From positions 62,001 through 126,000 of the forward strand of contig DAIDDL010000005.1 in NCBI GenBank assembly GCA_027309085.1: a DNA stretch of 64,000 bases, read 5' to 3'. Positions 1 to 64,000 of this stretch are shown here, piece after piece; the first letter of the stretch is position 1; each line of letters opens with the position of its first letter. The notes under the pieces were generated by a model, which saw nothing but the letters and a program-made list of their open reading frames with translations, was not told where the DNA came from and searched no databases. The position numbers and the translations under genes are program-made. Source of the DNA: Sulfobacillus sp. (lineage in GTDB: Bacteria > Bacillota > Sulfobacillia > Sulfobacillales > Sulfobacillaceae).

Positions 1-1
1 C

Positions 2-676
2 CTTTTGCACAAAGTCTGCGGGTCCCGCATCCAGTACCGGAAGCATTGCCCCGTATGCCATATGGACGTGGATGCGTCAGAAGTGGTTCGCGGCGCAGAG
101 TTGCCGGACGGGCGCTATGTCGTGGTGGAGAGTGAGGCGGCGGGGCCCGCTCCAGATCACACCATAGCGATTGTCAGTTTCCACGACCTTCCGGAGATTG
201 ATCCGGTGCTGTACCGCCAGGCCTACTGGGTCAAGCCGCTTGCGGGCGCCGAGAAAGCCTACCGATTGCTGGCTGAAACTCTCCAGGACACTCATCTGGT
301 GGCCTTAGCGACAATGGCTCTGCGGCAGAAGTTTTCTCTGGCGGTTGTCCGGTCAATGGAGCCTCATGTCCTGATGCTGCACAGTCTGTATTTTCCGGAG
401 AGCTTGCGTGAAGGCGGCAGGGACTTTGGCCAGAACCAGGCTGCGATATCGGACAAGGAACGGGATATGGCCAAGATGCTGGTCATGCAGATGCAGGAAC
501 CGTTTGTGGCCGCGAATTATCCTAACGAAGCGCGCCGGGAACTGTTGGAGCGGATTCAGGCTGCGTCTCCGCAGGGGGTGCATGCGCCAGATGAGGCGGT
601 GACTGGAGAGGTGCTGTCCTTGATGGAGCAGCTGCGGGCATCGGTGGAGCAGACAGCTCATCCCCGCCAGGCATGA
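2..676 (+). CDS. ku: Ku homodimeric DNA-end-binding protein (5' truncated by window edge)
   Basis: Bacterial Ku binds double-strand DNA ends as a homodimer and recruits the LigD-type ligase and polymerase in non-homologous end joining. The reading frame is already open at base 2 and begins LLHKVCGSRIQYRKHCPVC, which corresponds to roughly residue 35 of full-length bacterial Ku (family sequence near LHKKCGSRI). About 30-35 N-terminal residues therefore lie outside the window, and the TTG at base 5 is not the true start. The conserved CGSRI and CPVC segments and the ELPDGRYVVVE stretch that follows are typical of the Ku beta-barrel. The stop overlaps the next gene in an ATGA, so ligase translation is coupled to Ku. 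Confidence 0.93.
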   Translation, partial: LLHKVCGSRIQYRKHCPVCHMDVDASEVVRGAELPDGRYVVVESEAAGPAPDHTIAIVSFHDLPEIDPVLYRQAYWVKPLAGAEKAYRLLAETLQDTHLVALATMALRQKFSLAVVRSMEPHVLMLHSLYFPESLREGGRDFGQNQAAISDKERDMAKMLVMQMQEPFVAANYPNEARRELLERIQAASPQGVHAPDEAVTGEVLSLMEQLRASVEQTAHPRQA

Positions 677-1491
677 CCCGGGAGATGGGATTTGTCCAGC
701 CCATGCTGGCCATCACGGCTGAAGCGCCGTTTGATGACCCAGACTGGCAGTATGAAATCAAATGGGATGGGTACCGGTGCCAGATTCACTGGAACGGCTC
801 CTTGCACCTTTACTCGAGGCAGGGCCACGATATGGCAGGATGGTTTCCTGACCTCAAGGACACCGGCACTTTTCTGCGCTCGCCAGTGATCCTTGATGCT
901 GAGCTGGTTGCCTGGGAAGCGGGCCGGCCGTCGTTTTCCGCGTTGCAGAGACGGGCTGCAGCGCCCCATCGCCTGATAGTGTTTGATTGCCTCTACGCCC
1001 AGAAGCGGTGGCTTCTTCATGAACCCCTGAGGGCCCGTCTGGCTATTTTACATGAGGAGATAGAATCCAATGAGCGGGTCGTGTTGTCTGAGGGGGTGGC
1101 TGGGCAGGGAGTGCGTTTGCTTGAGGCCGTGAGGGAGAAGGGGCTCGAGGGGGTAATGGCCAAGCGCTTGCAAAGCCTGTATATTCCCGGTCAGCGCGTC
1201 AGGACTTGGCAGAAGTTCTTGGCCCTCACCAGACTTTGGGCGACAGTCTCCTATGTTTCCCGATCTGAGACTGGGGCGGGCTGGATGTGGTGGGTAGCAT
1301 CAGCAGAAGATCCTGGACATTTTTTGGGGCGACTGCCTGCACCGGGATCGTGGCAGCCGCCGGCGCCGCCGCCAGATGCCCGGGCACAGACCATGCATCT
1401 GGCTAAACCCATTCATGTGGAGGTGTCTTGCCGGGAGATCACGCCCAGCGGGAAGATGAGGCACGGGCGGATCCGCCGGTGGCAGATTTGA
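673..1491 (+). CDS. ATP-dependent DNA ligase, stand-alone LigD-type ligase domain
   Basis: This enzyme seals nicks in the NHEJ pathway using ATP. Motif I is EIKWDGYR (residues 28-35, with K30 as the adenylated lysine), motif III-like LIVFDCLY is near residue 107, and motif IV EGVMAKR is near 159. The C-terminus (HGRIRRWQI) resembles the end of the OB-fold domain. At 272 residues it is shorter than usual. Motif V reads RTWQKF where LigD ligases usually have W-x-K-h-K, so the second lysine seems to be missing. In most bacteria this domain is fused to the polymerase; here it is a separate polypeptide. Its start overlaps the ku stop (ATGA) and its stop overlaps the polymerase start (TGATG). Confidence 0.88.
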   Translation: MTREMGFVQPMLAITAEAPFDDPDWQYEIKWDGYRCQIHWNGSLHLYSRQGHDMAGWFPDLKDTGTFLRSPVILDAELVAWEAGRPSFSALQRRAAAPHRLIVFDCLYAQKRWLLHEPLRARLAILHEEIESNERVVLSEGVAGQGVRLLEAVREKGLEGVMAKRLQSLYIPGQRVRTWQKFLALTRLWATVSYVSRSETGAGWMWWVASAEDPGHFLGRLPAPGSWQPPAPPPDARAQTMHLAKPIHVEVSCREITPSGKMRHGRIRRWQI

Positions 1492-2336
1492 TGAGCATTC
1501 CTCATCCCGAGCGCGTTATCTTTCCCGGCGCCGGGATTACCCGCCAGCAGATGGTGGACTATTACAGGCAGATGGGACCGCTGATGCTCCCGTACTACCG
1601 GAACAGGGCCCTGACGCTGATTCGCTGGCCCCATGGACTGGGTGGGAGCCACTTTTATCAAAAGCACCGGGATTCGAGTTCGGCGGGCGCCAGTCCGATT
1701 ACCGTGGACAGCGTGGAGCAACTGGCGTGGTGGGCTGCTAGGGGGGCCATTGAATGGCATGTGCCGCTGGGCACGCTGTCCTCGCCAGCCCAGCATGACT
1801 GGGCTGTGATGGATATGGATCCTCCAGGCGAAGATTGGATGCAGGTGGTCGGGGCGGCGCGCATTATGGGCCATCTTTTGGATGTGCTCAGCATTCCTTG
1901 CGCCATGAAGACGTCTGGGCGCCGGGGACTGCACTTTTTTATCCGGATCGAGCCCGAGGATGCGGGCCGCGTGATCCTAGGACTCAAGGCAGTCGCTCAA
2001 GTGGCTGTTAAAACCTATCCGGAGGTGTTTACGGTGGAACGGCTGAAGGCAAAGAGGCAGGGCAAAATTTACCTGGATTACCTGCAAAACGGAGCCGGCC
2101 GCACGATGATAGGTATTTATTCGCTGCGCGCCTTGGAGACGGCTAGCGTCTCCTGCCCCGTCCGGTGGAGCGACCTGACATTTCCCCCTGATTACTGGAC
2201 AATGTCCCGGGTGTTGCTAAAGGTCAAAGAACAGGGCGACTGGTTTGCACAACTCCCCGCCGTTCCCTTGACGGCCCGGCTCGGGGAGAGGGGACTAGGG
2301 CCTGGCCCAATGCGGGCAGGCGGGCAGATTCCATGA
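1491..2336 (+). CDS. LigD-type NHEJ polymerase/primase domain, stand-alone
   Basis: An archaeo-eukaryotic primase superfamily polymerase that fills gaps at broken ends with a preference for ribonucleotides. The ORF opens further upstream, but ATG 1491 is chosen because it overlaps the ligase stop as TGATG and gives MSIPHPERVIFPG, the normal LigD-Pol N-terminus. Visible motifs are FYQKH (55-59), the metal-binding pair MDMDP (D108, D110), KTSGRRGLH (140-148) and the third catalytic acidic region LDYLQN (D196). The length of 281 residues fits the single domain. No phosphoesterase domain or gene is seen in the operon. The last codon overlaps the helicase start (ATGA). Confidence 0.92.
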   Translation: MSIPHPERVIFPGAGITRQQMVDYYRQMGPLMLPYYRNRALTLIRWPHGLGGSHFYQKHRDSSSAGASPITVDSVEQLAWWAARGAIEWHVPLGTLSSPAQHDWAVMDMDPPGEDWMQVVGAARIMGHLLDVLSIPCAMKTSGRRGLHFFIRIEPEDAGRVILGLKAVAQVAVKTYPEVFTVERLKAKRQGKIYLDYLQNGAGRTMIGIYSLRALETASVSCPVRWSDLTFPPDYWTMSRVLLKVKEQGDWFAQLPAVPLTARLGERGLGPGPMRAGGQIP

Positions 2337-3964
2337 GGAATGCAGCCCCCCCGACACTAGAACACCTGGTGCATCATCTGGTGGCGTGGCCACAGCTCGC
2401 ACCTTTTGTGGACCGCGGACTCAATCTGCACGCCTACCAAATTGACAGTGTGCTGACGGTTGTCAACCAGCTGGGTGGCCGCGCCATTCTGGCTGATGAG
2501 GTGGGGTTGGGGAAAACCATTGAGACCGGCCTCATTATCTCCGAGCTTAGAGCGCGGCACGCCATTGACCAAGTCTTGGTGCTGGTGCCCGCAGGTCTCA
2601 TTACGCAGTGGATTCAGGAACTGAAGGACAAATTTGGCTGGACGGCCCTTCATGATGCGCATGATGACGGGTGGCTGTGGGTTCTGTCCATCGACAGTGC
2701 GAAGAGGCCCCCACTATATCAACAGCTGCAGTATGTGCCGTGGGACCTGGTCATCGTGGACGAAGCGCATCATTTAAAAAACACAAGAACCCTCAACTAC
2801 CAGCTGGTCGAGGGCCTCACCTCGAAATTCATGGTGCTGCTGACAGCTACGCCGATGCAGAATGAACTGACCGAGCTCTATAATCTGGTCAACCTTGTCA
2901 AGCCTGGCCAGTTTGGCAGTTATCTGCGTTTTTACCGCCAGTTCATACTCGACAAGCGCACGCCTAAAAATGCCCGGGCCCTGCGCCAGCTGCTGGCACA
3001 GGTGATGGTACGCAACCAGCGCCAGCAGGTCGGACTGGACCTGCCGCCCCGGGAAGTCACCCTGTGGCCGATTGAGCTGACCACTGAAGAGCGCCATCTG
3101 TACGACACCATCACCACGGCCCTGAAGAGAGAATACCGCCAGCGGTTGCAAGGCAGCCAGACTGTGCTGCCGCTCATCACCTTGCAGCGCGAGCTGTGCT
3201 CATCTCCCCAGGCGCTGATTCCCACCTTGGAATCCGCGGAATGGTTGGGAGAACTGCAGCACGATCTGGTCACTCTGGCGCAGTCGATCACCATGACGGC
3301 CAAGATGAGGGCTGTCGTGGATCTGATTCAGGCCCTCGGGGGCCAGGTGCTGGTATTTACCGAGTACCGCGCCAGCCAAATGGCGCTGGTGCGCGCTCTG
3401 CAGGATGCCGGCGTCGCAGCCGAACCCTTTCACGGAGGCCTCCGGCGAAGAGAGCGGGACCGCCTGATCGAGTGGTTTGCCTCCCCGGACCACGTTCTGG
3501 TGTCAACGGAAGCTGGCGGACAGGGACTGAATCTTCAATTCTGCCACCAGTTGATTAACTTTGACTTGCCGTGGAATCCCATGCGGATTGAGCAGCGCAT
3601 CGGGCGCATCCACCGCATTGGGCAGAGCCACCCCGTGGAAATTTACAATCTCTTTACGGTGGAAACCATTGAAGAGCACATCCTCCACCTTCTCCATGAA
3701 AAGATTGACTTGTTCCGCCATGTTGTCGGGGAGCTCGATGTGATCCTCCGTCATATGGAACGGCGCGGAAGTCTGGAAAAGCGTCTGCTGGACATCTTTT
3801 TCTGGGAGGATGACCGTCAGCAGATCGAATCCCGTCTGGACGCTCTAGGCCAGGAATTTATCGCAGTGCGCCGCAGGCTGTCATGGCCTGAGCCGGTGCA
3901 GCCCGGTGCGCTGTCTGCTTTGCCCTCTCACAGTAGCCAAACAACACGGGAATCAGTACACTAA
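2333..3964 (+). CDS. SNF2/RapA-family DEAH-box helicase in the NHEJ operon
   Basis: An ATP-driven double-stranded DNA translocase of superfamily 2. The N-terminal RecA-like lobe has Walker A DEVGLGKT (55-62), DEAH (143-146) and TATPMQN (171-177). The C-terminal lobe has VFTEYR (341-346), STEAGGQGLN (391-400) and motif VI QRIGRIHRIGQ (421-431), the SNF2 signature. The 543 residues hold the two lobes plus a short basic tail, with none of the extra domains of full-size RapA. Its start overlaps the polymerase stop, so it belongs to the Ku-ligase-polymerase transcription unit. The context suggests chromatin or protein clearance, or remodelling at DNA ends; that role is inference. Confidence 0.9.
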   Translation: MRNAAPPTLEHLVHHLVAWPQLAPFVDRGLNLHAYQIDSVLTVVNQLGGRAILADEVGLGKTIETGLIISELRARHAIDQVLVLVPAGLITQWIQELKDKFGWTALHDAHDDGWLWVLSIDSAKRPPLYQQLQYVPWDLVIVDEAHHLKNTRTLNYQLVEGLTSKFMVLLTATPMQNELTELYNLVNLVKPGQFGSYLRFYRQFILDKRTPKNARALRQLLAQVMVRNQRQQVGLDLPPREVTLWPIELTTEERHLYDTITTALKREYRQRLQGSQTVLPLITLQRELCSSPQALIPTLESAEWLGELQHDLVTLAQSITMTAKMRAVVDLIQALGGQVLVFTEYRASQMALVRALQDAGVAAEPFHGGLRRRERDRLIEWFASPDHVLVSTEAGGQGLNLQFCHQLINFDLPWNPMRIEQRIGRIHRIGQSHPVEIYNLFTVETIEEHILHLLHEKIDLFRHVVGELDVILRHMERRGSLEKRLLDIFFWEDDRQQIESRLDALGQEFIAVRRRLSWPEPVQPGALSALPSHSSQTTRESVH

Positions 3965-4121
3965 GAAGAAATGCCGCATGCGGGGCCATGGTCGGCTGAA
4001 TCGCCACGGTTAGCTGCGGCGGACATTAGCCGTGGCTCTGCATGGCAGCCGGACACCCCGAAAAGGGAGAAATTCCGGAGAGCTGCGCGGGCCGACTTTG
4101 ACGGAGAGGAAGGTGGGCCAC

Positions 4122-4814
4122 ATGGGCTTTTTGAACGAGCGGGATCGCCAGACTCTGACGGAAATGTTTCGGGACCTGAAGTTTCCTGTGCATTTGGAAC
4201 TGTTCGTCGACCCAGATCAGGAGTGGAGCCAGCATACCCGCGGAATACTGGCCGAAGTGGTGGCCTTGATGCCAGACTTTCTCCATTTGGAAACATACCA
4301 CTTCGAAAAGAATCGACTGCTAGCGGCGCTTTATGGGGTCACGCAGGTGCCCTGCCTAATTTTGCGGGATAAGAATGAGGATGACAGCGGCATTCGCATT
4401 CTGGGCATCCCGTCCGGGTATGAGTTTGCCGTACTGGTCGAGGATATTTTGGATGTGTCAACCGGACGGAACAGGCTGAGGGAAAAGTCACTGAATTACA
4501 TTCGCAATCTTGAGCATGACATTGTCATGCAGGTGTTCGTCACCCCGACGTGCCCGCATTGTCCCCGGGCCGTGCGCCTGGCTCACCAGATGGCTCTGGC
4601 CAACCCGGCGCGGGTTCGCGGGGAGTCGATCGACGCCAATACCTTTATCGAGTGGGCAGACCAAGAGGGGGTCTATTCCGTCCCTAAGACGGTGCTGACA
4701 GCTAAAGATCCGTTGAAGACGGTGACCTTCGAAGGAGCGGTCAGCGAAGAGTACATTATCCGGCAGATTAAACTGCTGTTGGATGATCCTGTGCAACCTG
4801 AGTTAGGGAGTTGA
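4122..4814 (+). CDS. Protein disulfide oxidoreductase (two thioredoxin folds, PDO/glutaredoxin-like)
   Basis: The protein has 230 residues in two thioredoxin-like halves, the architecture of PDO from archaea, Aquifex and Thermus-type thermophiles, where it forms or shuffles cytosolic disulfides. The C-terminal half has the active site CPHC (144-147). The N-terminal half has the cis-proline region TQVPC (75-79) but no CxxC where the active site should be (LELFVDPDQEW), so only one half is redox-active. An upstream in-frame ATG at 4032 exists, but ATG 4122 has a good GGAGAGGAAGG ribosome site and gives the family-typical start MGFLNERDRQ. It follows the NHEJ operon by about 160 bases and precedes panC. 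Confidence 0.8.
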   Translation: MGFLNERDRQTLTEMFRDLKFPVHLELFVDPDQEWSQHTRGILAEVVALMPDFLHLETYHFEKNRLLAALYGVTQVPCLILRDKNEDDSGIRILGIPSGYEFAVLVEDILDVSTGRNRLREKSLNYIRNLEHDIVMQVFVTPTCPHCPRAVRLAHQMALANPARVRGESIDANTFIEWADQEGVYSVPKTVLTAKDPLKTVTFEGAVSEEYIIRQIKLLLDDPVQPELGS

Positions 4815-4819
4815 CGTTT

Positions 4820-5677
4820 TTGCTGAATAGAACACGTATTGAGAGTGTCGCGGATATGGTGGAGTTTCGGAAGAATGGGGTGCGCCAGCCTGCCCGGGTG
4901 GCGCTCGTCCCCACCATGGGCGCCCTTCATGAAGGACATTTGGCTTTGGTTAAGGCCGCCTACGGCATAGCCCAGCATGTGGTTGTCAGCATCTTTGTCA
5001 ACCCCATGCAGTTCGGCCCTCAAGAGGACTACTCCCGGTATCCCCGCGTCGTGGACCATGATATAGCCCTCCTGTCATCTTTTCCCCATACGGTCGTGTT
5101 TACTCCGTCCGCAGAGGATATGTATCCCGAGGGTCCCAGTTGGACCGTCATTTCTGTTCCCGGTATGACCGGCACCCTGTGCGGGCTCAAGCGTCCGGGT
5201 CACTTTGACGGCGTCTGCACCGTCGTGGCCAAGCTGTTCAATATTGTCCGTCCGGATTTCGCCCTATTTGGGCAGAAAGATGGACAGCAGCTGGCTGTTG
5301 TGCGGCGGATGGCGGAGGATTTGAATTTTCCTGTCGAGATTGTTGGAGTGCCAACCGTGAGAGAACCATCCGGACTGGCTCTGTCCTCACGCAACCGCTA
5401 TCTTGAACCGCACGAGAGAGTCCAGGCGGCTTCCCTCTACCGCGCTCTGAGCGCTGGGCGGGAACGGTTCGGGAAGGGTGAGCGCAGCAGGCAGCAGATT
5501 ACGCAGGCTGTCTTTGACGTGCTGAGGGCGGCAGGCATTGAAGCGGAGTATGTCGCCTTGGTCGACAGCCGCACATTGGAACCTTTGGAACAAGTGGGCC
5601 GCCAGCCAGCGATGCTGGCCTTGGCAGCCCAAATTGGCGCAGCCCGGCTGATCGACAACGTGATTCTCACCCCCTAA
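4820..5677 (+). CDS. panC: Pantothenate synthetase
   Basis: Condenses pantoate and beta-alanine with ATP to make pantothenate, the coenzyme A precursor. The nucleotide-binding PTMGALHEGH is near residues 31-40, and FVNPMQFGP, FGQKDGQQL and LALSSRNRYL are all canonical. The length matches the family at about 285 residues. Two TTG starts are possible. At 4820 the AGGGAG motif ending at 4810 has a 9-base spacer, whereas at 4811 it would directly abut the start codon, so 4820 is preferred. The gene sits directly behind the disulfide oxidoreductase. No panB or panD is visible in the window. Confidence 0.95.
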   Translation: MLNRTRIESVADMVEFRKNGVRQPARVALVPTMGALHEGHLALVKAAYGIAQHVVVSIFVNPMQFGPQEDYSRYPRVVDHDIALLSSFPHTVVFTPSAEDMYPEGPSWTVISVPGMTGTLCGLKRPGHFDGVCTVVAKLFNIVRPDFALFGQKDGQQLAVVRRMAEDLNFPVEIVGVPTVREPSGLALSSRNRYLEPHERVQAASLYRALSAGRERFGKGERSRQQITQAVFDVLRAAGIEAEYVALVDSRTLEPLEQVGRQPAMLALAAQIGAARLIDNVILTP

Positions 5678-5750
5678 GCCCCCTGCCCTGATGCGGTCTT
5701 GCGCCCGGACGAGCCGCATATACTCCCTTGGGGAAACAGGGGGGGAAGAC

Positions 5751-6341
5751 ATGGTAAACATTGTTTGGCTGGTCCTCATTGTCGGAGGTTTGGTTGTGAG
5801 TGCTCTTCACCACTCCATGCTGCCCGTCACGCAGGCCATCGTGACGGGCAGTGAAAAGGCGGTGGAGGTGGCTTTTGGGTTTATCGGGATTATGGCCCTG
5901 TGGCTGGGGATGGCGAAAATTGCTGAAGAATCAGGCCTGATGCGTGCTTTTTCCCGGCTCTTGGCCCCTTTTGTCTCCCGGCTTTTCCCGGGAATTCCGA
6001 AGGACCATCCGGCTATGGGCAGCATGCTGATGAATATGGCGGCCAATATTTTGGGAATGGGGGGGGCGGCGACGCCCTTTGGGCTCAAGGCTATGGAGCA
6101 ATTGCAGGAACTGAATCCCGTGAAAGATGTCGCCTCAGCCAACATGATTACCTTCATGGCCATCAATACCGCCTCCATCAACTTGATTCCGGCGACAGTT
6201 ATTGCGCTGCGGGTGGCGGCAGGGTCGCGCAATCCCACGGAGATTGTCGGGCCGACAATCTTTGCTACGAGCGTAGCCTCGGTTGTGGCGATATCGGCTG
6301 AGAGGCTGTTCCGTCACTTTCAGAACCGGAGCAAATCGTGA
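5751..6341 (+). CDS. spmA: Spore maturation protein A (nucleoside-recognition/Gate domain)
   Basis: A polytopic membrane protein of about 196 residues in the Gate/nucleoside-recognition family, needed in B. subtilis together with SpmB for dehydration of the spore core. Recognisable features are the hydrophobic N-terminus MVNIVWLVLIVGG, the ALWLGMAKIAEESG segment, the NMAANILGMGGAATPFGLKAM block and INTASINLIPATVIALR. ATG 5751 is chosen over upstream starts because of the GGGGGGGAAG ribosome site just before it. Its partner spmB is not downstream in the same direction but converges on it, with only 20 bases between the stop codons. Confidence 0.9.
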   Translation: MVNIVWLVLIVGGLVVSALHHSMLPVTQAIVTGSEKAVEVAFGFIGIMALWLGMAKIAEESGLMRAFSRLLAPFVSRLFPGIPKDHPAMGSMLMNMAANILGMGGAATPFGLKAMEQLQELNPVKDVASANMITFMAINTASINLIPATVIALRVAAGSRNPTEIVGPTIFATSVASVVAISAERLFRHFQNRSKS

Positions 6342-6361
6342 AGACGGTGAGGGCCCCGGCG

Positions 6362-6895
6362 TCAGTGGAACAGCTGGTGGCAAATGAACACGGCCGCGAT
6401 AAACCCTGCGGCATCTCCAATCAGGGCGACAATGAGCGCATACCGGATCTTTTTAATCGCCACGGATCCGAAATACAGAGTGACAACATAAAACGTCGTG
6501 TCGGTGCTTCCCTGGACCGTTGAGGCGAGGCGGCCTACGAAAGAGTCGGGACCGTAGTGGTGCAGCAGTCCGGTGGTAATGCCTAGGGCGGCACCGCCGG
6601 ACAGCGGCCTCACCAGCAATAGGGGGACGACGGGGGCTGGAACACCCAAGTAGTCCAGCGGCTTGGATAAAAAGTGGATGACACTGTCTAGAGCTCCCGA
6701 TGACTCGAAGATATTCAGCGCAACCAGTATGCCTACCAAAAAAGGAATCATCCGCACGGCCATCCGGAAGCCTTCCTCCGCCCCCTCCACGAATGTCTCG
6801 TAGACTTTTACCCCTTTGAGCCAGCCGTATAAGGGAATGAAGCCAATTAGAAATGGAATGGCCCATTCCGAGATTGTCTCGATTAATGCAATCAT
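6362..6895 (-). CDS. spmB: Spore maturation protein B (nucleoside-recognition/Gate domain)
   Basis: A 177-residue membrane protein homologous to SpmB; in B. subtilis it acts with SpmA in spore-core dehydration. Family features are the MIALIETISEWAIPFLIGF start, EGAEEGFRMAVRMIPFLVG, VRPLSGGAALG and the GSTDTTFYVVTLYFGSV segment. A perfect AGGAGG lies 8 bases upstream of the ATG (6904-6909 on the plus strand). The orientation is unusual: it is read toward spmA rather than following it in an operon, so the two cannot share a promoter here. Confidence 0.9.
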   Translation of the reverse strand: MIALIETISEWAIPFLIGFIPLYGWLKGVKVYETFVEGAEEGFRMAVRMIPFLVGILVALNIFESSGALDSVIHFLSKPLDYLGVPAPVVPLLLVRPLSGGAALGITTGLLHHYGPDSFVGRLASTVQGSTDTTFYVVTLYFGSVAIKKIRYALIVALIGDAAGFIAAVFICHQLFH

Positions 6896-6949
6896 TGTCT
6901 GCGCCTCCTAGAACTTGACAGCGTAATGGTCGAAATGGCTGGGACAACC

Positions 6950-6958
6950 TGGTATACT
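6950..6958 (+). promoter_or_regulatory. Extended -10 promoter candidate for the RidA-family gene
   Basis: The sequence TGGTATACT has the TGn extension and a good -10 hexamer (6953-6958), about 80 bases upstream of the RidA-family start. No good -35 lies 16-18 bases upstream. A perfect TTGACA at 6915-6920 is 32 bases away, too far to pair with it. Confidence 0.4.
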
Positions 6959-7038
6959 AATCCGGAAAATCCAGGCTGTGTGGCAGGGTTCTTGGAAAAG
7001 ATATGATACAAGATTGACAAGCATGATTGGAGGCTACT

Positions 7039-7503
7039 ATGGGACTTTTATCCGAGCGTCTGACAGAATTGGGAATAATATTGCCTGAGCCTCCCCAAGC
7101 CGTGGCCAGTTATGTGCCGGCGGTAATCGCCGGCCAGTTCTGCTTCACTTCCGGCCAGTTGCCGCTGTTGGGCGGGAAGCTGGTGGCGGAAGGCGTTGTA
7201 GGCGGTGATGTCGGGTTGGAGCTGGCGCAGAAAGCCGCCAGGCAGTCTGCCCTGAACGCTATCAGTGTGGCCGCCCAGGCAGCGGGGGGAATTGACCGTA
7301 TTGCCGGGGTGGTCAAGGTCGTGGGGTTTGTTCAGAGCGCTGTGGGCTTCCACGATCAGCCCCAGGTGGTAAATGGTGCCTCGTGGCTATTCGAGGAGGT
7401 ATTTCAGGAACGGGGGCGGCATGCCCGTTCAGCTGTGGGGACCAACGCACTGCCGCTCAATGCGCCAGTGGAAGTGGAATGCATCTTCTTACTGCACGGG
7501 TAA
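7039..7503 (+). CDS. RidA/YjgF/L-PSP family protein
   Basis: A small protein of about 154 residues with the chorismate-mutase-like RidA fold. RidA proteins hydrolyse reactive enamine/imine intermediates released by PLP enzymes. The sequence PAVIAGQFCFTSGQLPLLGGK and the VVKVVGFVQSAVGFHDQPQVVNGAS region fit the subgroup typified by YjgH/Atu1495-like proteins rather than archetypal RidA, so the substrate is open. ATG 7039 is chosen because GGAGG sits 5 bases upstream; the TTG at 7027 would overlap that ribosome site. It is followed after 18 bases by rluB. Confidence 0.8.
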   Translation: MGLLSERLTELGIILPEPPQAVASYVPAVIAGQFCFTSGQLPLLGGKLVAEGVVGGDVGLELAQKAARQSALNAISVAAQAAGGIDRIAGVVKVVGFVQSAVGFHDQPQVVNGASWLFEEVFQERGRHARSAVGTNALPLNAPVEVECIFLLHG

Positions 7504-7521
7504 CATCAAAGAGGAGAGTTT

Positions 7522-8415
7522 ATGATGGCAGCACGACTACAGAAGATCATCGCGCAAGCGGGCTTGTGCTCGCGCCGTGAGGCAGAAGAGTGGATTGCCG
7601 CGGGCCGGGTCAAGGTGAATGACAAGACGGCCACGGTGGGGGAGAGCGCTGACCCGGATGCGGACCGGATCACCGTGGACGGACGCCCTCTGCAGACACG
7701 TGCAGAGCGGTGGTATCTGGCCGTGAACAAGCCAGCAGGATATACGACGTCGTTGAAGGACCGCCATGCTGAACACTTGATTACCGAGTTGATCCCCAAA
7801 CGCTTCGGCCGTGTGTTTCCGGTGGGGCGGCTGGACCGGGATACATCTGGATTGATTTTGCTTACCAATGATGGGTATTTGGCGCACCGGCTCATGCACC
7901 CGTCTTACCATGTGGCTAAAATCTATGAGGTGTGGATCAAAGGGGTGCCTGGGAGGAATCACGTGGCGCGCATTGAGCACGGGATCGAACTGGATGACGG
8001 CGTGGCCCGCCCGCAGAGCGTCCAGATCATCCGCAGTGACAAGGCGCATGACCGGACACTTTTGCGCATGACACTGACGGAGGGCAAAAAGCGCGAGATC
8101 CGGCGGATATTTGAGGCTATCGGCCATCCTGTACTGGAGCTGCGCCGGGTTGCCTTTGGCCCTTTGTCGGTGGAAGGGTTGGATGAGGGCCGCTCGCGAC
8201 CGCTCAGCCACCGGGAAGTCAAAACTCTTTACAGTCTCGTGGAAAAGACTCCGGCCCGCTACGTAATGCACCGAAGGGATGACGATATTGATGAAATCTC
8301 AGCAGGAACTGCGCGACATCGTGACAAGCGTCCAGTCCGTGCAAAAATACCAGCCGCCCGACCGGGGAATTCGGTCGGCAACTCCAGCCGAAATCCTGGC
8401 CGGACTCACCGCTGA
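7522..8415 (+). CDS. rluB: 23S rRNA pseudouridine synthase, RluB/RsuA family
   Basis: Isomerises a uridine in 23S rRNA (B. subtilis-type RluB). The N-terminal S4 RNA-binding domain spans about residues 4-60 (LQKIIAQAGLCSRREAEEWI), and the catalytic motif GRLDRDTSG is at 102-110 with D105 the nucleophile. KKREIRRIFEAIGHPVLELRR follows. The fold should end near residue 245 (SHREVKTLYSLV). The frame continues for about 50 basic residues with no family counterpart, and this tail overlaps the start of pncB in another frame by more than 120 bases. The ribosome site is AGAGGAGAG. Confidence 0.92.
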   Translation: MMAARLQKIIAQAGLCSRREAEEWIAAGRVKVNDKTATVGESADPDADRITVDGRPLQTRAERWYLAVNKPAGYTTSLKDRHAEHLITELIPKRFGRVFPVGRLDRDTSGLILLTNDGYLAHRLMHPSYHVAKIYEVWIKGVPGRNHVARIEHGIELDDGVARPQSVQIIRSDKAHDRTLLRMTLTEGKKREIRRIFEAIGHPVLELRRVAFGPLSVEGLDEGRSRPLSHREVKTLYSLVEKTPARYVMHRRDDDIDEISAGTARHRDKRPVRAKIPAARPGNSVGNSSRNPGRTHR

Positions 8416-9361
8416 CGTTTATTTTGTCGGCACGCAGCAGATTCTTCAGGAGTTAGGGCTGAATGATGTGATTGTGACCGCAGAGATATTTGCGAACCAT
8501 GCGGGGCTGCTGGCGGGTGTCGAGGAGGCCTTGCAGATGCTGGCGCCCCTGAATCTCACCGTCGCTGCCCTGGATGAAGGATCTGCGGTCACATCCAAAC
8601 AGGTAGTCATGCGCATTACCGGCCAGTACGGGGTCTTTGGACTTTACGAGACAGCGCTGTTAGGGATTCTCGCCTCGTCGTCGGGATGGGCTACCGCTGC
8701 CCGGGAAGTCGTCGATGCAGCCGGCCCGGTCCCCGTGGTGTCTTTCGGGGCGCGCCACGTGCATCCCGCGGTCGCGTCCGTGATGGACCGGGCGGCCATG
8801 GTGGGGGGAGCCCAGGGTGCCAGCAGCATTTTAGGCGCGCGTCAGGCCGGGCAGGACCCGTCCGGCACAATGCCCCATGCGCTCCTCTTGATGGCCGGGG
8901 ATACGGTGAGAGCAGCCGAAGCTTATGACAAGCTCATGCCTCCGGGAGCGCCGCGGGTGGTCCTGGTTGATACGTTTAAGGACGAGGCTGAGGAGGCCTT
9001 GCGCGTTGCCCAGGCACTGGGCGGGAAATTAGCTGCAGTGCGCCTGGACACACCGCGTGAGAGGGGCGGCGTGACGCCAGAGCTTGTGCGTGAAGTTAGG
9101 GCGCGCCTGACGCAGAAGGGCTACGGCCACGTGGGCGTGTTTGTGTCCGGGGGGTTGACCCCTGCCCGGATTGGGCCCCTGGTAGAGGCTGGCGTGACGG
9201 GGTTTGGAGTAGGCAGCTACATCGCCGCCGCCGCTCCCCTGGATATGACCATGGACTTAAAAGAAATCAACGGGGAGCCTGTGGCCAAGCGCGGCCGGAT
9301 CCCGGGGTTGACGCCTTCGCCGCTGCTTACGACCCGGCAGACGATGGCCAGCGCCGGTTGA
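8291..9361 (+). CDS. pncB: Nicotinate phosphoribosyltransferase
   Basis: Makes nicotinate mononucleotide from nicotinate and PRPP in NAD salvage. About 357 residues of the compact NAPRTase type. Landmarks are SATPAEILAGLTADVYFVGT, SFGARHVHPAVASVMDRAA (phosphoribosyl-binding loop region), SGTMPHALLLMAGD and the glycine-rich VSGGLTPARIGPLVEAGVTGFGVGSYI near the C-terminus. Starts at ATG 8279, TTG 8288 and ATG 8291 are all possible. The nearest ribosome-site-like AAGGG ends at 8278, favouring 8288 or 8291. The 5' end lies inside the rluB frame. Its 3' end overlaps the convergent SWIM gene by 35 bases. Confidence 0.88.
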   Translation: MKSQQELRDIVTSVQSVQKYQPPDRGIRSATPAEILAGLTADVYFVGTQQILQELGLNDVIVTAEIFANHAGLLAGVEEALQMLAPLNLTVAALDEGSAVTSKQVVMRITGQYGVFGLYETALLGILASSSGWATAAREVVDAAGPVPVVSFGARHVHPAVASVMDRAAMVGGAQGASSILGARQAGQDPSGTMPHALLLMAGDTVRAAEAYDKLMPPGAPRVVLVDTFKDEAEEALRVAQALGGKLAAVRLDTPRERGGVTPELVREVRARLTQKGYGHVGVFVSGGLTPARIGPLVEAGVTGFGVGSYIAAAAPLDMTMDLKEINGEPVAKRGRIPGLTPSPLLTTRQTMASAG

Positions 9362-10442
9362 AATTCTGGGCCAGGTCGTCCCAGACCGCCGGGGCGAGAA
9401 CAGATTGGAGTGCGTTGAGCTGATCCACTGACCCGGTCTCGAGGCAATCTGCAATTCGATAGGGCAACTGAGCCGGGACGGGGAGCCATGCTATCAGCGC
9501 CTGGCGCACGGTATGCTGGTCCTGCCTGTCGGCGGGCCAGTGTCCTTCGAGTAGGCGCACGGCCCCCTCAGTGTCGTTTTGCTCCAACAGCAAGCGGGCC
9601 CGGGCTAGGTACAGGGGGTCCGTGTGGGGGAACTGCTCCCAAAGCCAATACACCGGGGATCCGGGGATCTGGGCCATGAGACCTAGGAGGCGGCGAACGG
9701 CCAGGGCCTGTCTCTCCTCGGGAAAGGGAATGGCGGTGTGGCTCCACAATGTGTGGAGAATGAGGTTCTGGCTTTCGGGAAGGTCAGGTGCCAGGCTCGT
9801 GAACACATTGTCCAGCGGCAGGTAAGGGTTGTAGGCCCACATAGACACCCAGAAAGGAGCGCCCGCCTTGCGGATAGCCCGCGTGTCGCGCCACGACTCC
9901 ACCGCGTCTCCCGCCCTGGGGCGCCCGAGCCATGACGGGTGCAAGTCGGCGAGGAGCGATGGGTTACGGGCGACGCTGGCTAAGGAGGGGGCCTGCCACT
10001 GTTTGGCGGGGGCAAGATGCTCGGGCAGCATCCACCAGGGCATGGGGTCTGGAACATGCTGATTCAGAAAATTATCGGCAAACAGCAGGGGCCACGGATC
10101 CATAAGGTCGCGCAGGAGCGCATAAGGCGGGAAGGCAAATTGTTCGGGGTGATCGCGAAAGGCGAGCAGCAGTGCGGTAAAATGTGCGCAGGGCTGGTAA
10201 CGCCCGCACGTGCATCCCCCTTGCGGCGGTCCGCCAGAGAGTTCAAAATGGGGAAGGTAGGAGTCCTGATATCCGCGCAACTGCGCTATGAGGCGTCCAG
10301 GCATTGCTAGCTTGCGGACAAGGCGGTCTTCATAGAGATAGTCGCGAGCGCTGTTGAGTATTTTGGCTGGAAAGCGGCCCAGATATTCGTCAACAATTTC
10401 TTTGCTGATATCGGTCAGCGTGAGAGACACTAGATATGACAT
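9327..10442 (-). CDS. SWIM zinc-finger domain protein
   Basis: A 371-residue protein with one SWIM zinc finger, CTCGRYQPCAH (residues 77-87, pattern CxCx5CxH). SWIM fingers bind DNA or protein and are often found beside SNF2 helicases or recombination proteins. The rest is a helical, tryptophan- and leucine-rich region with no recognised enzyme motif. The start at 10442 is chosen for the GGGGG seven bases upstream; the frame also opens at 10484. It reads on the opposite strand to its neighbours and overlaps the pncB 3' end. It may act with the SNF2 helicase of the NHEJ operon about 6 kb away, but that is only a suggestion from domain habits. Confidence 0.75.
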   Translation of the reverse strand: MSYLVSLTLTDISKEIVDEYLGRFPAKILNSARDYLYEDRLVRKLAMPGRLIAQLRGYQDSYLPHFELSGGPPQGGCTCGRYQPCAHFTALLLAFRDHPEQFAFPPYALLRDLMDPWPLLFADNFLNQHVPDPMPWWMLPEHLAPAKQWQAPSLASVARNPSLLADLHPSWLGRPRAGDAVESWRDTRAIRKAGAPFWVSMWAYNPYLPLDNVFTSLAPDLPESQNLILHTLWSHTAIPFPEERQALAVRRLLGLMAQIPGSPVYWLWEQFPHTDPLYLARARLLLEQNDTEGAVRLLEGHWPADRQDQHTVRQALIAWLPVPAQLPYRIADCLETGSVDQLNALQSVLAPAVWDDLAQNFNRRWPSSAGS

Positions 10443-10500
10443 TGAGTCGCCCCCTATGACAGTTTCATCCACTAATCTCATCATGGAGCAGGAGGGATAG

Positions 10501-10659
10501 ATGATGCAAGTGCGTTGCCAGATTTGCGGGACTGTGACGGAGATAGCTGCGTGGACAAAGGAGTACGAAAGCCAGAAATATGGCAGCCAGCATCCCTACA
10601 TCTGCCGGACCTGTGAGCAAAAAATTCAGCTGGAAGCGAAGGAAAACCAGAACTCATAG
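10501..10659 (+). CDS. Small zinc-ribbon protein, DUF2197/YlaI-like
   Basis: An ORF of 52 residues preceded by a near-perfect ribosome site (GCAGGAGGG, 4 bases before the ATG). Two CxxC pairs, CQIC (residues 6-9) and CRTC (35-38), flank a short polar middle, giving a four-cysteine zinc ribbon. The layout and start MMQVRCQICGTV match the DUF2197/YlaI family of Firmicutes, whose function is unknown. It is the first gene of the run leading into aroH-cmk-plsC-rpsA, with a 64-base gap to aroH. Confidence 0.75.
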   Translation: MMQVRCQICGTVTEIAAWTKEYESQKYGSQHPYICRTCEQKIQLEAKENQNS

Positions 10660-10723
10660 TACGTGTGCCGGAATGCCAGGCGTTACGGGCCCACGCCTTA
10701 GGACAAGAAAGGGTGTTGATGGA

Positions 10724-11104
10724 TTGATTCGCGGTATTCGAGGAGCAACGACGGTGGAACGTGATGAGGCTGGCCAAATCTTGGCAAGAACCCAAGAACT
10801 GATTGTGGAAATGGCCAGGGCCAACGGCATTGACCCAGCGCAGATGAGCAGCATCTGCTTCACAATGACCCCGGACCTGCATGCCACGTTTCCGGCAGAG
10901 GCCGCCCGGAAAGTCGGGTGGCAGTTTGTTCCGGTCATCTGTATGAGTGAGCTGAATGTTCCTCACGGACTTCCTAAAACCGTGCGGGTATTGATGCAGG
11001 CCGAAACGGACCGCACCCCGGAGCAGGTCCGCCACATCTACCAATACGGCGCCGTAGTGTTGCGGGAAGATTTACTTCCGGCAGACCAGGAGCCGCAAGG
11101 ATAA
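10724..11104 (+). CDS. aroH: Chorismate mutase, AroH type
   Basis: Converts chorismate to prephenate for phenylalanine and tyrosine synthesis. The TTG start at 10724 is chosen because it gives MIRGIRGATTVERDEAG, the exact AroH beginning (the catalytic arginine is in IRGATT). The open frame extends further upstream without homology. Later landmarks are FTMTPDLHATFPAEAAR, GWQFVPVICMSELNV and the C-terminal RHIYQYGAVVLR. A GGGTG lies about 10 bases upstream. The stop TAA overlaps the cmk ATG by one base. Confidence 0.93.
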   Translation: MIRGIRGATTVERDEAGQILARTQELIVEMARANGIDPAQMSSICFTMTPDLHATFPAEAARKVGWQFVPVICMSELNVPHGLPKTVRVLMQAETDRTPEQVRHIYQYGAVVLREDLLPADQEPQG

Positions 11105-11793
11105 TGGCGGCATTGGGACAGGGCCCAGTGGTGGCCGTCGATGGGCCGGCGGGCGCGGGCAAGAGCACCGTTGCCCGCCGCATGGCTGAGCGGCTGGAAT
11201 TTCTCTATCTGGATTCCGGAGCCATGTACCGCGCCCTGGCGTTGAAAGCATTGCAGCACGGGGTGGACCTGCGCGATGAAACCCAGCTCTCACATCTTCT
11301 GGGCACGACACGGATTGAATTATCCGGCGCTGGCCACAAGACTCCCGCGGTGCTGTTAGATGGGGAAAATGTCACCGCATTGCTGAGAAGTCCTGAGGTG
11401 AATGCCAGTGTGTCCCTGGTGGCGGGATTTCCCCTAGTTCGCGAGGAGATGGTGCGCAGGCAGCGCGAGATGGCCGGGGAGGGTCATGTCATTATGGATG
11501 GCCGGGACATTGGAACCTATGTCCTGCCGGGAGCCGACCTGAAGTTTTTTCTCACGGCGTCTTTGGAAGCACGTGCTGCAAGGCGTCTTCACGACCTTTT
11601 AAGCATGGGATTTCCAGCGGATTTAGAGACGCTGGCCGAGGAGATAAGCCACCGTGATGCATTAGACTCAAAGCGGGCTGTCGGTCCTTTAAGACGGGCT
11701 GCTGATGCCATTTTGATTGATACCACCGATATGGAGGTGGATCATGTTGTCGATATGATGCTGTCTTTCTACCGGCAACGTGTGGGGTCATGA
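11104..11793 (+). CDS. cmk: Cytidylate kinase
   Basis: Phosphorylates CMP and dCMP with ATP in pyrimidine nucleotide metabolism. The P-loop GPAGAGKST is at residues 14-22. LDSGAMYRA (CMP-binding), MDGRDIGTYVLPGADLKFFLTA and the lid-like ARRLHDLL follow. At 229 residues it has the normal length. It overlaps aroH by one base and plsC by four (ATGA), indicating an operon. The cmk-plsC-rpsA order is common in Firmicutes and clostridia. Confidence 0.96.
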   Translation: MAALGQGPVVAVDGPAGAGKSTVARRMAERLEFLYLDSGAMYRALALKALQHGVDLRDETQLSHLLGTTRIELSGAGHKTPAVLLDGENVTALLRSPEVNASVSLVAGFPLVREEMVRRQREMAGEGHVIMDGRDIGTYVLPGADLKFFLTASLEARAARRLHDLLSMGFPADLETLAEEISHRDALDSKRAVGPLRRAADAILIDTTDMEVDHVVDMMLSFYRQRVGS

Positions 11794-12383
11794 TCTACGG
11801 ATTTTTTTACTGGCTTGTGCGCATCATTTTCTCACTGTACTTCCGCATTGAGGTGACGGGACTGGAACGGGTGCCGCGGAGTGGCCCTCTTATTATTCTA
11901 GTCAATCACATCACTTTTGTTGATCCCCCCATGGCAGCCATCTTGATGCCGCGTCCTGTGTACTTTATGACCAAGGTAGAATTGTTCTCCATTCCGGTAT
12001 TCGGGTGGCTGATCCGGCATCTCCATGCTTTCCCGGTTCGCCGGGGCACGGCTGACAGAAAGGCTATCCGCACGTCGTTGAGGCTGCTGGCGCAGCAACA
12101 GGCTCTTCTCATTTTCCCCGAGGGCCACCGCTCTCATACGGGGCCGTTGCAGGAAGCACGCGCCGGGGCGGTGTATCTGGCGCAAAAGACCGCATGCCCC
12201 TGCATCCCGATTGGGATCAGCGGGCAATACGGATTTCGGAAGACCATCCGCTATTCGGTCGGCGAGGTTTTTACCATTCCGGGTGACATGGAACGCCATG
12301 AGGCCCAAAAGCTCATCATGCGTAAAATTGCGGAACAAATCGCGTCTTCCGAGGATAGGGCGGTCCCGCCAAAAAAAAGGTGA
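11790..12383 (+). CDS. plsC: 1-acyl-sn-glycerol-3-phosphate acyltransferase
   Basis: Acylates lysophosphatidate to phosphatidate at the cytoplasmic membrane in phospholipid synthesis. The catalytic NHITFVD (HX4D, H40 and D45) and the phosphate-binding FPEGHRS (109-115) are both present. A hydrophobic N-terminal segment (FFYWLVRIIFSLYF) anchors it. The 197 residues are typical for the short Firmicute enzyme. It overlaps cmk by four bases. Unlike many clostridial clusters, no ispH/lytB gene lies between it and rpsA. Confidence 0.93.
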   Translation: MIYGFFYWLVRIIFSLYFRIEVTGLERVPRSGPLIILVNHITFVDPPMAAILMPRPVYFMTKVELFSIPVFGWLIRHLHAFPVRRGTADRKAIRTSLRLLAQQQALLIFPEGHRSHTGPLQEARAGAVYLAQKTACPCIPIGISGQYGFRKTIRYSVGEVFTIPGDMERHEAQKLIMRKIAEQIASSEDRAVPPKKR

Positions 12384-12414
12384 ACTGGCTGCTGCTGGGC
12401 TGAAACCGCTTGGA

Positions 12415-12442
12415 TTGACACTGGTGTCCGGTGTAATATGTA
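12415..12442 (+). promoter_or_regulatory. Possible promoter ahead of rpsA
   Basis: A perfect TTGACA (12415-12420) is followed after 16 bases by TATGTA (12437-12442), a weak -10; TGTAATAT overlaps just upstream of that. The placement in the 117-base gap before rpsA suggests an internal promoter that lets S1-like protein be made independently of cmk-plsC. Confidence 0.35.
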
Positions 12443-12500
12443 GAAGAGGAATAAGAATTGTTTGGTTAATACAGGCGCAATAACAAGGGGGCCGGCGATC

Positions 12501-13742
12501 ATGGATGAACGGAAGGATGTACTGCCAGAGGAGATCACGAACAGTCCAAGTGCTCCGGAGCACGAAGAAGTGATGAATATGGAGGACACTTTGGCTTATG
12601 CTCCGATGGGGGATGTTCATCCGGGGGATATTGTCGCAGGGAAGGTTGTCCATATATCGAGCGATGGTGTGCTTGTTGACGTGGGCGCGAAATCCGAAGG
12701 GATTATTCATCTGCAGGACTTAAGCCACCGCCATGTTGACCGTGCCGAGGACGTGGTGAAACTAGGAGATACGATCTCGGTCTATGTGTTGGGCTACGAG
12801 GGGGATGAAGGGGCCTTAAAACTTTCCAAACGCCGCGCGGATGAGCAAGGCGCCTGGCTCAAGCTCGAAGAAGCGCAGAAGACCGGGGAGATACTCCGCG
12901 CGCCGGTAGTGGAAATTGTCAAGGGCGGCCTCGTCGTTGACGTCGGCCTGCGCGGCTTTATTCCGGCCTCGCATATTGCAAGAGGGTTTGTCAGCGATAT
13001 GGCGCCCTACCTGCACCAGGTGGTTCCGGTCAAGGTGGTTGAGCTGGACCGGGGGAAACGCCGCGCTATCCTATCCCGTAAAATCGCCATGGAACTTGAA
13101 AGCAATGCAAAGCGCGATGAGCTGTGGGCTGGCATTGAAGAAGGACAGGTGCGCCACGGTGTGGTGAAAAGCCTGACGGACTTTGGCGCGTTTATTGATT
13201 TGGGCGGGGTCGATGGGTTGCTGCATATCAGTGAGATGTCGTGGGGCCGCATCAATCATCCTTCTGAGGTGCTGGAAATTGGCCAGGAGGTCGACGTGAA
13301 GGTTTTGCGCCTGGATCCCGAAAAGAACAAGATTTCTCTAGGTATGCGCCAGGTTCTTCCGAATCCGTGGGAAGGCGTCGAATCCCGTTATGACGTCGGC
13401 CGGCTATATGAGGGAACGGTAGTGAGGCTGGCAGGATTTGGAGCGTTCGTGGAACTGGAGCCTGGAGTAGACGGGCTGGTGCACATTTCCCAGCTGGCTC
13501 CCGAGCGCATTCACCAGCCCTCCGACGTGGTGGCTGTAGGCGACCGGATTTGGGTTAAGATTTTAAGCATGGATGCGGCGAACAAGCGCATATCCCTTTC
13601 CAAACGCGAGGCGGACGAGGATATTGCGAATGGAGTTCTGGCAGACAACGAGCACCGGGAAGACGCAGACGAGAACTCGGCCATGGGGGAACATCTTGCG
13701 GCTTACCATGCTGGGGACTGGGATGATGAAGAGCAGCCGTAG
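12501..13742 (+). CDS. rpsA: S1 RNA-binding domain protein (ribosomal protein S1 homologue, YpfD-like)
   Basis: 413 residues with four S1 OB-fold repeats at about 38-110, 125-195, 212-283 and 297-370. The third and fourth repeats carry the best matches (FGAFIDLGGVDGLLHISEMSW and FGAFVELEPGVDGLVHISQL). Flanking regions are acidic. Low-GC Firmicutes carry such a four-repeat protein (YpfD) rather than the six-repeat E. coli S1, and its ribosomal role there is less certain. ATG 12501 has AAGGGGG upstream; a TTG at 12462 is in frame but lacks one. A terminator hairpin follows. Confidence 0.9.
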   Translation: MDERKDVLPEEITNSPSAPEHEEVMNMEDTLAYAPMGDVHPGDIVAGKVVHISSDGVLVDVGAKSEGIIHLQDLSHRHVDRAEDVVKLGDTISVYVLGYEGDEGALKLSKRRADEQGAWLKLEEAQKTGEILRAPVVEIVKGGLVVDVGLRGFIPASHIARGFVSDMAPYLHQVVPVKVVELDRGKRRAILSRKIAMELESNAKRDELWAGIEEGQVRHGVVKSLTDFGAFIDLGGVDGLLHISEMSWGRINHPSEVLEIGQEVDVKVLRLDPEKNKISLGMRQVLPNPWEGVESRYDVGRLYEGTVVRLAGFGAFVELEPGVDGLVHISQLAPERIHQPSDVVAVGDRIWVKILSMDAANKRISLSKREADEDIANGVLADNEHREDADENSAMGEHLAAYHAGDWDDEEQP

Positions 13743-13816
13743 CCGGCATGAGGCTCGGGGGACTCTGGCGTAGTGTTGCGGGGTCGCCCGTGGCTTCCCG
13801 GTGGGTTGTCATGAGG

Positions 13817-13847
13817 GGCGCGCTATGGGTGTTCGCGCCGCTTTTTT
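13817..13847 (+). terminator. Rho-independent terminator after rpsA
   Basis: The arms GGCGCG (13817-13822) and CGCGCC (13834-13839) pair around an 11-base loop, followed by GC and six T residues (13842-13847). Confidence 0.6.
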
Positions 13848-13879
13848 GCGCCGCGAAGGGTTTTGCGCCCACGCGGCGC
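13848..13879. repeat. Second GC-rich hairpin in the rpsA-bioY gap
   Basis: The arms GCGCCGCG (13848-13855) and CGCGGCGC (13872-13879) can form an 8-bp stem directly behind the T-run of the rpsA terminator. It lies between the convergent ends of rpsA and bioY and may insulate them. No T-run is present for the minus-strand direction. Confidence 0.5.
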
Positions 13880-13934
13880 GCCCTGTAGTGGATCGGATCT
13901 TCGCTTGTCTGCACCCGCTTTCTGGCAGGGCGCG

Positions 13935-14498
13935 CTATCCGGCATTTTGGTAGCTGCCGGCCCCCCAGCGGCTCATCGTGAATGCGCGGGCACGCCGGAT
14001 GATGGGAAAGGCGATGACCGCTTTGAGCACATCCAGAGCAATGAACGGGACAACCCCTTCCATGAAAGCGCGGAACACGGATGCTCCAGATGTCAGCATG
14101 ATGCCGATCATCCCGCCCGCGTAGATTAACACAATGCCAATGAATAGGCCAGACGACAGGCGCCACCTGTTCACGCCTGGACCGGCGACACGGGCTATCA
14201 GCCAAGCGGCTGGCGGGTATGCCCAAAGATATCCCCCGAATGGCCCCAAAAGAATCCCAATGCCATGACTGCCTTCGGCAAAGACCGGCAGGCCCAGCAT
14301 CCCCAGCAGCAGGTAGGCCACCATGCTCATGAAGGCCCAACGTGGCGGCAGCAAGCCGCCCGCGAGATAAACGCCTAAAACCTGCAGACTGAACGGCACG
14401 ATTGACAGAAGGGGAATGGTGAAAGAGGTCAATGCGCCGACGGCGGTGATGGCTGTGACGAATCCCGCTAACACAAGAAAACGCATAGACTGCGGCAT
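13935..14498 (-). CDS. bioY: BioY biotin transporter (ECF S component)
   Basis: The substrate-binding S component of an energy-coupling-factor transporter for biotin. About 187 residues with several hydrophobic helices. VPFSLQVLGVYLAGGLLPPRWA and LPVFAEGSHGIGILLGPFGGYLWAY match the BioY family closely. The frame opens at 14606, but ATG 14498 has GGGAGGG five bases upstream and gives the normal N-terminus MPQSMRFLVLAGF. No EcfA or EcfT genes are nearby, so it must use shared components or work alone. Confidence 0.92.
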   Translation of the reverse strand: MPQSMRFLVLAGFVTAITAVGALTSFTIPLLSIVPFSLQVLGVYLAGGLLPPRWAFMSMVAYLLLGMLGLPVFAEGSHGIGILLGPFGGYLWAYPPAAWLIARVAGPGVNRWRLSSGLFIGIVLIYAGGMIGIMLTSGASVFRAFMEGVVPFIALDVLKAVIAFPIIRRARAFTMSRWGAGSYQNAG

Positions 14499-14644
14499 GG
14501 GAACCCTCCCGGATGGCAATATCTGAGTCAAAATGCGGATGACAAGAGTCCGGGTTATTGTAGCATACGCCAAGACATGCATGGAACCCCTGTGACGGAG
14601 AGACACTACTGCCCAACATAAAAAAGCGGGCGGGGTGCAAACAA

Positions 14645-15247
14645 GTGGGGACGGTCACGGTGTTCAGCTTTTGGGTCGCGGCAGCTGTATTGCTTTCTTC
14701 AGGCTGGGGTGGCAGCATTCTCGGAAGATATTCTGTCTCTCCCTGGTGGTTTCCGGCAGTAATGGTGTTGGTGGCGGCCAGCGCTCTCACGTCCAACCTT
14801 TTTCACCCCTTGGCCGTCAACTTGGGCAGTGTGCTTTGGAGTGCGGCTGTCATCACACTGTGGATTGAATATGGCCGGGTGGGACAGTGGATGTGGCTCG
14901 TGACGTTCAGCTTTCTCCTGAGTGTCGCGCGCATGATTGGCCCTCTGAATCCGACACGGGTGCAAGTGATTGCCTGGCTGCCATGGGAGGCCGGGGTCGT
15001 CGGGATTCTGGCGGGACTGACCGCGGACGACCCCGTGTGCGCAGTGCTGGTGGGGGCAGGGGCGGAAATCGGGTCCGGTGTGATGCTCAGTCTGTATTCA
15101 GGGCATGTCCACTGGGGCACCGTCAGGGATTTGACCTTTTCCGTGGCGGTCTCCCTGGTGGCGTGGCACAGCGCCGTGGCTGCTGACTGGTGGAAACACA
15201 GGCGGGCACGCCGGCCCGTGGGTGTTCCTGGAGACCCCTCCACCTAG
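14645..15247 (+). CDS. YphA-like integral membrane protein
   Basis: A 200-residue, highly hydrophobic protein with about six predicted membrane segments and a basic C-terminal tail. No enzyme motif was seen. I relate it to YphA by position and size: in B. subtilis yphA lies upstream of der (yphC), gpsA and spoIVA, exactly the set found here. It starts with GTG; GCGGGCGGGG upstream is a poor ribosome site. The function is unknown, possibly connected with the envelope or sporulation. Confidence 0.55.
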   Translation: MGTVTVFSFWVAAAVLLSSGWGGSILGRYSVSPWWFPAVMVLVAASALTSNLFHPLAVNLGSVLWSAAVITLWIEYGRVGQWMWLVTFSFLLSVARMIGPLNPTRVQVIAWLPWEAGVVGILAGLTADDPVCAVLVGAGAEIGSGVMLSLYSGHVHWGTVRDLTFSVAVSLVAWHSAVAADWWKHRRARRPVGVPGDPST

Positions 15248-15317
15248 CCTGTTGCGGCACAGTGCCTTGCCAGAGATCCCAGACCCTGGGATAATCCTAA
15301 GTATTGGAGGGATTTGG

Positions 15318-16640
15318 GTGGCAATAGTTGCATTGGTAGGAAGGCCCAACGTAGGCAAGTCGGCCTTGTTTAACCGGATTACGGAATCACACCGCGCCAT
15401 CGTCGAGGACTTTCCGGGCGTGACGCGGGACCGTCTGTATGAAGACACCGATTGGAACGGGCGGGAATTTACGGTGGTCGACACGGGCGGAATTTGGGCT
15501 GGGGAAGACGAGACACTGCTGGGAATGACCAAGAGGCAAACGGAAATTGCCATGGCGGAAGCTGATGTGCTGGTGTTCGTGGTGGACGGGCTGGGCGGTC
15601 CCACAGCGGCGGACCAGATTGTGCTTGACCGCCTGCGCCGAACCAAGAAGCCCGTGATTGTGGCGGTGAATAAGGCGGAGAGCCCCAAGGTGACGGCCGC
15701 AGACTTTTACGAGTATGGCTTGGGGGAACCCATTGTCGTCTCAGCGATTCACGGCCAGGGCATCGGTGACCTATTGGACGCCATTGTGGAGAATCTTCCC
15801 CCTGAGAATGAGGAAAACGGGTTCGAGGAATCAGACGAAATTCGAATTGCCCTGGCAGGCCGGCCCAATGTGGGTAAGTCCTCCCTGCTCAACAGACTGG
15901 CGGGAGCCGAGCGCACACTGGTGACCCCTATTGCCGGGACGACGCGCGATGTGGTCGACACGGTGATTGAGCAAGATGGCCAGCGCTATGTCATTTTAGA
16001 CACTGCCGGCTTGAGGCGGCCTAACAAGATCACCGAGACACTGGAAGAAAAAACCGTGCAGAGAACGTTGGATGCCATCCGCAATGCTGACGTGGTATTG
16101 TTGCTGATTGCCTCCGATGACCAGATCACCGCCCAAGATCAGCGCATTGCGGGCCAGATCGACAAGGCCCGCAAAGGCTGCGTGGTGCTTTTGAACAAGT
16201 CGGATCTGGTGAAGGGAACGACGGTGCCCTTTCAGCAAAAAGCTAAGGAGGAGCTGAAGTTTTTAGATTATGCCAAGATCCTGCCGGTATCGGTCCTGAC
16301 CGGGTGGCGCATGGATACGATCTGGCCTGCTGTCACAGAGTCCTACCGAAGCTTTTCAGCGCGGATCACCACGCACCAGCTGAACCAACTGGTGCAGGAA
16401 GCGGTGCATCTGAATCCTCCGCCAACGGACAAGGGAAAAGCGCTGAAAATTTATTATGCGACGCAGGTGGCCACGAAACCCCCTTATTTTGTGTTTTTTG
16501 TCAACGACCCGGAATTGGTGCATTTTAGCTATGCGCGCTACTTGGAGAACCGTCTGCGCGAAAAGTACGGATTCCAGGGCTCGCCCATCCGCCTTTCGTT
16601 TCGGGAACGGACGCGAAAGGAGACATCGGGCGGTGAATGA
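15318..16640 (+). CDS. der: Ribosome-assembly GTPase Der (EngA)
   Basis: A double-GTPase required for 50S subunit maturation. Two G domains are visible, each with a P-loop (GRPNVGKSALFN near residue 8 and GRPNVGKSSLLN near 183), G3 motifs VDTGG and LDTAGL, and G4 motifs VNKAE and LNKSD. A KH-like C-terminal domain ends in RENLREKYGF-like text (LENRLREKYGFQGSPI). GTG 15318 is chosen because TTGGAGG sits 7 bases upstream and the protein then begins directly before the first G domain. Its stop overlaps gpsA by eight bases. Confidence 0.96.
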   Translation: MAIVALVGRPNVGKSALFNRITESHRAIVEDFPGVTRDRLYEDTDWNGREFTVVDTGGIWAGEDETLLGMTKRQTEIAMAEADVLVFVVDGLGGPTAADQIVLDRLRRTKKPVIVAVNKAESPKVTAADFYEYGLGEPIVVSAIHGQGIGDLLDAIVENLPPENEENGFEESDEIRIALAGRPNVGKSSLLNRLAGAERTLVTPIAGTTRDVVDTVIEQDGQRYVILDTAGLRRPNKITETLEEKTVQRTLDAIRNADVVLLLIASDDQITAQDQRIAGQIDKARKGCVVLLNKSDLVKGTTVPFQQKAKEELKFLDYAKILPVSVLTGWRMDTIWPAVTESYRSFSARITTHQLNQLVQEAVHLNPPPTDKGKALKIYYATQVATKPPYFVFFVNDPELVHFSYARYLENRLREKYGFQGSPIRLSFRERTRKETSGGE

Positions 16641-17634
16641 GCGGCTGACGGTCTTCGGGTCCGGCAATTGGGGCCTGGTCCTAGCTGACCAGGCAGCCCG
16701 CTCCCAAACCCCAGTCATGGTGTATGTCCGCCGCCCTGACCTGAAAGACTTTTTGGAGGAGCACCGCGCGCACCCGCAATTTCTCAGACACCTGAAGTTT
16801 CCGGTTCAGGTGTCTTTTAGCAGCGACTTGGAAGAAGCGGCCTTTTATGCGCCTAACTGGGTAATTGCGGTGCCGAGCCAGCATATGCGGGAGGTCGGGC
16901 AAAAACTGCGGCCGTGGGTGGGGCGGGCGCGTTACGCGATCTCGGCTGCCAAAGGTCTTGAAGTCGGCACGGACCGGAGAATGAGTGAAGTGCTCCGTGA
17001 ATGCTGGCCAGAAGTTCCCACCGAGGTAGGGGTCTTAAGCGGTCCCAATTTGGCCGGGGAAATCAGCATGGGCCAGCCAGCCGCCAGTGTGCTGGCGGGG
17101 AGCCCGGAACTGTTCAGGACGGTCGCGAATATTTTAGGACAGGGCAACCTCAGGCTTTATGGGCACCGCGATGTCCCCGGAGTGGAGCTGGGAGGGGCGT
17201 TCAAGAATATCTTGGCCATTGCGGTGGGCATTGCAGCGCAATCAGGGTTGGGAGACAATGCGCAGGCTGCCATTATGACGCGCGGTCTCCATGAAATGGG
17301 CCGTCTCGCCGTGAAAATGGGAGCGCAGTGGGAGACACTAGCTGGCCTGTCGGGACTGGGCGATGTGGTGGCCACATCCAGCTCCCCGCAGTCCCGAAAT
17401 AGGTGGATGGGGCAGGAACTCGCCAAAGGCCGCTCGGTGGCCGACATCTTGGCGAGCACGCCGATGGTGGTGGAAGGGGTGCCCACCGCCTACGCCGCGA
17501 AGGACCTCGGTGACAAATTCGGGCTGCCCCTGCCGATTACAGCCGAAGTGGTGGAAATTTTTAATGGAAAGTCCGTCAAATTGGCCGTGGAGGCCCTGAT
17601 GAGCCGCGAAAGGGTGCAGGAATCAGACCGATAA
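16633..17634 (+). CDS. gpsA: NAD(P)H-dependent glycerol-3-phosphate dehydrogenase
   Basis: Makes sn-glycerol 3-phosphate for phospholipids. The dinucleotide-binding motif GSGNWG is at residues 9-14. AAKGLEVGTDRRMSEVL, LSGPNLAGEI, the catalytic-lysine region GGAFKNILAIAVGIA and LAGLSGLGDVVATSSS are all diagnostic. The start is GTG 16633, inside the der 3' end, with AAGGAG about 11 bases upstream; longer in-frame text upstream is der read in another frame. At 333 residues it is normal for the family. Confidence 0.96.
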   Translation: MNERLTVFGSGNWGLVLADQAARSQTPVMVYVRRPDLKDFLEEHRAHPQFLRHLKFPVQVSFSSDLEEAAFYAPNWVIAVPSQHMREVGQKLRPWVGRARYAISAAKGLEVGTDRRMSEVLRECWPEVPTEVGVLSGPNLAGEISMGQPAASVLAGSPELFRTVANILGQGNLRLYGHRDVPGVELGGAFKNILAIAVGIAAQSGLGDNAQAAIMTRGLHEMGRLAVKMGAQWETLAGLSGLGDVVATSSSPQSRNRWMGQELAKGRSVADILASTPMVVEGVPTAYAAKDLGDKFGLPLPITAEVVEIFNGKSVKLAVEALMSRERVQESDR

Positions 17635-17658
17635 ACGGTGGAATTGTTGATGGCATGG

Positions 17659-17687
17659 GCATTATTCTTGTTGTTCTCTCATATCTT
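17659..17687 (+). promoter_or_regulatory. Possible sigma-E-type sporulation promoter for spoIVA
   Basis: GCATTATT (17659-17666), a 13-base spacer and CATATCTT (17680-17687) partly match the mother-cell sigma-E consensus (-35 GKMATATT, 13-15 bases, -10 CATACAHT). Since spoIVA is sigma-E controlled in Bacillus, the position 86 bases before the start is sensible, but several positions mismatch. Confidence 0.35.
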
Positions 17688-17772
17688 GCTACTGTCATTC
17701 ATAGGGTGATCCCGGGACAGGCGAGGACCGGCGCCAACCCACTTGGAGACCTAAAGGGAGGGAACCACAAGG

Positions 17773-19251
17773 ATGGAAAAGTTTGATCTGTTTAAGGATT
17801 TGGCCGAACGAACCGGCGGCGATGTATACATTGGCGTCGTGGGACCGGTCCGCACCGGCAAATCCACGTTTATTAAACGCTTCATGGAGCGCATGATCCT
17901 GCCCGCCATCGAAGACGCCAATGAACGTGAACGCGCCCAGGATTCTCTGCCGCAAAGCGGGACCGGCAAGACGATTATGACGACTGAGCCGAAGTTTATT
18001 CCCGATGACGGCGTGGAAATTCAACTCACCGATGCCATTTCCTTTCGTGCCCGGCTGGTAGACTGCGTTGGCTATGCTGTGCCCGGCGCCTTGGGCTACA
18101 TGGAAGATGACGGGGCTAGAATGGTCATGACCCCGTGGTCTGACGAAATGATGCCGTTTGAAGAGGCGGCGGAGATTGGCACACGCAAGGTCATCCAGGA
18201 CCACTCGACGATAGGTCTGGTGCTGACCACGGACGGCAGTTTCGGAGATTTGCCCCGGGCGGCGTACATTGAGCCAGAAGAGCGTGTGATCGGCGAATTG
18301 AAGGAACTGGGCAAGCCGTTTGTGGTGCTGCTGAATTCGGCCCACCCGGATACAGAAGACACCCTGACCCTGACATTAGAACTGCAGGAAGCCTATGACG
18401 TGCCGGTGCTGCCGATTAACTGCCAGGAGCTCCAGCAAGAAGACATTGTGCATATTCTCGAACAGGTTCTGTACGAATTTCCGGTGACAGAGATCGCCTT
18501 TGAAATGACGGACTGGGTCGAGGCGTTGAGCAGCAGCCACTGGCTGCGGAAGCAGGTCGACAATGTGCTGGAAGAAGCGCGCGCCAGCATCACCCGGCTG
18601 CGCGATGTCGATCCTGCCGTCAACAATCTTCAAAGCTACGACTACCTGGAGAATGTCCGGCTGCTGCACATGGACTTGGGCACCGGCATGGCCAATATTT
18701 CTGTAGGAATTCAGGCCGACCTATTCTACCGGATTCTGGGAGAATTAGCTGACCGCCATGTGGGCAGCCGGGGCGATATTATGAAACTCTGGCGGGAATA
18801 TGTGGTGGCCAAATCCGAATGGGACAAGGTGGAGGAGGCTGTGCATGAGGTGCGCGCCACGGGGTACGGGATGGTGGCGCCGACGTTGGCCGAACTGAAT
18901 CTCGAGGAGCCCGAACCCATTCGCCGGGGTTCCCAATTTGGGGTCAAACTAAAGGCTACCGCGCCGTCCATTCATATGATCCGGGCGGATATCGAAACCG
19001 AACTGACCCCTATTATCGGCACAGAGCGGCAGGCCGATGAACTGGTGCAATACCTTATGGAGCAGTTTGAGGATGACCCGATAAAACTTTGGGAGACGAA
19101 TCTGTTTGGCAAGTCCCTGCATGATTTGGTCCGGGAAAGCATCCAGTCCAAACTGTTTAAAATGCCCGAAAACGCGCAGGAGAAACTGCAAGAAACACTG
19201 CAGCGCATCATCAATGAAGGGTCTGGGGGCCTTATCTGCATCATTATCTGA
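17773..19251 (+). CDS. spoIVA: Stage IV sporulation protein A (spore coat morphogenetic ATPase)
   Basis: SpoIVA polymerises on the forespore outer membrane in an ATP-dependent way and forms the basement layer of the coat. 492 residues, the normal length, with the TRAFAC-type Walker A GPVRTGKST at 24-32, the family-typical DSLPQSGTGKTIMTTEPKF segment and the C-terminal GGLICIII tail that in B. subtilis mediates targeting. AAGGGAGGG precedes the ATG. It terminates at a strong hairpin and closes the yphA-der-gpsA-spoIVA block. Confidence 0.97.
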   Translation: MEKFDLFKDLAERTGGDVYIGVVGPVRTGKSTFIKRFMERMILPAIEDANERERAQDSLPQSGTGKTIMTTEPKFIPDDGVEIQLTDAISFRARLVDCVGYAVPGALGYMEDDGARMVMTPWSDEMMPFEEAAEIGTRKVIQDHSTIGLVLTTDGSFGDLPRAAYIEPEERVIGELKELGKPFVVLLNSAHPDTEDTLTLTLELQEAYDVPVLPINCQELQQEDIVHILEQVLYEFPVTEIAFEMTDWVEALSSSHWLRKQVDNVLEEARASITRLRDVDPAVNNLQSYDYLENVRLLHMDLGTGMANISVGIQADLFYRILGELADRHVGSRGDIMKLWREYVVAKSEWDKVEEAVHEVRATGYGMVAPTLAELNLEEPEPIRRGSQFGVKLKATAPSIHMIRADIETELTPIIGTERQADELVQYLMEQFEDDPIKLWETNLFGKSLHDLVRESIQSKLFKMPENAQEKLQETLQRIINEGSGGLICIII

Positions 19252-19269
19252 TCCAAATGCCCTGATTGC

Positions 19270-19307
19270 AGCGGGCAGGACGCGGGTCCTGTCCGCTGGT
19301 ATTTTTT
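19270..19307 (+). terminator. Rho-independent terminator after spoIVA
   Basis: The arms GCGGGCAGGAC (19271-19281) and GTCCTGTCCGC pair with one G-U wobble around a very short loop, followed by TGGTA and a run of six T (19302-19307). Confidence 0.8.
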
Positions 19308-19567
19308 GCGAAAATCTTGGCCTCGGCACCAAGGTTGTGGTATATCTGGTGAGTGCAGAGTATTATGTAAATATAATGGTGTGCATTCTCAATATTGACG
19401 CGTCATTTCCCATGAAAATTCCAAGCAGCCTTTGCTTATCAAAATTTTTGTGAGAAGAAAGTTTTGCCACTTGCCTGGATTTAGGAGGAATTTGTCCGTT
19501 GGATGTCGAACAGCTGAAGAGCAGGACATAAGGCATTTCATTTGTCTGACACTTAGGAGGAATTCGC
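19308..19567 (+). promoter_or_regulatory. Leader region of the first binding-protein operon
   Basis: This is the rest of the 316-base gap between spoIVA and the solute-binding gene. It is AT-richer than the surroundings. It holds a candidate -10 TATAAT (19372-19377) with only a poor -35, and a 12-base block TTAGGAGGAATT present twice, at 19481-19492 and 19553-19564. The second copy is the ribosome site of the binding protein. The first could drive a ten-residue leader peptide from TTG 19499 (stop 19529-19531). No conserved gene is seen. Confidence 0.4.
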
Positions 19568-21328
19568 TTGAGACAGATCGCCTCAAAGAAAATAGCGCTC
19601 GCCTCCGGGCTGGTGCTATCGGCTAGCATGTTGCTGGCTGGGTGTGGAACGACCTCAACCACCACACCCTCAAACAGCGCTGCGGGCAAGCCGCAATACG
19701 GCGGCACCGTGGTCATGGCGTTGCCCGCAGATTCGAATATTACTTGGTATTTCCCTTTAATGAACGGTCTTCAGGACAGCCTGTACAACGGCTGGGTCCA
19801 GAATTTTATGTATAAACCCCTGCTCACATACAACAACGATGGCTCGATTAATTATTCGCGTTCGATTGCCAGCAGCATTAAAACCAATTCCGCTGGCACA
19901 CAGTTTGTCGTCAAGATGAATCCCAAATACAAATGGTCCAATGGCCATCCTGTCACGGCGCAAGATGTCGTGTTCACCTGGAGCATTATCAAGGCGGCCT
20001 CGGCGGCCAACGCGCCCAGCCCATGGCCTTATGTGGGTGACGGCACCGGAGGGATTCCCAGCCAGGTGCAAAGTGTGGTGGCGAACAGCGCGCACCAGTT
20101 TACGGTGACTCTGACTAAGCCAGCTAACCAGCAGTGGTTCATCTATAACGGGCTGGACCAGTTTACCCCCTTGCCGCAGTCGGTCTTTGACAAGGATCCG
20201 ACCAACATGACCGCAGAGTTGAAGTTCTTAGGGACGATTGCGACCAACCCGACAGCGCCCGAATACCAGGTGGTTGACGGACCTTTTAAGCTGTCTCAGG
20301 CTGTCTCAAGCCAGAAGTGGGTCTTTGTGCCTAATTCCAGCTATTCCGGCCACAAGCCTTATCTCTCCAAGTTTATCCTGCAGTATGAAACCAGCGGAAA
20401 TGCGGAATTTGCCGCACTGAAGACCGGCGCCATCCAGGCGGGATTTTTGCCCAATTCCCTGTGGGGCTCGCGCAGTGCGTTAACGAGCAATTACAACCTG
20501 TCCGTGATCAACTACCTGGAATATGACGACGCGATTGTCAATATGAACTACGGACACAAAACTGCATCCAACAATGCTCCGAACGGTGTCGGGGATATTT
20601 TCAAGCACCTTTATGTCCGGCAGGCTCTGCAGATGGGGATTGATCAGCCCGCGATCAATGCTGCCGCTTTCCACGGCAATGCCGTGAATGAAACGACCAT
20701 TGTGCCCAACAAGCCCGCGACGATTTTCTATGATCCCAGCCTGAAACCGATCTATACCTATAATCCGACTGCGGGCAAGAAGCTGCTCGAGAAGAATGGT
20801 TGGACCGACGTCAATGGTGTGATGACCAAAGGCAGCGAGAAAATGGATTTCCAGATGGTTTACTCTAGCGGCAGCCAGTCTATTGTGCAGGAAGTGACCC
20901 TGATGCAGGAGGGATGGGCCAAAGAGGGAATCAAAGTCAGTCTGAAGGCGGAGCCCTTTTCCACCATCGTCGGTCTGACCAACAATCAGTGGCAGATGGA
21001 AGATTACGGTGGGATCGATTGGGGCGGCTCCTATCCAACCGGGGAAGGCCTCTTCGGCCAGCCGGGCCAGGGGCTTAACAGCCAAGGCTATTCCAACGCT
21101 GAGATGGATTCCTTGATCGCCAAGACCCACCAGCCCTTCTCCACGCAGCAAGCGTCTTTGACGGCCCTGTACAAGTTCCAGAAATACGTCGCGCAAGATC
21201 TCCCTATACAGTTTGTCCCAGCGCCTCCGGGCTATGACGAAAACGCCAAGAACTTGCACAACGTGGTGAAGTATACCAATCCCTTTACCGAGTATTTCTC
21301 ACCCCAATATTTTTGGATTTCCAAGTAG
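19568..21328 (+). CDS. ABC transporter solute-binding lipoprotein, family 5 (oligopeptide type), copy 1
   Basis: An extracytoplasmic substrate receptor. The lipoprotein signal peptide ends in LLAGC (lipobox, C26), followed by a serine/threonine linker. The SBP_bac_5 fold is recognisable from PKYKWSNGHPVTAQDVVFTW, YVRQALQMGIDQPAINAAAF and the repeated FVPNSSYSGHKPYL-type strand. 586 residues. The TTG start has AGGAGGAA upstream. The family binds peptides, nickel, opines or sugars, so the ligand cannot be named. A 15-bp hairpin and then two permease genes follow; no ATPase gene is seen. Confidence 0.88.
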   Translation: MRQIASKKIALASGLVLSASMLLAGCGTTSTTTPSNSAAGKPQYGGTVVMALPADSNITWYFPLMNGLQDSLYNGWVQNFMYKPLLTYNNDGSINYSRSIASSIKTNSAGTQFVVKMNPKYKWSNGHPVTAQDVVFTWSIIKAASAANAPSPWPYVGDGTGGIPSQVQSVVANSAHQFTVTLTKPANQQWFIYNGLDQFTPLPQSVFDKDPTNMTAELKFLGTIATNPTAPEYQVVDGPFKLSQAVSSQKWVFVPNSSYSGHKPYLSKFILQYETSGNAEFAALKTGAIQAGFLPNSLWGSRSALTSNYNLSVINYLEYDDAIVNMNYGHKTASNNAPNGVGDIFKHLYVRQALQMGIDQPAINAAAFHGNAVNETTIVPNKPATIFYDPSLKPIYTYNPTAGKKLLEKNGWTDVNGVMTKGSEKMDFQMVYSSGSQSIVQEVTLMQEGWAKEGIKVSLKAEPFSTIVGLTNNQWQMEDYGGIDWGGSYPTGEGLFGQPGQGLNSQGYSNAEMDSLIAKTHQPFSTQQASLTALYKFQKYVAQDLPIQFVPAPPGYDENAKNLHNVVKYTNPFTEYFSPQYFWISK

Positions 21329-21338
21329 CAAAAAGCCT

Positions 21339-21374
21339 ATGGCAAGGGAAACGGCTTGTCGTTTCCCTTGCCAT
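21339..21374 (+). repeat. Perfect 15-bp intercistronic hairpin between binding protein and permease
   Basis: ATGGCAAGGGAAACG (21339-21353) and its exact complement CGTTTCCCTTGCCAT (21360-21374) enclose a six-base loop. No T-run follows. Such hairpins after binding-protein genes usually stabilise the upstream mRNA or partly terminate transcription, so that the receptor is made in excess over the permease. Confidence 0.75.
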
Positions 21375-21431
21375 CTTACTGGCGAGTGAGCCGTGTGGAT
21401 GACGACTTAAAGAGGAAAGGGTGTCTTTTGG

Positions 21432-22325
21432 ATGATTTCGCAGCCCACGAACTCTCTGATCATGGATGACCCGGCCGCGAGAGAAGAGAAGCCCGTACGG
21501 TCCCGCTCCTGGCGGGCCTTTTGGCACCATCCCCTGGGGATGGTCGGCGTCATTGGCATTGTGTCGATTGTGCTGTTTTGTTTTGTAGGTCCCCTTATTT
21601 ATCACGCTAGCGCATACACCACCAACATCACCGCCTTGATGCAAGCGCCAAGCCTGCGCTTCCCCTTAGGCACCGACGACCTTGGACGCAACTACCTGGC
21701 GCGGCTAATGCTGGGCGGGCAGGTGTCTTTGATTGTGGGGTTTGCCGCGGCAGTGGCGTCGATGGCCATCGGAGTGACGTACGGACTCATCAGCGGGCTG
21801 CTGGGGGGGACTGTGGACGCGGTGATGATGCGCATTATTGACGTGCTGCTGACCATTCCGACGCTGTTTGTGCTGCTGTTTCTGGATGCGGTGTTTCAGC
21901 CCAATGCGCTGCTCTTGACACTGATACTCGCCATTACTTCATGGTTTGGCGTCACCCGTCTGGTTCGCTCCGAGGTGCTCTCTATCAAAGAACGGGACTA
22001 CGTGGAGGCGTCCAAGGCGTTTGGAGCCAGCAACTGGCATATTATGCTCCGCGAGCTGCTTCCCAACGTGATGGGCACTGTTATGGTGGCCACCATCTTT
22101 CAGGTAGCGGGCTCCATTATTGCCATTGCCACCTTGAGCTTTCTGGGGTTGGGCCTTCCGGCTCCTCAGCCGAACTGGGGAGAAATGCTGTCCACGTCGA
22201 TGAGTTACATGTTCCAGGATGCCTGGTGGCTGATCTATCCCCCGGGGATTGCCCTGCTTTGGACGCTGTTGTCCATCAATTTCATTTCTGAGGCCCTGCA
22301 AAACGCGATAGACAGCAGGCTGTAA
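21432..22325 (+). CDS. ABC transporter permease, DppC/OppC type, copy 1
   Basis: An inner-membrane permease of the peptide/nickel family with six predicted helices. The hydrophilic N-terminus with RAFWHHPLGMVGVIG, then GTDDLGRNYLARLMLGGQVSL, matches DppC. The ATPase-contacting EAA loop reads EASKAFGASNWHIMLRELLPN. 297 residues. It lies downstream of the first binding protein and 12 bases ahead of the DppB-like gene. The order C-then-B is the reverse of the usual dppB-dppC order. Confidence 0.9.
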   Translation: MISQPTNSLIMDDPAAREEKPVRSRSWRAFWHHPLGMVGVIGIVSIVLFCFVGPLIYHASAYTTNITALMQAPSLRFPLGTDDLGRNYLARLMLGGQVSLIVGFAAAVASMAIGVTYGLISGLLGGTVDAVMMRIIDVLLTIPTLFVLLFLDAVFQPNALLLTLILAITSWFGVTRLVRSEVLSIKERDYVEASKAFGASNWHIMLRELLPNVMGTVMVATIFQVAGSIIAIATLSFLGLGLPAPQPNWGEMLSTSMSYMFQDAWWLIYPPGIALLWTLLSINFISEALQNAIDSRL

Positions 22326-22337
22326 GGAGGCACGGCC

Positions 22338-23291
22338 ATGTTTGTGTACATTATCCGGCGCACGATCCAATCGATCCCCGCCCTTATCGGCATCGCGGTG
22401 TTCAGCTTTATCTTGTTGCATATCGTGCCGGGGGGGCCGGCTCAGACACTTCTGGGGCAGCACTCGACGCCGCAGAGGATCGCCGCCATCAACCGCTCGC
22501 TGGGACTGAATAAGCCCTTGGCAGTGCAGTTCTGGGTATGGTTTGACAATCTTTTGCACGGGAATTTCGGATATTCTTATACGTTCAACCAGCCGGTCCT
22601 CAAAGTGATCGGACAATATCTCCCGCACACACTCGCTATTGTGCTGATTGCGGTGGTGCTGTCCCACCTCATTGCCGTCGTGCTAGGCACCATCCAGGGA
22701 TATTTTCGCAACCGCTGGTTTGATCATGTAATTACCACGGTGGTATTTTTTTTCTGGTCCATGCCCGTGTTCTGGCTGGCCATCATGGTGATACTCATCT
22801 TCTCCATTTACCTGGGGTGGTTTCCCTCTGGGGGAATTAATTTTGCGGACGGCGGCGCTACAGGATTTTTCGGGTATATTGACCATGCCGCTCTGCCGGT
22901 ATTAGTGCTGGTGCTGGCTACGGTGGCCACGTGGGCGAGGTTCATGCGTTCCTCCATGATTGACTCCATGCTGCAAGATTATATCCGCACAGCGCGCTCC
23001 AAAGGGCTCTCCGAGCTTTCTGTGGTGTTCAAGCACGCCTTGCGCAATTCTCTTCTGCCTATCATTACCCTGTTTGGGTTGTCAATCCCGACGCTCTTTG
23101 CCGGGGCCCTGGTCATTGAACTGGTCTTCAACTATCCCGGGATGGGGTTGCTGTTCTGGAATGCCGCCCTGCAGCGCGACTACCCGATTCTCCTGGGCAT
23201 TATCATGATTATCGGTCTCTTGACGGTTGTGGGGAATCTTTTGGCGGATGTGCTTTACAGCTTGGTGGATCCCCGCATCAGCTATAAATGA
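22338..23291 (+). CDS. ABC transporter permease, DppB/OppB type, copy 1
   Basis: The second permease subunit, 317 residues. The start MFVYIIRRTIQSIPALIGI and the periplasmic-loop motif HIVPGGPAQTLLG are characteristic of DppB, as is QFWVWFDNLLHGNFGYSY. The EAA loop is RTARSKGLSELSVVFKHALR. TAAGGAGG lies just upstream. With the DppC-like neighbour it would form a heterodimeric channel that still needs an ATPase pair from elsewhere in the genome. Confidence 0.92.
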   Translation: MFVYIIRRTIQSIPALIGIAVFSFILLHIVPGGPAQTLLGQHSTPQRIAAINRSLGLNKPLAVQFWVWFDNLLHGNFGYSYTFNQPVLKVIGQYLPHTLAIVLIAVVLSHLIAVVLGTIQGYFRNRWFDHVITTVVFFFWSMPVFWLAIMVILIFSIYLGWFPSGGINFADGGATGFFGYIDHAALPVLVLVLATVATWARFMRSSMIDSMLQDYIRTARSKGLSELSVVFKHALRNSLLPIITLFGLSIPTLFAGALVIELVFNYPGMGLLFWNAALQRDYPILLGIIMIIGLLTVVGNLLADVLYSLVDPRISYK

Positions 23292-23377
23292 GATCATGAG
23301 GACCGCCCTCATGATCTCCAATTTGGGGCAGGTAGCGTTAGGCAGTTGGACTCAAGAGCGCTGCAGGCAAACGGCTG

Positions 23378-23406
23378 TTGTATTATGGAACACATCATGC
23401 TATAAT
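23378..23406 (+). promoter_or_regulatory. Promoter of the tRNA-Pro gene
   Basis: TTGTAT (23378-23383), a 17-base spacer and a perfect TATAAT (23401-23406) preceded by the extended -10 element TGC. The -10 ends 17 bases before the mature tRNA. Confidence 0.75.
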
Positions 23407-23423
23407 CACTTTGCAGTTGAGAA

Positions 23424-23500
23424 CGGGCTGTGGCGCAGCTTGGTAGCGCGCTACCTTGGGGTGGTAGAGGTCGTGGGTTCAAATCCCGCCAGTCCGACCA
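23424..23500 (+). tRNA. tRNA-Pro, anticodon GGG
   Basis: 77 bases with the 3' CCA encoded. The acceptor stem CGGGCTG pairs with CAGTCCG (one G-U). The anticodon arm is CTACC / GGTAG around a seven-base loop TTGGGGT, giving anticodon GGG (23458-23460), which reads CCC and CCU. The T arm contains GGTTCAAATCC. It has its own promoter and terminator and stands alone between two transporter genes. Confidence 0.95.
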
Positions 23501-23505
23501 TTTAA

Positions 23506-23540
23506 TGAGACGATGGACATGTGTCCATCGTCTCATTTTT
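23506..23540 (+). terminator. Terminator of the tRNA-Pro gene
   Basis: A perfect 14-bp inverted repeat, TGAGACGATGGACA with its complement (23506-23535), has a two-base centre and is followed by five T residues. Confidence 0.85.
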
Positions 23541-23763
23541 ATTGCTATCTGGATATCAGGGTGCGGCCATTAGTCTGATCGATCCATTCGCGATTTTTAC
23601 CATTCCCGACGCTGAATAATAGACTCCCGGGGTGGCGGCGTTTCGCCGCAGATTGAGGAATGACTGGGATCTCTTCCTTGCGCGCCCGGGTTGTCTTGGT
23701 GCGGTGGGCAGAAGCCGGCGGGACTTTACGCCGGCATCGCACCAGCACGCCTGGCGATTACCC

Positions 23764-25299
23764 TTATTTGCTTGGTCTCGCTACGGTCCATTGGGTAATC
23801 GTCTCAAGTGGGTCGTAGGGGTTGAGCGTGAAGTGCTCTACCGATTGGGAGATTGTCACGGCTCTTGCGGTCCACAGAAGATAGACGCCGGGCGGGTCGT
23901 TCAACAGGGCTGCAAGCGCCTGGTGCTCGGACTGTATCAGGTTTGGGGCGCTGTTCATGGCATTCAGGCGGGTTTGAAAAGTTGGATTGAAATAGCTGCC
24001 ATAGTTGCGGGGAGAGCCTAAACCAAATTCACCAGCCATCTTAGGGAAGGGGTCGGCGTGGCGCTGAACTAGGGCTAGCGTAAACTGGTGGTGCGCGAGG
24101 ACTCTGGGCAGGTCCGGCACGAACTGGATAGTCACCGAGATGCCCCGCGCACTCAGCTGCTGCTGGAGGGCATGGGCCACAAGGCGGCTCTGTGCCCCGG
24201 TGGAGGCGGTAATGGTCAGATGCACCACTCGGCCAGATGAACTTTCCCAAAGTCCTCCGGACTGTTTGTAGCCTGCGCGGCGCAAAATTCTTGCCCCACT
24301 GGGGATTTTGACCGGGACCGCATACAGGCTGCCGGGCAGCACCGGCTCCACCGCCGGGAAGGTGGGAGCAGTGATGGCATGGGAAAGTGTTTGGCGGTCA
24401 ATGAGTCCCGGCAGAGCCTCTCGCACTGCGGCGGGGAGAGGCGCCTGGAAATTGAACAGGAGCATGGTATATGATGAACCTGTGTAACGTGATGTGCGCG
24501 GGTCCACGGCAGGGATGGATGAACGCCAGGAGACGTCAGCTGGTGGTCTCGCTGTCCAGGTCGTTATCAAAGTCCGCGTTTTGGGAGATCCCAAAAAATA
24601 ATGGGCATTGGCGATCCAGCGTATGCCGCCCGGGTAGCCGGCATACGGCCGATAAGGGCCGGATCCCATCATGTCGGGAATTTTGTTGAAAATGGGTGAG
24701 GCGCTCAGGGTTGACAGAGGGATCCGGCTGGCCATAAAGGCGGGCAGAACGGGATGCCCGTCACCGGCGGCCGCCACATTCTGAAGAAACGCCGGATCCG
24801 GCCGTTTCAGGGCGATAGCAACGGTTCCGGCGTTTTGGACGGATATGCTGGCGATGAGGGAACTGAGAGACTGGAAGGCCGTGACAGGGGCGTCTGGATT
24901 GGCATACAAGGCATAGGACCAGGCTACATCATGCACACTGATAGGACGTCCATTCCACCACTTGGCATGAGGATTAAGGTGAAAGACATAAAGCCGGCTG
25001 CCGTTTTGGACTTGCCAAGTCTGGGCAATATCGCCGGAAATCTGTCCCTCTGCATTGATGCGCACTAAACTGTCGTACATCATATTCATGACCCAGGCAT
25101 TCGGCCGCCCCGAGGATGAGAATGGGTTCAGCGCAAACGGGTGCAGTGCCAGCACCATTTGGGAACGCTGGAATATCCGGGGATGGGGGAGAGCTACCTT
25201 TGGCCCGCAGCCGGACAGGACTAGGATTCCACTAAACAGCATGATGCTTTGGGCTGACCGTCTGGCCCATTTCTTAAGATGCGCGGAGTAACCGTTCAT
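23764..25299 (-). CDS. ABC transporter solute-binding lipoprotein, family 5, divergent copy
   Basis: 511 residues, with a basic N-terminus (HLKKWARR), a hydrophobic segment and lipobox LVLSGC (C31), so a membrane-anchored receptor. NPHAKWWNGRPISVHDVAWSY corresponds to the conserved SBP_bac_5 strand of the other copies, but overall it is much more divergent from copies 1-3 and shorter. It reads on the minus strand. The ATG follows an extended -10 promoter so closely that the transcript may be leaderless. The ligand is unknown. Confidence 0.82.
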   Translation of the reverse strand: MNGYSAHLKKWARRSAQSIMLFSGILVLSGCGPKVALPHPRIFQRSQMVLALHPFALNPFSSSGRPNAWVMNMMYDSLVRINAEGQISGDIAQTWQVQNGSRLYVFHLNPHAKWWNGRPISVHDVAWSYALYANPDAPVTAFQSLSSLIASISVQNAGTVAIALKRPDPAFLQNVAAAGDGHPVLPAFMASRIPLSTLSASPIFNKIPDMMGSGPYRPYAGYPGGIRWIANAHYFLGSPKTRTLITTWTARPPADVSWRSSIPAVDPRTSRYTGSSYTMLLFNFQAPLPAAVREALPGLIDRQTLSHAITAPTFPAVEPVLPGSLYAVPVKIPSGARILRRAGYKQSGGLWESSSGRVVHLTITASTGAQSRLVAHALQQQLSARGISVTIQFVPDLPRVLAHHQFTLALVQRHADPFPKMAGEFGLGSPRNYGSYFNPTFQTRLNAMNSAPNLIQSEHQALAALLNDPPGVYLLWTARAVTISQSVEHFTLNPYDPLETITQWTVARPSK

Positions 25300-25307
25300 A
25301 GTTTAGT

Positions 25308-25316
25308 ATTATACCA
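25308..25316 (-). promoter_or_regulatory. Extended -10 promoter giving a probably leaderless transcript
   Basis: On the minus strand the sequence reads TGGTATAAT, an extended -10, with the TATAAT hexamer at 25308-25313. Only eight bases separate it from the ATG at 25299, so transcription should start within about 0-3 bases of that ATG. No ribosome-binding site can fit in between. Confidence 0.6.
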
Positions 25317-25378
25317 AAGAGAGTCCGTAGCCGCGGGGCCATGAGCTGAATCCGCGGGTAGGAGAGAGGAGGCGAGGA

Positions 25379-25798
25379 ATGGTATCACTGTATTTTCATG
25401 CCCGGCAATTTTTATCCCGGCCCGTAGCACCGGCTGTCCGCCAAGCCGACCCATTTCCTGTGGAGATTGCCCAGGGCCCAAGCACTGTGGTCTATTTGGC
25501 CCTTGAAGAGGGAGACTCTGCTGTGCAGGTCGCCCGCTGCCTGGTGGCGGTGCTAACACGGCAAGAACGCCTGCGCATTCCCCTGATCATTCATTCCTTC
25601 AACCATCTCTCGGAGCGGCCTCTGAAAATCGCCGGGGCCAGGAAGCTATATGGCCTGCTCGCGAGCGCATTGGAAGATGGCGGGGTGTCTCGCGTCGCCA
25701 TGACCACCTTCGGGTGGATCTACGAGATTACTTTGTCGGATATTGGGCAGGCGGGAGCCAAGGGGCGGATTGTCTGCCGGGATGAGGACAAAATATAA
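25379..25798 (+). CDS. Small protein resembling the archaeal ThrRS editing domain (Thr-ED)
   Basis: 139 residues preceded by a good AGGAGG. The middle and end (LIIHSFNHLSERP, then about 20 residues, then LLASALEDGG and TTFGWIYEITL) line up from memory with the D-aminoacyl-tRNA-deacylase-like editing domain of archaeal threonyl-tRNA synthetase (FVYPFAHLSSEL ... APFGYYKAFKIS). The HLS histidine is kept, but the lysine that is catalytic in the Pyrococcus domain aligns with Tyr, so activity is doubtful. It stands alone between transporter genes. It could be a free-standing proofreading factor, or another small fold. Confidence 0.45.
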   Translation: MVSLYFHARQFLSRPVAPAVRQADPFPVEIAQGPSTVVYLALEEGDSAVQVARCLVAVLTRQERLRIPLIIHSFNHLSERPLKIAGARKLYGLLASALEDGGVSRVAMTTFGWIYEITLSDIGQAGAKGRIVCRDEDKI

Positions 25799-25825
25799 AG
25801 GAATCCCGTGGCGAGATTCCTTTAT
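25795..25825. terminator. Bidirectional hairpin between the Thr-ED-like gene and the permease operon
   Basis: ATAAAGGAATC (25795-25805) and GATTCCTTTAT (25815-25825) form a perfect 11-bp stem with a nine-base loop. The AT-rich outer pairs give a short T-run in both directions. It separates two convergent transcription units. Confidence 0.65.
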
Positions 25826-25840
25826 GTTGGCAATAACCGA

Positions 25841-26794
25841 TTAATTGTACTGGATGCGTGGATCCACCACACCGTAAAGCAAATCGGCCAGAAGGTTGCC
25901 GATAATGGTAAGGAAGCCGGTAATGACGACAATGCCCAGAATCACAGGATAATCGCGCTGATTGGCGGCATCCCAGAACAGCAGGCCCATCCCGGGATAG
26001 TTGAAAATCACCTCTACCAGCAATGCCCCGGAAAACAGGTTGGGCAGCGAGAATCCCAACAGCGTGATCAATGGCAACACCGAATTTTTGAGGGCGTGCT
26101 TCAGCACGACGACCGATTCCCGGATGCCTTTAGCCCGAGCTGTCCGCACATAGTCCTGAATGAGATTCTCACTCATGGCCGTCCGCATATACCGTCCCCA
26201 TCCGGCCACCGTGGTCAACACGATCGTGAGCACCGGCAGTGTCGTGTGAGCTACCCATGATCCTATTCCGGGATTGGCAGTCAGCGGATTAGAGAGGCCG
26301 CCGCTGGGAAACCAGCCAAGAGAGATGGAGAAGACCATGATGATCATAATCCCCAGCCAAAAGATCGGCATGGAATAGAAGAAATAGGTGAGCGAGGTCA
26401 TCGCGTAATCGAATTTGGTGTCGTGATAATAGGCCTGGATGCTACCGAGCAATATCGACAAGACGTGGGCGATGATGATGCCGAGACCGACAATCGACAA
26501 GGTGCGCGGCATGTTGACCATCACCAGATGCCAGACAGTTTCGTTGTAAAAATAAGACGTCCCCAGATTGCCGTGCAGCAATTGGCCGAGCCAATGGATA
26601 TACTGCACGGGAATGGGCTTGTTGAGACCGAATTCGCGGTTCACCTGCGCTATGCGCAAGGGAGTGGCGCGGGGGCCCAGCATGGCCTGCGCAGGTCCCC
26701 CGGGGACGATATGCACCAGGAAAAATCCTATGATGGTAATCCCCAGGAGGGAGGGTATGGCCTGGAGCACCCGCCGGAAAATGTACTTGAGCAT
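25841..26794 (-). CDS. ABC transporter permease, DppB/OppB type, copy 2
   Basis: 317 residues, the same length as copy 1. Diagnostic features are HIVPGGPAQAMLGPRATPLRI, QYIHWLGQLLHGNLGTSYFY and the EAA loop RTARAKGIRESVVVLKHALK. Transcribed right after the DppC-like copy 2 (15-base gap). With that gene it forms a second complete permease pair, inverted relative to the first. Confidence 0.92.
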   Translation of the reverse strand: MLKYIFRRVLQAIPSLLGITIIGFFLVHIVPGGPAQAMLGPRATPLRIAQVNREFGLNKPIPVQYIHWLGQLLHGNLGTSYFYNETVWHLVMVNMPRTLSIVGLGIIIAHVLSILLGSIQAYYHDTKFDYAMTSLTYFFYSMPIFWLGIMIIMVFSISLGWFPSGGLSNPLTANPGIGSWVAHTTLPVLTIVLTTVAGWGRYMRTAMSENLIQDYVRTARAKGIRESVVVLKHALKNSVLPLITLLGFSLPNLFSGALLVEVIFNYPGMGLLFWDAANQRDYPVILGIVVITGFLTIIGNLLADLLYGVVDPRIQYN

Positions 26795-26809
26795 GGCTGT
26801 TCGTCCCTC

Positions 26810-27721
26810 CTATCGTGATTTGCGCAAACGCGGGTCAAAGGCCTGGCGCATAGCGTCTCCGATAAAGTTCACTGAGAGTTCCACCAGGAGAATAGCGATA
26901 CCGGGCGGGTAAATCAGCCACCAGGCGTTCTGGAACATGTATGACATGCTGTTGGAAAGCATTTCACCCCAGTTTGGCGTCGGCGGTGGCAGCCCAAGAC
27001 CCAGAAAACTCAAGGCAGCAACGGTCAAAATAGCGTCCGCCACCTGGAACGTGGCGTTGACAATCACCACGCCCATCACATTGGGCAGCAGGTGCTGAAT
27101 CATAATCCGCCAGTTGTTGCCGCCCAGAGCCCTCGCCGCCTCAACGTAATCGCGTCTCTTGAGGGACAAGACTTCCGACCGGACCAGACGGGCCACGCCA
27201 AACCAGGAAAGCGATGCGATAATGATTACCAGCAGCACAGCATTCGGTTTGAAAACTGAGTCCACAAACAATAAGAGGAACAGGCTGGGAATAGCGATAA
27301 AGATATCTACAATTCTCATTAACAGAGAGTCGACCCCGCCGCCGAGCAAACCTGATATCAACCCATAGATGACGCCAATGATTGTGGTCATGAATGCCGC
27401 CGCAAAACCCACTTCCAGCGATAATTGACCGCCCAGCATCATCCGGGCCAGATAATCGCGGCCAAGGCTGTCCGTACCCAAAAGGAACTTGCCGCTTGGC
27501 GCGTGCAGAGTCGCCAGCAGGTTGGGCTGATAAGCGCTAGTGTGATAAAATAGTGGGCCTGCAAAGCTGAACAAGATTAAAAAGGCTAATCCTCCGATGC
27601 CAAATCGGGCCAGCGGATTTTTCCAAAAGGCTCTCCATTCGCGAGAGACGCTCCGACTGCGTTCGATTACCGGTTGATTCCCTTGAAGAGGATCGCGCAT
27701 CTCCATTTCAGGTGAAATCAT
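26810..27721 (-). CDS. ABC transporter permease, DppC/OppC type, copy 2
   Basis: 303 residues. RAFWKNPLARFGIGGLAFLI, LLGTDSLGRDYLARMMLGG and the EAA loop EAARALGGNNWRIMIQHLLPNVMG identify a DppC homologue. First gene of the minus-strand permease operon, with AGGAG about 10 bases before the ATG and a consensus promoter about 100 bases upstream. Again the order is C before B and no ATPase gene follows. Confidence 0.92.
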   Translation of the reverse strand: MISPEMEMRDPLQGNQPVIERSRSVSREWRAFWKNPLARFGIGGLAFLILFSFAGPLFYHTSAYQPNLLATLHAPSGKFLLGTDSLGRDYLARMMLGGQLSLEVGFAAAFMTTIIGVIYGLISGLLGGGVDSLLMRIVDIFIAIPSLFLLLFVDSVFKPNAVLLVIIIASLSWFGVARLVRSEVLSLKRRDYVEAARALGGNNWRIMIQHLLPNVMGVVIVNATFQVADAILTVAALSFLGLGLPPPTPNWGEMLSNSMSYMFQNAWWLIYPPGIAILLVELSVNFIGDAMRQAFDPRLRKSR

Positions 27722-27811
27722 GTTGTCATCCGCTCCTGCCTCAACCGTCCAGTATACCGGGTTTTATCGTGATATGCGTAGGACAAGCAGCCTACAATTG
27801 TGTGAAAACTA

Positions 27812-27867
27812 GTGACAATGTATTATAAGGTGGGCTTGACTTTTATGTCAATTACACACATTGTCAC
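27812..27867 (-). promoter_or_regulatory. Consensus promoter of permease operon 2, bracketed by a 10-bp inverted repeat
   Basis: On the minus strand a perfect TTGACA (27846-27851) and a perfect TATAAT (27822-27827) are 18 bases apart. The inverted repeat GTGACAATGT / ACATTGTCAC has one arm abutting the -10 on its downstream side (27812-27821) and the other just upstream of the -35 (27858-27867). This is the arrangement expected for an operator, but no regulator gene is adjacent. Confidence 0.65.
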
Positions 27868-27874
27868 CGATGCC

Positions 27875-27897
27875 AAATGTTAAGGTCTTTAACATTT
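27875..27897. repeat. 9-bp palindrome upstream of corA
   Basis: AAATGTTAA (27875-27883) and TTAACATTT (27889-27897) are exact complements around five bases. It lies about 80 bases before corA and next to the operator-like repeat. It could be a second operator or a hairpin in the corA leader. Confidence 0.5.
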
Positions 27898-27977
27898 GCT
27901 GCAAAAACGTCGGGATACCCTCGTCATTGTATACAGCCTCCCGCCAAAGGCCATGATATAGCAGCGGAGGTCAGGCT

Positions 27978-28892
27978 ATGGAGAAACAGCATACCACATT
28001 TAAGGTTAATGGTCAGCAGGTTTCATGGACACACCTGACCAATCCCCGCGACACCGAGCTAGAACACTTGCTCGGCAACTGGAATGTCGCATTGCCGCCG
28101 CTCACGGCCTCGACCACGAGAGCAGAATTTGACCGTTACCCTCACTTCATATACCTCCGGTTCTTTAAACTGCATGCGGGCACGCTAGACGGCCATCAGG
28201 CAGAATCGAGCCCCGTGAGCTTTGTGATCACGGGGCGCGATATGCTGACATGGAGTTCGAGTGCCGAAGTGGCTCAGGACTTCAGTGTCACGCAGAAAAA
28301 GCTGAACATGCACCCTGACCTTATCCGCTCAGCCAACCACCTGGCGTATTACGTGGTGGACGGCCTGCTGGAACAGGCCTTCCCATTTTTTGACCATTTC
28401 AATGACAAGGTGTCGGACGTGGAGCATCTGACGCTGCACCGGGACAATGACCTTAAGATAAAGGAAGAAATTTTTCGTCTAAAGCGGATTGTTATGCGGG
28501 TTAGACGCATGCTCGGGTCTGAGCGCGACGTGGCCTACCAGCTGGCGCGGTACTGGAGTGGCGAGCCGAACATGGACAGTGTGTATGCTTTTGAGCTGTA
28601 TGATCATGTGATTCGGTTGTCAGATGCCGCAGATACCTACCGCGAGATGATGGATACTGTCCTGGATATTTACCTGTCAAGTGTCTCCAACAGACTCAAC
28701 GAAATTGTCAAGACGCTGACAATTGTGACGGCGCTGTTTATGCCCGCATCGGTGATTGCCGCGGTCTATGGCATGAATTTCGAGCACATCCCCGGTGCTG
28801 ACAACCCCTGGGCCTTTCACTTGGTGATTCTCATGGTGATTGTCATCTCCGCTGCCCTCCTTTGGATTTTTAAACGGCGCAAATGGCTATAG
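27978..28892 (+). CDS. corA: CorA-family divalent cation (Mg2+/Co2+) transporter
   Basis: 304 residues. A long cytoplasmic domain of mixed sheets and helices (LKRIVMRVRRMLGSERDVAYQL) is followed by two C-terminal membrane helices. The selectivity-filter motif YGMNF has the invariant GMN at residues 265-267. The end FKRRKWL is the usual basic tail. AGCGGAGG precedes the ATG. It lies between permease operon 2 (divergent) and two binding-protein genes (same direction) and has no obvious functional link to them. Confidence 0.92.
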   Translation: MEKQHTTFKVNGQQVSWTHLTNPRDTELEHLLGNWNVALPPLTASTTRAEFDRYPHFIYLRFFKLHAGTLDGHQAESSPVSFVITGRDMLTWSSSAEVAQDFSVTQKKLNMHPDLIRSANHLAYYVVDGLLEQAFPFFDHFNDKVSDVEHLTLHRDNDLKIKEEIFRLKRIVMRVRRMLGSERDVAYQLARYWSGEPNMDSVYAFELYDHVIRLSDAADTYREMMDTVLDIYLSSVSNRLNEIVKTLTIVTALFMPASVIAAVYGMNFEHIPGADNPWAFHLVILMVIVISAALLWIFKRRKWL

Positions 28893-29047
28893 ATGCCATA
28901 GTGCCGGGCCGGTTGCCATCCAGCCCCTAGACGGATGAACAGGGCTGCCCTACAATTGCTCATGGCTATCTGTGTCGAAGTACGTTGTCGGATTATGTTG
29001 CAATAGGCGTACTCATTCTAAAATGCCGATATCTTAGGGAGGGCATT

Positions 29048-30784
29048 ATGAAACATCGTTCAATAGCTTTGCTCGCTTCTGCAGCAATAGGCGCCTCTTT
29101 GGCGCTGGCAGGATGCGGGACCACCTCTTCTGCAGCGAGTGCCGCGGTCAAGTCGCCAGTTGGCAACGTGGCGGTGGTGGCGCTGCCTGTACAGGTATCG
29201 CCTAGTTGGTTTTTCCCGGTGGAGTCTTCCACGGCGTTTTCTGTCTACAATTCGCAGATGAATTCCTTGATGTATGTGCCTTTGCTGCACATTTCCAAGA
29301 GCGACGGCATTGATTACGCGCGGTCTCTGGCATCGAGCGTGTCGTCCAACAGCACGGGTACCGTATATACCATCACGCTGAACAAAAAATGGCATTGGTC
29401 CAACGGGACGCCTGTCACATCGGCTGATGTGGTGTGGACTGCGAACCTGATGATGGCAGCCAGTTCCAATTCCGCCTCCCTGCCATGGGGATATGGTGGG
29501 GCGGGAATTGGCGGACTGCCTACCCGCTGGGAGAGCGTAACGGCCAGCGGCCCCTATCAAGTGGTGGTCACACTGAACAAGCCGTCCAACGCCCAGTGGT
29601 TTATGCACAATGGGCTGGCCCAGATTGTGCCCGCTCCGAAGGCCGTTTGGGATATCCACAAAAATGTGGATAATGAATTGAAATTCATCTTGTCCGTGGC
29701 TAATGACCCTGCATCGCCGTACTATAATGTGGTGGACGGGGCTTTTAAGTTTGATCCTGCGGGTTCGCGCACCAATAACGAATACTGGGCTTTTGTGCCC
29801 AACCGGAAGTATGACGGACACAAGGCCTCTATTGACAAGTTGGTTTATGTTTATGAGTCCAGCAGCAGTTCGGAGTTCGCCGACTTGAAATTGAACAAGG
29901 TGGGGGTGGGATACCTTCCCTTCTCGCTGTATAATTCGCGAAACGCCCTCGTCAATGACAAGTTCAGCACAGTCTACCCATTCGGGTTCAATTACCTGAT
30001 TCCCAACTTTGGCGCCAACGCCCCCGGCCAATTTGGGCAGATTGTCAGCCATCAGTATGTGCGGCAGGCTTTGGAGATGGGGATCAACCAGAGCGGGATG
30101 ATCACGGCCTTTTATCACGGTCATGGCACATTGGGGTTCAGTCCCATTCCCGCCAAGCCCGTGACGGAGTTTTATGATGCCAGTCTCACGAATCCAGCCC
30201 CTTACAATCCTGTGGCCGGAAAAAAACTTCTGGAAGCGCACGGTTGGCAAATGGTCGGTGGTGTGATGACCCGCGGCAGCCAGAAACTGGCTTTCACTCT
30301 GGATTACGTTTCCGGGGTGTCCGCCATTGCCAATCAGGTTCAGCTGATGAAGCAGGACTGGGCGCAGGAAGGTATTCAGGTGAACCTGGAATCCCAGCAG
30401 TTCAATACACTGATTGCGGATACCAACCAGGCAAATGCCAGCAAGTGGCAAATGGTTTGGTGGGGCGGGGGCTGGACGTATGAGCCAGATTACTACCCGA
30501 CTGGTGGCGGGCTGTTCGCTGCCAATTCCGCGTCGAACTATGGCGGCTACCAAAGTGCCCAGATGAACAGCCTGATCCAGCAGACCTATGAGCCTGGCAC
30601 CCCCAGCCAGATCACTGCCAGGATGGACGCATATCTTTCGTATGCAGCCAAGCAGTTCCCGGTGATCTGGATGCCGTGGACAGCTGATTTCGATGAGACA
30701 GCCACGTACATTCACGGGGTCAGCGCCACGTACAACCCGATTACCAATACGGAATTCCCCAACTACTGGACAGTCAGCCAGTAA
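29048..30784 (+). CDS. ABC transporter solute-binding lipoprotein, family 5, copy 2
   Basis: 578 residues. The start at ATG 29048 has GGGAGGG five bases upstream and yields a clean lipoprotein signal peptide (MKHRSIALLA..., lipobox LALAGC, C23); the frame is open further upstream. NKKWHWSNGTPVTSADVVWT and YVRQALEMGINQSGMI are the family landmarks. It is clearly the closest relative of the next gene, so the two arose by tandem duplication. A weak promoter candidate, TTGCAA-15-TAAAAT, lies at 28998-29024. Confidence 0.88.
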   Translation: MKHRSIALLASAAIGASLALAGCGTTSSAASAAVKSPVGNVAVVALPVQVSPSWFFPVESSTAFSVYNSQMNSLMYVPLLHISKSDGIDYARSLASSVSSNSTGTVYTITLNKKWHWSNGTPVTSADVVWTANLMMAASSNSASLPWGYGGAGIGGLPTRWESVTASGPYQVVVTLNKPSNAQWFMHNGLAQIVPAPKAVWDIHKNVDNELKFILSVANDPASPYYNVVDGAFKFDPAGSRTNNEYWAFVPNRKYDGHKASIDKLVYVYESSSSSEFADLKLNKVGVGYLPFSLYNSRNALVNDKFSTVYPFGFNYLIPNFGANAPGQFGQIVSHQYVRQALEMGINQSGMITAFYHGHGTLGFSPIPAKPVTEFYDASLTNPAPYNPVAGKKLLEAHGWQMVGGVMTRGSQKLAFTLDYVSGVSAIANQVQLMKQDWAQEGIQVNLESQQFNTLIADTNQANASKWQMVWWGGGWTYEPDYYPTGGGLFAANSASNYGGYQSAQMNSLIQQTYEPGTPSQITARMDAYLSYAAKQFPVIWMPWTADFDETATYIHGVSATYNPITNTEFPNYWTVSQ

Positions 30785-30801
30785 ATTTTCAAGGCAGATA
30801 G

Positions 30802-30831
30802 CAGCCCCCGCCGCTTTGGCTCCGGGGGCTG
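30802..30831 (+). repeat. GC-rich hairpin after binding-protein copy 2
   Basis: The arms CAGCCCCCG (30802-30810) and CGGGGGCTG (30823-30831) form a 9-bp stem with a 12-base loop; the downstream sequence TTGTCATTATT is only weakly T-rich. It could be a weak terminator or an mRNA-stabilising stem. Confidence 0.6.
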
Positions 30832-31047
30832 TTGTCATTATTCCGCCGCATTTGGCAACCGTGCTAAAGGATGGCGATGACCAAATGCGCAGAAAAATCA
30901 TTCACGGCGGAAGGAATATTGGGTGGCAACCGCGAATATAAGCGCATCTCAGCACCCGCAACTATCTTTATCCTGCAGGCGGGGATTAAATGGGCGTGGA
31001 TCTTAGGAATTTTTAGTAGGAATTTGCTAATAATGAGGAGGCAGCCC

Positions 31048-32778
31048 ATGAAATATCGATCAGTCACTACGCTTGCCGCGGGCGCCATCGCTTCATCACT
31101 GATTCTGGCTGGCTGTGGAAGCACATCGTCAGCAACTCCCACGGCTGCGGCTAAATCGCCCATTGGCAATCTCGCCACGGTGGCGCTATTGCCGGATGCG
31201 TCTCCCAACTGGTGATTTCCGATTGAGTCGACGACCACATTCAGCGATTTCAATTCGGAAATGAACAACATGATGTATCTTCCCCTGCTGCGCATTTCCA
31301 GAACTGACGGAATTGACTACCAAAGGTCGATCGCATCAGGCGTTACCTGGAATAGCACAGGCACCGTCTACACGATCACCCTGCACAAGAAATGGCATTG
31401 GTCCAACGGCACGCCCGTCACCTCGGCGGATGTGGTCTGGACGATGCAACTGCTTGAAGCCCTGGCGGGAACGAAATATTCGTGGCAATATGGCGGCGCG
31501 GGTATCGGCGGACTGCCCGCGAGATGGCAGAGCGTTGCTGCGGATCGGCCATACAAGGTGATTGTCACCTTGAATCAGCCTTCCAACCAACAGTGGTTCT
31601 TGCACAATGGACTGGGTCAGGTCTGGCCGGTGCCCAAGGCCGTGTGGGACATTCACAAGAATTTGGCCAATGAAGCCAACTTCATCAAAAATGTATCCAA
31701 CTCGCCTCAGGACAGCTATTACGATGTGGTGGACGGAGCTTTCAAATATGATGCTGCTGCTTCCAAGCCCGACAATGAATACTGGACATTTATTCCCAAC
31801 CCCGGTTACGACGGCCACAAATCGTCCGTATCCAAGGTCGTCTACGAATACGAGACGGATTCCTCAGGGGAGTTTGCGGCTTTGAAGACGGGAAAAATCA
31901 ATGATGGCTTTCTCCCGCCCTCATTATGGAACTCCCGGCAAAAACTCACGAATGACAAGTTGTCGACAGCCTATGAATTTGGTTTCGCCTACATGATTCC
32001 CAACCTGAACCCGAAAGCTCCAGGACACTTTGCCCAGCTGGTCGGCCCGGCCTATGTCCGCCGGGCTCTGGAGATGGGGATTGACCAGGCCGGCATGAAC
32101 AGCAGCCTGTACCACGGACACGGCGTGGTGGAGTTCAGCCCGATCCCTTCCAAACCGAAGACCATATTCGATCCCGCCATCGCGAACCCTGGTTCCTTCA
32201 ATCCCAAAGCTGGCAAGAAGCTGCTGGAATCCCACGGCTGGCACATGGTCAATGGCGTCATGACCAGCCCCCAGGGATACCCGTTCAAATTTACGATGGA
32301 CTACTCATCGGGCAGCAGCACTATGGCCGACGAGGCGCAGCTGATGAAGCAGGACTGGGCTGAAGAAGGCATTGATGTCACCCTCGAGTCGCAGCCTTTC
32401 GACACCGTCCTCAATGACAACGACCAGGCCGGGGTCACCAATTGGCAGATGGCGTGGTTCGGGCTGTGGACCTACCAGCCTGACTACTATCCCACTGGGG
32501 GCGGGCTGTTTAAAACCGGGTCCGGTTCAAATTCCGGAGACTACAACAGCAAGACAATGAACGCCCTTATCAACAAAACTTATGATCCCGGCACCCCGGC
32601 TCAAATTACGGCAGCCATGGATGCCTACCAGCAATATGCAGCGCAGAGCTATCCGTACATTTGGATGCCATGGAATCCAACCTTTACCGAAACGGCCAAT
32701 TATATCCACGGCGTCAACAAATGGTTCAACCCGATTACCGATCTCAATTCACCCAACCGCTGGACCGTCACCCACTGA
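31048..32778 (+). pseudogene. Family-5 solute-binding lipoprotein, copy 3, interrupted by one in-frame UGA
   Basis: Starts at ATG 31048 behind GAGGAGG, with a signal peptide nearly identical to copy 2 (lipobox LILAGC, C23). Codon 56 (31213-31215) is TGA, after which the same frame continues intact to 32778: 520 further codons with all family landmarks (HKKWHWSNGTPVTSADVVW, YVRRALEMGIDQAGMN). Sequence either side of the TGA aligns with copy 2 (SPNW-stop-FPIES against SPSWFFPVESS), so it is a substitution and not an indel. It may be a fresh pseudogene, a sequencing error, or a read-through gene. Confidence 0.8.
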
Positions 32779-32800
32779 CTTTGCAGGCCCAGTTTAGAAT

Positions 32801-32843
32801 CGGGACACCCCAAGGCTGCTGCCAGACGCCTTGGGGTGTCCCG
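32801..32843 (+). repeat. Perfect 16-bp hairpin after binding-protein copy 3
   Basis: CGGGACACCCCAAGGC (32801-32816) and its exact complement (32828-32843) flank an 11-base loop. No T-run follows. It is the third such stem directly behind a solute-binding gene in this window. Confidence 0.75.
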
Positions 32844-32908
32844 CAGCAATGGCACAATGCGGGACAAAAAGTTAATATGGGGGAGGAAAATGTTGGAGGT
32901 GGCGGACA

Positions 32909-34162
32909 GTGGAACAGGATGATGACCTGATAGGCAAATTTGAACGGTATGTCAATCCGGGCCTGGGCCGGGCGCTTCGCTTCATGGGCCTGAATGCCGT
33001 AGAGCATACGGGCCGCGGAGCTCTCATCATTGATGAAGAGGGCCAGGAGTACATCGACTGCGCGGGAGGCTACGGCGTCTTCGTGCAGGGATACCAAAAT
33101 CCCCGCATTGTGGCTAGGGCGCATGCCCAGCTCGACCAGCTGGCGCTTTCCTCCCGTGTGCTGGTGAACCGGCCGATGATCGAACTGGCGGAAGACCTGG
33201 CCCGGCTGACGCCGGGGGATCTTCAATACAGTTTCTTCTGCAACAGCGGGGCCGAAGCCGTGGAGGCAGCCTTGAAGTTCGCCCGCATCCAGACGGGCCG
33301 GACGCGGATCATTTCGACCTACGGCGCCTTTCACGGCAAGACCATGGGCGCGCTGTCGGTTTCGGGCCGGGATGCCTACCGCCTGCCGTTTGCGCCGCTG
33401 ATGCCTGATGTTACCCATGTCCCCTATGGCGATGCGGCCCAGGCAGCGGCGGTGATGGATGACCAGGTGGCTGCCGTTATCGTGGAGCCCATTCAGGGTG
33501 AGGGCGGGGTGATTGTGCCTCCAGATGACTATCTGCCGGCATTGCGCCGCCTGTGCGACCAGTATGGGGCCTTGCTGATTGCCGATGAAGTGCAGACCGG
33601 AATCGGCCGCACCGGCAAGCTGTTCGCTGTGGAGCACAGCCAGGTGGTGCCCGACCTGCTGTGTTTGGCGAAAGCCCTGGGCGGGGGGGTTATGCCTATT
33701 GGCGCGGTAGTGGGCCGACCATCGGCCTGGACATTTTTTGATTCGGCGCCACTAATCCACACATCGACGTTTGGAGGCAGCCCTTTGGCCTGCGCTGTCG
33801 CTCAGGAAGCCCTGCGGGTGACCGTGGAGGACGATCTGCCGGCCAGAGCCACCCGATTAGGCCATACGCTGCTAACAGGACTCAGGCGCCTTCAGGCTCG
33901 CTATCCGCGGACGCTGGCAGATGTGCGGGGTCGCGGTCTGATGATTGGTGTCGAAGTGCCGGGGGCTGGGGTCGGGGGAGCGCTGATTTCTGAGATGTTT
34001 CAGCGTCATGTCCTGGCGGTCTATACCCTAAACAACGACAAGGTGATCCGCATGGTGCCGCCGCTGGTGATTACCGCGGAGCAAGTGGGGGAGGTCCTCG
34101 ATGTCTGGGAGCAGTCCCTGCAGGCGGTTGACGCGGTGGTGGACGATTTGCTCGATGAGTGA
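32909..34162 (+). CDS. Class-III PLP aminotransferase (ornithine/putrescine/GABA type)
   Basis: 417 residues of the acetylornithine/GABA/putrescine aminotransferase subgroup. FCNSGAEAVEAALKFAR (cofactor phosphate), GAFHGKTMGALS, LIADEVQTGIGRTGKLFA and the Schiff-base lysine in CLAKALGGG (K255) are present. It uses 2-oxoglutarate or pyruvate as acceptor in relatives. The nearby S-adenosylmethionine decarboxylase hints at a polyamine or ornithine substrate, but sequence alone does not decide. GTG start with GGAGGTGG upstream. First gene of a run of co-directional genes. Confidence 0.85.
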   Translation: MEQDDDLIGKFERYVNPGLGRALRFMGLNAVEHTGRGALIIDEEGQEYIDCAGGYGVFVQGYQNPRIVARAHAQLDQLALSSRVLVNRPMIELAEDLARLTPGDLQYSFFCNSGAEAVEAALKFARIQTGRTRIISTYGAFHGKTMGALSVSGRDAYRLPFAPLMPDVTHVPYGDAAQAAAVMDDQVAAVIVEPIQGEGGVIVPPDDYLPALRRLCDQYGALLIADEVQTGIGRTGKLFAVEHSQVVPDLLCLAKALGGGVMPIGAVVGRPSAWTFFDSAPLIHTSTFGGSPLACAVAQEALRVTVEDDLPARATRLGHTLLTGLRRLQARYPRTLADVRGRGLMIGVEVPGAGVGGALISEMFQRHVLAVYTLNNDKVIRMVPPLVITAEQVGEVLDVWEQSLQAVDAVVDDLLDE

Positions 34163-34201
34163 GCGTGCTGGTAGAGACTATGTGTGGGGGAGAAGTGATT
34201 T

Positions 34202-34648
34202 ATGCCGGCAGTGACAGTAAGCGAGATTGTGCCTGCCTCCGTGGCGGCGGTCTACCGGATTCTTGCCGATATGACGCAGTTTCCGGCCTTTATGAAGAAC
34301 GTCGAATCTGTAGCCGTCGTGGAAACAGGCGCGAATTACACGCATTCCACGTGGCGCACCAAACTGCAAGGCGCCACTTTCCAATGGACGGAACGCGATG
34401 AGTTTTTTCCGGACGAAGGGCGTATAACCTACCATCAAATTCAGGGGGATTTGAAGAAATTCGAAGGCTACTGGCAGCTTCGGGCGACTGACAAGGGAAC
34501 GGAGGTCACTTTGGAGACCTCTTTTGAATTTGGCATGCCCATGCTCGCCAATCTTCTCAATCCCGTGGCCAAACTGGCTATTCGGGAAAATGCCAAAGCA
34601 ATGGTCCGCGCCATTGGCGCGAAGGCGCAGGAGAGCGAACAATTATAG
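34202..34648 (+). CDS. SRPBCC/START-fold protein (COQ10/polyketide-cyclase-like)
   Basis: 148 residues starting MPAVTVSEIVPASVAAVYRI, with the helix-grip fold pattern of small lipid- or ligand-binding START proteins (AVYRILADMTQFPAFMKNVESV, then alternating strands and a long C-terminal helix). Relatives include the RatA/COQ10 group. No catalytic residue is evident. It lies between the aminotransferase and an FAH-family enzyme and is 12 bases ahead of the latter. The ligand is unknown. Confidence 0.7.
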   Translation: MPAVTVSEIVPASVAAVYRILADMTQFPAFMKNVESVAVVETGANYTHSTWRTKLQGATFQWTERDEFFPDEGRITYHQIQGDLKKFEGYWQLRATDKGTEVTLETSFEFGMPMLANLLNPVAKLAIRENAKAMVRAIGAKAQESEQL

Positions 34649-34660
34649 GAGGTGGTATCC

Positions 34661-35431
34661 ATGTCTCAATACGCACGGGTGCTCTATCATGGACAGGAGA
34701 AATATGCACTGATTGAAGGAGATGAAGCGCGCTTTCTGAGCGCCCCTTTTCTTGACCCCGCCTTCCGGGTCACAGGGGAAACCGCCCCGGTGGAAGATTT
34801 GCAGTGGCTGGCTCCCGTCAGCCCCCGCACTGCGCTGGCGGTGGGGCGCAACTACCGGGCCCACGCACAGGAACTGGGAAACAGCGTGCCCACCGAGCCC
34901 CTGCTATTTTTAAAGCAGCCGGGCACGATAACGGGGCATGGCGCGGACATTCTCTACCCGCAAGGCTATGGCCGCATCGATTTTGAGGGGGAACTGGTGA
35001 TTGTCTTGGGGCGGCCAGTAAATTGGCTGACACCCCGCGAAGCGGTCGGCGGGTCGATTTTTGGCTATACGGTCGGCAATGACGTCACCGCCCGCAATTT
35101 GCAGAAGTCTGATGGGCAGTGGACCCGCGCCAAAGGATTTGACACCTTCGGACCTATAGGGCCGGTGGTGGCCACGGATTACGACTACCGCCAATTTGGC
35201 ATTGAGACCCGCGTCGACGGGGTGCTGAAGCAGGAAGCGGAGTTTACGGACATGGTGTTTGACCCCGAAGAAATTGTTTTTTATGCGTCGCGCTTTATGA
35301 CACTGCAGCCCGGAGATGTCATCTTCTCAGGTACCCCCGAGGGTGTCGGGCCCGTAGAGCCGGGCAATATTATCGAAATTTCGATAAGGGGCCTAGGAAA
35401 ACTGCGAAATACCGTAAAAAACCGAGAATGA
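34661..35431 (+). CDS. Fumarylacetoacetate hydrolase (FAH) family enzyme
   Basis: 256 residues. VGRNYRAHAQELGN, the metal-ligand motif DFEGELVIVLG, YTVGNDVTARNLQ, KGFDTFGPIGPVV and the C-terminal GDVIFSGTPEGVGPVEPG are the classic FAH/2-hydroxyhepta-2,4-diene-dioate isomerase series. Members cleave or decarboxylate beta-keto acids with Mg2+; the substrate cannot be told. The start is taken at ATG 34661, nine bases after TAGGAGG; the upstream GTG overlaps that site. Confidence 0.88.
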   Translation: MSQYARVLYHGQEKYALIEGDEARFLSAPFLDPAFRVTGETAPVEDLQWLAPVSPRTALAVGRNYRAHAQELGNSVPTEPLLFLKQPGTITGHGADILYPQGYGRIDFEGELVIVLGRPVNWLTPREAVGGSIFGYTVGNDVTARNLQKSDGQWTRAKGFDTFGPIGPVVATDYDYRQFGIETRVDGVLKQEAEFTDMVFDPEEIVFYASRFMTLQPGDVIFSGTPEGVGPVEPGNIIEISIRGLGKLRNTVKNRE

Positions 35432-35494
35432 CGGACTTTTTAGCGCCAGGATATAAAAATTCTCGTCCATTTCCTGCCTTATTGCATTATTTTG

Positions 35495-35522
35495 TTGACA
35501 TAAGGACTAATTTTGATAAAAT
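35495..35522 (+). promoter_or_regulatory. Sigma-A promoter ahead of speD
   Basis: A perfect TTGACA (35495-35500), 16-base spacer and TAAAAT (35517-35522) lie 67 bases before the speD start in an AT-rich island. It makes speD the head of a transcription unit that may extend through ndk and further. Confidence 0.7.
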
Positions 35523-35589
35523 TATTCTGGCCGTCGGACAGGATACTGTAGGCGAGCTCCACTCGGGTAATAAGGGGGTTGGGAATGCG

Positions 35590-35973
35590 ATGAACGCATT
35601 GGGTCGGCAAATTTTGGCAGAAATACACGGTTGTGATTCCAAGGTGTTGAACGACATCACCAGCGTAGAGGAAATTATGGTGCAGGCGGCCTTGAAGGCA
35701 GGCGCTGAGGTGCGGGAGGTGGCTTTCCACAAGTTTAGCCCGCAAGGGGTGAGCGGGGTGGTGGTCATTTCTGAGTCGCATTTAGCCGTGCATACGTGGC
35801 CGGAACACGGCTATGCCGCCGTAGATGTTTTTACCTGCGGCGATTCTGTCAACCCCTGGGATGCCTGTAATTATATCGTCGAACAGTTCCGAGCCCAAAA
35901 TTTTACCGCTTCGGAAACCCTCCGGGGTGTTTTGGTTGAGACGAATGCACATTCGCAAGAGGCTGTGATTTGA
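35590..35973 (+). CDS. speD: S-adenosylmethionine decarboxylase proenzyme
   Basis: Makes decarboxylated SAM, the aminopropyl donor for spermidine. 127 residues, the short class-1B type. The pyruvoyl cofactor arises by self-cleavage between E62 and S63 in [17 protein letters not shown]68 and C83 of the active site are also present. Although the frame is open from 35428, ATG 35590 gives the family start [16 protein letters not shown]. No spermidine synthase (speE) lies in the window. The MTA by-product would be handled by genes just downstream. Confidence 0.95.
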
Positions 35974-35992
35974 CGACAGGGGGATCCTAGAG

Positions 35993-36406
35993 TTGGCAAC
36001 GACGTTTGTAATGGTCAAGCCCGATGGCGTGAGGCGCGGGCTAGTGGGTGAGGTAGTACGGCGCATGGAATTAAAAGGGCTGCAGCTCAAGGCGATGAAA
36101 TTGCTGCAGGTCAGTCCGGAACTGGCTGCCAAACATTATGAAGAGCATAAAGACAAACCATTTTACCCGGACCTTATCTCCTTCATCACCTCAGGTCCGT
36201 CGGTCCCTATGGTGTGGGAGGGCCGGGAAGCTGTGAGCGTAGCCCGGACCATCATGGGCGCCACCGATCCGGTCAAAGCCGCGCCCGGAACGCTGCGAGG
36301 TGACTTTGGCCTCGCCATTACAGAGAATATCGTGCATGGTTCTGACAGCGATGCGTCGGCTGAAAGGGAAATTGCCCTGTACTTTTCTCGTCAAGAAATT
36401 GTCTGA
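35993..36406 (+). CDS. ndk: Nucleoside diphosphate kinase
   Basis: Transfers the gamma phosphate between nucleoside di- and triphosphates through a phosphohistidine. 137 residues; the active-site histidine is H115 in ENIVHGSDS, and [17 protein letters not shown] begins the fold. TTG start behind AGGGGGAT. It is 19 bases after speD and 2 bases before the phosphoesterase. Confidence 0.96.
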
Positions 36407-36408
36407 CC

Positions 36409-37224
36409 GTGATTACAGGAGCAGTGATACTGGCGTTGCTGGGGCTAGGGATTTATGCCGCTGGCATTGAACCCGCCTGGATTCGGGCTGTGAGTTATGA
36501 AGTGCCCTTGCGGAATCTGGCGCCAGCGTTTGATGGGTTTACGATCCTCCATCTGTCTGACTTACATGGGCGGGTGGGGGTTTTTTCCTATTTGCGCCGG
36601 CACCGGCTGACGGCGGATCTCATTGTGGTCACGGGCGACCTTTACTCATGGGGCACTTTGCCAAGGTCCCGCGTGGCGCAGCATCTCGACAGCCTCTCGG
36701 CGCCCGATGGGGTGTACTACGTCAGCGGCAACCATGACTACACCAAGGAGCGCTTGGACACCGAGCCGTGGGCGCCAGGAGCCCGCCTGCTGGATAACCG
36801 GGCGGTGCGCATCGCGCGCGGCCCCGATGGATTGTGGCTGGCGGGAATTCCTGACTTGGTTAAGGGCCAGCCGCAGCTAGCCCATGTGGCTGAAGCGCTG
36901 GGGGGGCCGGATGAACCGTGTGTTTTGCTGTCCCACCGTCCCGACGCGGTTCTCCTCGGGCCCGCAAAGAGATTTGGGCTGATTCTGTCCGGGCACACGC
37001 ACGGAGGCCAGGTGACTTTTTTTGGGCGGTGGGTCCCAGTAAGGCACACACGGGTGGGAAATCATTATGCGGGCGGGATCTGCCGCTGTCCTAGCGGCCC
37101 GGTTCTGATTACGTCCCGGGGCCTTGGCGCGTCTGAACTGCCCGTGCGTTTTGGAGCGCGTCCGGAAATTGTCCGAATTACCTTGCGTGCGGACCAGGGA
37201 CAAAGCGGTACAATAACGGGATAA
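36409..37224 (+). CDS. Membrane-anchored calcineurin-like metallophosphoesterase (YkuE/YaeI-like)
   Basis: 271 residues with one N-terminal hydrophobic segment (VILALLGLGIYAAG), then the calcineurin-like metal motifs in order: HLSDLHG, VTGDLYSWG, SGNHDY, LLSHRPD and SGHTHGGQ. The YkuE/YaeI group is proposed to hydrolyse UDP-diacylglucosamine-like lipids or act at the envelope; the substrate here is unknown. GTG start only two bases after the ndk stop, so translation may be coupled. Confidence 0.85.
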   Translation: MITGAVILALLGLGIYAAGIEPAWIRAVSYEVPLRNLAPAFDGFTILHLSDLHGRVGVFSYLRRHRLTADLIVVTGDLYSWGTLPRSRVAQHLDSLSAPDGVYYVSGNHDYTKERLDTEPWAPGARLLDNRAVRIARGPDGLWLAGIPDLVKGQPQLAHVAEALGGPDEPCVLLSHRPDAVLLGPAKRFGLILSGHTHGGQVTFFGRWVPVRHTRVGNHYAGGICRCPSGPVLITSRGLGASELPVRFGARPEIVRITLRADQGQSGTITG

Positions 37225-37249
37225 CGACAGCAAAAGAGGAGGACAAGCA

Positions 37250-38029
37250 TTGAAAATGGCGGTGATTGGGGGAACTGGAGTTTATGACCCCTCTTGGCTG
37301 TCCCACAGTGTCGAGCAGGAGGTTGAGACTCCTTTTGGCGTTACGCGTGTGACCCACGGGCGGCTCGACGGGGTGGATGACGATGTGTTTTTTATGAACC
37401 GGCACGGGGCGGGGCACACGGTGCCCCCGCATCTAGTCAATTACCGTGCGAACATCTGGGCCCTGCACCAACTCGGGGTCAAGCGGGTCGTGGCCACCGC
37501 AGCCGTCGGGTCTTTGAATGTGGCGATGGCTCCGGGAACCTTTGTGCTGTGCGATCAGTTTCTCGACTTCACCAAGTCCCGCGCCGCGACTTTCCACAAT
37601 GGTGGGGATTTTGGGGTTGTACATACGGATATGACCGTTCCCTATTGCCCGGACATGCGGAGCGCCATCGCCCGGGCGGGTAGGCATGCTGGGATCAGCA
37701 CGGTGGACGGCGGGTGCTATGTGACGACCGAAGGTCCCCGGTTTGAGACGCCAGCCGAGATTAAGGCATACCGGCTGCTGGGGGGCGACGTCGTGGGAAT
37801 GACGGGCGTGCCCGAAGTGGTGCTGGCCCGCGAACTGGGCTTGTGCTACAGCACCATTGCCCTGGTGACGAACTATGCCGCCGGCATTGCGGCCGATGTG
37901 CTGACGCACCAGGAAGTTCTGGACGTGATGGCGCAAAATGTCGCGGGACTTCGCGGCGTCATAGCGGGGGCCCTGCCCCGCTTGCAGCATGACCGCCTGT
38001 GCGGGTGCGGGCCAGATGCTCAGCAATAA
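37250..38029 (+). CDS. mtnP: 5'-methylthioadenosine phosphorylase (PNP/MTAP family)
   Basis: Phosphorolyses methylthioadenosine, the by-product of spermidine synthesis, to adenine and methylthioribose 1-phosphate. 259 residues; VIGGTGVYDP (phosphate loop), NRHGAGHTVPPH, TAAVGSLN, TTEGPRFETPAEIKAY and VVGMTGVPEVVLARELG are family signatures. It ends in CGCG, a cysteine pair also seen in thermophilic archaeal MTAPs. TTG start ten bases after GAGGAGGA. Directly upstream of ahcY. Confidence 0.9.
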   Translation: MKMAVIGGTGVYDPSWLSHSVEQEVETPFGVTRVTHGRLDGVDDDVFFMNRHGAGHTVPPHLVNYRANIWALHQLGVKRVVATAAVGSLNVAMAPGTFVLCDQFLDFTKSRAATFHNGGDFGVVHTDMTVPYCPDMRSAIARAGRHAGISTVDGGCYVTTEGPRFETPAEIKAYRLLGGDVVGMTGVPEVVLARELGLCYSTIALVTNYAAGIAADVLTHQEVLDVMAQNVAGLRGVIAGALPRLQHDRLCGCGPDAQQ

Positions 38030-38063
38030 GCAGGGAATGACCACGAGATGGGGGGAATGAATC

Positions 38064-39299
38064 ATGTCAACGATCAAGGATGCGGGACTGGCGAGAGCCG
38101 GCCACGATAAGATGGACTGGGTGACCCGGCGCATGCCGGTGCTAGGGGCTCTGCGCGAGCGCTATGCCAAAGAGCCGCCGTTTGTCGGCGAGCGCATTGC
38201 CATATCTTTGCACCTGGAGGCTAAAACTGCGGTATTGGCGGAACTTCTGCACATCGGCGGCGCTCAGGTCAGCATTACCAGCTCCAATCCGCTCAGCACT
38301 CAGGACGATGTGGCGGCGGCCCTGGCAGAGCGCGGTGTCGAGGTGCATGCATTCCGCGGAGCCACGGATGAAGAATTTGACACGGTGCACCAGCGCGTTT
38401 TGGACCTGGAGCCGACCCTCATCATTGATGACGGGGGAGAACTGACAGATCGCCTGCATTCCTCGCGGGCAGCTCTGGCCAAGAACGTGCGGGGCGGGGC
38501 AGAAGAAACCACCACCGGGGTAACCCGCCTGCGTGCCCTAGCCCAGCAGGGACGGCTGAGTTACCCCATGATTGCGGTGAATGATGCCGATATGAAGCAC
38601 CTTTTTGACAATCAGTACGGGACAGGACAATCGACGTGGGATGGAATTATGCGCACGACGAATCTGCTTGTGGCGGGCACGACCGTTGTGGTGGCGGGCT
38701 ACGGGTGGTGCGGCCGGGGTGTGGCTGACCGGGCGCGGGGGCTGGGGGCGCGGGTGATCGTGACCGAAGTCAATCCCGTCCGCGCCAATGAAGCGCTGAT
38801 GGATGGACACCAGGTCATGACGATGGATGAAGCCGCCGCCCATGGTGATTTCTTTGTCACGGTAACGGGGAACCGCGACGTGATCACACCGGCTCATTTC
38901 TCCAAAATGAAAGAGGGAGCCATGCTGGCTAATGCCGGACATTTCGATGTGGAAGTGGACGTTAAAGGGCTGCGGGACATGGCAGTCGGGACGGTGGCCG
39001 GTAGAAACGCCAGCGTGGAAGGATTTCGGCTGGCGGGAGGCCAGACGGTTTGGCTCTTGGCGCAGGGGCGGCTGGTGAATCTGGCGGCGGGAGATGGCCA
39101 TCCGGCGGAGATTATGGACCTGACATTCGGGTTGCAGGCCTTGGCTTTGGAACATCTGCTGGCCCACCCGCTGGCGCCCGGCGTCTATCCTGTAGACCCT
39201 GAAGTCGATCAGTGGGTGGCCCGCATCCGTCTCGAGGCCATAGGGGTGCAGATTGATGCGCTGACCCCTGAACAGCAGGCGTATATGGCATCGTGGTAA
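38064..39299 (+). CDS. ahcY: Adenosylhomocysteinase (short, Thermotoga/archaeal type)
   Basis: Removes S-adenosylhomocysteine by NAD-dependent hydrolysis. 411 residues, shorter than the bacterial and eukaryotic enzymes. HLEAKTAVLAELLHIGGAQ and TSSNPLSTQDDVAAAL resemble the Thermotoga/archaeal branch, where HMEAKTA is usual. The NAD-binding motif is VVAGYGWCGRGVADRARG. The C-terminus IDALTPEQQAYMASW is truncated relative to the long form's KPDHYRY tail. Adjacent to an MTA/SAH deaminase, so the natural substrate might be S-inosylhomocysteine. Confidence 0.92.
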   Translation: MSTIKDAGLARAGHDKMDWVTRRMPVLGALRERYAKEPPFVGERIAISLHLEAKTAVLAELLHIGGAQVSITSSNPLSTQDDVAAALAERGVEVHAFRGATDEEFDTVHQRVLDLEPTLIIDDGGELTDRLHSSRAALAKNVRGGAEETTTGVTRLRALAQQGRLSYPMIAVNDADMKHLFDNQYGTGQSTWDGIMRTTNLLVAGTTVVVAGYGWCGRGVADRARGLGARVIVTEVNPVRANEALMDGHQVMTMDEAAAHGDFFVTVTGNRDVITPAHFSKMKEGAMLANAGHFDVEVDVKGLRDMAVGTVAGRNASVEGFRLAGGQTVWLLAQGRLVNLAAGDGHPAEIMDLTFGLQALALEHLLAHPLAPGVYPVDPEVDQWVARIRLEAIGVQIDALTPEQQAYMASW

Positions 39300-39327
39300 G
39301 AGTCAGGCCTGAATCGAACGGAGGCGA

Positions 39328-40620
39328 ATGCGCACCATGAGGTACCGGATTCACGCCGATACGGTGTTAACAGTAGATGACGCGTTTCACATTTTCCAGC
39401 CAGGCCAGCTGACATGGGAGCACGGGGTGATTGTGAGTGTGGGACCCCAAGACAGCGATGCCAGTCCTGTCGACCAGGTGATCAACATGGCAGGCGGGAT
39501 TGTCATGCCGGGATTTTACAACGGGCATAACCATGCAGCCATGACGATGCTGCGCGGGCTCGCCGATGACAGCCCGTTCTTTGAATGGCTCGAAACACAC
39601 ATCTGGCCACGAGAAGCGCGCTTGAGTGCCGGTGATATCTATGCCGGCACCTTGCTGGCCGCGGTCGAGATGATCAAGTCGGGTACGGTAGCGTTTGCCG
39701 ATATGTATTTCGAAATGGATGCGGTGGCCCGCGCGACCGAGCTGAGCGGGTTGCGGGGGTGGCTGTGCCGTGGGCTGATTGGCAATGAGGATTCCGATTT
39801 CGCCAAACTCGATCAGAGCATCCGCTTTGCGCAGGACTGGCAATCCAAGGCGTCTGGCCGCATTGTGCCGATGCTGGGGCCCCACGCGCCCTATACCTGC
39901 TCGCCGGACTATTTGGCCCGGGTGGCCCAGCTGGCGGTGGAGAATGACCTGGGCATTCAGATTCACCTCGCGGAGAGTGCGTCTGAAATGGAGCAGATGC
40001 AGCAGCTGTATGGGAAGACACCCATTGGGGTGGCATGGGAAGCCGGGCTGTTCGAATCACGGCTGGTCATTGCTCACGGCGTGCATGCGAGGCCCGAGGA
40101 CCTGCCCTATCTGCAGGGCATGAGCGGGGGGATCGTCTCCTGCCCCATCAGCAATGCCAAACTCGGCAATGGCATCATGCCTTACGCTATGCTTGCCGGC
40201 CACGGCATTCCGCTGGGGCTCGGGACCGACGGCGCTGCTTCCACCAATTCACTGGATATGTTTTTGGAAATGAAGGCAATGGCGTGGATGCAGAAGCTTT
40301 CTCAAGGACGGCCCGAGGCTTTCCAGGCGCGCACCGCGCTGACCATGGCGACAAGAGGCACCGCTGAGATCTTGGGCAGCCCCGGAGGGGTCCTGGCCCC
40401 CGGCCGGCCTGCCGACTTCATTGTGGTTGATGGCACCCATGCATCGATGACTCCGCAAATCGATGCTGTGTCCAATGTTGTCTATGCCGCTACCGGTGCC
40501 GATGTTCTCTACACGGTGGTGCAGGGGGAAATTCTGATGGCGGAGGGACTGCTGACAACCCTGGACGAGAAGGCAATTACAGAGGAGGCCCGGAACCGAT
40601 TGGAGCACCTCCTGGGGTAG
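39328..40620 (+). CDS. mtaD: 5-methylthioadenosine/S-adenosylhomocysteine deaminase
   Basis: An amidohydrolase that deaminates MTA, SAH and adenosine. 430 residues; the metal ligands GHNHAA (H67, H69), HLAESASEMEQM, IAHGVHARPEDL and the final aspartate in LGTDGAASTNSLDMF are in order. Thermotoga TM0936 is the reference member. ATG 39328 sits 3-4 bases after GGAGG; ATG 39337 is an alternative. It follows ahcY by 28 bases. Confidence 0.92.
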   Translation: MRTMRYRIHADTVLTVDDAFHIFQPGQLTWEHGVIVSVGPQDSDASPVDQVINMAGGIVMPGFYNGHNHAAMTMLRGLADDSPFFEWLETHIWPREARLSAGDIYAGTLLAAVEMIKSGTVAFADMYFEMDAVARATELSGLRGWLCRGLIGNEDSDFAKLDQSIRFAQDWQSKASGRIVPMLGPHAPYTCSPDYLARVAQLAVENDLGIQIHLAESASEMEQMQQLYGKTPIGVAWEAGLFESRLVIAHGVHARPEDLPYLQGMSGGIVSCPISNAKLGNGIMPYAMLAGHGIPLGLGTDGAASTNSLDMFLEMKAMAWMQKLSQGRPEAFQARTALTMATRGTAEILGSPGGVLAPGRPADFIVVDGTHASMTPQIDAVSNVVYAATGADVLYTVVQGEILMAEGLLTTLDEKAITEEARNRLEHLLG

Positions 40621-40662
40621 CACAGCTGCCTTGCGGGATTGAATACACGGGGAGGCAAGGCC

Positions 40663-41076
40663 ATGGTGAACTGGGACGACAATCCCTGTTTTATTTGCGG
40701 GATGCACACGGAGGTGGGCTTGCGTGCCCATTTTGAGTATGAGGAGGAGGGGGGCCACGTGCACAGCGCGCTCGCTGTGGGCGAAACCTGGCAGGGGTTC
40801 AAGGGGGTGGTCCACGGGGGCATCATTGCCGGACTGATTGATGACGCTATGTGGCATGCCTTGTTCCATGACCACCAGCTGATCACCATGACGGCCCAGC
40901 TGACCGTGCGGTACCGCCGCCCAGTTCCCATCAACACGCCTCTGGACATTTTTGGGGCCGTGACCCAGTTCAACCGCCGGGCCGCCCATGCCAAGGCCTG
41001 GATTGCGTCCGCAGATGGCATTTTGGTCACGGCGGAGGGGATTTTCATGCCGCCCAAGGATCTCAAGGATGATTGA
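40663..41076 (+). CDS. PaaI-like hotdog-fold thioesterase
   Basis: 137 residues. FKGVVHGGIIAGLIDDAMWHA (HGG at 51-53, then the acidic D60/D61) is the hotdog thioesterase signature, and TAQLTVRYRRPVPINTPL the conserved central strand. The N-terminal CFICG is typical of the subgroup annotated as PaaI-family hydrolases acting on acyl-CoA. ATG 40663 with GGGGAGG seven bases upstream. Overlaps the PHP gene by eight bases. Confidence 0.8.
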   Translation: MVNWDDNPCFICGMHTEVGLRAHFEYEEEGGHVHSALAVGETWQGFKGVVHGGIIAGLIDDAMWHALFHDHQLITMTAQLTVRYRRPVPINTPLDIFGAVTQFNRRAAHAKAWIASADGILVTAEGIFMPPKDLKDD

Positions 41077-42127
41077 CCCCTTTCATTTTTTTGAATACAG
41101 TGCGGTGGTGCATGTGCACTCGCAATATTCTGACGGTACAGGAACACTCCCCGCTATCATTCATGCCGGGCAAGAAGCGGGGGCGGATATCCTGATGCTG
41201 ACCGACCATGACACCCTGGCGCCCCGCGCGGACCCTCACGGAGAGGGGTATTACGGTCGCCTGTTATTTTTGGTAGGGGGGGAGGTGACTCCCCCCCAAA
41301 ACCACCTGCTGGCCTTCTTCACGGACGGGTTGCCGGGCGCCCAGGAACCTTGGGGAGACATTGTCGCGGCGGTAAACCGCAGCGGCGGGCTGTCATTTGT
41401 CGCGCACCCCGTGGATAAAGGCAACGCCTTGCTGAAGCTGCCGTCATACCGGTGGGCGGAGCGCAGCGTCACCGGGTTCACGGGACTGGAAGTCTGGAAC
41501 CACCTGTCAAGCTGGCTGCCTGCGGTCAGGACCATTCCCTCCGGCCTGCGGGCCGCTCTCAGCCCATGGTGGAAGCTTCAGGGGCCGGATCCTGAAGCGG
41601 TGCGGCTATGGGATGAGTTGGGCCGTGACCGGGCGGTCGTAGGCATTGCGGGGGTCGATGCCCATGCTGCCCGTGCCGGAACCCGTTATTTGGGCATTAC
41701 GGTCTTCCCCTATAGGGTGAGCTTCCTCACCCTTCGCACCCAGCTCTATTTAACGGACGCCCTCACTTATCACGATTTGGCGCGTGACAAACAGCTGATA
41801 TACGACGCCATGAAGAAAGGGAGGGCCGCTATACTTTCCTGCCGCGAAGGAACGGAGAAGGGATTCCGGCTGTGGGCCGAGTCATCGTCGGACCGGTGGC
41901 CTATGGGGAGCACAGTCCCTTGGACCCCTGATCTGCGAGTCAAAGGCAACAGTCCGGTGTATGTGGTGTGGCGGGTGCTTAAAGACGGAATAGTCGAGAG
42001 TGAAAGCGACGGGCTGATCATCGACGTGCCTGTGCAGCAAGCGGGGGTGTGGCGGGTAGAGCTGCTCCGGGGCCGCAAGCAGCGGCCCTGGATTCTCAGC
42101 AATCCTATATATGTGCGAAACGCTTAA
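41069..42127 (+). CDS. PHP-domain metal-dependent phosphoesterase-like protein
   Basis: 352 residues. VVHVHSQYSDGTGTL and LMLTDHDTLAP are PHP motifs I and II; FVAHPVD and GIAGVDAHAA supply the later histidine and aspartate ligands. A C-terminal beta-rich region of about 100 residues (WRVLKDGIVESESDGLIIDVP) looks like the sandwich domain often attached to such proteins. Substrates of this type range from histidinol phosphate to nucleotides. The start lies inside the end of the thioesterase gene. Its stop overlaps the convergent small gene by four bases. Confidence 0.75.
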   Translation: MIDPFHFFEYSAVVHVHSQYSDGTGTLPAIIHAGQEAGADILMLTDHDTLAPRADPHGEGYYGRLLFLVGGEVTPPQNHLLAFFTDGLPGAQEPWGDIVAAVNRSGGLSFVAHPVDKGNALLKLPSYRWAERSVTGFTGLEVWNHLSSWLPAVRTIPSGLRAALSPWWKLQGPDPEAVRLWDELGRDRAVVGIAGVDAHAARAGTRYLGITVFPYRVSFLTLRTQLYLTDALTYHDLARDKQLIYDAMKKGRAAILSCREGTEKGFRLWAESSSDRWPMGSTVPWTPDLRVKGNSPVYVVWRVLKDGIVESESDGLIIDVPVQQAGVWRVELLRGRKQRPWILSNPIYVRNA

Positions 42128-42441
42128 AGCTGGCCCCCATGATCGGAAATAATGCGGGCAACACGGTCGCGCTCCGCAGCGGGCACGACCGCTGTGAACA
42201 GCCAGGCGTCCGCGATGATTCCTTGACTGGCCAGGTTGGCTGACTCCGCGCCTGTTCCCAATACGTCTTCCAGAAGAACGCTCCCCTCAAGCATGCGCGT
42301 ATTGTTCAGTGTGTCGTATGCGGACTGGGTGGGGATGGGGTCGATCTGCACAACATCGAATCCTTCATGCCTCAACCGGCTTTGGCACTCCTGGGCATCC
42401 TCGATTTTAGGAAAGAACGCCAGCAAGTTTTTTTCTTCCAA
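42124..42441 (-). CDS. Uncharacterised 105-residue protein
   Basis: I do not recognise it. It is hydrophilic, with an alternating pattern starting MEEKNLLAFFPKIEDAQECQSRL and ending in a repeated-looking strand-helix unit (WLFTAVVPAAERDRVARII), suggesting a ferredoxin-like alpha/beta fold. The overall layout resembles general-stress YflT-type proteins, but not convincingly. It is divergent from dinG with about 130 bases between the starts. A GGCGGGA lies close to its start. Confidence 0.5.
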   Translation of the reverse strand: MEEKNLLAFFPKIEDAQECQSRLRHEGFDVVQIDPIPTQSAYDTLNNTRMLEGSVLLEDVLGTGAESANLASQGIIADAWLFTAVVPAAERDRVARIISDHGGQL

Positions 42442-42568
42442 AAAATCCCGCCTCCTTCTTGATGGGTTTAGTGTGGGCAGGGCGGCGGCAATCTATGTCC
42501 ATAAAGGGCCCAGCGAAGGAATATGTTAAAATATTGTCACGACGGATTGAGGGCGGAAATGGAGCATC

Positions 42569-45298
42569 ATGCGAACAGATTTTGTAGTGGTGGATTTGGA
42601 AACGACAGGGCTCAATCCCGACTGGGACCGAATCATTCAGGTGGCGATGCTGCGCGAAGTGGCTGGGCAAGTAGAGCGTCTCGCGTTCTTTGTCAATCCA
42701 CAAAAGCCGGTTCCGGCTTTTGTGCGGAGGCTGACGGGTTTCCAAGAGATGGACTTTGCCCAGTACCCGACCATTGACCAGGTGCTGGGGGAAATTGAGG
42801 ACTTTATTGGAGACCGTCCGGTAGTGGGGCACCAAGTGGGATTTGATATGGCATTTCTAGAAAAGGCCGGCATGGATTTTTCCCACTCGGTGGATACCTT
42901 GGAATGGGCGCGGATTGCCCTGCCCACGGAACCTAGCTACCGTCTGGAAAGCCTCGCCCCGGAAGACAGAGGGTTTCACGATGCCCGCAATGATGTGGAG
43001 GCGACTTACCACCTGCTTTACCGAATTCACAGCGCCTTGACCCAGTTTCCCAAAGAGACCCAAAATGATTTGCGGTATTTGCTGGGAAGCGAGTGGGAAT
43101 GGTGGGCTGTGGAGGATCAGGAGACGGCGGCACGCTCTCCTCTCGATTACCCTGTTGCCGAAGCCAACTTCGCTAGCGAGCTTGGGCGGTTTCCCCATAA
43201 TATTCAAGCGGGGGAGTGGTTGGGCCGGCAGTCGCCGCTCGGGAAAAGTTTCCAGGAATTCGAGAGGCGCCCGGCCCAGGAAACGATGCTGGCAGCGGTG
43301 GAACGGGCTTACGAAGATGAGTCCATCCTCATGGTGGAGGCTGGCACTGGAACCGGAAAAAGTCTGGCCTATCTGACCCCGGCGATTTTAGCGTCGCTGC
43401 AGCGGGGCGAGCGGACAGTGATTGCTACCTATACCCTGGCTCTGCAGGAGCAGCTGTGGAATAAGGACCTTCCGATGGCCCAGCAGGATTTGCCAGTCCG
43501 GGCGGCCATGGTCAAGGGGCGGGGCCAGTACATTTGCCTGCTCAAGACCGATGAGCAGAGACAGACGACGACGGTGCTCAATGAGAGCCGCGGAAGGCGG
43601 CTGGCCGTAGCCCGCCTGCTGACATTTGTGGCGGTGACCGACCGCGGGGATTTCGACGCTTTCAATCCCTCATCGCATGAAGCCAAGCAGCTCTGGCAGG
43701 ATGTCGTCGCTGACCGGCATGCATGCGCAGGAGCGCACTGCCCTTTTGCTGGCTCCTGTTACATGCGAATTGCCCGCCGCAAAGCGGAGAGCAGCCATGT
43801 GGTGGTGGTGAATCATGCCCTGCTGGCGGCCCATATGGTTAATCCCGGGGTCCTGCCGGAATTTGACCACGTGATCATTGACGAGGCGCACCACTTCAGT
43901 GACGTTGTGGAGCGCACATTTGGAATGGAACTGGATATTGCCGAGTTTAGCCGCGTGCTTGCGGAGCAGGCCGCGCGCAATGGGTTGTTTGACCACTTGA
44001 AAGCCCATCCCGATTTATTTGGGCCGTTGGAGTCCCTGCGCGATCAGTCGGTGCAGCTTAAGGAGCGCTTGGCTCGCTTGGAGCAACTGCTGCTGGGCCA
44101 GACACCGGAGTCGGATTACAGCCGGCAGTCGATCCGCGTGACCGAGGAACGGTTTGCGCAGTGGCTGGGAACCCCTACGGAGTCCGCCCTCAAAGCGGTG
44201 CGGCAGACGGTGGCAGTAGTCGCCCAGATGTCTCGGGATACCTGGGCGTCCGCCGAGGCGATTTTGGGTGACGGCATCAAAAGCGATGCGGCCTGGCTGC
44301 GTTTTGAGAAATGGTCGGAGGACATGCAGCACTTTAGCATCGACCTAGACCAGTGGGGTCCGCCGCGGGAAGAAGCGGTGAGTTGGTGGGAGGCGCACCA
44401 CATGGACACCCTGCCGCAAATTGCGCTGCGGCAAGGACCCGTGGATGTCTCTTCCCTGGTGGCCGACTCGTTATGGGCCCATGTCAAGACCGGTATACTG
44501 ACATCCGCGACCCTGAGCGTAGCCGGAGACTTCCAGTATATGGCGCGGACCTTGGGCATACCCAGGACCCGGATGCGGGCCATTCAATTGCCATCTCCAT
44601 TCAATCTTCGGGATAACAGCTGTCTGGCCGTGCCTTCGGATGCGCCCGACGTCAGCGCAGCCGACCATATTCGCTCGCTGGCGGATTTTCTCCTGGCGGT
44701 GGTGCCGATTATCCAGGGGCGGACTCTCGTTCTCACCACATCACACCGCACGCTGCGGGCACTGGCGGACCTCATTCGCCTGGATTTGGAGGCACTGGGG
44801 GTGGTGACGTTGGCCCAAGGCATTGACGGGCCTAGTGTCCGTCTAGTTTCCCAGTTCAAGACATCGCCCCGGGCGGTTCTCATTGGCGCTTCCGGATTGT
44901 GGGAGGGGGTGGATGTTCCGGGGCCGGGCCTCTCTCTCGTGGTCATGGCCCGGCTTCCTTTCGGGGCACCGGGCGAACCGCTGGAAGAGGCACGCCTGGA
45001 ACGGCTGAAAGAGGCCGGGAAGTCGGCATTTTACTGGAGGACCTTGCCTCAGGCGGTATTGCGGTTTCAGCAAGGCTTTGGCCGGCTGCTGCGCACGCGC
45101 CAGGACCGGGGGGTGGTGGTGGTCTACGACCCCCGGGTCATCCGCAGCCGCTATGGAGCAAAATTCATTCAGGCTCTGGGCGGGCCACGAGTCGAGATAC
45201 AGACCCAGTCGTCACTGGTCGGGTTCATCCAAGAATTTTTTAGGGAAGAGGGAGGCGGCAATTCCTTTGAATCTGCGACGGATTCTGGTGACAAATGA
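42569..45298 (+). CDS. dinG: DinG-type ATP-dependent helicase with N-terminal 3'-5' exonuclease domain
   Basis: 909 residues. The N-terminal DEDD exonuclease resembles polymerase III epsilon: VVVDLETTGLNPD (D9, E11), VGHQVGFDMAF and HDARNDVEATY. This is followed by an XPD/DinG superfamily-2 helicase with Walker A EAGTGTGKS near 256-264, DEAHH near 437 and the C-terminal motif LWEGVDVPG. The four cysteines around CAGAHCPFAGSC (with a partner cysteine upstream) could hold an iron-sulfur cluster, though spacing is not standard. This fused form is common in Firmicutes. It acts in DNA repair and R-loop removal. Confidence 0.93.
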   Translation: MRTDFVVVDLETTGLNPDWDRIIQVAMLREVAGQVERLAFFVNPQKPVPAFVRRLTGFQEMDFAQYPTIDQVLGEIEDFIGDRPVVGHQVGFDMAFLEKAGMDFSHSVDTLEWARIALPTEPSYRLESLAPEDRGFHDARNDVEATYHLLYRIHSALTQFPKETQNDLRYLLGSEWEWWAVEDQETAARSPLDYPVAEANFASELGRFPHNIQAGEWLGRQSPLGKSFQEFERRPAQETMLAAVERAYEDESILMVEAGTGTGKSLAYLTPAILASLQRGERTVIATYTLALQEQLWNKDLPMAQQDLPVRAAMVKGRGQYICLLKTDEQRQTTTVLNESRGRRLAVARLLTFVAVTDRGDFDAFNPSSHEAKQLWQDVVADRHACAGAHCPFAGSCYMRIARRKAESSHVVVVNHALLAAHMVNPGVLPEFDHVIIDEAHHFSDVVERTFGMELDIAEFSRVLAEQAARNGLFDHLKAHPDLFGPLESLRDQSVQLKERLARLEQLLLGQTPESDYSRQSIRVTEERFAQWLGTPTESALKAVRQTVAVVAQMSRDTWASAEAILGDGIKSDAAWLRFEKWSEDMQHFSIDLDQWGPPREEAVSWWEAHHMDTLPQIALRQGPVDVSSLVADSLWAHVKTGILTSATLSVAGDFQYMARTLGIPRTRMRAIQLPSPFNLRDNSCLAVPSDAPDVSAADHIRSLADFLLAVVPIIQGRTLVLTTSHRTLRALADLIRLDLEALGVVTLAQGIDGPSVRLVSQFKTSPRAVLIGASGLWEGVDVPGPGLSLVVMARLPFGAPGEPLEEARLERLKEAGKSAFYWRTLPQAVLRFQQGFGRLLRTRQDRGVVVVYDPRVIRSRYGAKFIQALGGPRVEIQTQSSLVGFIQEFFREEGGGNSFESATDSGDK

Positions 45299-46055
45299 TG
45301 ACGGCATCGGAGCGGTGGGCCTGAATCGGCTGGCCCGCGCGGTGAGTGCTGTCGCGGAGGTCTTTGTGGTGGCGCCAGAGCTCGAGCGCAGCGCCATGGG
45401 GCATGCGATTACCATGCACAAGCCGCTGCATGCCGCCACTGTGGAAATGGAGGGGGTGCAGCATGCGTGGCGCATCAACGGCACACCGGCCGACTGCGCC
45501 AAACTGGGAGTAGAGGCCCTGATGCCCCACAGGCCAGACCTTCTATTGTCCGGAATCAATCATGGCTCGAACTTGGGGCGCGATATTTATTATTCGGGAA
45601 CAGTCTCCGCTGCGATGGAAGGGATGTTTCTCGGAGTGCCGTCTTTGGCCCTGTCCTATGAAGGCGACGACTCTGGCGGCCTGGAATGGGCCGCAGCTTT
45701 TGTACGCTGGTGGATTGGCGGGTCGTTCTTCGTCTGTCCTCCGCAAGGGGTGCTGTACAATGTGAATTTCCCTCAGATCGCTAAGGGACAGCCTGCCCAC
45801 ATGGCATGGGTGCGGTTGGGGCGGCGGGAATACTCCAATGACTTTCAACGCCGTGTGGACCCGCGCGGACGGGAATACTACTGGATGGCCGGACGGGCTC
45901 AGGATGTGGCAGATGAGCCGGATACCGACGTCGGGGCTGTGGCTTCCGGCTCCATCGCGGTGACCCCGTTGCAACTGGATGCGACGGCGTATCAGCTGAT
46001 TCCTGCCCACAACCTCTTAGAGGTTCCCACAAACTTCGACAGGCCCCTTGCCTGA
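45267..46055 (+). CDS. surE: 5'/3'-nucleotidase SurE
   Basis: A stationary-phase nucleotide monophosphatase. 262 residues. ILVTNDDGIGAVGL carries the metal-binding aspartates (D11, D12), VVAPELERSAMGHAIT the phosphate-binding serine, and LLSGINHGSNLGRDIYYSGTVSAAMEG the conserved second metal region. TTG 45267 is chosen, 11 bases after GGAGG. It overlaps the dinG 3' end by 32 bases, so the two are probably cotranscribed. Confidence 0.92.
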   Translation: MNLRRILVTNDDGIGAVGLNRLARAVSAVAEVFVVAPELERSAMGHAITMHKPLHAATVEMEGVQHAWRINGTPADCAKLGVEALMPHRPDLLLSGINHGSNLGRDIYYSGTVSAAMEGMFLGVPSLALSYEGDDSGGLEWAAAFVRWWIGGSFFVCPPQGVLYNVNFPQIAKGQPAHMAWVRLGRREYSNDFQRRVDPRGREYYWMAGRAQDVADEPDTDVGAVASGSIAVTPLQLDATAYQLIPAHNLLEVPTNFDRPLA

Positions 46056-46159
46056 TTGTTTTGGCCGTAAACCTTAGGGATGTGCGGCAGGGTGCCCGCC
46101 GGGGGATAATCTTCGGCCCCTGCATGCGGGCATTGACGGACCTCCTGCCGGTGTCCCCT

Positions 46160-46627
46160 TTAGGACAGGCTGGCGGCCATGGTCACCATGGTTTGGTCTG
46201 GGGCGGATTGGCCGTCATACCATGAGATAACCTGCACCATAAGGCAGGCATCTGGGGCGTCGTAGCGGGCAATGAGGCCTGGAATGAAGATGTTGGCAAC
46301 AGTCTGGGTGTCTAGCAGCTCACTGACGCTGACGGCGAAGACCCCATGCGCAGCCGGGGCCCAGAGCATGGTCAGCCGTTCGCGGAACGCAGCCAGGGTT
46401 AAGTCGCCTGCCACTTCAATATGCCACCAGGTCCGCGGTGAGCCGCATGGAGTCGCAATCATATGGCAGCTGGACCGGGAACCCGAGCCGCTTAACGGCT
46501 GGAACTGCCGGCGGCGCACGGAGCAGGACTGGAGGTGGTGCGCCATTCCGGATTCCTGACGCACCATCTTGCAAAAAAAGCATTGTCCCAGACTGTCAGG
46601 GGCAAGGTCAAGCTGAGGTTTGGTCAT
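46160..46627 (-). CDS. Zinc-finger-like hypothetical protein
   Basis: 155 residues. It begins MTKPQLDLAPDSLGQCFFC and contains a CFFCx12HHx4C cluster (about residues 16-35), a plausible Cys2-His-Cys zinc site. Then comes WWHIEVAGDLTLAAFRERL, which resembles the strand-helix of the pRiA4b ORF-3-like domain found in some mobile-element passenger proteins; this likeness is from memory and weak. GGGGGGAG sits about 7 bases before the ATG; the frame continues upstream without coding character. It is divergent from the SASP gene. Confidence 0.55.
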   Translation of the reverse strand: MTKPQLDLAPDSLGQCFFCKMVRQESGMAHHLQSCSVRRRQFQPLSGSGSRSSCHMIATPCGSPRTWWHIEVAGDLTLAAFRERLTMLWAPAAHGVFAVSVSELLDTQTVANIFIPGLIARYDAPDACLMVQVISWYDGQSAPDQTMVTMAASLS

Positions 46628-46754
46628 CAGAGTCTCCCCCCAGTGAATCGTGATTGTTCGAGTGTACAGCCTGGGGCGGTAGCTGTCTAGGTGGTAAAAG
46701 ATTCCGCGATAATGGCGAACGGGTGGGGACAGTCTAGGAGTGGAGGTGGATGCA

Positions 46755-46961
46755 ATGCCTGATGACAGGAAGCCCGCAGACCCGGACACGCAAAAAGCCA
46801 TGGACCATCTGAAAGAAGAGGTGGCGGAAGATTTGGGCCTCGATGATGATATCGATGAGAGAGGCTGGGGAAACATGACAACCCGCGAAGTCGGAAAAAT
46901 CGGGGGGAATATGGTCCGCCGTCTGGTAAAAAAAGCGGAAAACGAGTTGCCCCGGGAGTAG
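46755..46961 (+). CDS. Alpha/beta-type small acid-soluble spore protein (SASP) 1
   Basis: 68 residues. The core LKEEVAEDLGLDDDIDERGWGNMTTREVGKIGGNMVRRLVKKAENEL, here split mentally into its two helices, matches the DNA-binding SASP family. It retains the GPR protease-type site region E-x-A (EVAEDLG) and the IGGNMVRRL signature. Such proteins coat spore DNA and protect it from UV and heat. ATG 46755 is preferred over GTG 46740 because GGAGG precedes it by 8-9 bases. A terminator follows. Confidence 0.9.
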   Translation: MPDDRKPADPDTQKAMDHLKEEVAEDLGLDDDIDERGWGNMTTREVGKIGGNMVRRLVKKAENELPRE

Positions 46962-47001
46962 CGCGCGGGGAGAAAAGGATTTTGCGAGGCCACTGATAAC
47001 T

Positions 47002-47026
47002 GCCGGCAATGCCGGCGCCTTTTTTT
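47002..47026 (+). terminator. Rho-independent terminator after SASP 1
   Basis: GCCGGC (47002-47007), a three-base loop, GCCGGC (47011-47016), then GCC and seven T residues. Confidence 0.8.
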
Positions 47027-47147
47027 GCCCAGCCGTTTTTCCCTCGATCCAGTCCCTGGCAGAACCCCGATATTGTCTGCTGATGAAAATCTGTCATGAA
47101 CCGTGGCTTTCCGCGTAAGTTTGGATTAGGAGAGGAGACGAGACAAA

Positions 47148-47504
47148 GTGAGCGTGGGAGTGATATTGCGGGGAGTCCTGGCAGGAGTCTTGGCGGCGGC
47201 GGTGCTGGCCTTTGTGCTGGCTTTGGTGGATTACAACACGGCACTGGCAGGGAGCGTGCTGTCTGCTCTGCTATGGGCTGGAATTCTGCTGGTGGCAGGG
47301 GTCAGCGGCTGGGTCGCAGGGCGGGGGGCGGAGCATGCGGGGTGGATTCACGGCAGTCTGGCGGCCGTGACATTGTTTCTGGTGGGCAAGGTGGTTGGCG
47401 AAAATATGCACCTCGGAGCCAGCAGCCACTTGTGGCTGGGGCTGACGGTGGCAGTGATCACCGGCATGATCGGCGGGATGTGGGGAGCCAGTACGCAATA
47501 TTAG
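47148..47504 (+). CDS. TIGR04086/YrzE-like small membrane protein
   Basis: 118 residues with four predicted membrane segments and glycine-rich turns (GVLAGVLAAAVLAFVLALVD, SGWVAGRGAEHAGWIHG). Pattern and length match the TIGR04086 family of Firmicute membrane proteins, sporulation-associated in distribution and of unknown function. GTG start after GGAGAGGAGACGAG. Lies between two spore/envelope genes. Confidence 0.65.
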   Translation: MSVGVILRGVLAGVLAAAVLAFVLALVDYNTALAGSVLSALLWAGILLVAGVSGWVAGRGAEHAGWIHGSLAAVTLFLVGKVVGENMHLGASSHLWLGLTVAVITGMIGGMWGASTQY

Positions 47505-47564
47505 GTGGTGATGAATAAATTCCTCCATTTGGTGCATTCTGGAAGTTGAGGAGGAATGCATGCA

Positions 47565-48935
47565 ATGGCAGGAACGATTTCCACTGGTTTAATTGCAACA
47601 GCGCTCTCATTGTCTTTGCTATCCCCGGGAAGCGTGCCGAATTCTTGGAGCGCAGGACATGATCCGGTGGCGGTCGCCACCGTGCAGGCAGAGCTGGATG
47701 TCCTGGGATTCAATGCCGGGCCAGTCACCGGGCGCGTGACCCAGCGGTTCTACCAGGGAACATCGAATTTTGTCACGCAGTTTGGCCAGCCTTCCGGCAC
47801 GTCCCTGGAAACGCAGTTGACGGAGGTGGTGAGTGGTCTGCCGGATCTGCCGACACGCCTCTCAGGGGCCAGTGTGGTGGCGATCCAGTCGTGGCTCAGG
47901 AGTTGGAAGCTCTACCGGGGACAGCTAAACGGCCGGATGACACAGTCTTTGGAGGCAGCCGTGCAGAAGTTTCAGAAAAAAGTGGGCTTGCCAGCGTCCG
48001 GCGGTCTGAATGGGCCAACCCTGACAATGATGGCGCACCTGGCGGTGGTCCGGATGGCGGCTGAGAGGCGCTGGGCCTACGCTGCGGAGCCGGGAGACCG
48101 GATGAGCCTCATTGCCTGGGCTGCGGGAATTCCCCTCAAACGGCTGGAAGCGTCCAATTCCCTACATGGACAGATTTTATGGGTGGGGCAGCGTGTGCAT
48201 TTTCATGTTCCCACTGCCAAAAAACAAGGGTCCGCGTCACCGAATGGTTCGGCAAAACGCCGTGAGGTGCCTGCCCTCCCACCCACCTCGAGTGTTTCCC
48301 ATCACCAGGCCACAGCGCCATCTCTGTCTCCGAGTCCTGCGCTTGTGCCCACGGCGGCTCCGACTGGGGTCTACAGCAATCTCCAGCCGATTGCGGCGTT
48401 TGTGTTGTACGATCCCCATTCGCAGGTTCTCACGGCGCTGCTTGCCGCCCAGAAACTCTACCCCCATGACCTCATCGATATCGCGGTCACAGGCGAGTGG
48501 GCCCTGACTCACAGCAGTCTGATGGGCGCTGTCGCCAAAACTGGCAATGAGGTCATCATGGGGGGATATTCCGGGATCTCGCTCAACGGGCTGCCAGCTT
48601 GGGGCATCCGCCAGGAAGTGTCGTGGTCACAGAAAGCGATCACCCAAACCAGTGGGCAGACGCCGGTGTTCATCAGCCAGCCCGTGCCATTCACGGCATC
48701 GGCCACCTCAGTGGTCACGGCCCTCAATATCATCGCCATATCGCCTGGGATTACGCTGGGGCCCAACACGTGGGGGACTAGCGCGCCCGCGGATCTTCTA
48801 GACCATCCGGAAGGGGTTGTGGGAAGCACATATGGCCCGGTTTCCGCAAATAGATGGGAAAGCTTCTTCCAGACACTGGGGCTGCATCACTTCGTATTTT
48901 TGACGTTGGGACAGATCTGGGCAAATGGGGGATAA
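47565..48935 (+). CDS. Secreted peptidoglycan-binding protein with LysM-like segment and C-terminal unknown domain
   Basis: 456 residues. A signal-like hydrophobic N-terminus (MAGTISTGLIATALSLSLL), then a peptidoglycan-binding-1-like repeat (VVAIQSWLRSWKLYRGQLNG ... VQKFQKKVGLPASGGLNGPT), then a LysM-like stretch (AEPGDRMSLIAWAAGIPLKRL). A proline/serine linker is followed by about 170 residues beginning AAFVLYDPHSQVLTALLAAQ whose alternating pattern suggests a (beta/alpha) carbohydrate-esterase-like fold without the metal motifs of NodB deacetylases. ATG 47565 is ten bases after GAGGAGGA. Probably a cell-wall or spore-cortex protein. Confidence 0.65.
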   Translation: MAGTISTGLIATALSLSLLSPGSVPNSWSAGHDPVAVATVQAELDVLGFNAGPVTGRVTQRFYQGTSNFVTQFGQPSGTSLETQLTEVVSGLPDLPTRLSGASVVAIQSWLRSWKLYRGQLNGRMTQSLEAAVQKFQKKVGLPASGGLNGPTLTMMAHLAVVRMAAERRWAYAAEPGDRMSLIAWAAGIPLKRLEASNSLHGQILWVGQRVHFHVPTAKKQGSASPNGSAKRREVPALPPTSSVSHHQATAPSLSPSPALVPTAAPTGVYSNLQPIAAFVLYDPHSQVLTALLAAQKLYPHDLIDIAVTGEWALTHSSLMGAVAKTGNEVIMGGYSGISLNGLPAWGIRQEVSWSQKAITQTSGQTPVFISQPVPFTASATSVVTALNIIAISPGITLGPNTWGTSAPADLLDHPEGVVGSTYGPVSANRWESFFQTLGLHHFVFLTLGQIWANGG

Positions 48936-48958
48936 CGTCGCAGACATTAGTGCATATT

Positions 48959-48989
48959 ACTCCCAGATGGGGTCAGCCCATCTGGGAGT
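48959..48989. terminator. 13-bp hairpin between convergent genes
   Basis: ACTCCCAGATGGG (48959-48971) and its exact complement (48977-48989) with a five-base loop lie between the ends of the peptidoglycan-binding gene and SASP 2. No long T-run on either side; it probably blocks read-through in both directions. Confidence 0.6.
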
Positions 48990-49007
48990 GGTGGCCGGAA
49001 AGGGGAC

Positions 49008-49232
49008 TCAATCGGGCTTGCGCGCCATGGATTCCTCAGCTTCCCGGATCATAACTTTCACCATATTGCCGCCAATTTTGCCGCCAATTCTGCCGAGTTG
49101 GCGCGACGGCATGTCTGCCCAGCCCTTGGTAAGAATCTCATCCGTCAAGCCAAGATTCTCAGCGATTTCGTACTTGAACTGATCGCGAATCTGTGGTGAC
49201 AGAACTGACGGGCCCCGGTTGCGGCGTGCCAT
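49008..49232 (-). CDS. Alpha/beta-type small acid-soluble spore protein (SASP) 2
   Basis: 74 residues. QFKYEIAENLGL, GWADMPSRQLGRIGGKIGG and NMVKVMIREAEESM give the full SASP pattern: the KYEIA GPR cleavage region and the helix-turn-helix DNA-binding core. The insertion GGKIGGNMV shows a short repeated IGG. ATG 49232 has GGGAGGG eight to nine bases upstream; the frame is open further but without homology. A near-consensus forespore sigma-G promoter lies upstream. Confidence 0.92.
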   Translation of the reverse strand: MARRNRGPSVLSPQIRDQFKYEIAENLGLTDEILTKGWADMPSRQLGRIGGKIGGNMVKVMIREAEESMARKPD

Positions 49233-49271
49233 AATCTCATCCCTCCCCATCTCATGTCTGTGTGACGAGAT

Positions 49272-49301
49272 TAGTATGCCGTAAACAGTCTTAGGGCATG
49301 T
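49272..49301 (-). promoter_or_regulatory. Sigma-G-type forespore promoter for SASP 2
   Basis: On the minus strand ACATG (49297-49301), an 18-base spacer and CATACTA (49272-49278). CATACTA is an exact match to the sigma-G -10 consensus CATMHTA, and ACATG matches GYATR at four of five positions. About 40 bases before the ATG. Confidence 0.65.
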
Positions 49302-49371
49302 TAGGATGATCATGACACAACAAGGCAGATTTGCCGGGCATAAATCGGGCTCTTCTTTAAAATCTGAGGAA

Positions 49372-49382
49372 ACTGCTATAAT
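49372..49382 (+). promoter_or_regulatory. Extended -10 promoter of the YpmA-like gene
   Basis: TGC followed by TATAAT (49377-49382), 43 bases before the ATG at 49426. The -35 region is AT-rich but has no TTGACA. Confidence 0.55.
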
Positions 49383-49425
49383 ATGATCAAAACAACGGAA
49401 GAGACTGTGAGTGGAGGCGTCACGG

Positions 49426-49620
49426 ATGAAGGTATCAGCGGACCATGAAAAACTCGTCGCGCTGGGGCAAAGGCGGTTTACGGGATTTACTCCGTACCAG
49501 GTGGTAACTTTCCTCAATCAGATATTAAAAGAGCGGGGTGTCATCTTCGGCCTGCGGCAGCTCGGAGATGACAACGAACTGACTATCTATGATATTTCCG
49601 ACCATGCCGGACAGCCCTAA
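49426..49620 (+). CDS. YpmA/DUF4264-like small protein
   Basis: 64 residues. VVTFLNQILKERGVIFGLRQLG and ELTIYDIS correspond to the pattern of B. subtilis YpmA (FLNRTLKEK-x-LMFGL ... TIYE), a DUF4264 protein encoded next to dinG there. Function unknown. ATG 49426 is eight bases after GGAGG; GTG 49411 overlaps the ribosome site. Overlaps the Nudix gene by 17 bases. Confidence 0.6.
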   Translation: MKVSADHEKLVALGQRRFTGFTPYQVVTFLNQILKERGVIFGLRQLGDDNELTIYDISDHAGQP

Positions 49621-50017
49621 GATCGGGGTCGCTGCCGCGGTGAAAAATCATCTCGGCGAGTTTCTGGCGGTGCGCCGCGGTCACGCTCCCGAAGAAGGAC
49701 GGTGGGCTCTGCCGGGAGGGCACCTGGAATGGGGAGAGTCGCTGGCGGATGCTGTGCGCCGCGAGGTGTATGAAGAAGTGCATATAGATATTGTGCCTGG
49801 CCCGCTGTTGCACGTCGCCGAAATCATAATGCCCTCCGCTCATTTTATTGTTCTGGATTTTGCGGCGGAGATAAAGGGCAGCGAATCCCTCCGTCCCGAT
49901 TCGGACGCGGCGGAAGCCCGGTGGGTTTCGCCTCATGATCTCGGCCAGTTTTCATGGGCGGCCGGGATGCCGGTGTTTTTTCAGGATGCCAAGGTTCGGT
50001 CTTATTTATGCCTATGA
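49604..50017 (+). CDS. Nudix hydrolase
   Basis: 137 residues. The Nudix box GGHLEWGESLADAVRREVYEEV fits the Gx5Ex7REuxEExGu pattern except that the last glycine is replaced (EEVHIDI). The opening VAAAVKNHLGEFLAVRRGHAPEEGRWALPGG resembles ADP-ribose/nucleotide-sugar or 8-oxo-dGTP type members; the substrate is undetermined. ATG 49604 is preferred for conserved length; ATG 49589 is also in frame. Its stop overlaps the TPR gene start by four bases. Confidence 0.88.
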   Translation: MPDSPKIGVAAAVKNHLGEFLAVRRGHAPEEGRWALPGGHLEWGESLADAVRREVYEEVHIDIVPGPLLHVAEIIMPSAHFIVLDFAAEIKGSESLRPDSDAAEARWVSPHDLGQFSWAAGMPVFFQDAKVRSYLCL

Positions 50018-50799
50018 CGCGCACGCTGTGGCTGGCGGGGCTGACGGTGGCCCTGTGCACCTTGACCGGATGCGGATCAGCAGACTACCTGCTCCCTGCA
50101 GGCTCACAGCCGGGCAGCGCCCAAGTGGCGGCTGACCAGCAGGCCGTTGACCAAAGGTACAGCGCTGTCCAGTTTAATCTGGAGAGGGCAATCACCACGG
50201 AAGAGAGCGCGCTGGTCAAGGATCCTGGCTGGGCTGACGGCTACAGTCGGCTGGCGCAGCTGTTTTGGGATGCTAACGAACCGGCTGCCGCCCTCGCGGA
50301 GGCGCACAGAGCCTGCGACCTGGCTCCCCACTCTGTTGTTGACTGGAACAACCTGGGCCAAATGGCTTTCAGCATGCACCGCTGGGCGACGGCAGAGTCC
50401 GCCTACAAAGCCAGCCTGGAGCAAAACCCGGCCGGCTGGCAGGCAGATGTCGGGCTAGGGCAATTGGATCTCGCCCGCCACCATCCTACAGCTGCCCAAA
50501 GTGAGGCGCAGGCGGCTTTGGCTAGCGGCGGCCCGCAAGGGCCGATTTATGCCCTGTACGGACAGATCGAGCAGAACTCAGGCAATTGGAACGCCGCCGC
50601 CAGCTACTACCGCAATGCCATCGCCGCGAATCCCCAGTGGTGGCAGGGATACTACGACATGGGTGTGGTGGATGTGCACTGGGGCGAGATATCCGAGGCG
50701 GAAAGCAATATCCGCCAGGCGCTGCGTGATAGTCCACAGAGTTCTGCGCCGTGGATGCTCCTGCAGTCTCTGCCCCAGACTATCAGTGCCCAGCCTTGA
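50014..50799 (+). CDS. TPR-repeat lipoprotein
   Basis: 261 residues. Lipoprotein signal MTRTLWLAGLTVALCTLTGC (lipobox LTGC, C20), a linker, and four to five tetratricopeptide repeats from about residue 65 (for example WNNLGQMAFSMHRWATAES and YALYGQIEQNSGNWNAAASYY). TPRs mediate protein-protein contacts. ATG 50014 overlaps the Nudix stop; ATG 50008 is equally possible. Followed after 40 bases by hflX. Confidence 0.8.
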   Translation: MTRTLWLAGLTVALCTLTGCGSADYLLPAGSQPGSAQVAADQQAVDQRYSAVQFNLERAITTEESALVKDPGWADGYSRLAQLFWDANEPAAALAEAHRACDLAPHSVVDWNNLGQMAFSMHRWATAESAYKASLEQNPAGWQADVGLGQLDLARHHPTAAQSEAQAALASGGPQGPIYALYGQIEQNSGNWNAAASYYRNAIAANPQWWQGYYDMGVVDVHWGEISEAESNIRQALRDSPQSSAPWMLLQSLPQTISAQP

Positions 50800-50839
50800 G
50801 ACGGACCCGTTGATGATACACATGTCTGGGGGGGAACTT

Positions 50840-52093
50840 ATGATCAGCGCCGAACGTGTAATTCTTGTGGGAACGGCTGAAAAAGGGGAGAGCGCCAGAC
50901 GCCGCGGCCTGCAGGAACTGGACGAACTGGCTCTTTTGGTAGAGCAGGCTGGGGGAGCCGTGGTTTATAAATATCTGCAAGCCCGCGACAATCCGGAGGC
51001 AGGTCTGGGACCGGGCGCGCTGCAGGATCTGGCCGGAAAAGTGGCGGAATTCGACAGTCCGCTCGTGGTGTCTAATGACGACTTAGCTCCGTCCAGACTG
51101 CACCACTGGGCCCGGACACTGGGAGAAGGCACACGCCTAATCGACCGGACTCAGGTCATTCTGGATATCTTTGCCCAGCGTGCCCTTTCCCGGGAGGGAC
51201 GCATTCAAGTCGAGTTGGCCCAATTGCAGTATTTATTGCCACGCCTGCGCTACACCGGAAGTGCCCCGTCCCGGTCTGGCGCGGGCATAGGAACCCGCGG
51301 TCCGGGTGAAACCCACCTGGAAATGGACCGCCGCAAGATCCGCAGCCGCATAAAGGCGCTGGAAGAGTCTATTGCCGGCCTAGCGCGGGAGCGGTCAGCC
51401 CGGCGCCGGCGGCGGCAGCACCACCGCGTGCCCCTTCTTACCTTGGTGGGCTATACCAATGTGGGCAAGTCGACGCTGTTTGAACGCCTGACGCGCCGGG
51501 CCCAGCTTGCCCAGGACGCGCTGTTTGTCACCCTCGACCCGAGTGTGCACCGGATTCTGATTCCCGAAACCGGCCCAGCACTGCTGACCGACACGGTGGG
51601 ATTTGTGGAACGGCTGCCGCATACGCTCGTGGCCGCCTTTCGCGCCACCCTGGACGAAGTGGTCCAAGCGGATGTGCTGTTGGAAATTCTGGATGCTTCA
51701 ACTCCGACGCTGGACCAGCAGCAGGAGGCTATCGAGCAGGTGCTGGCTGAAATAGGCGCCGACCATATCAAACGCGTAAAAATCTATAATCAGTGGGACA
51801 AATTGCCGCAGGACGCTTTGAAGCCCCAGGACGGGGTCTGCGTGTCGGCCCGGTTTGATCCCGACTTTCGGGATTTGTACACCGCCATCGGCCGTGCGCT
51901 GGAGGACTTCTTTACGGACCAGTGGATTTTTGTGCCGTGGGAAGATGCCGCAGTGTGGCAGCGGATCTATCAGGACGTGATTATTATCTCGCGCCATGAT
52001 ACCGAAGATGGGGCGCGCATGCTGATCAGGGCACCCCGTGCGATGGTGCCCTGGCTGACGAAATTCTCGGACCAGCCGGTGCTGCCTGAATGA
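50840..52093 (+). CDS. hflX: GTPase HflX
   Basis: A ribosome-binding GTPase that rescues or splits stalled 70S ribosomes under stress. 417 residues. The N-terminal HflX domain (VSNDDLAPSRLHHWARTL, LIDRTQVILDIFAQRA), then the glycine-rich SGAGIGTRGPGETHLEMDRR, then the G domain with P-loop GYTNVGKSTLF, DTVGFVERLPHTLV and NQWDKLP for G4. The start at 50840 is five bases after GGGGGGGAA; upstream in-frame text is the TPR gene read in another frame. Confidence 0.93.
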   Translation: MISAERVILVGTAEKGESARRRGLQELDELALLVEQAGGAVVYKYLQARDNPEAGLGPGALQDLAGKVAEFDSPLVVSNDDLAPSRLHHWARTLGEGTRLIDRTQVILDIFAQRALSREGRIQVELAQLQYLLPRLRYTGSAPSRSGAGIGTRGPGETHLEMDRRKIRSRIKALEESIAGLARERSARRRRRQHHRVPLLTLVGYTNVGKSTLFERLTRRAQLAQDALFVTLDPSVHRILIPETGPALLTDTVGFVERLPHTLVAAFRATLDEVVQADVLLEILDASTPTLDQQQEAIEQVLAEIGADHIKRVKIYNQWDKLPQDALKPQDGVCVSARFDPDFRDLYTAIGRALEDFFTDQWIFVPWEDAAVWQRIYQDVIIISRHDTEDGARMLIRAPRAMVPWLTKFSDQPVLPE

Positions 52094-52112
52094 TTGCGGA
52101 GGGCGTGATATA

Positions 52113-53546
52113 TTGAGACAAGAGAACCAGGTCCAAGACCAGAAAGAGGGTGTGCGCATGAAGTCAGCCAAGTTTTACATTAGGACGTATGGGTGCCAGA
52201 TGAACGAACGGGACTCTCAGATCATGGCGGGACAGTTGCAGCAGATGGGCTATGACCGGGCTGATGCCGAGAATGCAGCTGACCTGATTATCATCAATAC
52301 CTGTGCGGTGCGGGGCAGCGCGGAGGAACATGCGTTTGGCTATATCGGCCAGCTAAAGCAGCTGAAGGATGAGCGGCCCGGGTTAAAATTGGCCGTGGCC
52401 GGGTGTATGTCCCAAGAACCCGGCACGGTGGCGTGGCTGAAAAAGCACGCGGCGCATGTGGACTTGGTCTTCGGCACGCACAATCTCCATGAACTGCCCA
52501 AACTGCTGGATGAAGTTGAGCAGCAAGGCGAGATGGTTGTTGATGTCTGGAAAAGCGCGGGAGATATCGTTGAGCAATTGCCTTCGCAACGCGCGGAAGG
52601 CGTTCAGGCGTTCGTGAACATTATCTATGGCTGTGACAAGTTTTGCACCTATTGCATTGTGCCCTTTACCCGGGGGCGGGAAAGGTCCCGCGAAGCTGCG
52701 GCAGTGGTGCAAGAAGTGCAGGCGCTGGCTCGCGAAGGGTACCAGGACATCACTGTTCTCGGCCAGAATGTCAATTCCTACGGGCATGATCTGACTCCTC
52801 CCGCTGACTTGGGAGACCTGCTGGAAGAACTGGAAAAGATTGACGGAGTCCGGTGGCTCCGCTACACGACGTCTCATCCGCGCGATTTTAGTCCCCGTCT
52901 CATCGAGGTGATCGCCGCCAGCCAGAAAATTACACATCATGTGCATCTTCCCGTGCAGGCAGGGTCCAATGCGATCTTGAAGAGGATGAACCGCAAGTAC
53001 ACCAGGGAACACTATCTTGACCTCATTGATCAGGTTAAGCGGTCGATTCCGGACGCCACTTTGACGACCGATATTATTGTCGGGTTTCCCGGTGAGACCG
53101 AAGAAGATTTCGAGCAGACTTTGGACCTTGTCAAGACGGTCCGGTATGATGCCGCTTTTACTTTCCTGTATTCGCCGCGCGAGGGAACACCAGCGGCACG
53201 CTGGGAAGGGCGGGACCCAGTTCCCAACCCAGTCAAGAAGGACCGGCTGAACCGGTTGATGGAGCTGCAGTACCAGATTAGCTGGGAAGCCAACCAGCGG
53301 CTGATCGGCCAGACCGAACTGGTGCTGATCGAGGGACTGAGCAAAAAAAATGCCAATGTGTGGGCCGGCCGCACCCATGCCAACAAAGTCGTGCTGGTGG
53401 CTAGGGACCCCGCGGAGGACCTCATCGACCGGTTTGTTCCGGTGACCATATCCGGTGCAAAAACCTTCTATCTGACAGGACAGGTGGCGGGCAAACCTGT
53501 GTCCGGCCTGTCTCCGCGCCGCCGGGTGGAACTGCCGCTGGTGTGA
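52113..53546 (+). CDS. miaB: tRNA-2-methylthio-N6-dimethylallyladenosine synthase
   Basis: A radical-SAM methylthiotransferase that modifies A37 of tRNAs reading U-starting codons. 477 residues. The N-terminal UPF0004 domain has the first cluster cysteines (C28 in YGCQMNE, C64 in NTCAVR, C98 in AGCMSQ). The radical-SAM CxxxCxxC is CDKFCTYC (C174, C178, C181), and a TRAM domain closes the protein. TTG 52113 has GGAGGG with a nine-base spacer; ATG 52158, with GAGGG seven bases upstream, is an alternative. mutS and mutL, its usual neighbours, are absent. Confidence 0.95.
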   Translation: MRQENQVQDQKEGVRMKSAKFYIRTYGCQMNERDSQIMAGQLQQMGYDRADAENAADLIIINTCAVRGSAEEHAFGYIGQLKQLKDERPGLKLAVAGCMSQEPGTVAWLKKHAAHVDLVFGTHNLHELPKLLDEVEQQGEMVVDVWKSAGDIVEQLPSQRAEGVQAFVNIIYGCDKFCTYCIVPFTRGRERSREAAAVVQEVQALAREGYQDITVLGQNVNSYGHDLTPPADLGDLLEELEKIDGVRWLRYTTSHPRDFSPRLIEVIAASQKITHHVHLPVQAGSNAILKRMNRKYTREHYLDLIDQVKRSIPDATLTTDIIVGFPGETEEDFEQTLDLVKTVRYDAAFTFLYSPREGTPAARWEGRDPVPNPVKKDRLNRLMELQYQISWEANQRLIGQTELVLIEGLSKKNANVWAGRTHANKVVLVARDPAEDLIDRFVPVTISGAKTFYLTGQVAGKPVSGLSPRRRVELPLV

Positions 53547-53669
53547 CGGGACGGGGACATTGGCAGGGCACCCGCAACCGCGGGGCATCTGCTTAATTCC
53601 CTGGTCCTCCGGCGCCGCCTTAGGGCCGCACCACGCGAACCTTCAAGAACCAGGAGGGAATGAGAGCAC

Positions 53670-54815
53670 GTGGCCTCAACTTACAAGCGCCGGTCTCCCG
53701 AGGAAATTCTGGAAGATATCCGCCGGATGAGCCGCGGCCGCCACCGGATATATCTTGGCGCGGCACCTGGCGTTGGCAAGACCTTCACGATGCTGGGCGA
53801 TGCCCACACAGCGAAAGATCAGGGGATCGACGTCGTGATTGGGATTATCGACACGCATGGCCGGGATGAGACAGCCGAGCTGACACGGGGCCTGGAAGAA
53901 GTTCCGCTGGCCAAAGGGACATATAAGGGCCTGGAGGTCGGGGAACTGGATGTGGCTGCAATCATGGCGCGGGGACCGGACGTTGTGCTGGTGGATGAAC
54001 TAGCCCATACCAATGCCGATGAATGCAAAAACCGCAAGCGCTACCAGGATGTCGAGGACCTGCTGGCGGCGGGGGTGAACGTCTGGTCTACTATAAACAT
54101 CCAGCATCTGGAATCGCTGAACGATACGGTGCGCCAGATTACCGGAGTGCGGGTCAGGGAAACCGTCCCTGACTATATCGTGCGGGAAGCCAACGAAATT
54201 CGTTTGGTGGACTTAACTCCGGAGGCCTTGATCGAACGGCTGAAGCGCGGGAAAGTGTACCAGGGCCGTCGCATCGACCAAGCCCTGCAGAACTTTTTCC
54301 GTACCGGCAATATTACGGCGCTGAGGGAATTGGCGTTGCGAGCGGTCGCCGATGACACGGATGACCGCCTGGAGACCTACATGAACCGCCATGCGATAGA
54401 AGGGCCGTGGCCGACGCATGACCGCATCATGGTGGCGGTAACGCCGTCGCCTAATGGTGCCCGCTTGCTGAGGCGCGGTTACCGCATCGCGCAGCGCCTC
54501 AAAGGCGAGTTTTATGTGCTGATCGTCCGTGCGGCTGATGGCAGCTCCTTTTCACCCCAGGACGAGCAGACCCTGGCATCCCACATTAATCTCGCTCGCC
54601 AACTGGGGGCGCAGGTTTTTGAGCTGAGGGAGAACAATGTGCCCCGGGCTATTGTCACCTTCGCCACGGAGCACCATGTCACGGAAATTGTGATGGGAGA
54701 ATCCCTCCGCACGCGCTGGCAGGAGGTGTTCAAAGGGTCGGTCATCAACGAGGTGCTGAGGCAGACGAGCAATATTGACATTTTAGTGGTGGGGCACGAA
54801 AGAGACCACGACTAG
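53670..54815 (+). CDS. KdpD-like N-terminal sensor plus Usp domain, no histidine kinase
   Basis: 381 residues corresponding to the cytoplasmic N-terminal part of the KdpD potassium sensor: Walker A GAAPGVGKT (30-38), VVLVDELAHTN (105-115), VNVWSTINIQHLESLND and YIVREANEIRLVDLTPEAL. Then a universal-stress-protein domain from about 250 ends MGESLRTRWQEVFKGSVINEVLRQT. The transmembrane, dimerisation and kinase parts of KdpD are missing. Stand-alone forms exist in other Gram-positives, and KdpD Usp domains can bind c-di-AMP. No kdpABC is nearby. GTG start after AGGAGGG. Confidence 0.88.
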   Translation: MASTYKRRSPEEILEDIRRMSRGRHRIYLGAAPGVGKTFTMLGDAHTAKDQGIDVVIGIIDTHGRDETAELTRGLEEVPLAKGTYKGLEVGELDVAAIMARGPDVVLVDELAHTNADECKNRKRYQDVEDLLAAGVNVWSTINIQHLESLNDTVRQITGVRVRETVPDYIVREANEIRLVDLTPEALIERLKRGKVYQGRRIDQALQNFFRTGNITALRELALRAVADDTDDRLETYMNRHAIEGPWPTHDRIMVAVTPSPNGARLLRRGYRIAQRLKGEFYVLIVRAADGSSFSPQDEQTLASHINLARQLGAQVFELRENNVPRAIVTFATEHHVTEIVMGESLRTRWQEVFKGSVINEVLRQTSNIDILVVGHERDHD

Positions 54816-54860
54816 AAGAGGTTTCTCCCGTGCCTAAGAGAGTCCGCACTGTGCACAGGG

Positions 54861-56069
54861 TCATGTGATGGAACGGTGCTGCGGCGAGGCTGGCGGGGCC
54901 ATTGCGCTGGCCTTCGCGCCCGTAGGAGCAGGCGCCGATTTTTTGGCGGTGTTGTTCAGGGCCTTGGCCACCCTATTCCACCATTGTGCATCTTCATAAC
55001 CCACTCTCCAGAAGCCTACCCCTCCCAAATGATCTTTTTCCGCCAGTTTGATACGGTCGGCCGCCCCCCGGTCGTTGACAAACCAGAGAGTGTAGGACAC
55101 GCCATGGGAGGTATAATGGTCATAGGCCTCTTTGTTTGTGGGATCCCAAGTATATGCCCCGTATTTGTGCTGGTACATGACTTTCAAAGGAATGGTCGTG
55201 GCCTTGCCCGACCCTGCCTTCCATAGATATCCGTAGTCAGCGATACCCAGATAAAGTTTGGAAGGACTGACCCCAGCCTTTAGGGCCAAGTTGATGCTTT
55301 GCTGCACCCAGGGATAGGGGCTGACGGGGCCTGGCGGGGTCCCGTTGCTGTGCAGGTCATAGGCCATGAGCACCATGCTGCTGACATCGGGAGCCAAAGA
55401 CTTCAGGTCATAGGCGCCAGCCTGGCCAGTGCCCGCGGTCAATGGGACGACAGACATGGAGATAGCTGCGCTCGCTGGCATTTTTGCGTGCAGTTCGTTC
55501 ATAAACATGACGAGAAGAGACCGGTCAGCGGGTTTGAGCTGCTGAAAGTCGATCTGAACTCCTGCATAGTGGTTGGATTTCACCAGCTGTACGATACTAT
55601 CAACGGCCTTGGTGCGCAGTGCGGCGGTGGAGAGCATGCCATCGGTGCCCATGTAGTTGTTGAACAGAGGCATCAGGGGCAGGTGGGCCTCTTTTGCCAG
55701 AGTCGCGGCATTGCCTTCGGGCTTGGCAATGACTGTCCCAGTTGGCGTCACTTCATACCAGAACGGCGAAAGGTACGTGACCAGCGACGGGTGCGCTTTG
55801 ACAAACGTGAAAGGGTCTGGGCTCACGTGTGCCATAGTCTGGTCGTAAAAGGCGATAACCTTGAGGTGAGCGGGACTGGGGGCAGTCTTGGTGCCGCTAG
55901 TCCCCGCCTTTTTGACCGTGGTGGCGGCTTTGTTGGCGGACTTTCTGGTGGCCTGTGTGGCTTTTTTGACGGGAGCTGGTTTTTGCGGCCCTGCAACGAG
56001 CCCGCAGCCCCCGACAAGGATACTGGCTGACCCCAACGTGGTCAGAAGTTTGATGGTGCGCTTTTTCAT
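54861..56069 (-). CDS. Lipoprotein with GH18-like (YaaH/SleL-type) fold lacking the catalytic glutamate
   Basis: 402 residues. Lipobox LVGGC (C22), then an Ala/Lys/Thr-rich linker (31-66), then a chitinase-like barrel starting LKVIAFYDQT. The signature region reads YAGVQIDFQQL (168-178), where spore-cortex GH18 enzymes have D-G-x-N-I-D-F-E. The proton-donating glutamate is Gln176 and the first aspartate is Ala169. SSMVLMAYDLHSNGTPPGPV and GVGFWRVGYEDAQWW are normal barrel-end motifs. Probably a carbohydrate-binding or structural protein, not a hydrolase. Confidence 0.8.
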   Translation of the reverse strand: MKKRTIKLLTTLGSASILVGGCGLVAGPQKPAPVKKATQATRKSANKAATTVKKAGTSGTKTAPSPAHLKVIAFYDQTMAHVSPDPFTFVKAHPSLVTYLSPFWYEVTPTGTVIAKPEGNAATLAKEAHLPLMPLFNNYMGTDGMLSTAALRTKAVDSIVQLVKSNHYAGVQIDFQQLKPADRSLLVMFMNELHAKMPASAAISMSVVPLTAGTGQAGAYDLKSLAPDVSSMVLMAYDLHSNGTPPGPVSPYPWVQQSINLALKAGVSPSKLYLGIADYGYLWKAGSGKATTIPLKVMYQHKYGAYTWDPTNKEAYDHYTSHGVSYTLWFVNDRGAADRIKLAEKDHLGGVGFWRVGYEDAQWWNRVAKALNNTAKKSAPAPTGAKASAMAPPASPQHRSIT

Positions 56070-56194
56070 GCTTTGCCTCCTTTGGCGTGGAACTACTTCT
56101 TGTCCGACGGAACAATTGCAGTCCTATTATGAGCAGGCGCGGATATGGCCATACTGGAATTGTAAGGAGATTTCCATGTGAAAGGCGGGAATGC

Positions 56195-56665
56195 ATGAAG
56201 GCAGGAGTGGCAGGGGCCGTCGCAGGCGTGCTGGCGACTTTGAGTGTGGAAGTGGGCTGGCTCGCCGTCCGGGGAGTCCACATCGCGGTGCCGGCTGCCG
56301 TCGTCACCCAGGTCGTCAGCAAAGAAGTGGCAGGGGTCAGCCATGGTCAGTGGGCGCATCTTAGCGCCTCCCTGGAACGCCGCATGCAGCCCGAACTGGT
56401 GGGATCGGTGGACAAGATCGTCGGCACGGTGCATATTCAGGTAGACGGCCTTAATCTCAATATCGACCGCCGCAACGAACGCCGTCTGCGCGAGCGTCTC
56501 CTGCGGGAAATGACCCAGGCGGTGGGGACTTATTTGGAGCGCAGTGATGGCCACCGCTCGCTTTCAGAACCGCTGGCGAAGACTTTGCTGGCCCATCCCC
56601 AGCAGGTGCAGCTGACTGAGCGCTTGGGCCCTCTCGCTATTCCCGTCACGGTCTCCATCCCCTAA
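56195..56665 (+). CDS. Uncharacterised protein with one N-terminal membrane segment
   Basis: 156 residues. The start MKAGVAGAVAGVLATLSVEVGWLA is a signal anchor; the rest is amphipathic and charged, with the R-rich stretch NIDRRNERRLRERLLREM near the middle. No family recognised. The ribosome site is poor. It lies between the GH18-like lipoprotein (divergent) and the rpsB operon and could belong to either spore or envelope functions. Confidence 0.5.
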   Translation: MKAGVAGAVAGVLATLSVEVGWLAVRGVHIAVPAAVVTQVVSKEVAGVSHGQWAHLSASLERRMQPELVGSVDKIVGTVHIQVDGLNLNIDRRNERRLRERLLREMTQAVGTYLERSDGHRSLSEPLAKTLLAHPQQVQLTERLGPLAIPVTVSIP

Positions 56666-56667
56666 CC

Positions 56668-56696
56668 TTGTAGGTTTACGGCCATTATGCTATAAT
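56668..56696 (+). promoter_or_regulatory. Promoter of the rpsB operon
   Basis: TTGTAG (56668-56673), a 17-base spacer and a perfect TATAAT (56691-56696) preceded by TGC. An 80-90-base leader follows before rpsB. Confidence 0.75.
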
Positions 56697-56787
56697 TCGC
56701 TAGGATTTTTTACCACACACGCTGTCCTTTCCCCTGGTGTGACTGGAAGTGACGGGGCGGCGGAGGATAAACCAGGAGGCATTGAAT

Positions 56788-57504
56788 ATGGCTGTTATTT
56801 CGATGAAACAATTGCTTGAAGCGGGTGTCCATTTCGGGCATCAGACTCGGCGCTGGAACCCTAAGATGAAACCCTACATTTTTACTGAACGAAACGGCAT
56901 CTACATTATCGACTTGCAGAAGACCGTCCGCAAAGTCGATGATGCCTACAATTTTGTTCGACAAGTCGGCGCAAGCGGCGGCCGCATGCTGTTTATTGGC
57001 ACGAAGAAGCAGGCGCAGGAAGCCGTCGCGGAAGAGGCTCAGCGTTCCGGAGATTTTTATGTCAACCAGCGGTGGCTCGGTGGGATGTTGACAAACTTCG
57101 ACACCATCAAGAAGCGCGTCAAGCGGCTGGCAGAATTGAAGGAGCAGGAGACCTCGGGCCAGTGGGACCGGTTGCCGAAAAAAGAAGTCAGCATGCTGAC
57201 GCGGCAAAAGGAAAAGCTCGAAAAGTATTTGGGGGGCATTGAAGGGATGACCCAACTGCCAGCAGCCGTTTACGTGGTGGATCCCCGCAAGGAGCATATT
57301 GCCGTAACTGAGGCGCGCAAACTGGGAATTCCCATTGTCGGCATTGTGGACACCAACTGCGATCCGGACGAAATTGATTATATAATTCCGGGCAATGATG
57401 ACGCAATCCGGGCAGTGCGGCTATTGACAGCCAAGATGGCTGACGCTTTGATTGAGGGACGCCAAGGCGGGGTCACTGAAGAAGAGACTGCCGAAGCCCA
57501 GTAG
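56788..57504 (+). CDS. rpsB: 30S ribosomal protein S2
   Basis: 238 residues, with the invariant opening [20 protein letters not shown] and [29 protein letters not shown] and [32 protein letters not shown] are also diagnostic. A perfect AGGAGG stands eight bases upstream of ATG 56788. First gene of the translation/envelope operon, followed by tsf after 66 bases containing a short hairpin. Confidence 0.98.
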
Positions 57505-57570
57505 TTTTTGCCAATTCAATGGTACCAGAGGGCGACCGCAAGGTCGCTCTCATTACGAGGAGGATACTCT

Positions 57571-58182
57571 GTGATACCCGCAAGTGAGGTAAAGAAGCTG
57601 CGAGAGAAGACGGGCGCTGGCATGATGGAGTGCAAGAAAGCCCTAGAACAAGCTGAAGGCGACTTCGCCCGGGCGGTTGATATTCTACGCGAGCGTGGCC
57701 TGGCGCAGGCCGCGAAGAAAGCGGGCCGGGATGCCAATGAGGGATTGATTGAGAGTTACATTCACCTTCAAGGGCGCATCGGCGTGATGCTGGAAATCAA
57801 TTGCGAGACAGACTTTGTGGCGAACACCGCGGATTTTCATAATCTGGCGCATGATATCGCGATGCACATTGCAGCCGCCAATCCCCGGTTTGTGAGCCGT
57901 GCGCAGGTGTCCAGCGAAGACATGGAGCACGAGCGGCATGTGCTGATGGCTCAAGCCCAGAATGAAGGGAAGCCTGCCGCCATCGTGGAAAAGATGGTCG
58001 AGGGGCGTCTGGATAAATTTTATAAGGAGATCTGCTTGTTGGATCAGCCTTATGTGAAGAACCCCGACGTGACTATTGACCAATTGCTGAAAGAGCATAT
58101 CGCTCGGCTGGGGGAGCACATCGTTGTCCGCCGCTTCGTGCGTTATGAACGGGGCGAGGAACTACCTGGAGCGCCGGTTTAG
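57571..58182 (+). CDS. tsf: Elongation factor Ts
   Basis: Nucleotide-exchange factor for EF-Tu. 203 residues, the compact form. [25 protein letters not shown] is the conserved UBA-like N-terminus, and [13 protein letters not shown] with [14 protein letters not shown] the core motif. GTG 57571 with GAGGAGGA seven bases upstream; the upstream extension has no homology. Confidence 0.97.
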
Positions 58183-58194
58183 CTGGATGAATGG

Positions 58195-58218
58195 AGAGGG
58201 GCATATTATCGCCCCTCT
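58195..58218 (+). repeat. Intercistronic hairpin between tsf and pyrH
   Basis: AGAGGGGC (58195-58202) and GCCCCTCT (58211-58218), loop of eight bases. No T-run. It sits 27 bases before pyrH and may tune expression of the downstream operon genes. Confidence 0.45.
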
Positions 58219-58244
58219 TATCTTGGTTCAATGGAGGAACTGCA

Positions 58245-58976
58245 ATGGCCGAACTGCCCAAATATCATCGCATTGTTCTCAAACTGTCTGGCGAGGCATT
58301 GGCTGGGACCGCTGGGTACGGAATTGACCCCGTGGTCGTAGACAGTATTGCCCGTCAGATCAAGGACGTGTTAAGTTTAGGTGTGCAGACTGCGGTGGTT
58401 GTCGGCGGGGGCAACATCTGGCGGGGTCTCTCCGGCTCGTCCAAGGGAATGGACCGGGCGACGGCTGACTACATGGGGATGCTGGCTACTGTGATCAACG
58501 CCTTGGCGCTCATGGATGCGCTGGAAAAGCACGGGGTGCCGGTGCGGGTGCAGACCGCCATTGAAATGAAAGAAGTTGCGGAACCATATATCCGGCGGCG
58601 CGCCATTAATCACTTGGATAAAGACCGCGTGGTCATCTTTGCCGCAGGGAACGGCAATCCGTACTTTTCCACCGACACCACGGCCGCTCTCCGGGCCGCC
58701 GAAATTGAGGCCGATGTGATGCTGAAAGCGACGAAAGAGTCTGGGGTTTACGATGCCGATCCGCGCACGAATCCCCATGCCAAGAAACTGGATGAAATTG
58801 GGTATTTGGATATTCTCAAAGAAAACTTGCGGGTGATGGATGCGACGGCAACGTCACTGTGCATGGACAATGATATTCCGATTGTCGTTTTTGACATGAA
58901 CCAGTATGGAAATATACGCAAGGTCGTATTAGGCGAGCCGATTGGAACCTTTGTAAGGAGCGAACATCGTGGTTAA
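58245..58976 (+). CDS. pyrH: UMP kinase
   Basis: Makes UDP from UMP. 243 residues of the amino-acid-kinase superfamily: [43 protein letters not shown] and [19 protein letters not shown] 58245 has ATGGAGG eight bases upstream. Overlaps frr by eight bases. Confidence 0.97.
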
Positions 58977-59526
58977 GGACATTTTATCCGACACAGAGAG
59001 TAAAATGACAAAGACGGTGGAGTCTTTTGAGCGCGATTTATCGTCAATGCGCGCGGGTCGCGCCCATCCCGGCCTTTTGGAAAAAATCCTGGTCGACTAT
59101 TACGGGGCTATGACCCCCGTCCAGCACATCGCCGCCATCTCGGTGCCGGAGCCGCGCATGCTGATAGTGCAGCCGTTCGACCCCGGCACCTTGTCCTTGA
59201 TTGAAAAGGCCATCGTGAAGGCGGACATCGGGGTATCGGTGCGGGCAGATGGCGCGATGCTCCGGGTCAATGTTCCCGCTCTGACGGAAGAGCGGCGCAA
59301 GGATCTAGTCAAGCAGCTCAGGCGGCGCCTTGAAGAAGAGAAGGTGGCGATCCGCAATATTCGCCGTGATGCTCTGGAAACGCTAAAAGACGAGCAAAGG
59401 GACCACACCATTACTGAAGATGATGAGCACCGGGGACAAGGGGACGTGCAAAAGCTTACCGACCGGTTCATCAAAGATTTGGATACGTTGGCTGACCATC
59501 GTGAAAAAGACATTTTAACACCGTGA
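58969..59526 (+). CDS. frr: Ribosome recycling factor
   Basis: Splits post-termination ribosomes with EF-G. 185 residues. [36 protein letters not shown] and the coiled-coil end [24 protein letters not shown] define the family. GTG 58969 with AAGGAGCG upstream, overlapping the pyrH end. Confidence 0.97.
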
Positions 59527-59565
59527 ACCTGATCATTGCGGTATGTCGAGATTTTTGGAGGCTGG

Positions 59566-60324
59566 ATGGAAACTGATTCTCGGAAAGAATCTTTGGCTGA
59601 TTCCCCAGGACTAATTGAATCCGGCAATCTTCCGCGGCACATCGCGATCATCATGGATGGCAACGGACGGTGGGCGCACAGAAAGGGGCTCTCCCGGGCA
59701 GAGGGTCACCGCGAGGGTGTAAAAGTTCTTAAGCCTATCGTCAAGGAATGTTCCGCCATCGGGATTGATGTGCTGACAGTATATGCCTTTTCTACCGAAA
59801 ACTGGGCGCGTCCCCAAGGGGAAATCGATGCTCTGATGGCTCTCCTGGTCGAGTTCCTCCGCTCTGAGACTGCTGAGCTGAAAAGCCAAGGAGTGCGGAT
59901 CCAGACGATTGGAAACGTGGCGGGATTGCCGGCTGGCGCCCAGGCTGCCCTGGCGGCCGCCACCCAGGAAACAGCCAGCCAGACGCGCATGGTGTTGAAT
60001 CTGGCTCTGAATTACGGTGGGCGCGATGAACTGGTGAGGGCCGTGAACCGGTGGCTTGACGAGAATCGGCCGCTGGATCAGGAGACCTGCCTCACTGCAC
60101 ACGCAGTGGCCTCCCACCTCGACACGGCTGGTCTTCCCGATCCGGACCTGCTGATAAGGTCTAGCGGTGAGATGCGGATATCGAACTTTTTACTATGGCA
60201 GCTGGCATACGCTGAAATCTACGTAACGGAAACATTATGGCCAGATTTTGACCCGGTGGAGCTTCACAAGGCGATTTTTGCCTACCAACAGCGGGTGCGC
60301 CGTTTTGGCGGCCTTCGGGAATAA
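59566..60324 (+). CDS. uppS: Undecaprenyl diphosphate synthase (isoprenyl transferase)
   Basis: A cis-prenyltransferase making the C55 lipid carrier for cell-wall synthesis. 252 residues. HIAIIMDGNGRWAHRKG (catalytic D31), AFSTENWARP and the C-terminal PDPDLLIRSSGEMRISNFLLWQ, YAEIYVTETLWPDF motifs are present. ATG 59566 after TTGGAGG. First isoprenoid gene in the cluster, 12 bases ahead of cdsA. Confidence 0.96.
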   Translation: METDSRKESLADSPGLIESGNLPRHIAIIMDGNGRWAHRKGLSRAEGHREGVKVLKPIVKECSAIGIDVLTVYAFSTENWARPQGEIDALMALLVEFLRSETAELKSQGVRIQTIGNVAGLPAGAQAALAAATQETASQTRMVLNLALNYGGRDELVRAVNRWLDENRPLDQETCLTAHAVASHLDTAGLPDPDLLIRSSGEMRISNFLLWQLAYAEIYVTETLWPDFDPVELHKAIFAYQQRVRRFGGLRE

Positions 60325-60336
60325 GGGGTTACGCGT

Positions 60337-61119
60337 GTGCTGGGACTGCGGATACTCACGGCGACTTTTGGCATTCCGGTAGTCATTCTCCTCATCTATT
60401 TGGGCGGTTGGGTTCTGACTGCCGGAGTGGCCATATTAGCAGCGATTGGTGTGGTGGAAATTTCTCGCATGTTCCGGGCCCGTGGGATTGTGTTTTACCC
60501 CTGGCTGACCGTAGCATGGATATGGGCCATTATGGCGGCCGTGGGGCTAGGGCGCGGGCTGCTCCCCGTTCTTGTACTGGGGGCGGCCATTGTGGCTATT
60601 GTGTCCTTGCTCAGCTCTCCTCAAGAAAGCTTTCAGGGTGCGGTAACCACCACTTGGGTGGCCGTGTATCTGGGACTGTTCTTTGCTTTCCTGCCGATGA
60701 TCCGCGCGCTGCGTCATGGACAGGTGTTTTCCTATGCGTTTTTTGCCGTCATTTGGGCGACAGACACCACCGCGTACTTTGTAGGGCGGCAGTGGGGACG
60801 GCATAAGCTTATGCCCCGCGTCAGTCCCGGCAAAACCTGGGAAGGTACCGCCAGCGGCGCGGTCAGCGGTGTAGCGGTATCGGTGGTGGCGTTTGGGATT
60901 GCGCACATGGTTCTCTGGCACGGATTGGTTTTTGGGTTCACGGTCAGCATTGTGGGCCAGATCGGCGACCTGCTGGAATCGGCGATTAAGCGCTACACGG
61001 GCGTAAAGGATTCTGGGGCGCTTTTGCCGGGCCATGGCGGTGTGCTGGACCGTTTTGATTCTTCCCTGCTGGCTTTGCCCATTGCCTATTATTTGTTGGT
61101 GGGCTTGGGCATACATTAG
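60337..61119 (+). CDS. cdsA: Phosphatidate cytidylyltransferase
   Basis: Makes CDP-diacylglycerol. 260 residues with about eight hydrophobic helices. The signature S-x27-38-GxKDxGxxxPGHGGxxDRxD reads GVKDSGALLPGHGGVLDRFDS near the C-terminus; SPGKTWEGTASG and WATDTTAYFVGR precede it. GTG start with AAGGGG upstream. Confidence 0.93.
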   Translation: MLGLRILTATFGIPVVILLIYLGGWVLTAGVAILAAIGVVEISRMFRARGIVFYPWLTVAWIWAIMAAVGLGRGLLPVLVLGAAIVAIVSLLSSPQESFQGAVTTTWVAVYLGLFFAFLPMIRALRHGQVFSYAFFAVIWATDTTAYFVGRQWGRHKLMPRVSPGKTWEGTASGAVSGVAVSVVAFGIAHMVLWHGLVFGFTVSIVGQIGDLLESAIKRYTGVKDSGALLPGHGGVLDRFDSSLLALPIAYYLLVGLGIH

Positions 61120-61138
61120 CAGCATGGAGGCAATGCTC

Positions 61139-62173
61139 ATGGCCAGCTATATTCGCATGCTCCTGGTTTGGGCGGGGCTGCTGTTTGGCGTGTACGCGTT
61201 CTGGAAGTGGTACAGCGCCATTTTCATGCCTTTTCTAGGCGCTTTTGTGCTTTCTGTCTGGCTTGAGCCGGTCGTGAGCCGAATGGAAGGCTGGGGACTG
61301 TCACGCAGTGTGGCGGCGGTCATTGCCCTAGGGACCTCAATTGTGGCGCTGCTATCCATTCTGTTTTTGCTGCTGAGTGTTATGGCCACGGAGTTGGCGC
61401 AGGTGGTCCGCGCGCTGCCATCGCTCGCGGTTCCGGCCGAACAGCTGTCTAGCCGCATGCTGGCGGGTTTGGGCCGGATGCGTCGGGTGTTGGGGCTGAG
61501 CACGGAGGAGTGGCATGCGCAGCTGGGGGCCTTGGTCCGCATGCTGGAGTCAGTGCTGCGGACAATGGCAAACTTTCTGGTCCACCTGCCCGATAGCATG
61601 TTAATGTTAATGGTAGCATTAGTTGCGGCCTTTTTCATGATCCGCGACAAGCAGCAGATACTCCAAGTCGGGGTCAAGTGGGTCCCGCCTCCACTCCGGC
61701 CTTATGTGCACCATATGCATGATGATATTTTGGCAGGGGCGTTGGGCTTCTTGAAGGCCCAGGTTTTGCTGGTCACGCTGACCGCTTTCGGCACCATGGC
61801 GGGCCTTGTGGTGTTCCGATTTAAATATGCGGTGCTGATTGGGGTGTTGGCGGGCATCCTTGATTTTGTCCCTTATATGGGGCCGGCGAGTCTCTTGGCG
61901 CCATGGGCCGCCGTGGATATGCTTTCTGGCAGGACCCTTCAGGGCACCGAGGTGCTGGCGGTGATGTTCGGGGTGGCCGTCTTGCGGCAAATTGCCGAAC
62001 CGCGGCTGGTGGGGCAGAATATGGGACTGCACCCGCTGGTCGCCATTGGGGCCCTATATTTTGGGGTGCGTCTCTTTGGGCCAGTGGGGTTCATTGTCGG
62101 CCCCATTTCGGCTGTGGTGATAAGGGTTCTGGCCGAAGTTCTGGATCCTCCGGCGGGCAATATCGGCACATAA
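61139..62173 (+). CDS. AI-2E/PerM-family transporter-like membrane protein
   Basis: 344 residues with about eight membrane segments. The central FFMIRDKQQILQVG, LAGILDFVPYMGP and QIAEPRLVGQNMGLHPLVAI are typical of the AI-2E exporter family (YdiK/YtvI/PerM). YtvI is sporulation-associated in Bacillus, but many members are uncharacterised. ATG 61139 is eight bases after GGAGG; ATG 61124 and 61133 are also in frame. It interrupts the usual cdsA-dxr neighbourhood. Confidence 0.85.
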   Translation: MASYIRMLLVWAGLLFGVYAFWKWYSAIFMPFLGAFVLSVWLEPVVSRMEGWGLSRSVAAVIALGTSIVALLSILFLLLSVMATELAQVVRALPSLAVPAEQLSSRMLAGLGRMRRVLGLSTEEWHAQLGALVRMLESVLRTMANFLVHLPDSMLMLMVALVAAFFMIRDKQQILQVGVKWVPPPLRPYVHHMHDDILAGALGFLKAQVLLVTLTAFGTMAGLVVFRFKYAVLIGVLAGILDFVPYMGPASLLAPWAAVDMLSGRTLQGTEVLAVMFGVAVLRQIAEPRLVGQNMGLHPLVAIGALYFGVRLFGPVGFIVGPISAVVIRVLAEVLDPPAGNIGT

Positions 62174-62205
62174 CGCGGTTGTGAAACTGGAAAGATGAGG
62201 GGACT

Positions 62206-63360
62206 ATGACGCAAATCATCATACTTGGCGCGACTGGGTCGGTTGGGGAGACAACCTTTAGGGTGGTGCAGGCCGAGCCGGAGCGGGTGTCCGTCGATGG
62301 GTTGGTGGCCAACACCCAGGGTGAGAGACTGTGGGCCATGGGGCGGGCGCTGCAGGCGCGCTGGATTGGCCTGGCCGATTATGCGGCAGGGGCAGCGCTC
62401 CGGCGGCAGCATCCTTCAGGAGCGCCCCGCATTGCGGCCGGGATGGATGACATTCTGGCCGAGATAGCGGCGTCCCCAGCCACCAAAGTCATTGGGGCCA
62501 TGAGCGGCTTTTCCGGTTTGCTGCCCACTCTTACGGCCTTGGAGAACGGCAAGGACATTTTGCTGGCCAATAAAGAAACGATGGTGGCGGCTGGAGACTT
62601 GGTGCAGAAGGTCGCCCATGAGTCCGGGCAGAAAATTATTCCGGTTGACAGCGAGCACTCGGCAATTTTCCAGTGCCTGGCTCCAGGCCAGCCTGTGCGG
62701 CGGATTTTGCTGACGTGCTCCGGTGGGCCCTTCAGAGGACGCAGCAGGGAAGACTTGCGGTCGGTAACGGTAGAAGATGCGCTCCACCACCCGAATTGGT
62801 CGATGGGAGCCAAAATCACCGTAGACTCAGCGACCCTGATGAACAAGGGCTTGGAACTCATCGAAGCCCACCACCTTTTCTCGGTGCCTTATGAACAGGT
62901 GGAGGTGCTGATTCACCCCCAGAGCATCGTGCATTCTCTGGTCGAATTTGTGGACGGAGCAACCATGGCGCAATTGGGCTGGCCAGATATGGCAGTGCCC
63001 GTGCAGGTGGCGCTCAGCTGGCCTGAGCGATGGGCTATGGATTCTTTGCCGCTTGACCTGACACGCCAGCCGCTGACCTTTGACCCCCCTGATACCGGCA
63101 CTTTTGAAGCGCTGACGATTGCCCGGCAGGCAGGACTGGCCGGGGGTCTTATGCCCACAGTGCTCAATGCCGCCAATGAAGTGGCGGTGTCGTTGTTCAT
63201 GGCGCGGTCCATTGCATTTCTCTCCATTATTGACATTATTAAAGAGGTGCTGAACGACTTCGCGGACAATGAAGAAGTGTCCGGGTTGGCGCAGATCCTG
63301 GAAGCCGACCAGTGGGCACGGACTCAGGCGGCAGATGTGGCGATGCGCTATCGCCAGTAA
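62206..63360 (+). CDS. dxr: 1-deoxy-D-xylulose 5-phosphate reductoisomerase
   Basis: Second step of the MEP isoprenoid pathway. 384 residues. NADPH motif LGATGSVGETT (7-17), GAMSGFSGLLPTL, LANKETMVAAGDL, the metal-ligand VDSEHSAIFQCL and HPNWSMGAKITVDSATLMNKGLELIEAHHLF are all conserved. The upstream ribosome site is GATGAGGGG. Isoprenoid supply for uppS in the same operon. Confidence 0.97.
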   Translation: MTQIIILGATGSVGETTFRVVQAEPERVSVDGLVANTQGERLWAMGRALQARWIGLADYAAGAALRRQHPSGAPRIAAGMDDILAEIAASPATKVIGAMSGFSGLLPTLTALENGKDILLANKETMVAAGDLVQKVAHESGQKIIPVDSEHSAIFQCLAPGQPVRRILLTCSGGPFRGRSREDLRSVTVEDALHHPNWSMGAKITVDSATLMNKGLELIEAHHLFSVPYEQVEVLIHPQSIVHSLVEFVDGATMAQLGWPDMAVPVQVALSWPERWAMDSLPLDLTRQPLTFDPPDTGTFEALTIARQAGLAGGLMPTVLNAANEVAVSLFMARSIAFLSIIDIIKEVLNDFADNEEVSGLAQILEADQWARTQAADVAMRYRQ

Positions 63361-63372
63361 GGGGGACAGCCG

Positions 63373-64000
63373 ATGACGACGGTAATCGCCATCGTTTTGG
63401 TGTTTGGCGTGCTGGTAGCGGTTCACGAGCTTGGGCACTTTCTGGTTGCCAAGTCCTTTGGCATGCGTGTCGATGAGTTTGCTCTGGGGTTTGGACCCGC
63501 GCTTTACAAGCACCGGTTCGGTGAAACCCTGTATGCGTTGCGCATTATCCCCTTGGGCGGGTACAACCGCCTGGCGGGAATGGAAGGCAATAAGAGCGCC
63601 GATCCCCGGGAATTTCCCAACCGGCCATTATGGCAGAGGTTTCTGGTCGTCTTGGCCGGACCCATCATGAACCTGGTGCTGGCCGCCGTGCTCTATGCCA
63701 TCTGCTTCGGGCCGGTCGGCATTCCCACCCCCACCACCACCGTGGCGCAGGCCCTTCCCCACTATCCGGCGTACGAAGCAGGCATCCGTCCTGGCGACCG
63801 GATTGTCAAGATCGATAACACCCGGGTAACGGACTGGGAGAATCTCGCCAGCGCCATCATTGCCCACAAAACCCATGTGATGCACGTGACCGTGGAGCGT
63901 CACCAATCGCTGCAGACCTTTCCCATGACGACGCGGTACGACAAAAAGCTTAAAGAGTACATTATTGGGATCCAGCCCACTTTCGTGCCTGTCCGGCAAA
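63373..64000 (+). CDS. rseP: RseP/S2P-type intramembrane zinc metalloprotease (3' truncated by window edge)
   Basis: Site-2 protease family, cleaving membrane-embedded regulators such as anti-sigma factors. Visible N-terminal 209 residues: the first membrane helix holds HELGH (18-22), followed by LGFGPALYK, IPLGGYNRLAGMEG, a second helix (FLVVLAGPIMNLVLAAVLYAI) and a PDZ domain (AYEAGIRPGDRIVKIDN). The frame is open at the last base, so the C-terminal part with the NxxPxxxLDG motif is missing. Starts 12 bases after dxr with GGGGGA upstream. Confidence 0.95.
   Translation, partial: MTTVIAIVLVFGVLVAVHELGHFLVAKSFGMRVDEFALGFGPALYKHRFGETLYALRIIPLGGYNRLAGMEGNKSADPREFPNRPLWQRFLVVLAGPIMNLVLAAVLYAICFGPVGIPTPTTTVAQALPHYPAYEAGIRPGDRIVKIDNTRVTDWENLASAIIAHKTHVMHVTVERHQSLQTFPMTTRYDKKLKEYIIGIQPTFVPVRQ

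Follow-up and report, generated by a model that had tools for sequence, protein, structure and literature searches.

The first genes of the window (the whole stretch of 64,000 nucleotides analysed here, within contig C128 of a Sulfobacillus-like genome of 4.49 Mb in 172 contigs, 99% complete) are probably an ordinary split NHEJ cassette lying in a sporulation gene cluster, beside an independent translocase of the YqhH type. The SNF2 protein is probably a neighbour of the repair genes and not their dedicated partner, because SNF2 is kept intact in lineages whose repair genes are gone or sit elsewhere. Positions 2 to 3964 hold four separate genes, the 3' part of ku followed by ligase, polymerase and SNF2, listed here with their junctions and downstream neighbours:

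2..676, forward strand: ku, 3' part (TIGR02772, E 2.6e-49; PF02735); the window edge removes the gene start
673..676, forward strand: ATGA overlap of ku and ligase, read directly from the sequence
673..1491, forward strand: stand-alone ATP-dependent NHEJ ligase, 272 aa (PF01068; adenylation and OB domains)
1489..1493, forward strand: TGATG overlap of ligase and polymerase, read directly from the sequence
1491..2336, forward strand: stand-alone NHEJ primase-polymerase, 281 aa (PF21686, E 3.5e-61), its own polypeptide
2333..2336, forward strand: ATGA overlap of polymerase and SNF2, read directly from the sequence
2333..3964, forward strand: SNF2-family DNA translocase, YqhH/HepA type, 543 aa (PF00176 and PF00271)
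4122..4814, forward strand: thioredoxin-fold protein (PF13192), downstream neighbour; the listed ORF is 4032-4814, with 4122 as chosen start
4811..5677, forward strand: panC (PF02569), downstream neighbour in the conserved cluster
5751..6341, forward strand: Gate-domain membrane protein (PF07670), SpmA-like, named from gene order
6362..6895, reverse strand: Gate-domain membrane protein (PF07670), SpmB-like, named from gene order

The full ku gene begins upstream of the window (L002:9907-10677, 256 aa, GTG start). Its product passes the TIGR02772 and PF02735 cut-offs, the former being passed even by the window-truncated protein. The three overlaps bear out the original prediction that ku, ligase, polymerase and SNF2 are separate, coupled genes; judging from the sequence, the four are probably co-transcribed. 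Across locus records of the family, the exact four-base overlap was found at 13 of 31 Ku/ligase and 13 of 29 polymerase/SNF2 junctions, and nearly all of the remaining gaps were within about 20 bases. The predicted absence of a phosphoesterase extends beyond the window: PF13298 (LigD phosphoesterase) had no match anywhere in the 99% complete assembly.

The NHEJ parts look functional, and end joining is predicted from homology, as are the functions given here for all four proteins. The ligase, a polypeptide of its own with neither a phosphoesterase nor a polymerase domain, has adenylation motifs KWDG, EG..AK and W.K and a late R263 that were invariant in 29 relatives. The best PDB match of its AlphaFold2 model (pLDDT 93.7) was the ligase domain of M. 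tuberculosis LigD (1vs0), over both the adenylation and OB domains. The polymerase best matched the Methanocella NHEJ polymerase (5dmu), with the catalytic DxD and LDYLxN motifs aligned; about 14 residues that follow FYQKH in 5dmu are missing from the window protein. By these similarities, a Ku homodimer would bind DNA ends, the stand-alone primase-polymerase would fill gaps and the stand-alone ligase would seal.

With a Ku beta-barrel homolog, and with ligase and polymerase as polypeptides of their own, the set belongs to the split (archaeo-prokaryotic) NHEJ operons. In the Methanocella paludicola type, as in many Bacillota, Ku, ligase and polymerase are likewise separate products of adjacent genes in one operon, and the window set shares its intact catalytic motifs and has 5dmu as nearest solved polymerase. 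In contrast to that type, the window genome has no phosphoesterase, its polymerase is missing the stretch that 5dmu has after FYQKH and an SNF2 gene follows; it does not carry the Methanocella set with phosphoesterase. A phosphoesterase (LigD_N) is present in Methanocella NHEJ and absent in Bacillus, so it is not required for the wider NHEJ kind. The YkoV (Ku) and YkoU (LigD) proteins of B. subtilis, also an endospore former, similarly combine Ku, ligase and polymerase without a phosphoesterase domain; however, YkoU fuses the ligase and polymerase that are separate in the window, and the B. subtilis yqhH gene lies at the gcvT locus, away from ku (as seen in the Bacillus-like genome L218).

Separate ligase and polymerase proteins had been described as mainly archaeal, which does not agree with their distribution in the phylum, where the split state is ordinary and a stand-alone polymerase is no archaeal hallmark. 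We sampled 299 genomes of the phylum, and among the polymerase frames listed 135 of 150 were shorter than 470 aa and 14 were at least 560 aa long, open-frame length serving as a proxy for an unfused polymerase that was checked directly in a subset. Separate NHEJ proteins from one operon have already been described in the literature. Nor did the polymerase pair with archaeal split versions, a grouping suggested as a check: in a tree of weak resolution, the Sulfobacillales copies formed their own clade and Methanocella branched apart, leaving an archaeal origin of the split polymerase unsupported. The Sulfobacillales clade (L003, L105-L109, L178-L180) has a long stem, and Ku PF02735 scores in Sulfobacillales are below those of most other families in the class, which together suggest fast evolution of NHEJ proteins in this order.

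We also observed a 635-aa open frame joining Ku and polymerase in one genome (G395, L186:5447-7354), a possible natural fusion or an assembly error; in the sister genome G394 (L185:5089-7403) the two are separate, with an ATGA overlap. In the stretches L185-L189 (f153 and f154), Ku, polymerase and SNF2 follow directly on one another, and no NHEJ ligase was found between these genes or elsewhere in the same stretches.

The SNF2 protein consists of a motor core (SNF2 and Helicase_C) without long extensions, in which it resembles YqhH/HepA. It had been predicted as a SNF2/RapA-type helicase; the SNF2 motor is there, but the N- and C-terminal extensions of RapA are absent. Its AlphaFold2 model (pLDDT 87.3) had E. 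coli RapA (8spg) as best Foldseek match; the RapA profile aligned over the motor part alone, and the score against full-length RapA (NF003426, including the RNAP-binding N-terminal region) was 191 bits, under the cut-off of 576. The YqhH/HepA proteins of Bacilli have a motor core of about 540-560 aa, with 42-44% identity to the window protein over the core. Bacillus yqhH, recognised by its gcvT-yqhH-yqhG-tasA locus, sits at gcvT-yqhH-yqhG, whereas the window SNF2 belongs to a separate clade and lies at the ytfJ locus. YqhH/HepA is described as an RNA-polymerase-interacting Swi2/Snf2 enzyme (PMC7385302), and a yqhH knockout in B. thuringiensis is UV-sensitive (PMC10054049). The window protein probably acts as a double-stranded DNA translocase on general duty, its putative substrate being stalled RNA polymerase or other proteins that it would remove from DNA. 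A defence helicase (DISARM DrmD, BrxH of BREX, ZorD of Zorya, or DpdE) was rejected: similarity, including that of the PADLOC matches, was confined to the motor core, and scores fell far below curated cut-offs, with 254 bits against 610 for DrmD.

The ku-lig-pol-SNF2 arrangement is old and widespread, with a gene order shared across the class. We examined 154 class genomes in three scans of the same set, joined by script, counting as SNF2 orthologs proteins with at least 47% identity. Ku was present in 125 genomes, an SNF2 ortholog in 66 and both in 57, the genome counts not being independent of each other. The suggested search for this adjacency in other genomes showed that 47 of the 57 genomes with both carry SNF2 on the same strand as Ku and at most 6 kb further downstream, ruling out an arrangement limited to one strain. 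The ten exceptions comprise two genomes with contig breaks inside the locus (G023 and G418), one with short contigs (G370) and seven from f144. Outside the class, SNF2 homologs had about 47% identity or less, and none was near Ku among the matches listed, compared by eye.

Gene maps place the four genes in the order scpA-scpB-(DUF2953-like gene)-ytfJ-ku-lig-pol-SNF2, often with trx-panC next and then spmA-spmB-ridA-rluB, and with spoVA genes upstream of the scpA-scpB-ytfJ-ku cluster. The thioredoxin-fold gene lies between SNF2 and panC across much of the family. The full order ytfJ-ku-lig-pol-SNF2 extends from Sulfobacillaceae as far as the families f2, f3, f138 and f151. The constant neighbour at the SNF2 locus is the spore gene ytfJ, whose product is the GerW/YtfJ sporulation protein, confirmed by TIGR02874. 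Throughout this class of spore formers, the NHEJ genes thus form part of a long-standing cluster of sporulation genes.

This location, adjoining ytfJ and close to spoVA and spmAB, lends itself to another reading, which we consider rather unlikely: a spore-DNA maintenance unit, in which NHEJ and SNF2 would be co-expressed in the forespore and have simultaneous, partly independent activities. An equally doubtful division of roles would have SNF2 taking bound proteins or stalled polymerase off the DNA while NHEJ mends breaks. We give the same low probability to ytfJ-ku-lig-pol-SNF2 being a spore-specific repair unit, with SNF2 stripping bound proteins from the DNA and thereby opening dormant or germinating spore chromosomes to NHEJ. 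Consistent with such readings, ytfJ is listed among sigma-F controlled genes (PMC3416734), and B. subtilis ykoVU (Ku, LigD) is under sigma-G/SpoVT control, expressed in the forespore and protective of spores (PMC3656841); the UV sensitivity of the yqhH knockout points the same way. On the favoured reading too, the window NHEJ genes may, by analogy with ykoVU, be used in spores or during germination. However, the upstream regions of ytfJ gave no sigma-F or sigma-G consensus within 350 bases (33 regions), and a sigma-F/G promoter at this site was rejected. Moreover, position alone is no proof of sporulation control, because the housekeeping genes scpAB, trpS, lysA and panC share the neighbourhood. 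The facts reported in PMC3656841, PMC7385302 and PMC10054049 lend plausibility to a shared spore setting, which is not the same as evidence of one pathway. Were the spore unit real, it would bring a remodelling step, or a remodeller-like partner, not described for bacterial NHEJ; we found no paper describing a bacterial link between NHEJ and SNF2 in the open-access literature. Ku-less lineages offer natural controls for a joint role of NHEJ and SNF2 in spores.

An ordinary NHEJ cassette beside an independent translocase agrees better with how the two units come apart. Six genomes with no ku or pol match (G009, G010, G371, G380, G396 and G398) keep an SNF2 ortholog beside ytfJ, and SNF2 lies beside ytfJ without intervening ku-lig-pol in 14 genomes of g7, f142, f144 and f154. 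In f144 (e.g., L192 and L194) SNF2 comes after ytfJ, and the three repair genes sit on other contigs (e.g., L193). Many class genomes are draft assemblies, in which the absence of ku may be an assembly gap; since the ytfJ-SNF2 stretches are contiguous, ku is missing at that site. The reverse pattern, ytfJ-ku-lig and mostly also pol without SNF2, is found in many genomes of other families (L120-L147 and L233-L237). Because both types of gene map occur, each unit, ku-lig-pol and SNF2, can persist without the other.

When 78 SNF2 proteins were placed in a quick maximum-likelihood tree, the 50 locus copies all formed one clade (SH-aLRT 100), 35 of them Ku-adjacent and 15 ytfJ-only, counting L221 among the latter by default because it is a short contig without ytfJ. 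The Ku-adjacent label needs four changes on the tree, at least three of them forced by well-supported branches; in this quick tree, whose branches are long, Bacillus YqhH stands apart from the clade, and other homologs lie between the two. At least 3-4 lineages have lost or relocated ku-lig-pol and still have SNF2 beside ytfJ. G009 and G010 form one such Ku-less pair, and selection on their SNF2 is strongly purifying, with a dN/dS of 0.087 (ytfJ 0.085, scpB 0.095). One weak tblastn match (E 0.002, 34% over 61 aa) raised the possibility of decayed ku, lig or pol between ytfJ and SNF2 in these two genomes; profile searches of the spacers, which gave nothing above shuffled sequence, did not bear it out. 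Compared with S. thermotolerans Kr1, the nearest named genome found, identity was 86% for ytfJ, 83% for SNF2, 72% for Ku, 63% for the polymerase and 62% for the ligase. Since the full order is present in several distant families, the sequences favour a loss of ku-lig-pol over an insertion between ytfJ and SNF2.

The original prediction had made the SNF2 protein a dedicated NHEJ remodeller, clearing or remodelling ends for Ku, polymerase and ligase. Most genomes with Ku and SNF2 retain their adjacency, and in much of the family the polymerase/SNF2 junctions overlap or nearly overlap; such an association, not seen outside the class among the matches listed, can reflect a functional link. However, SNF2 outlasts the repair genes in several lineages and is conserved in relatives lacking ku (e.g., G009 and G010, where it is under selection), a pattern the prediction itself had set against this role, and Ku and SNF2 are not significantly associated (57 class genomes with both, 68 with Ku but no SNF2, 9 with SNF2 only, 20 with neither; Fisher p 0.21, phylogeny ignored), all of which makes a dedicated remodeller very improbable. 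The reading of an independent translocase keeps the NHEJ cassette apart from the conserved SNF2 translocase of YqhH type, which has its own constraint; from adjacency alone, these would look like a single fact.

Among the relocated NHEJ genes of f144, the ligase match in one genome (G375, L193:4472-7180) is opposite in strand to ku and pol. Several class genomes (L198-L201, L214, L227) also carry SNF2 paralogues of about 40-45% identity, which form a different, second clade and were left out of the ortholog counts; in L214, two SNF2 matches lie in tandem.
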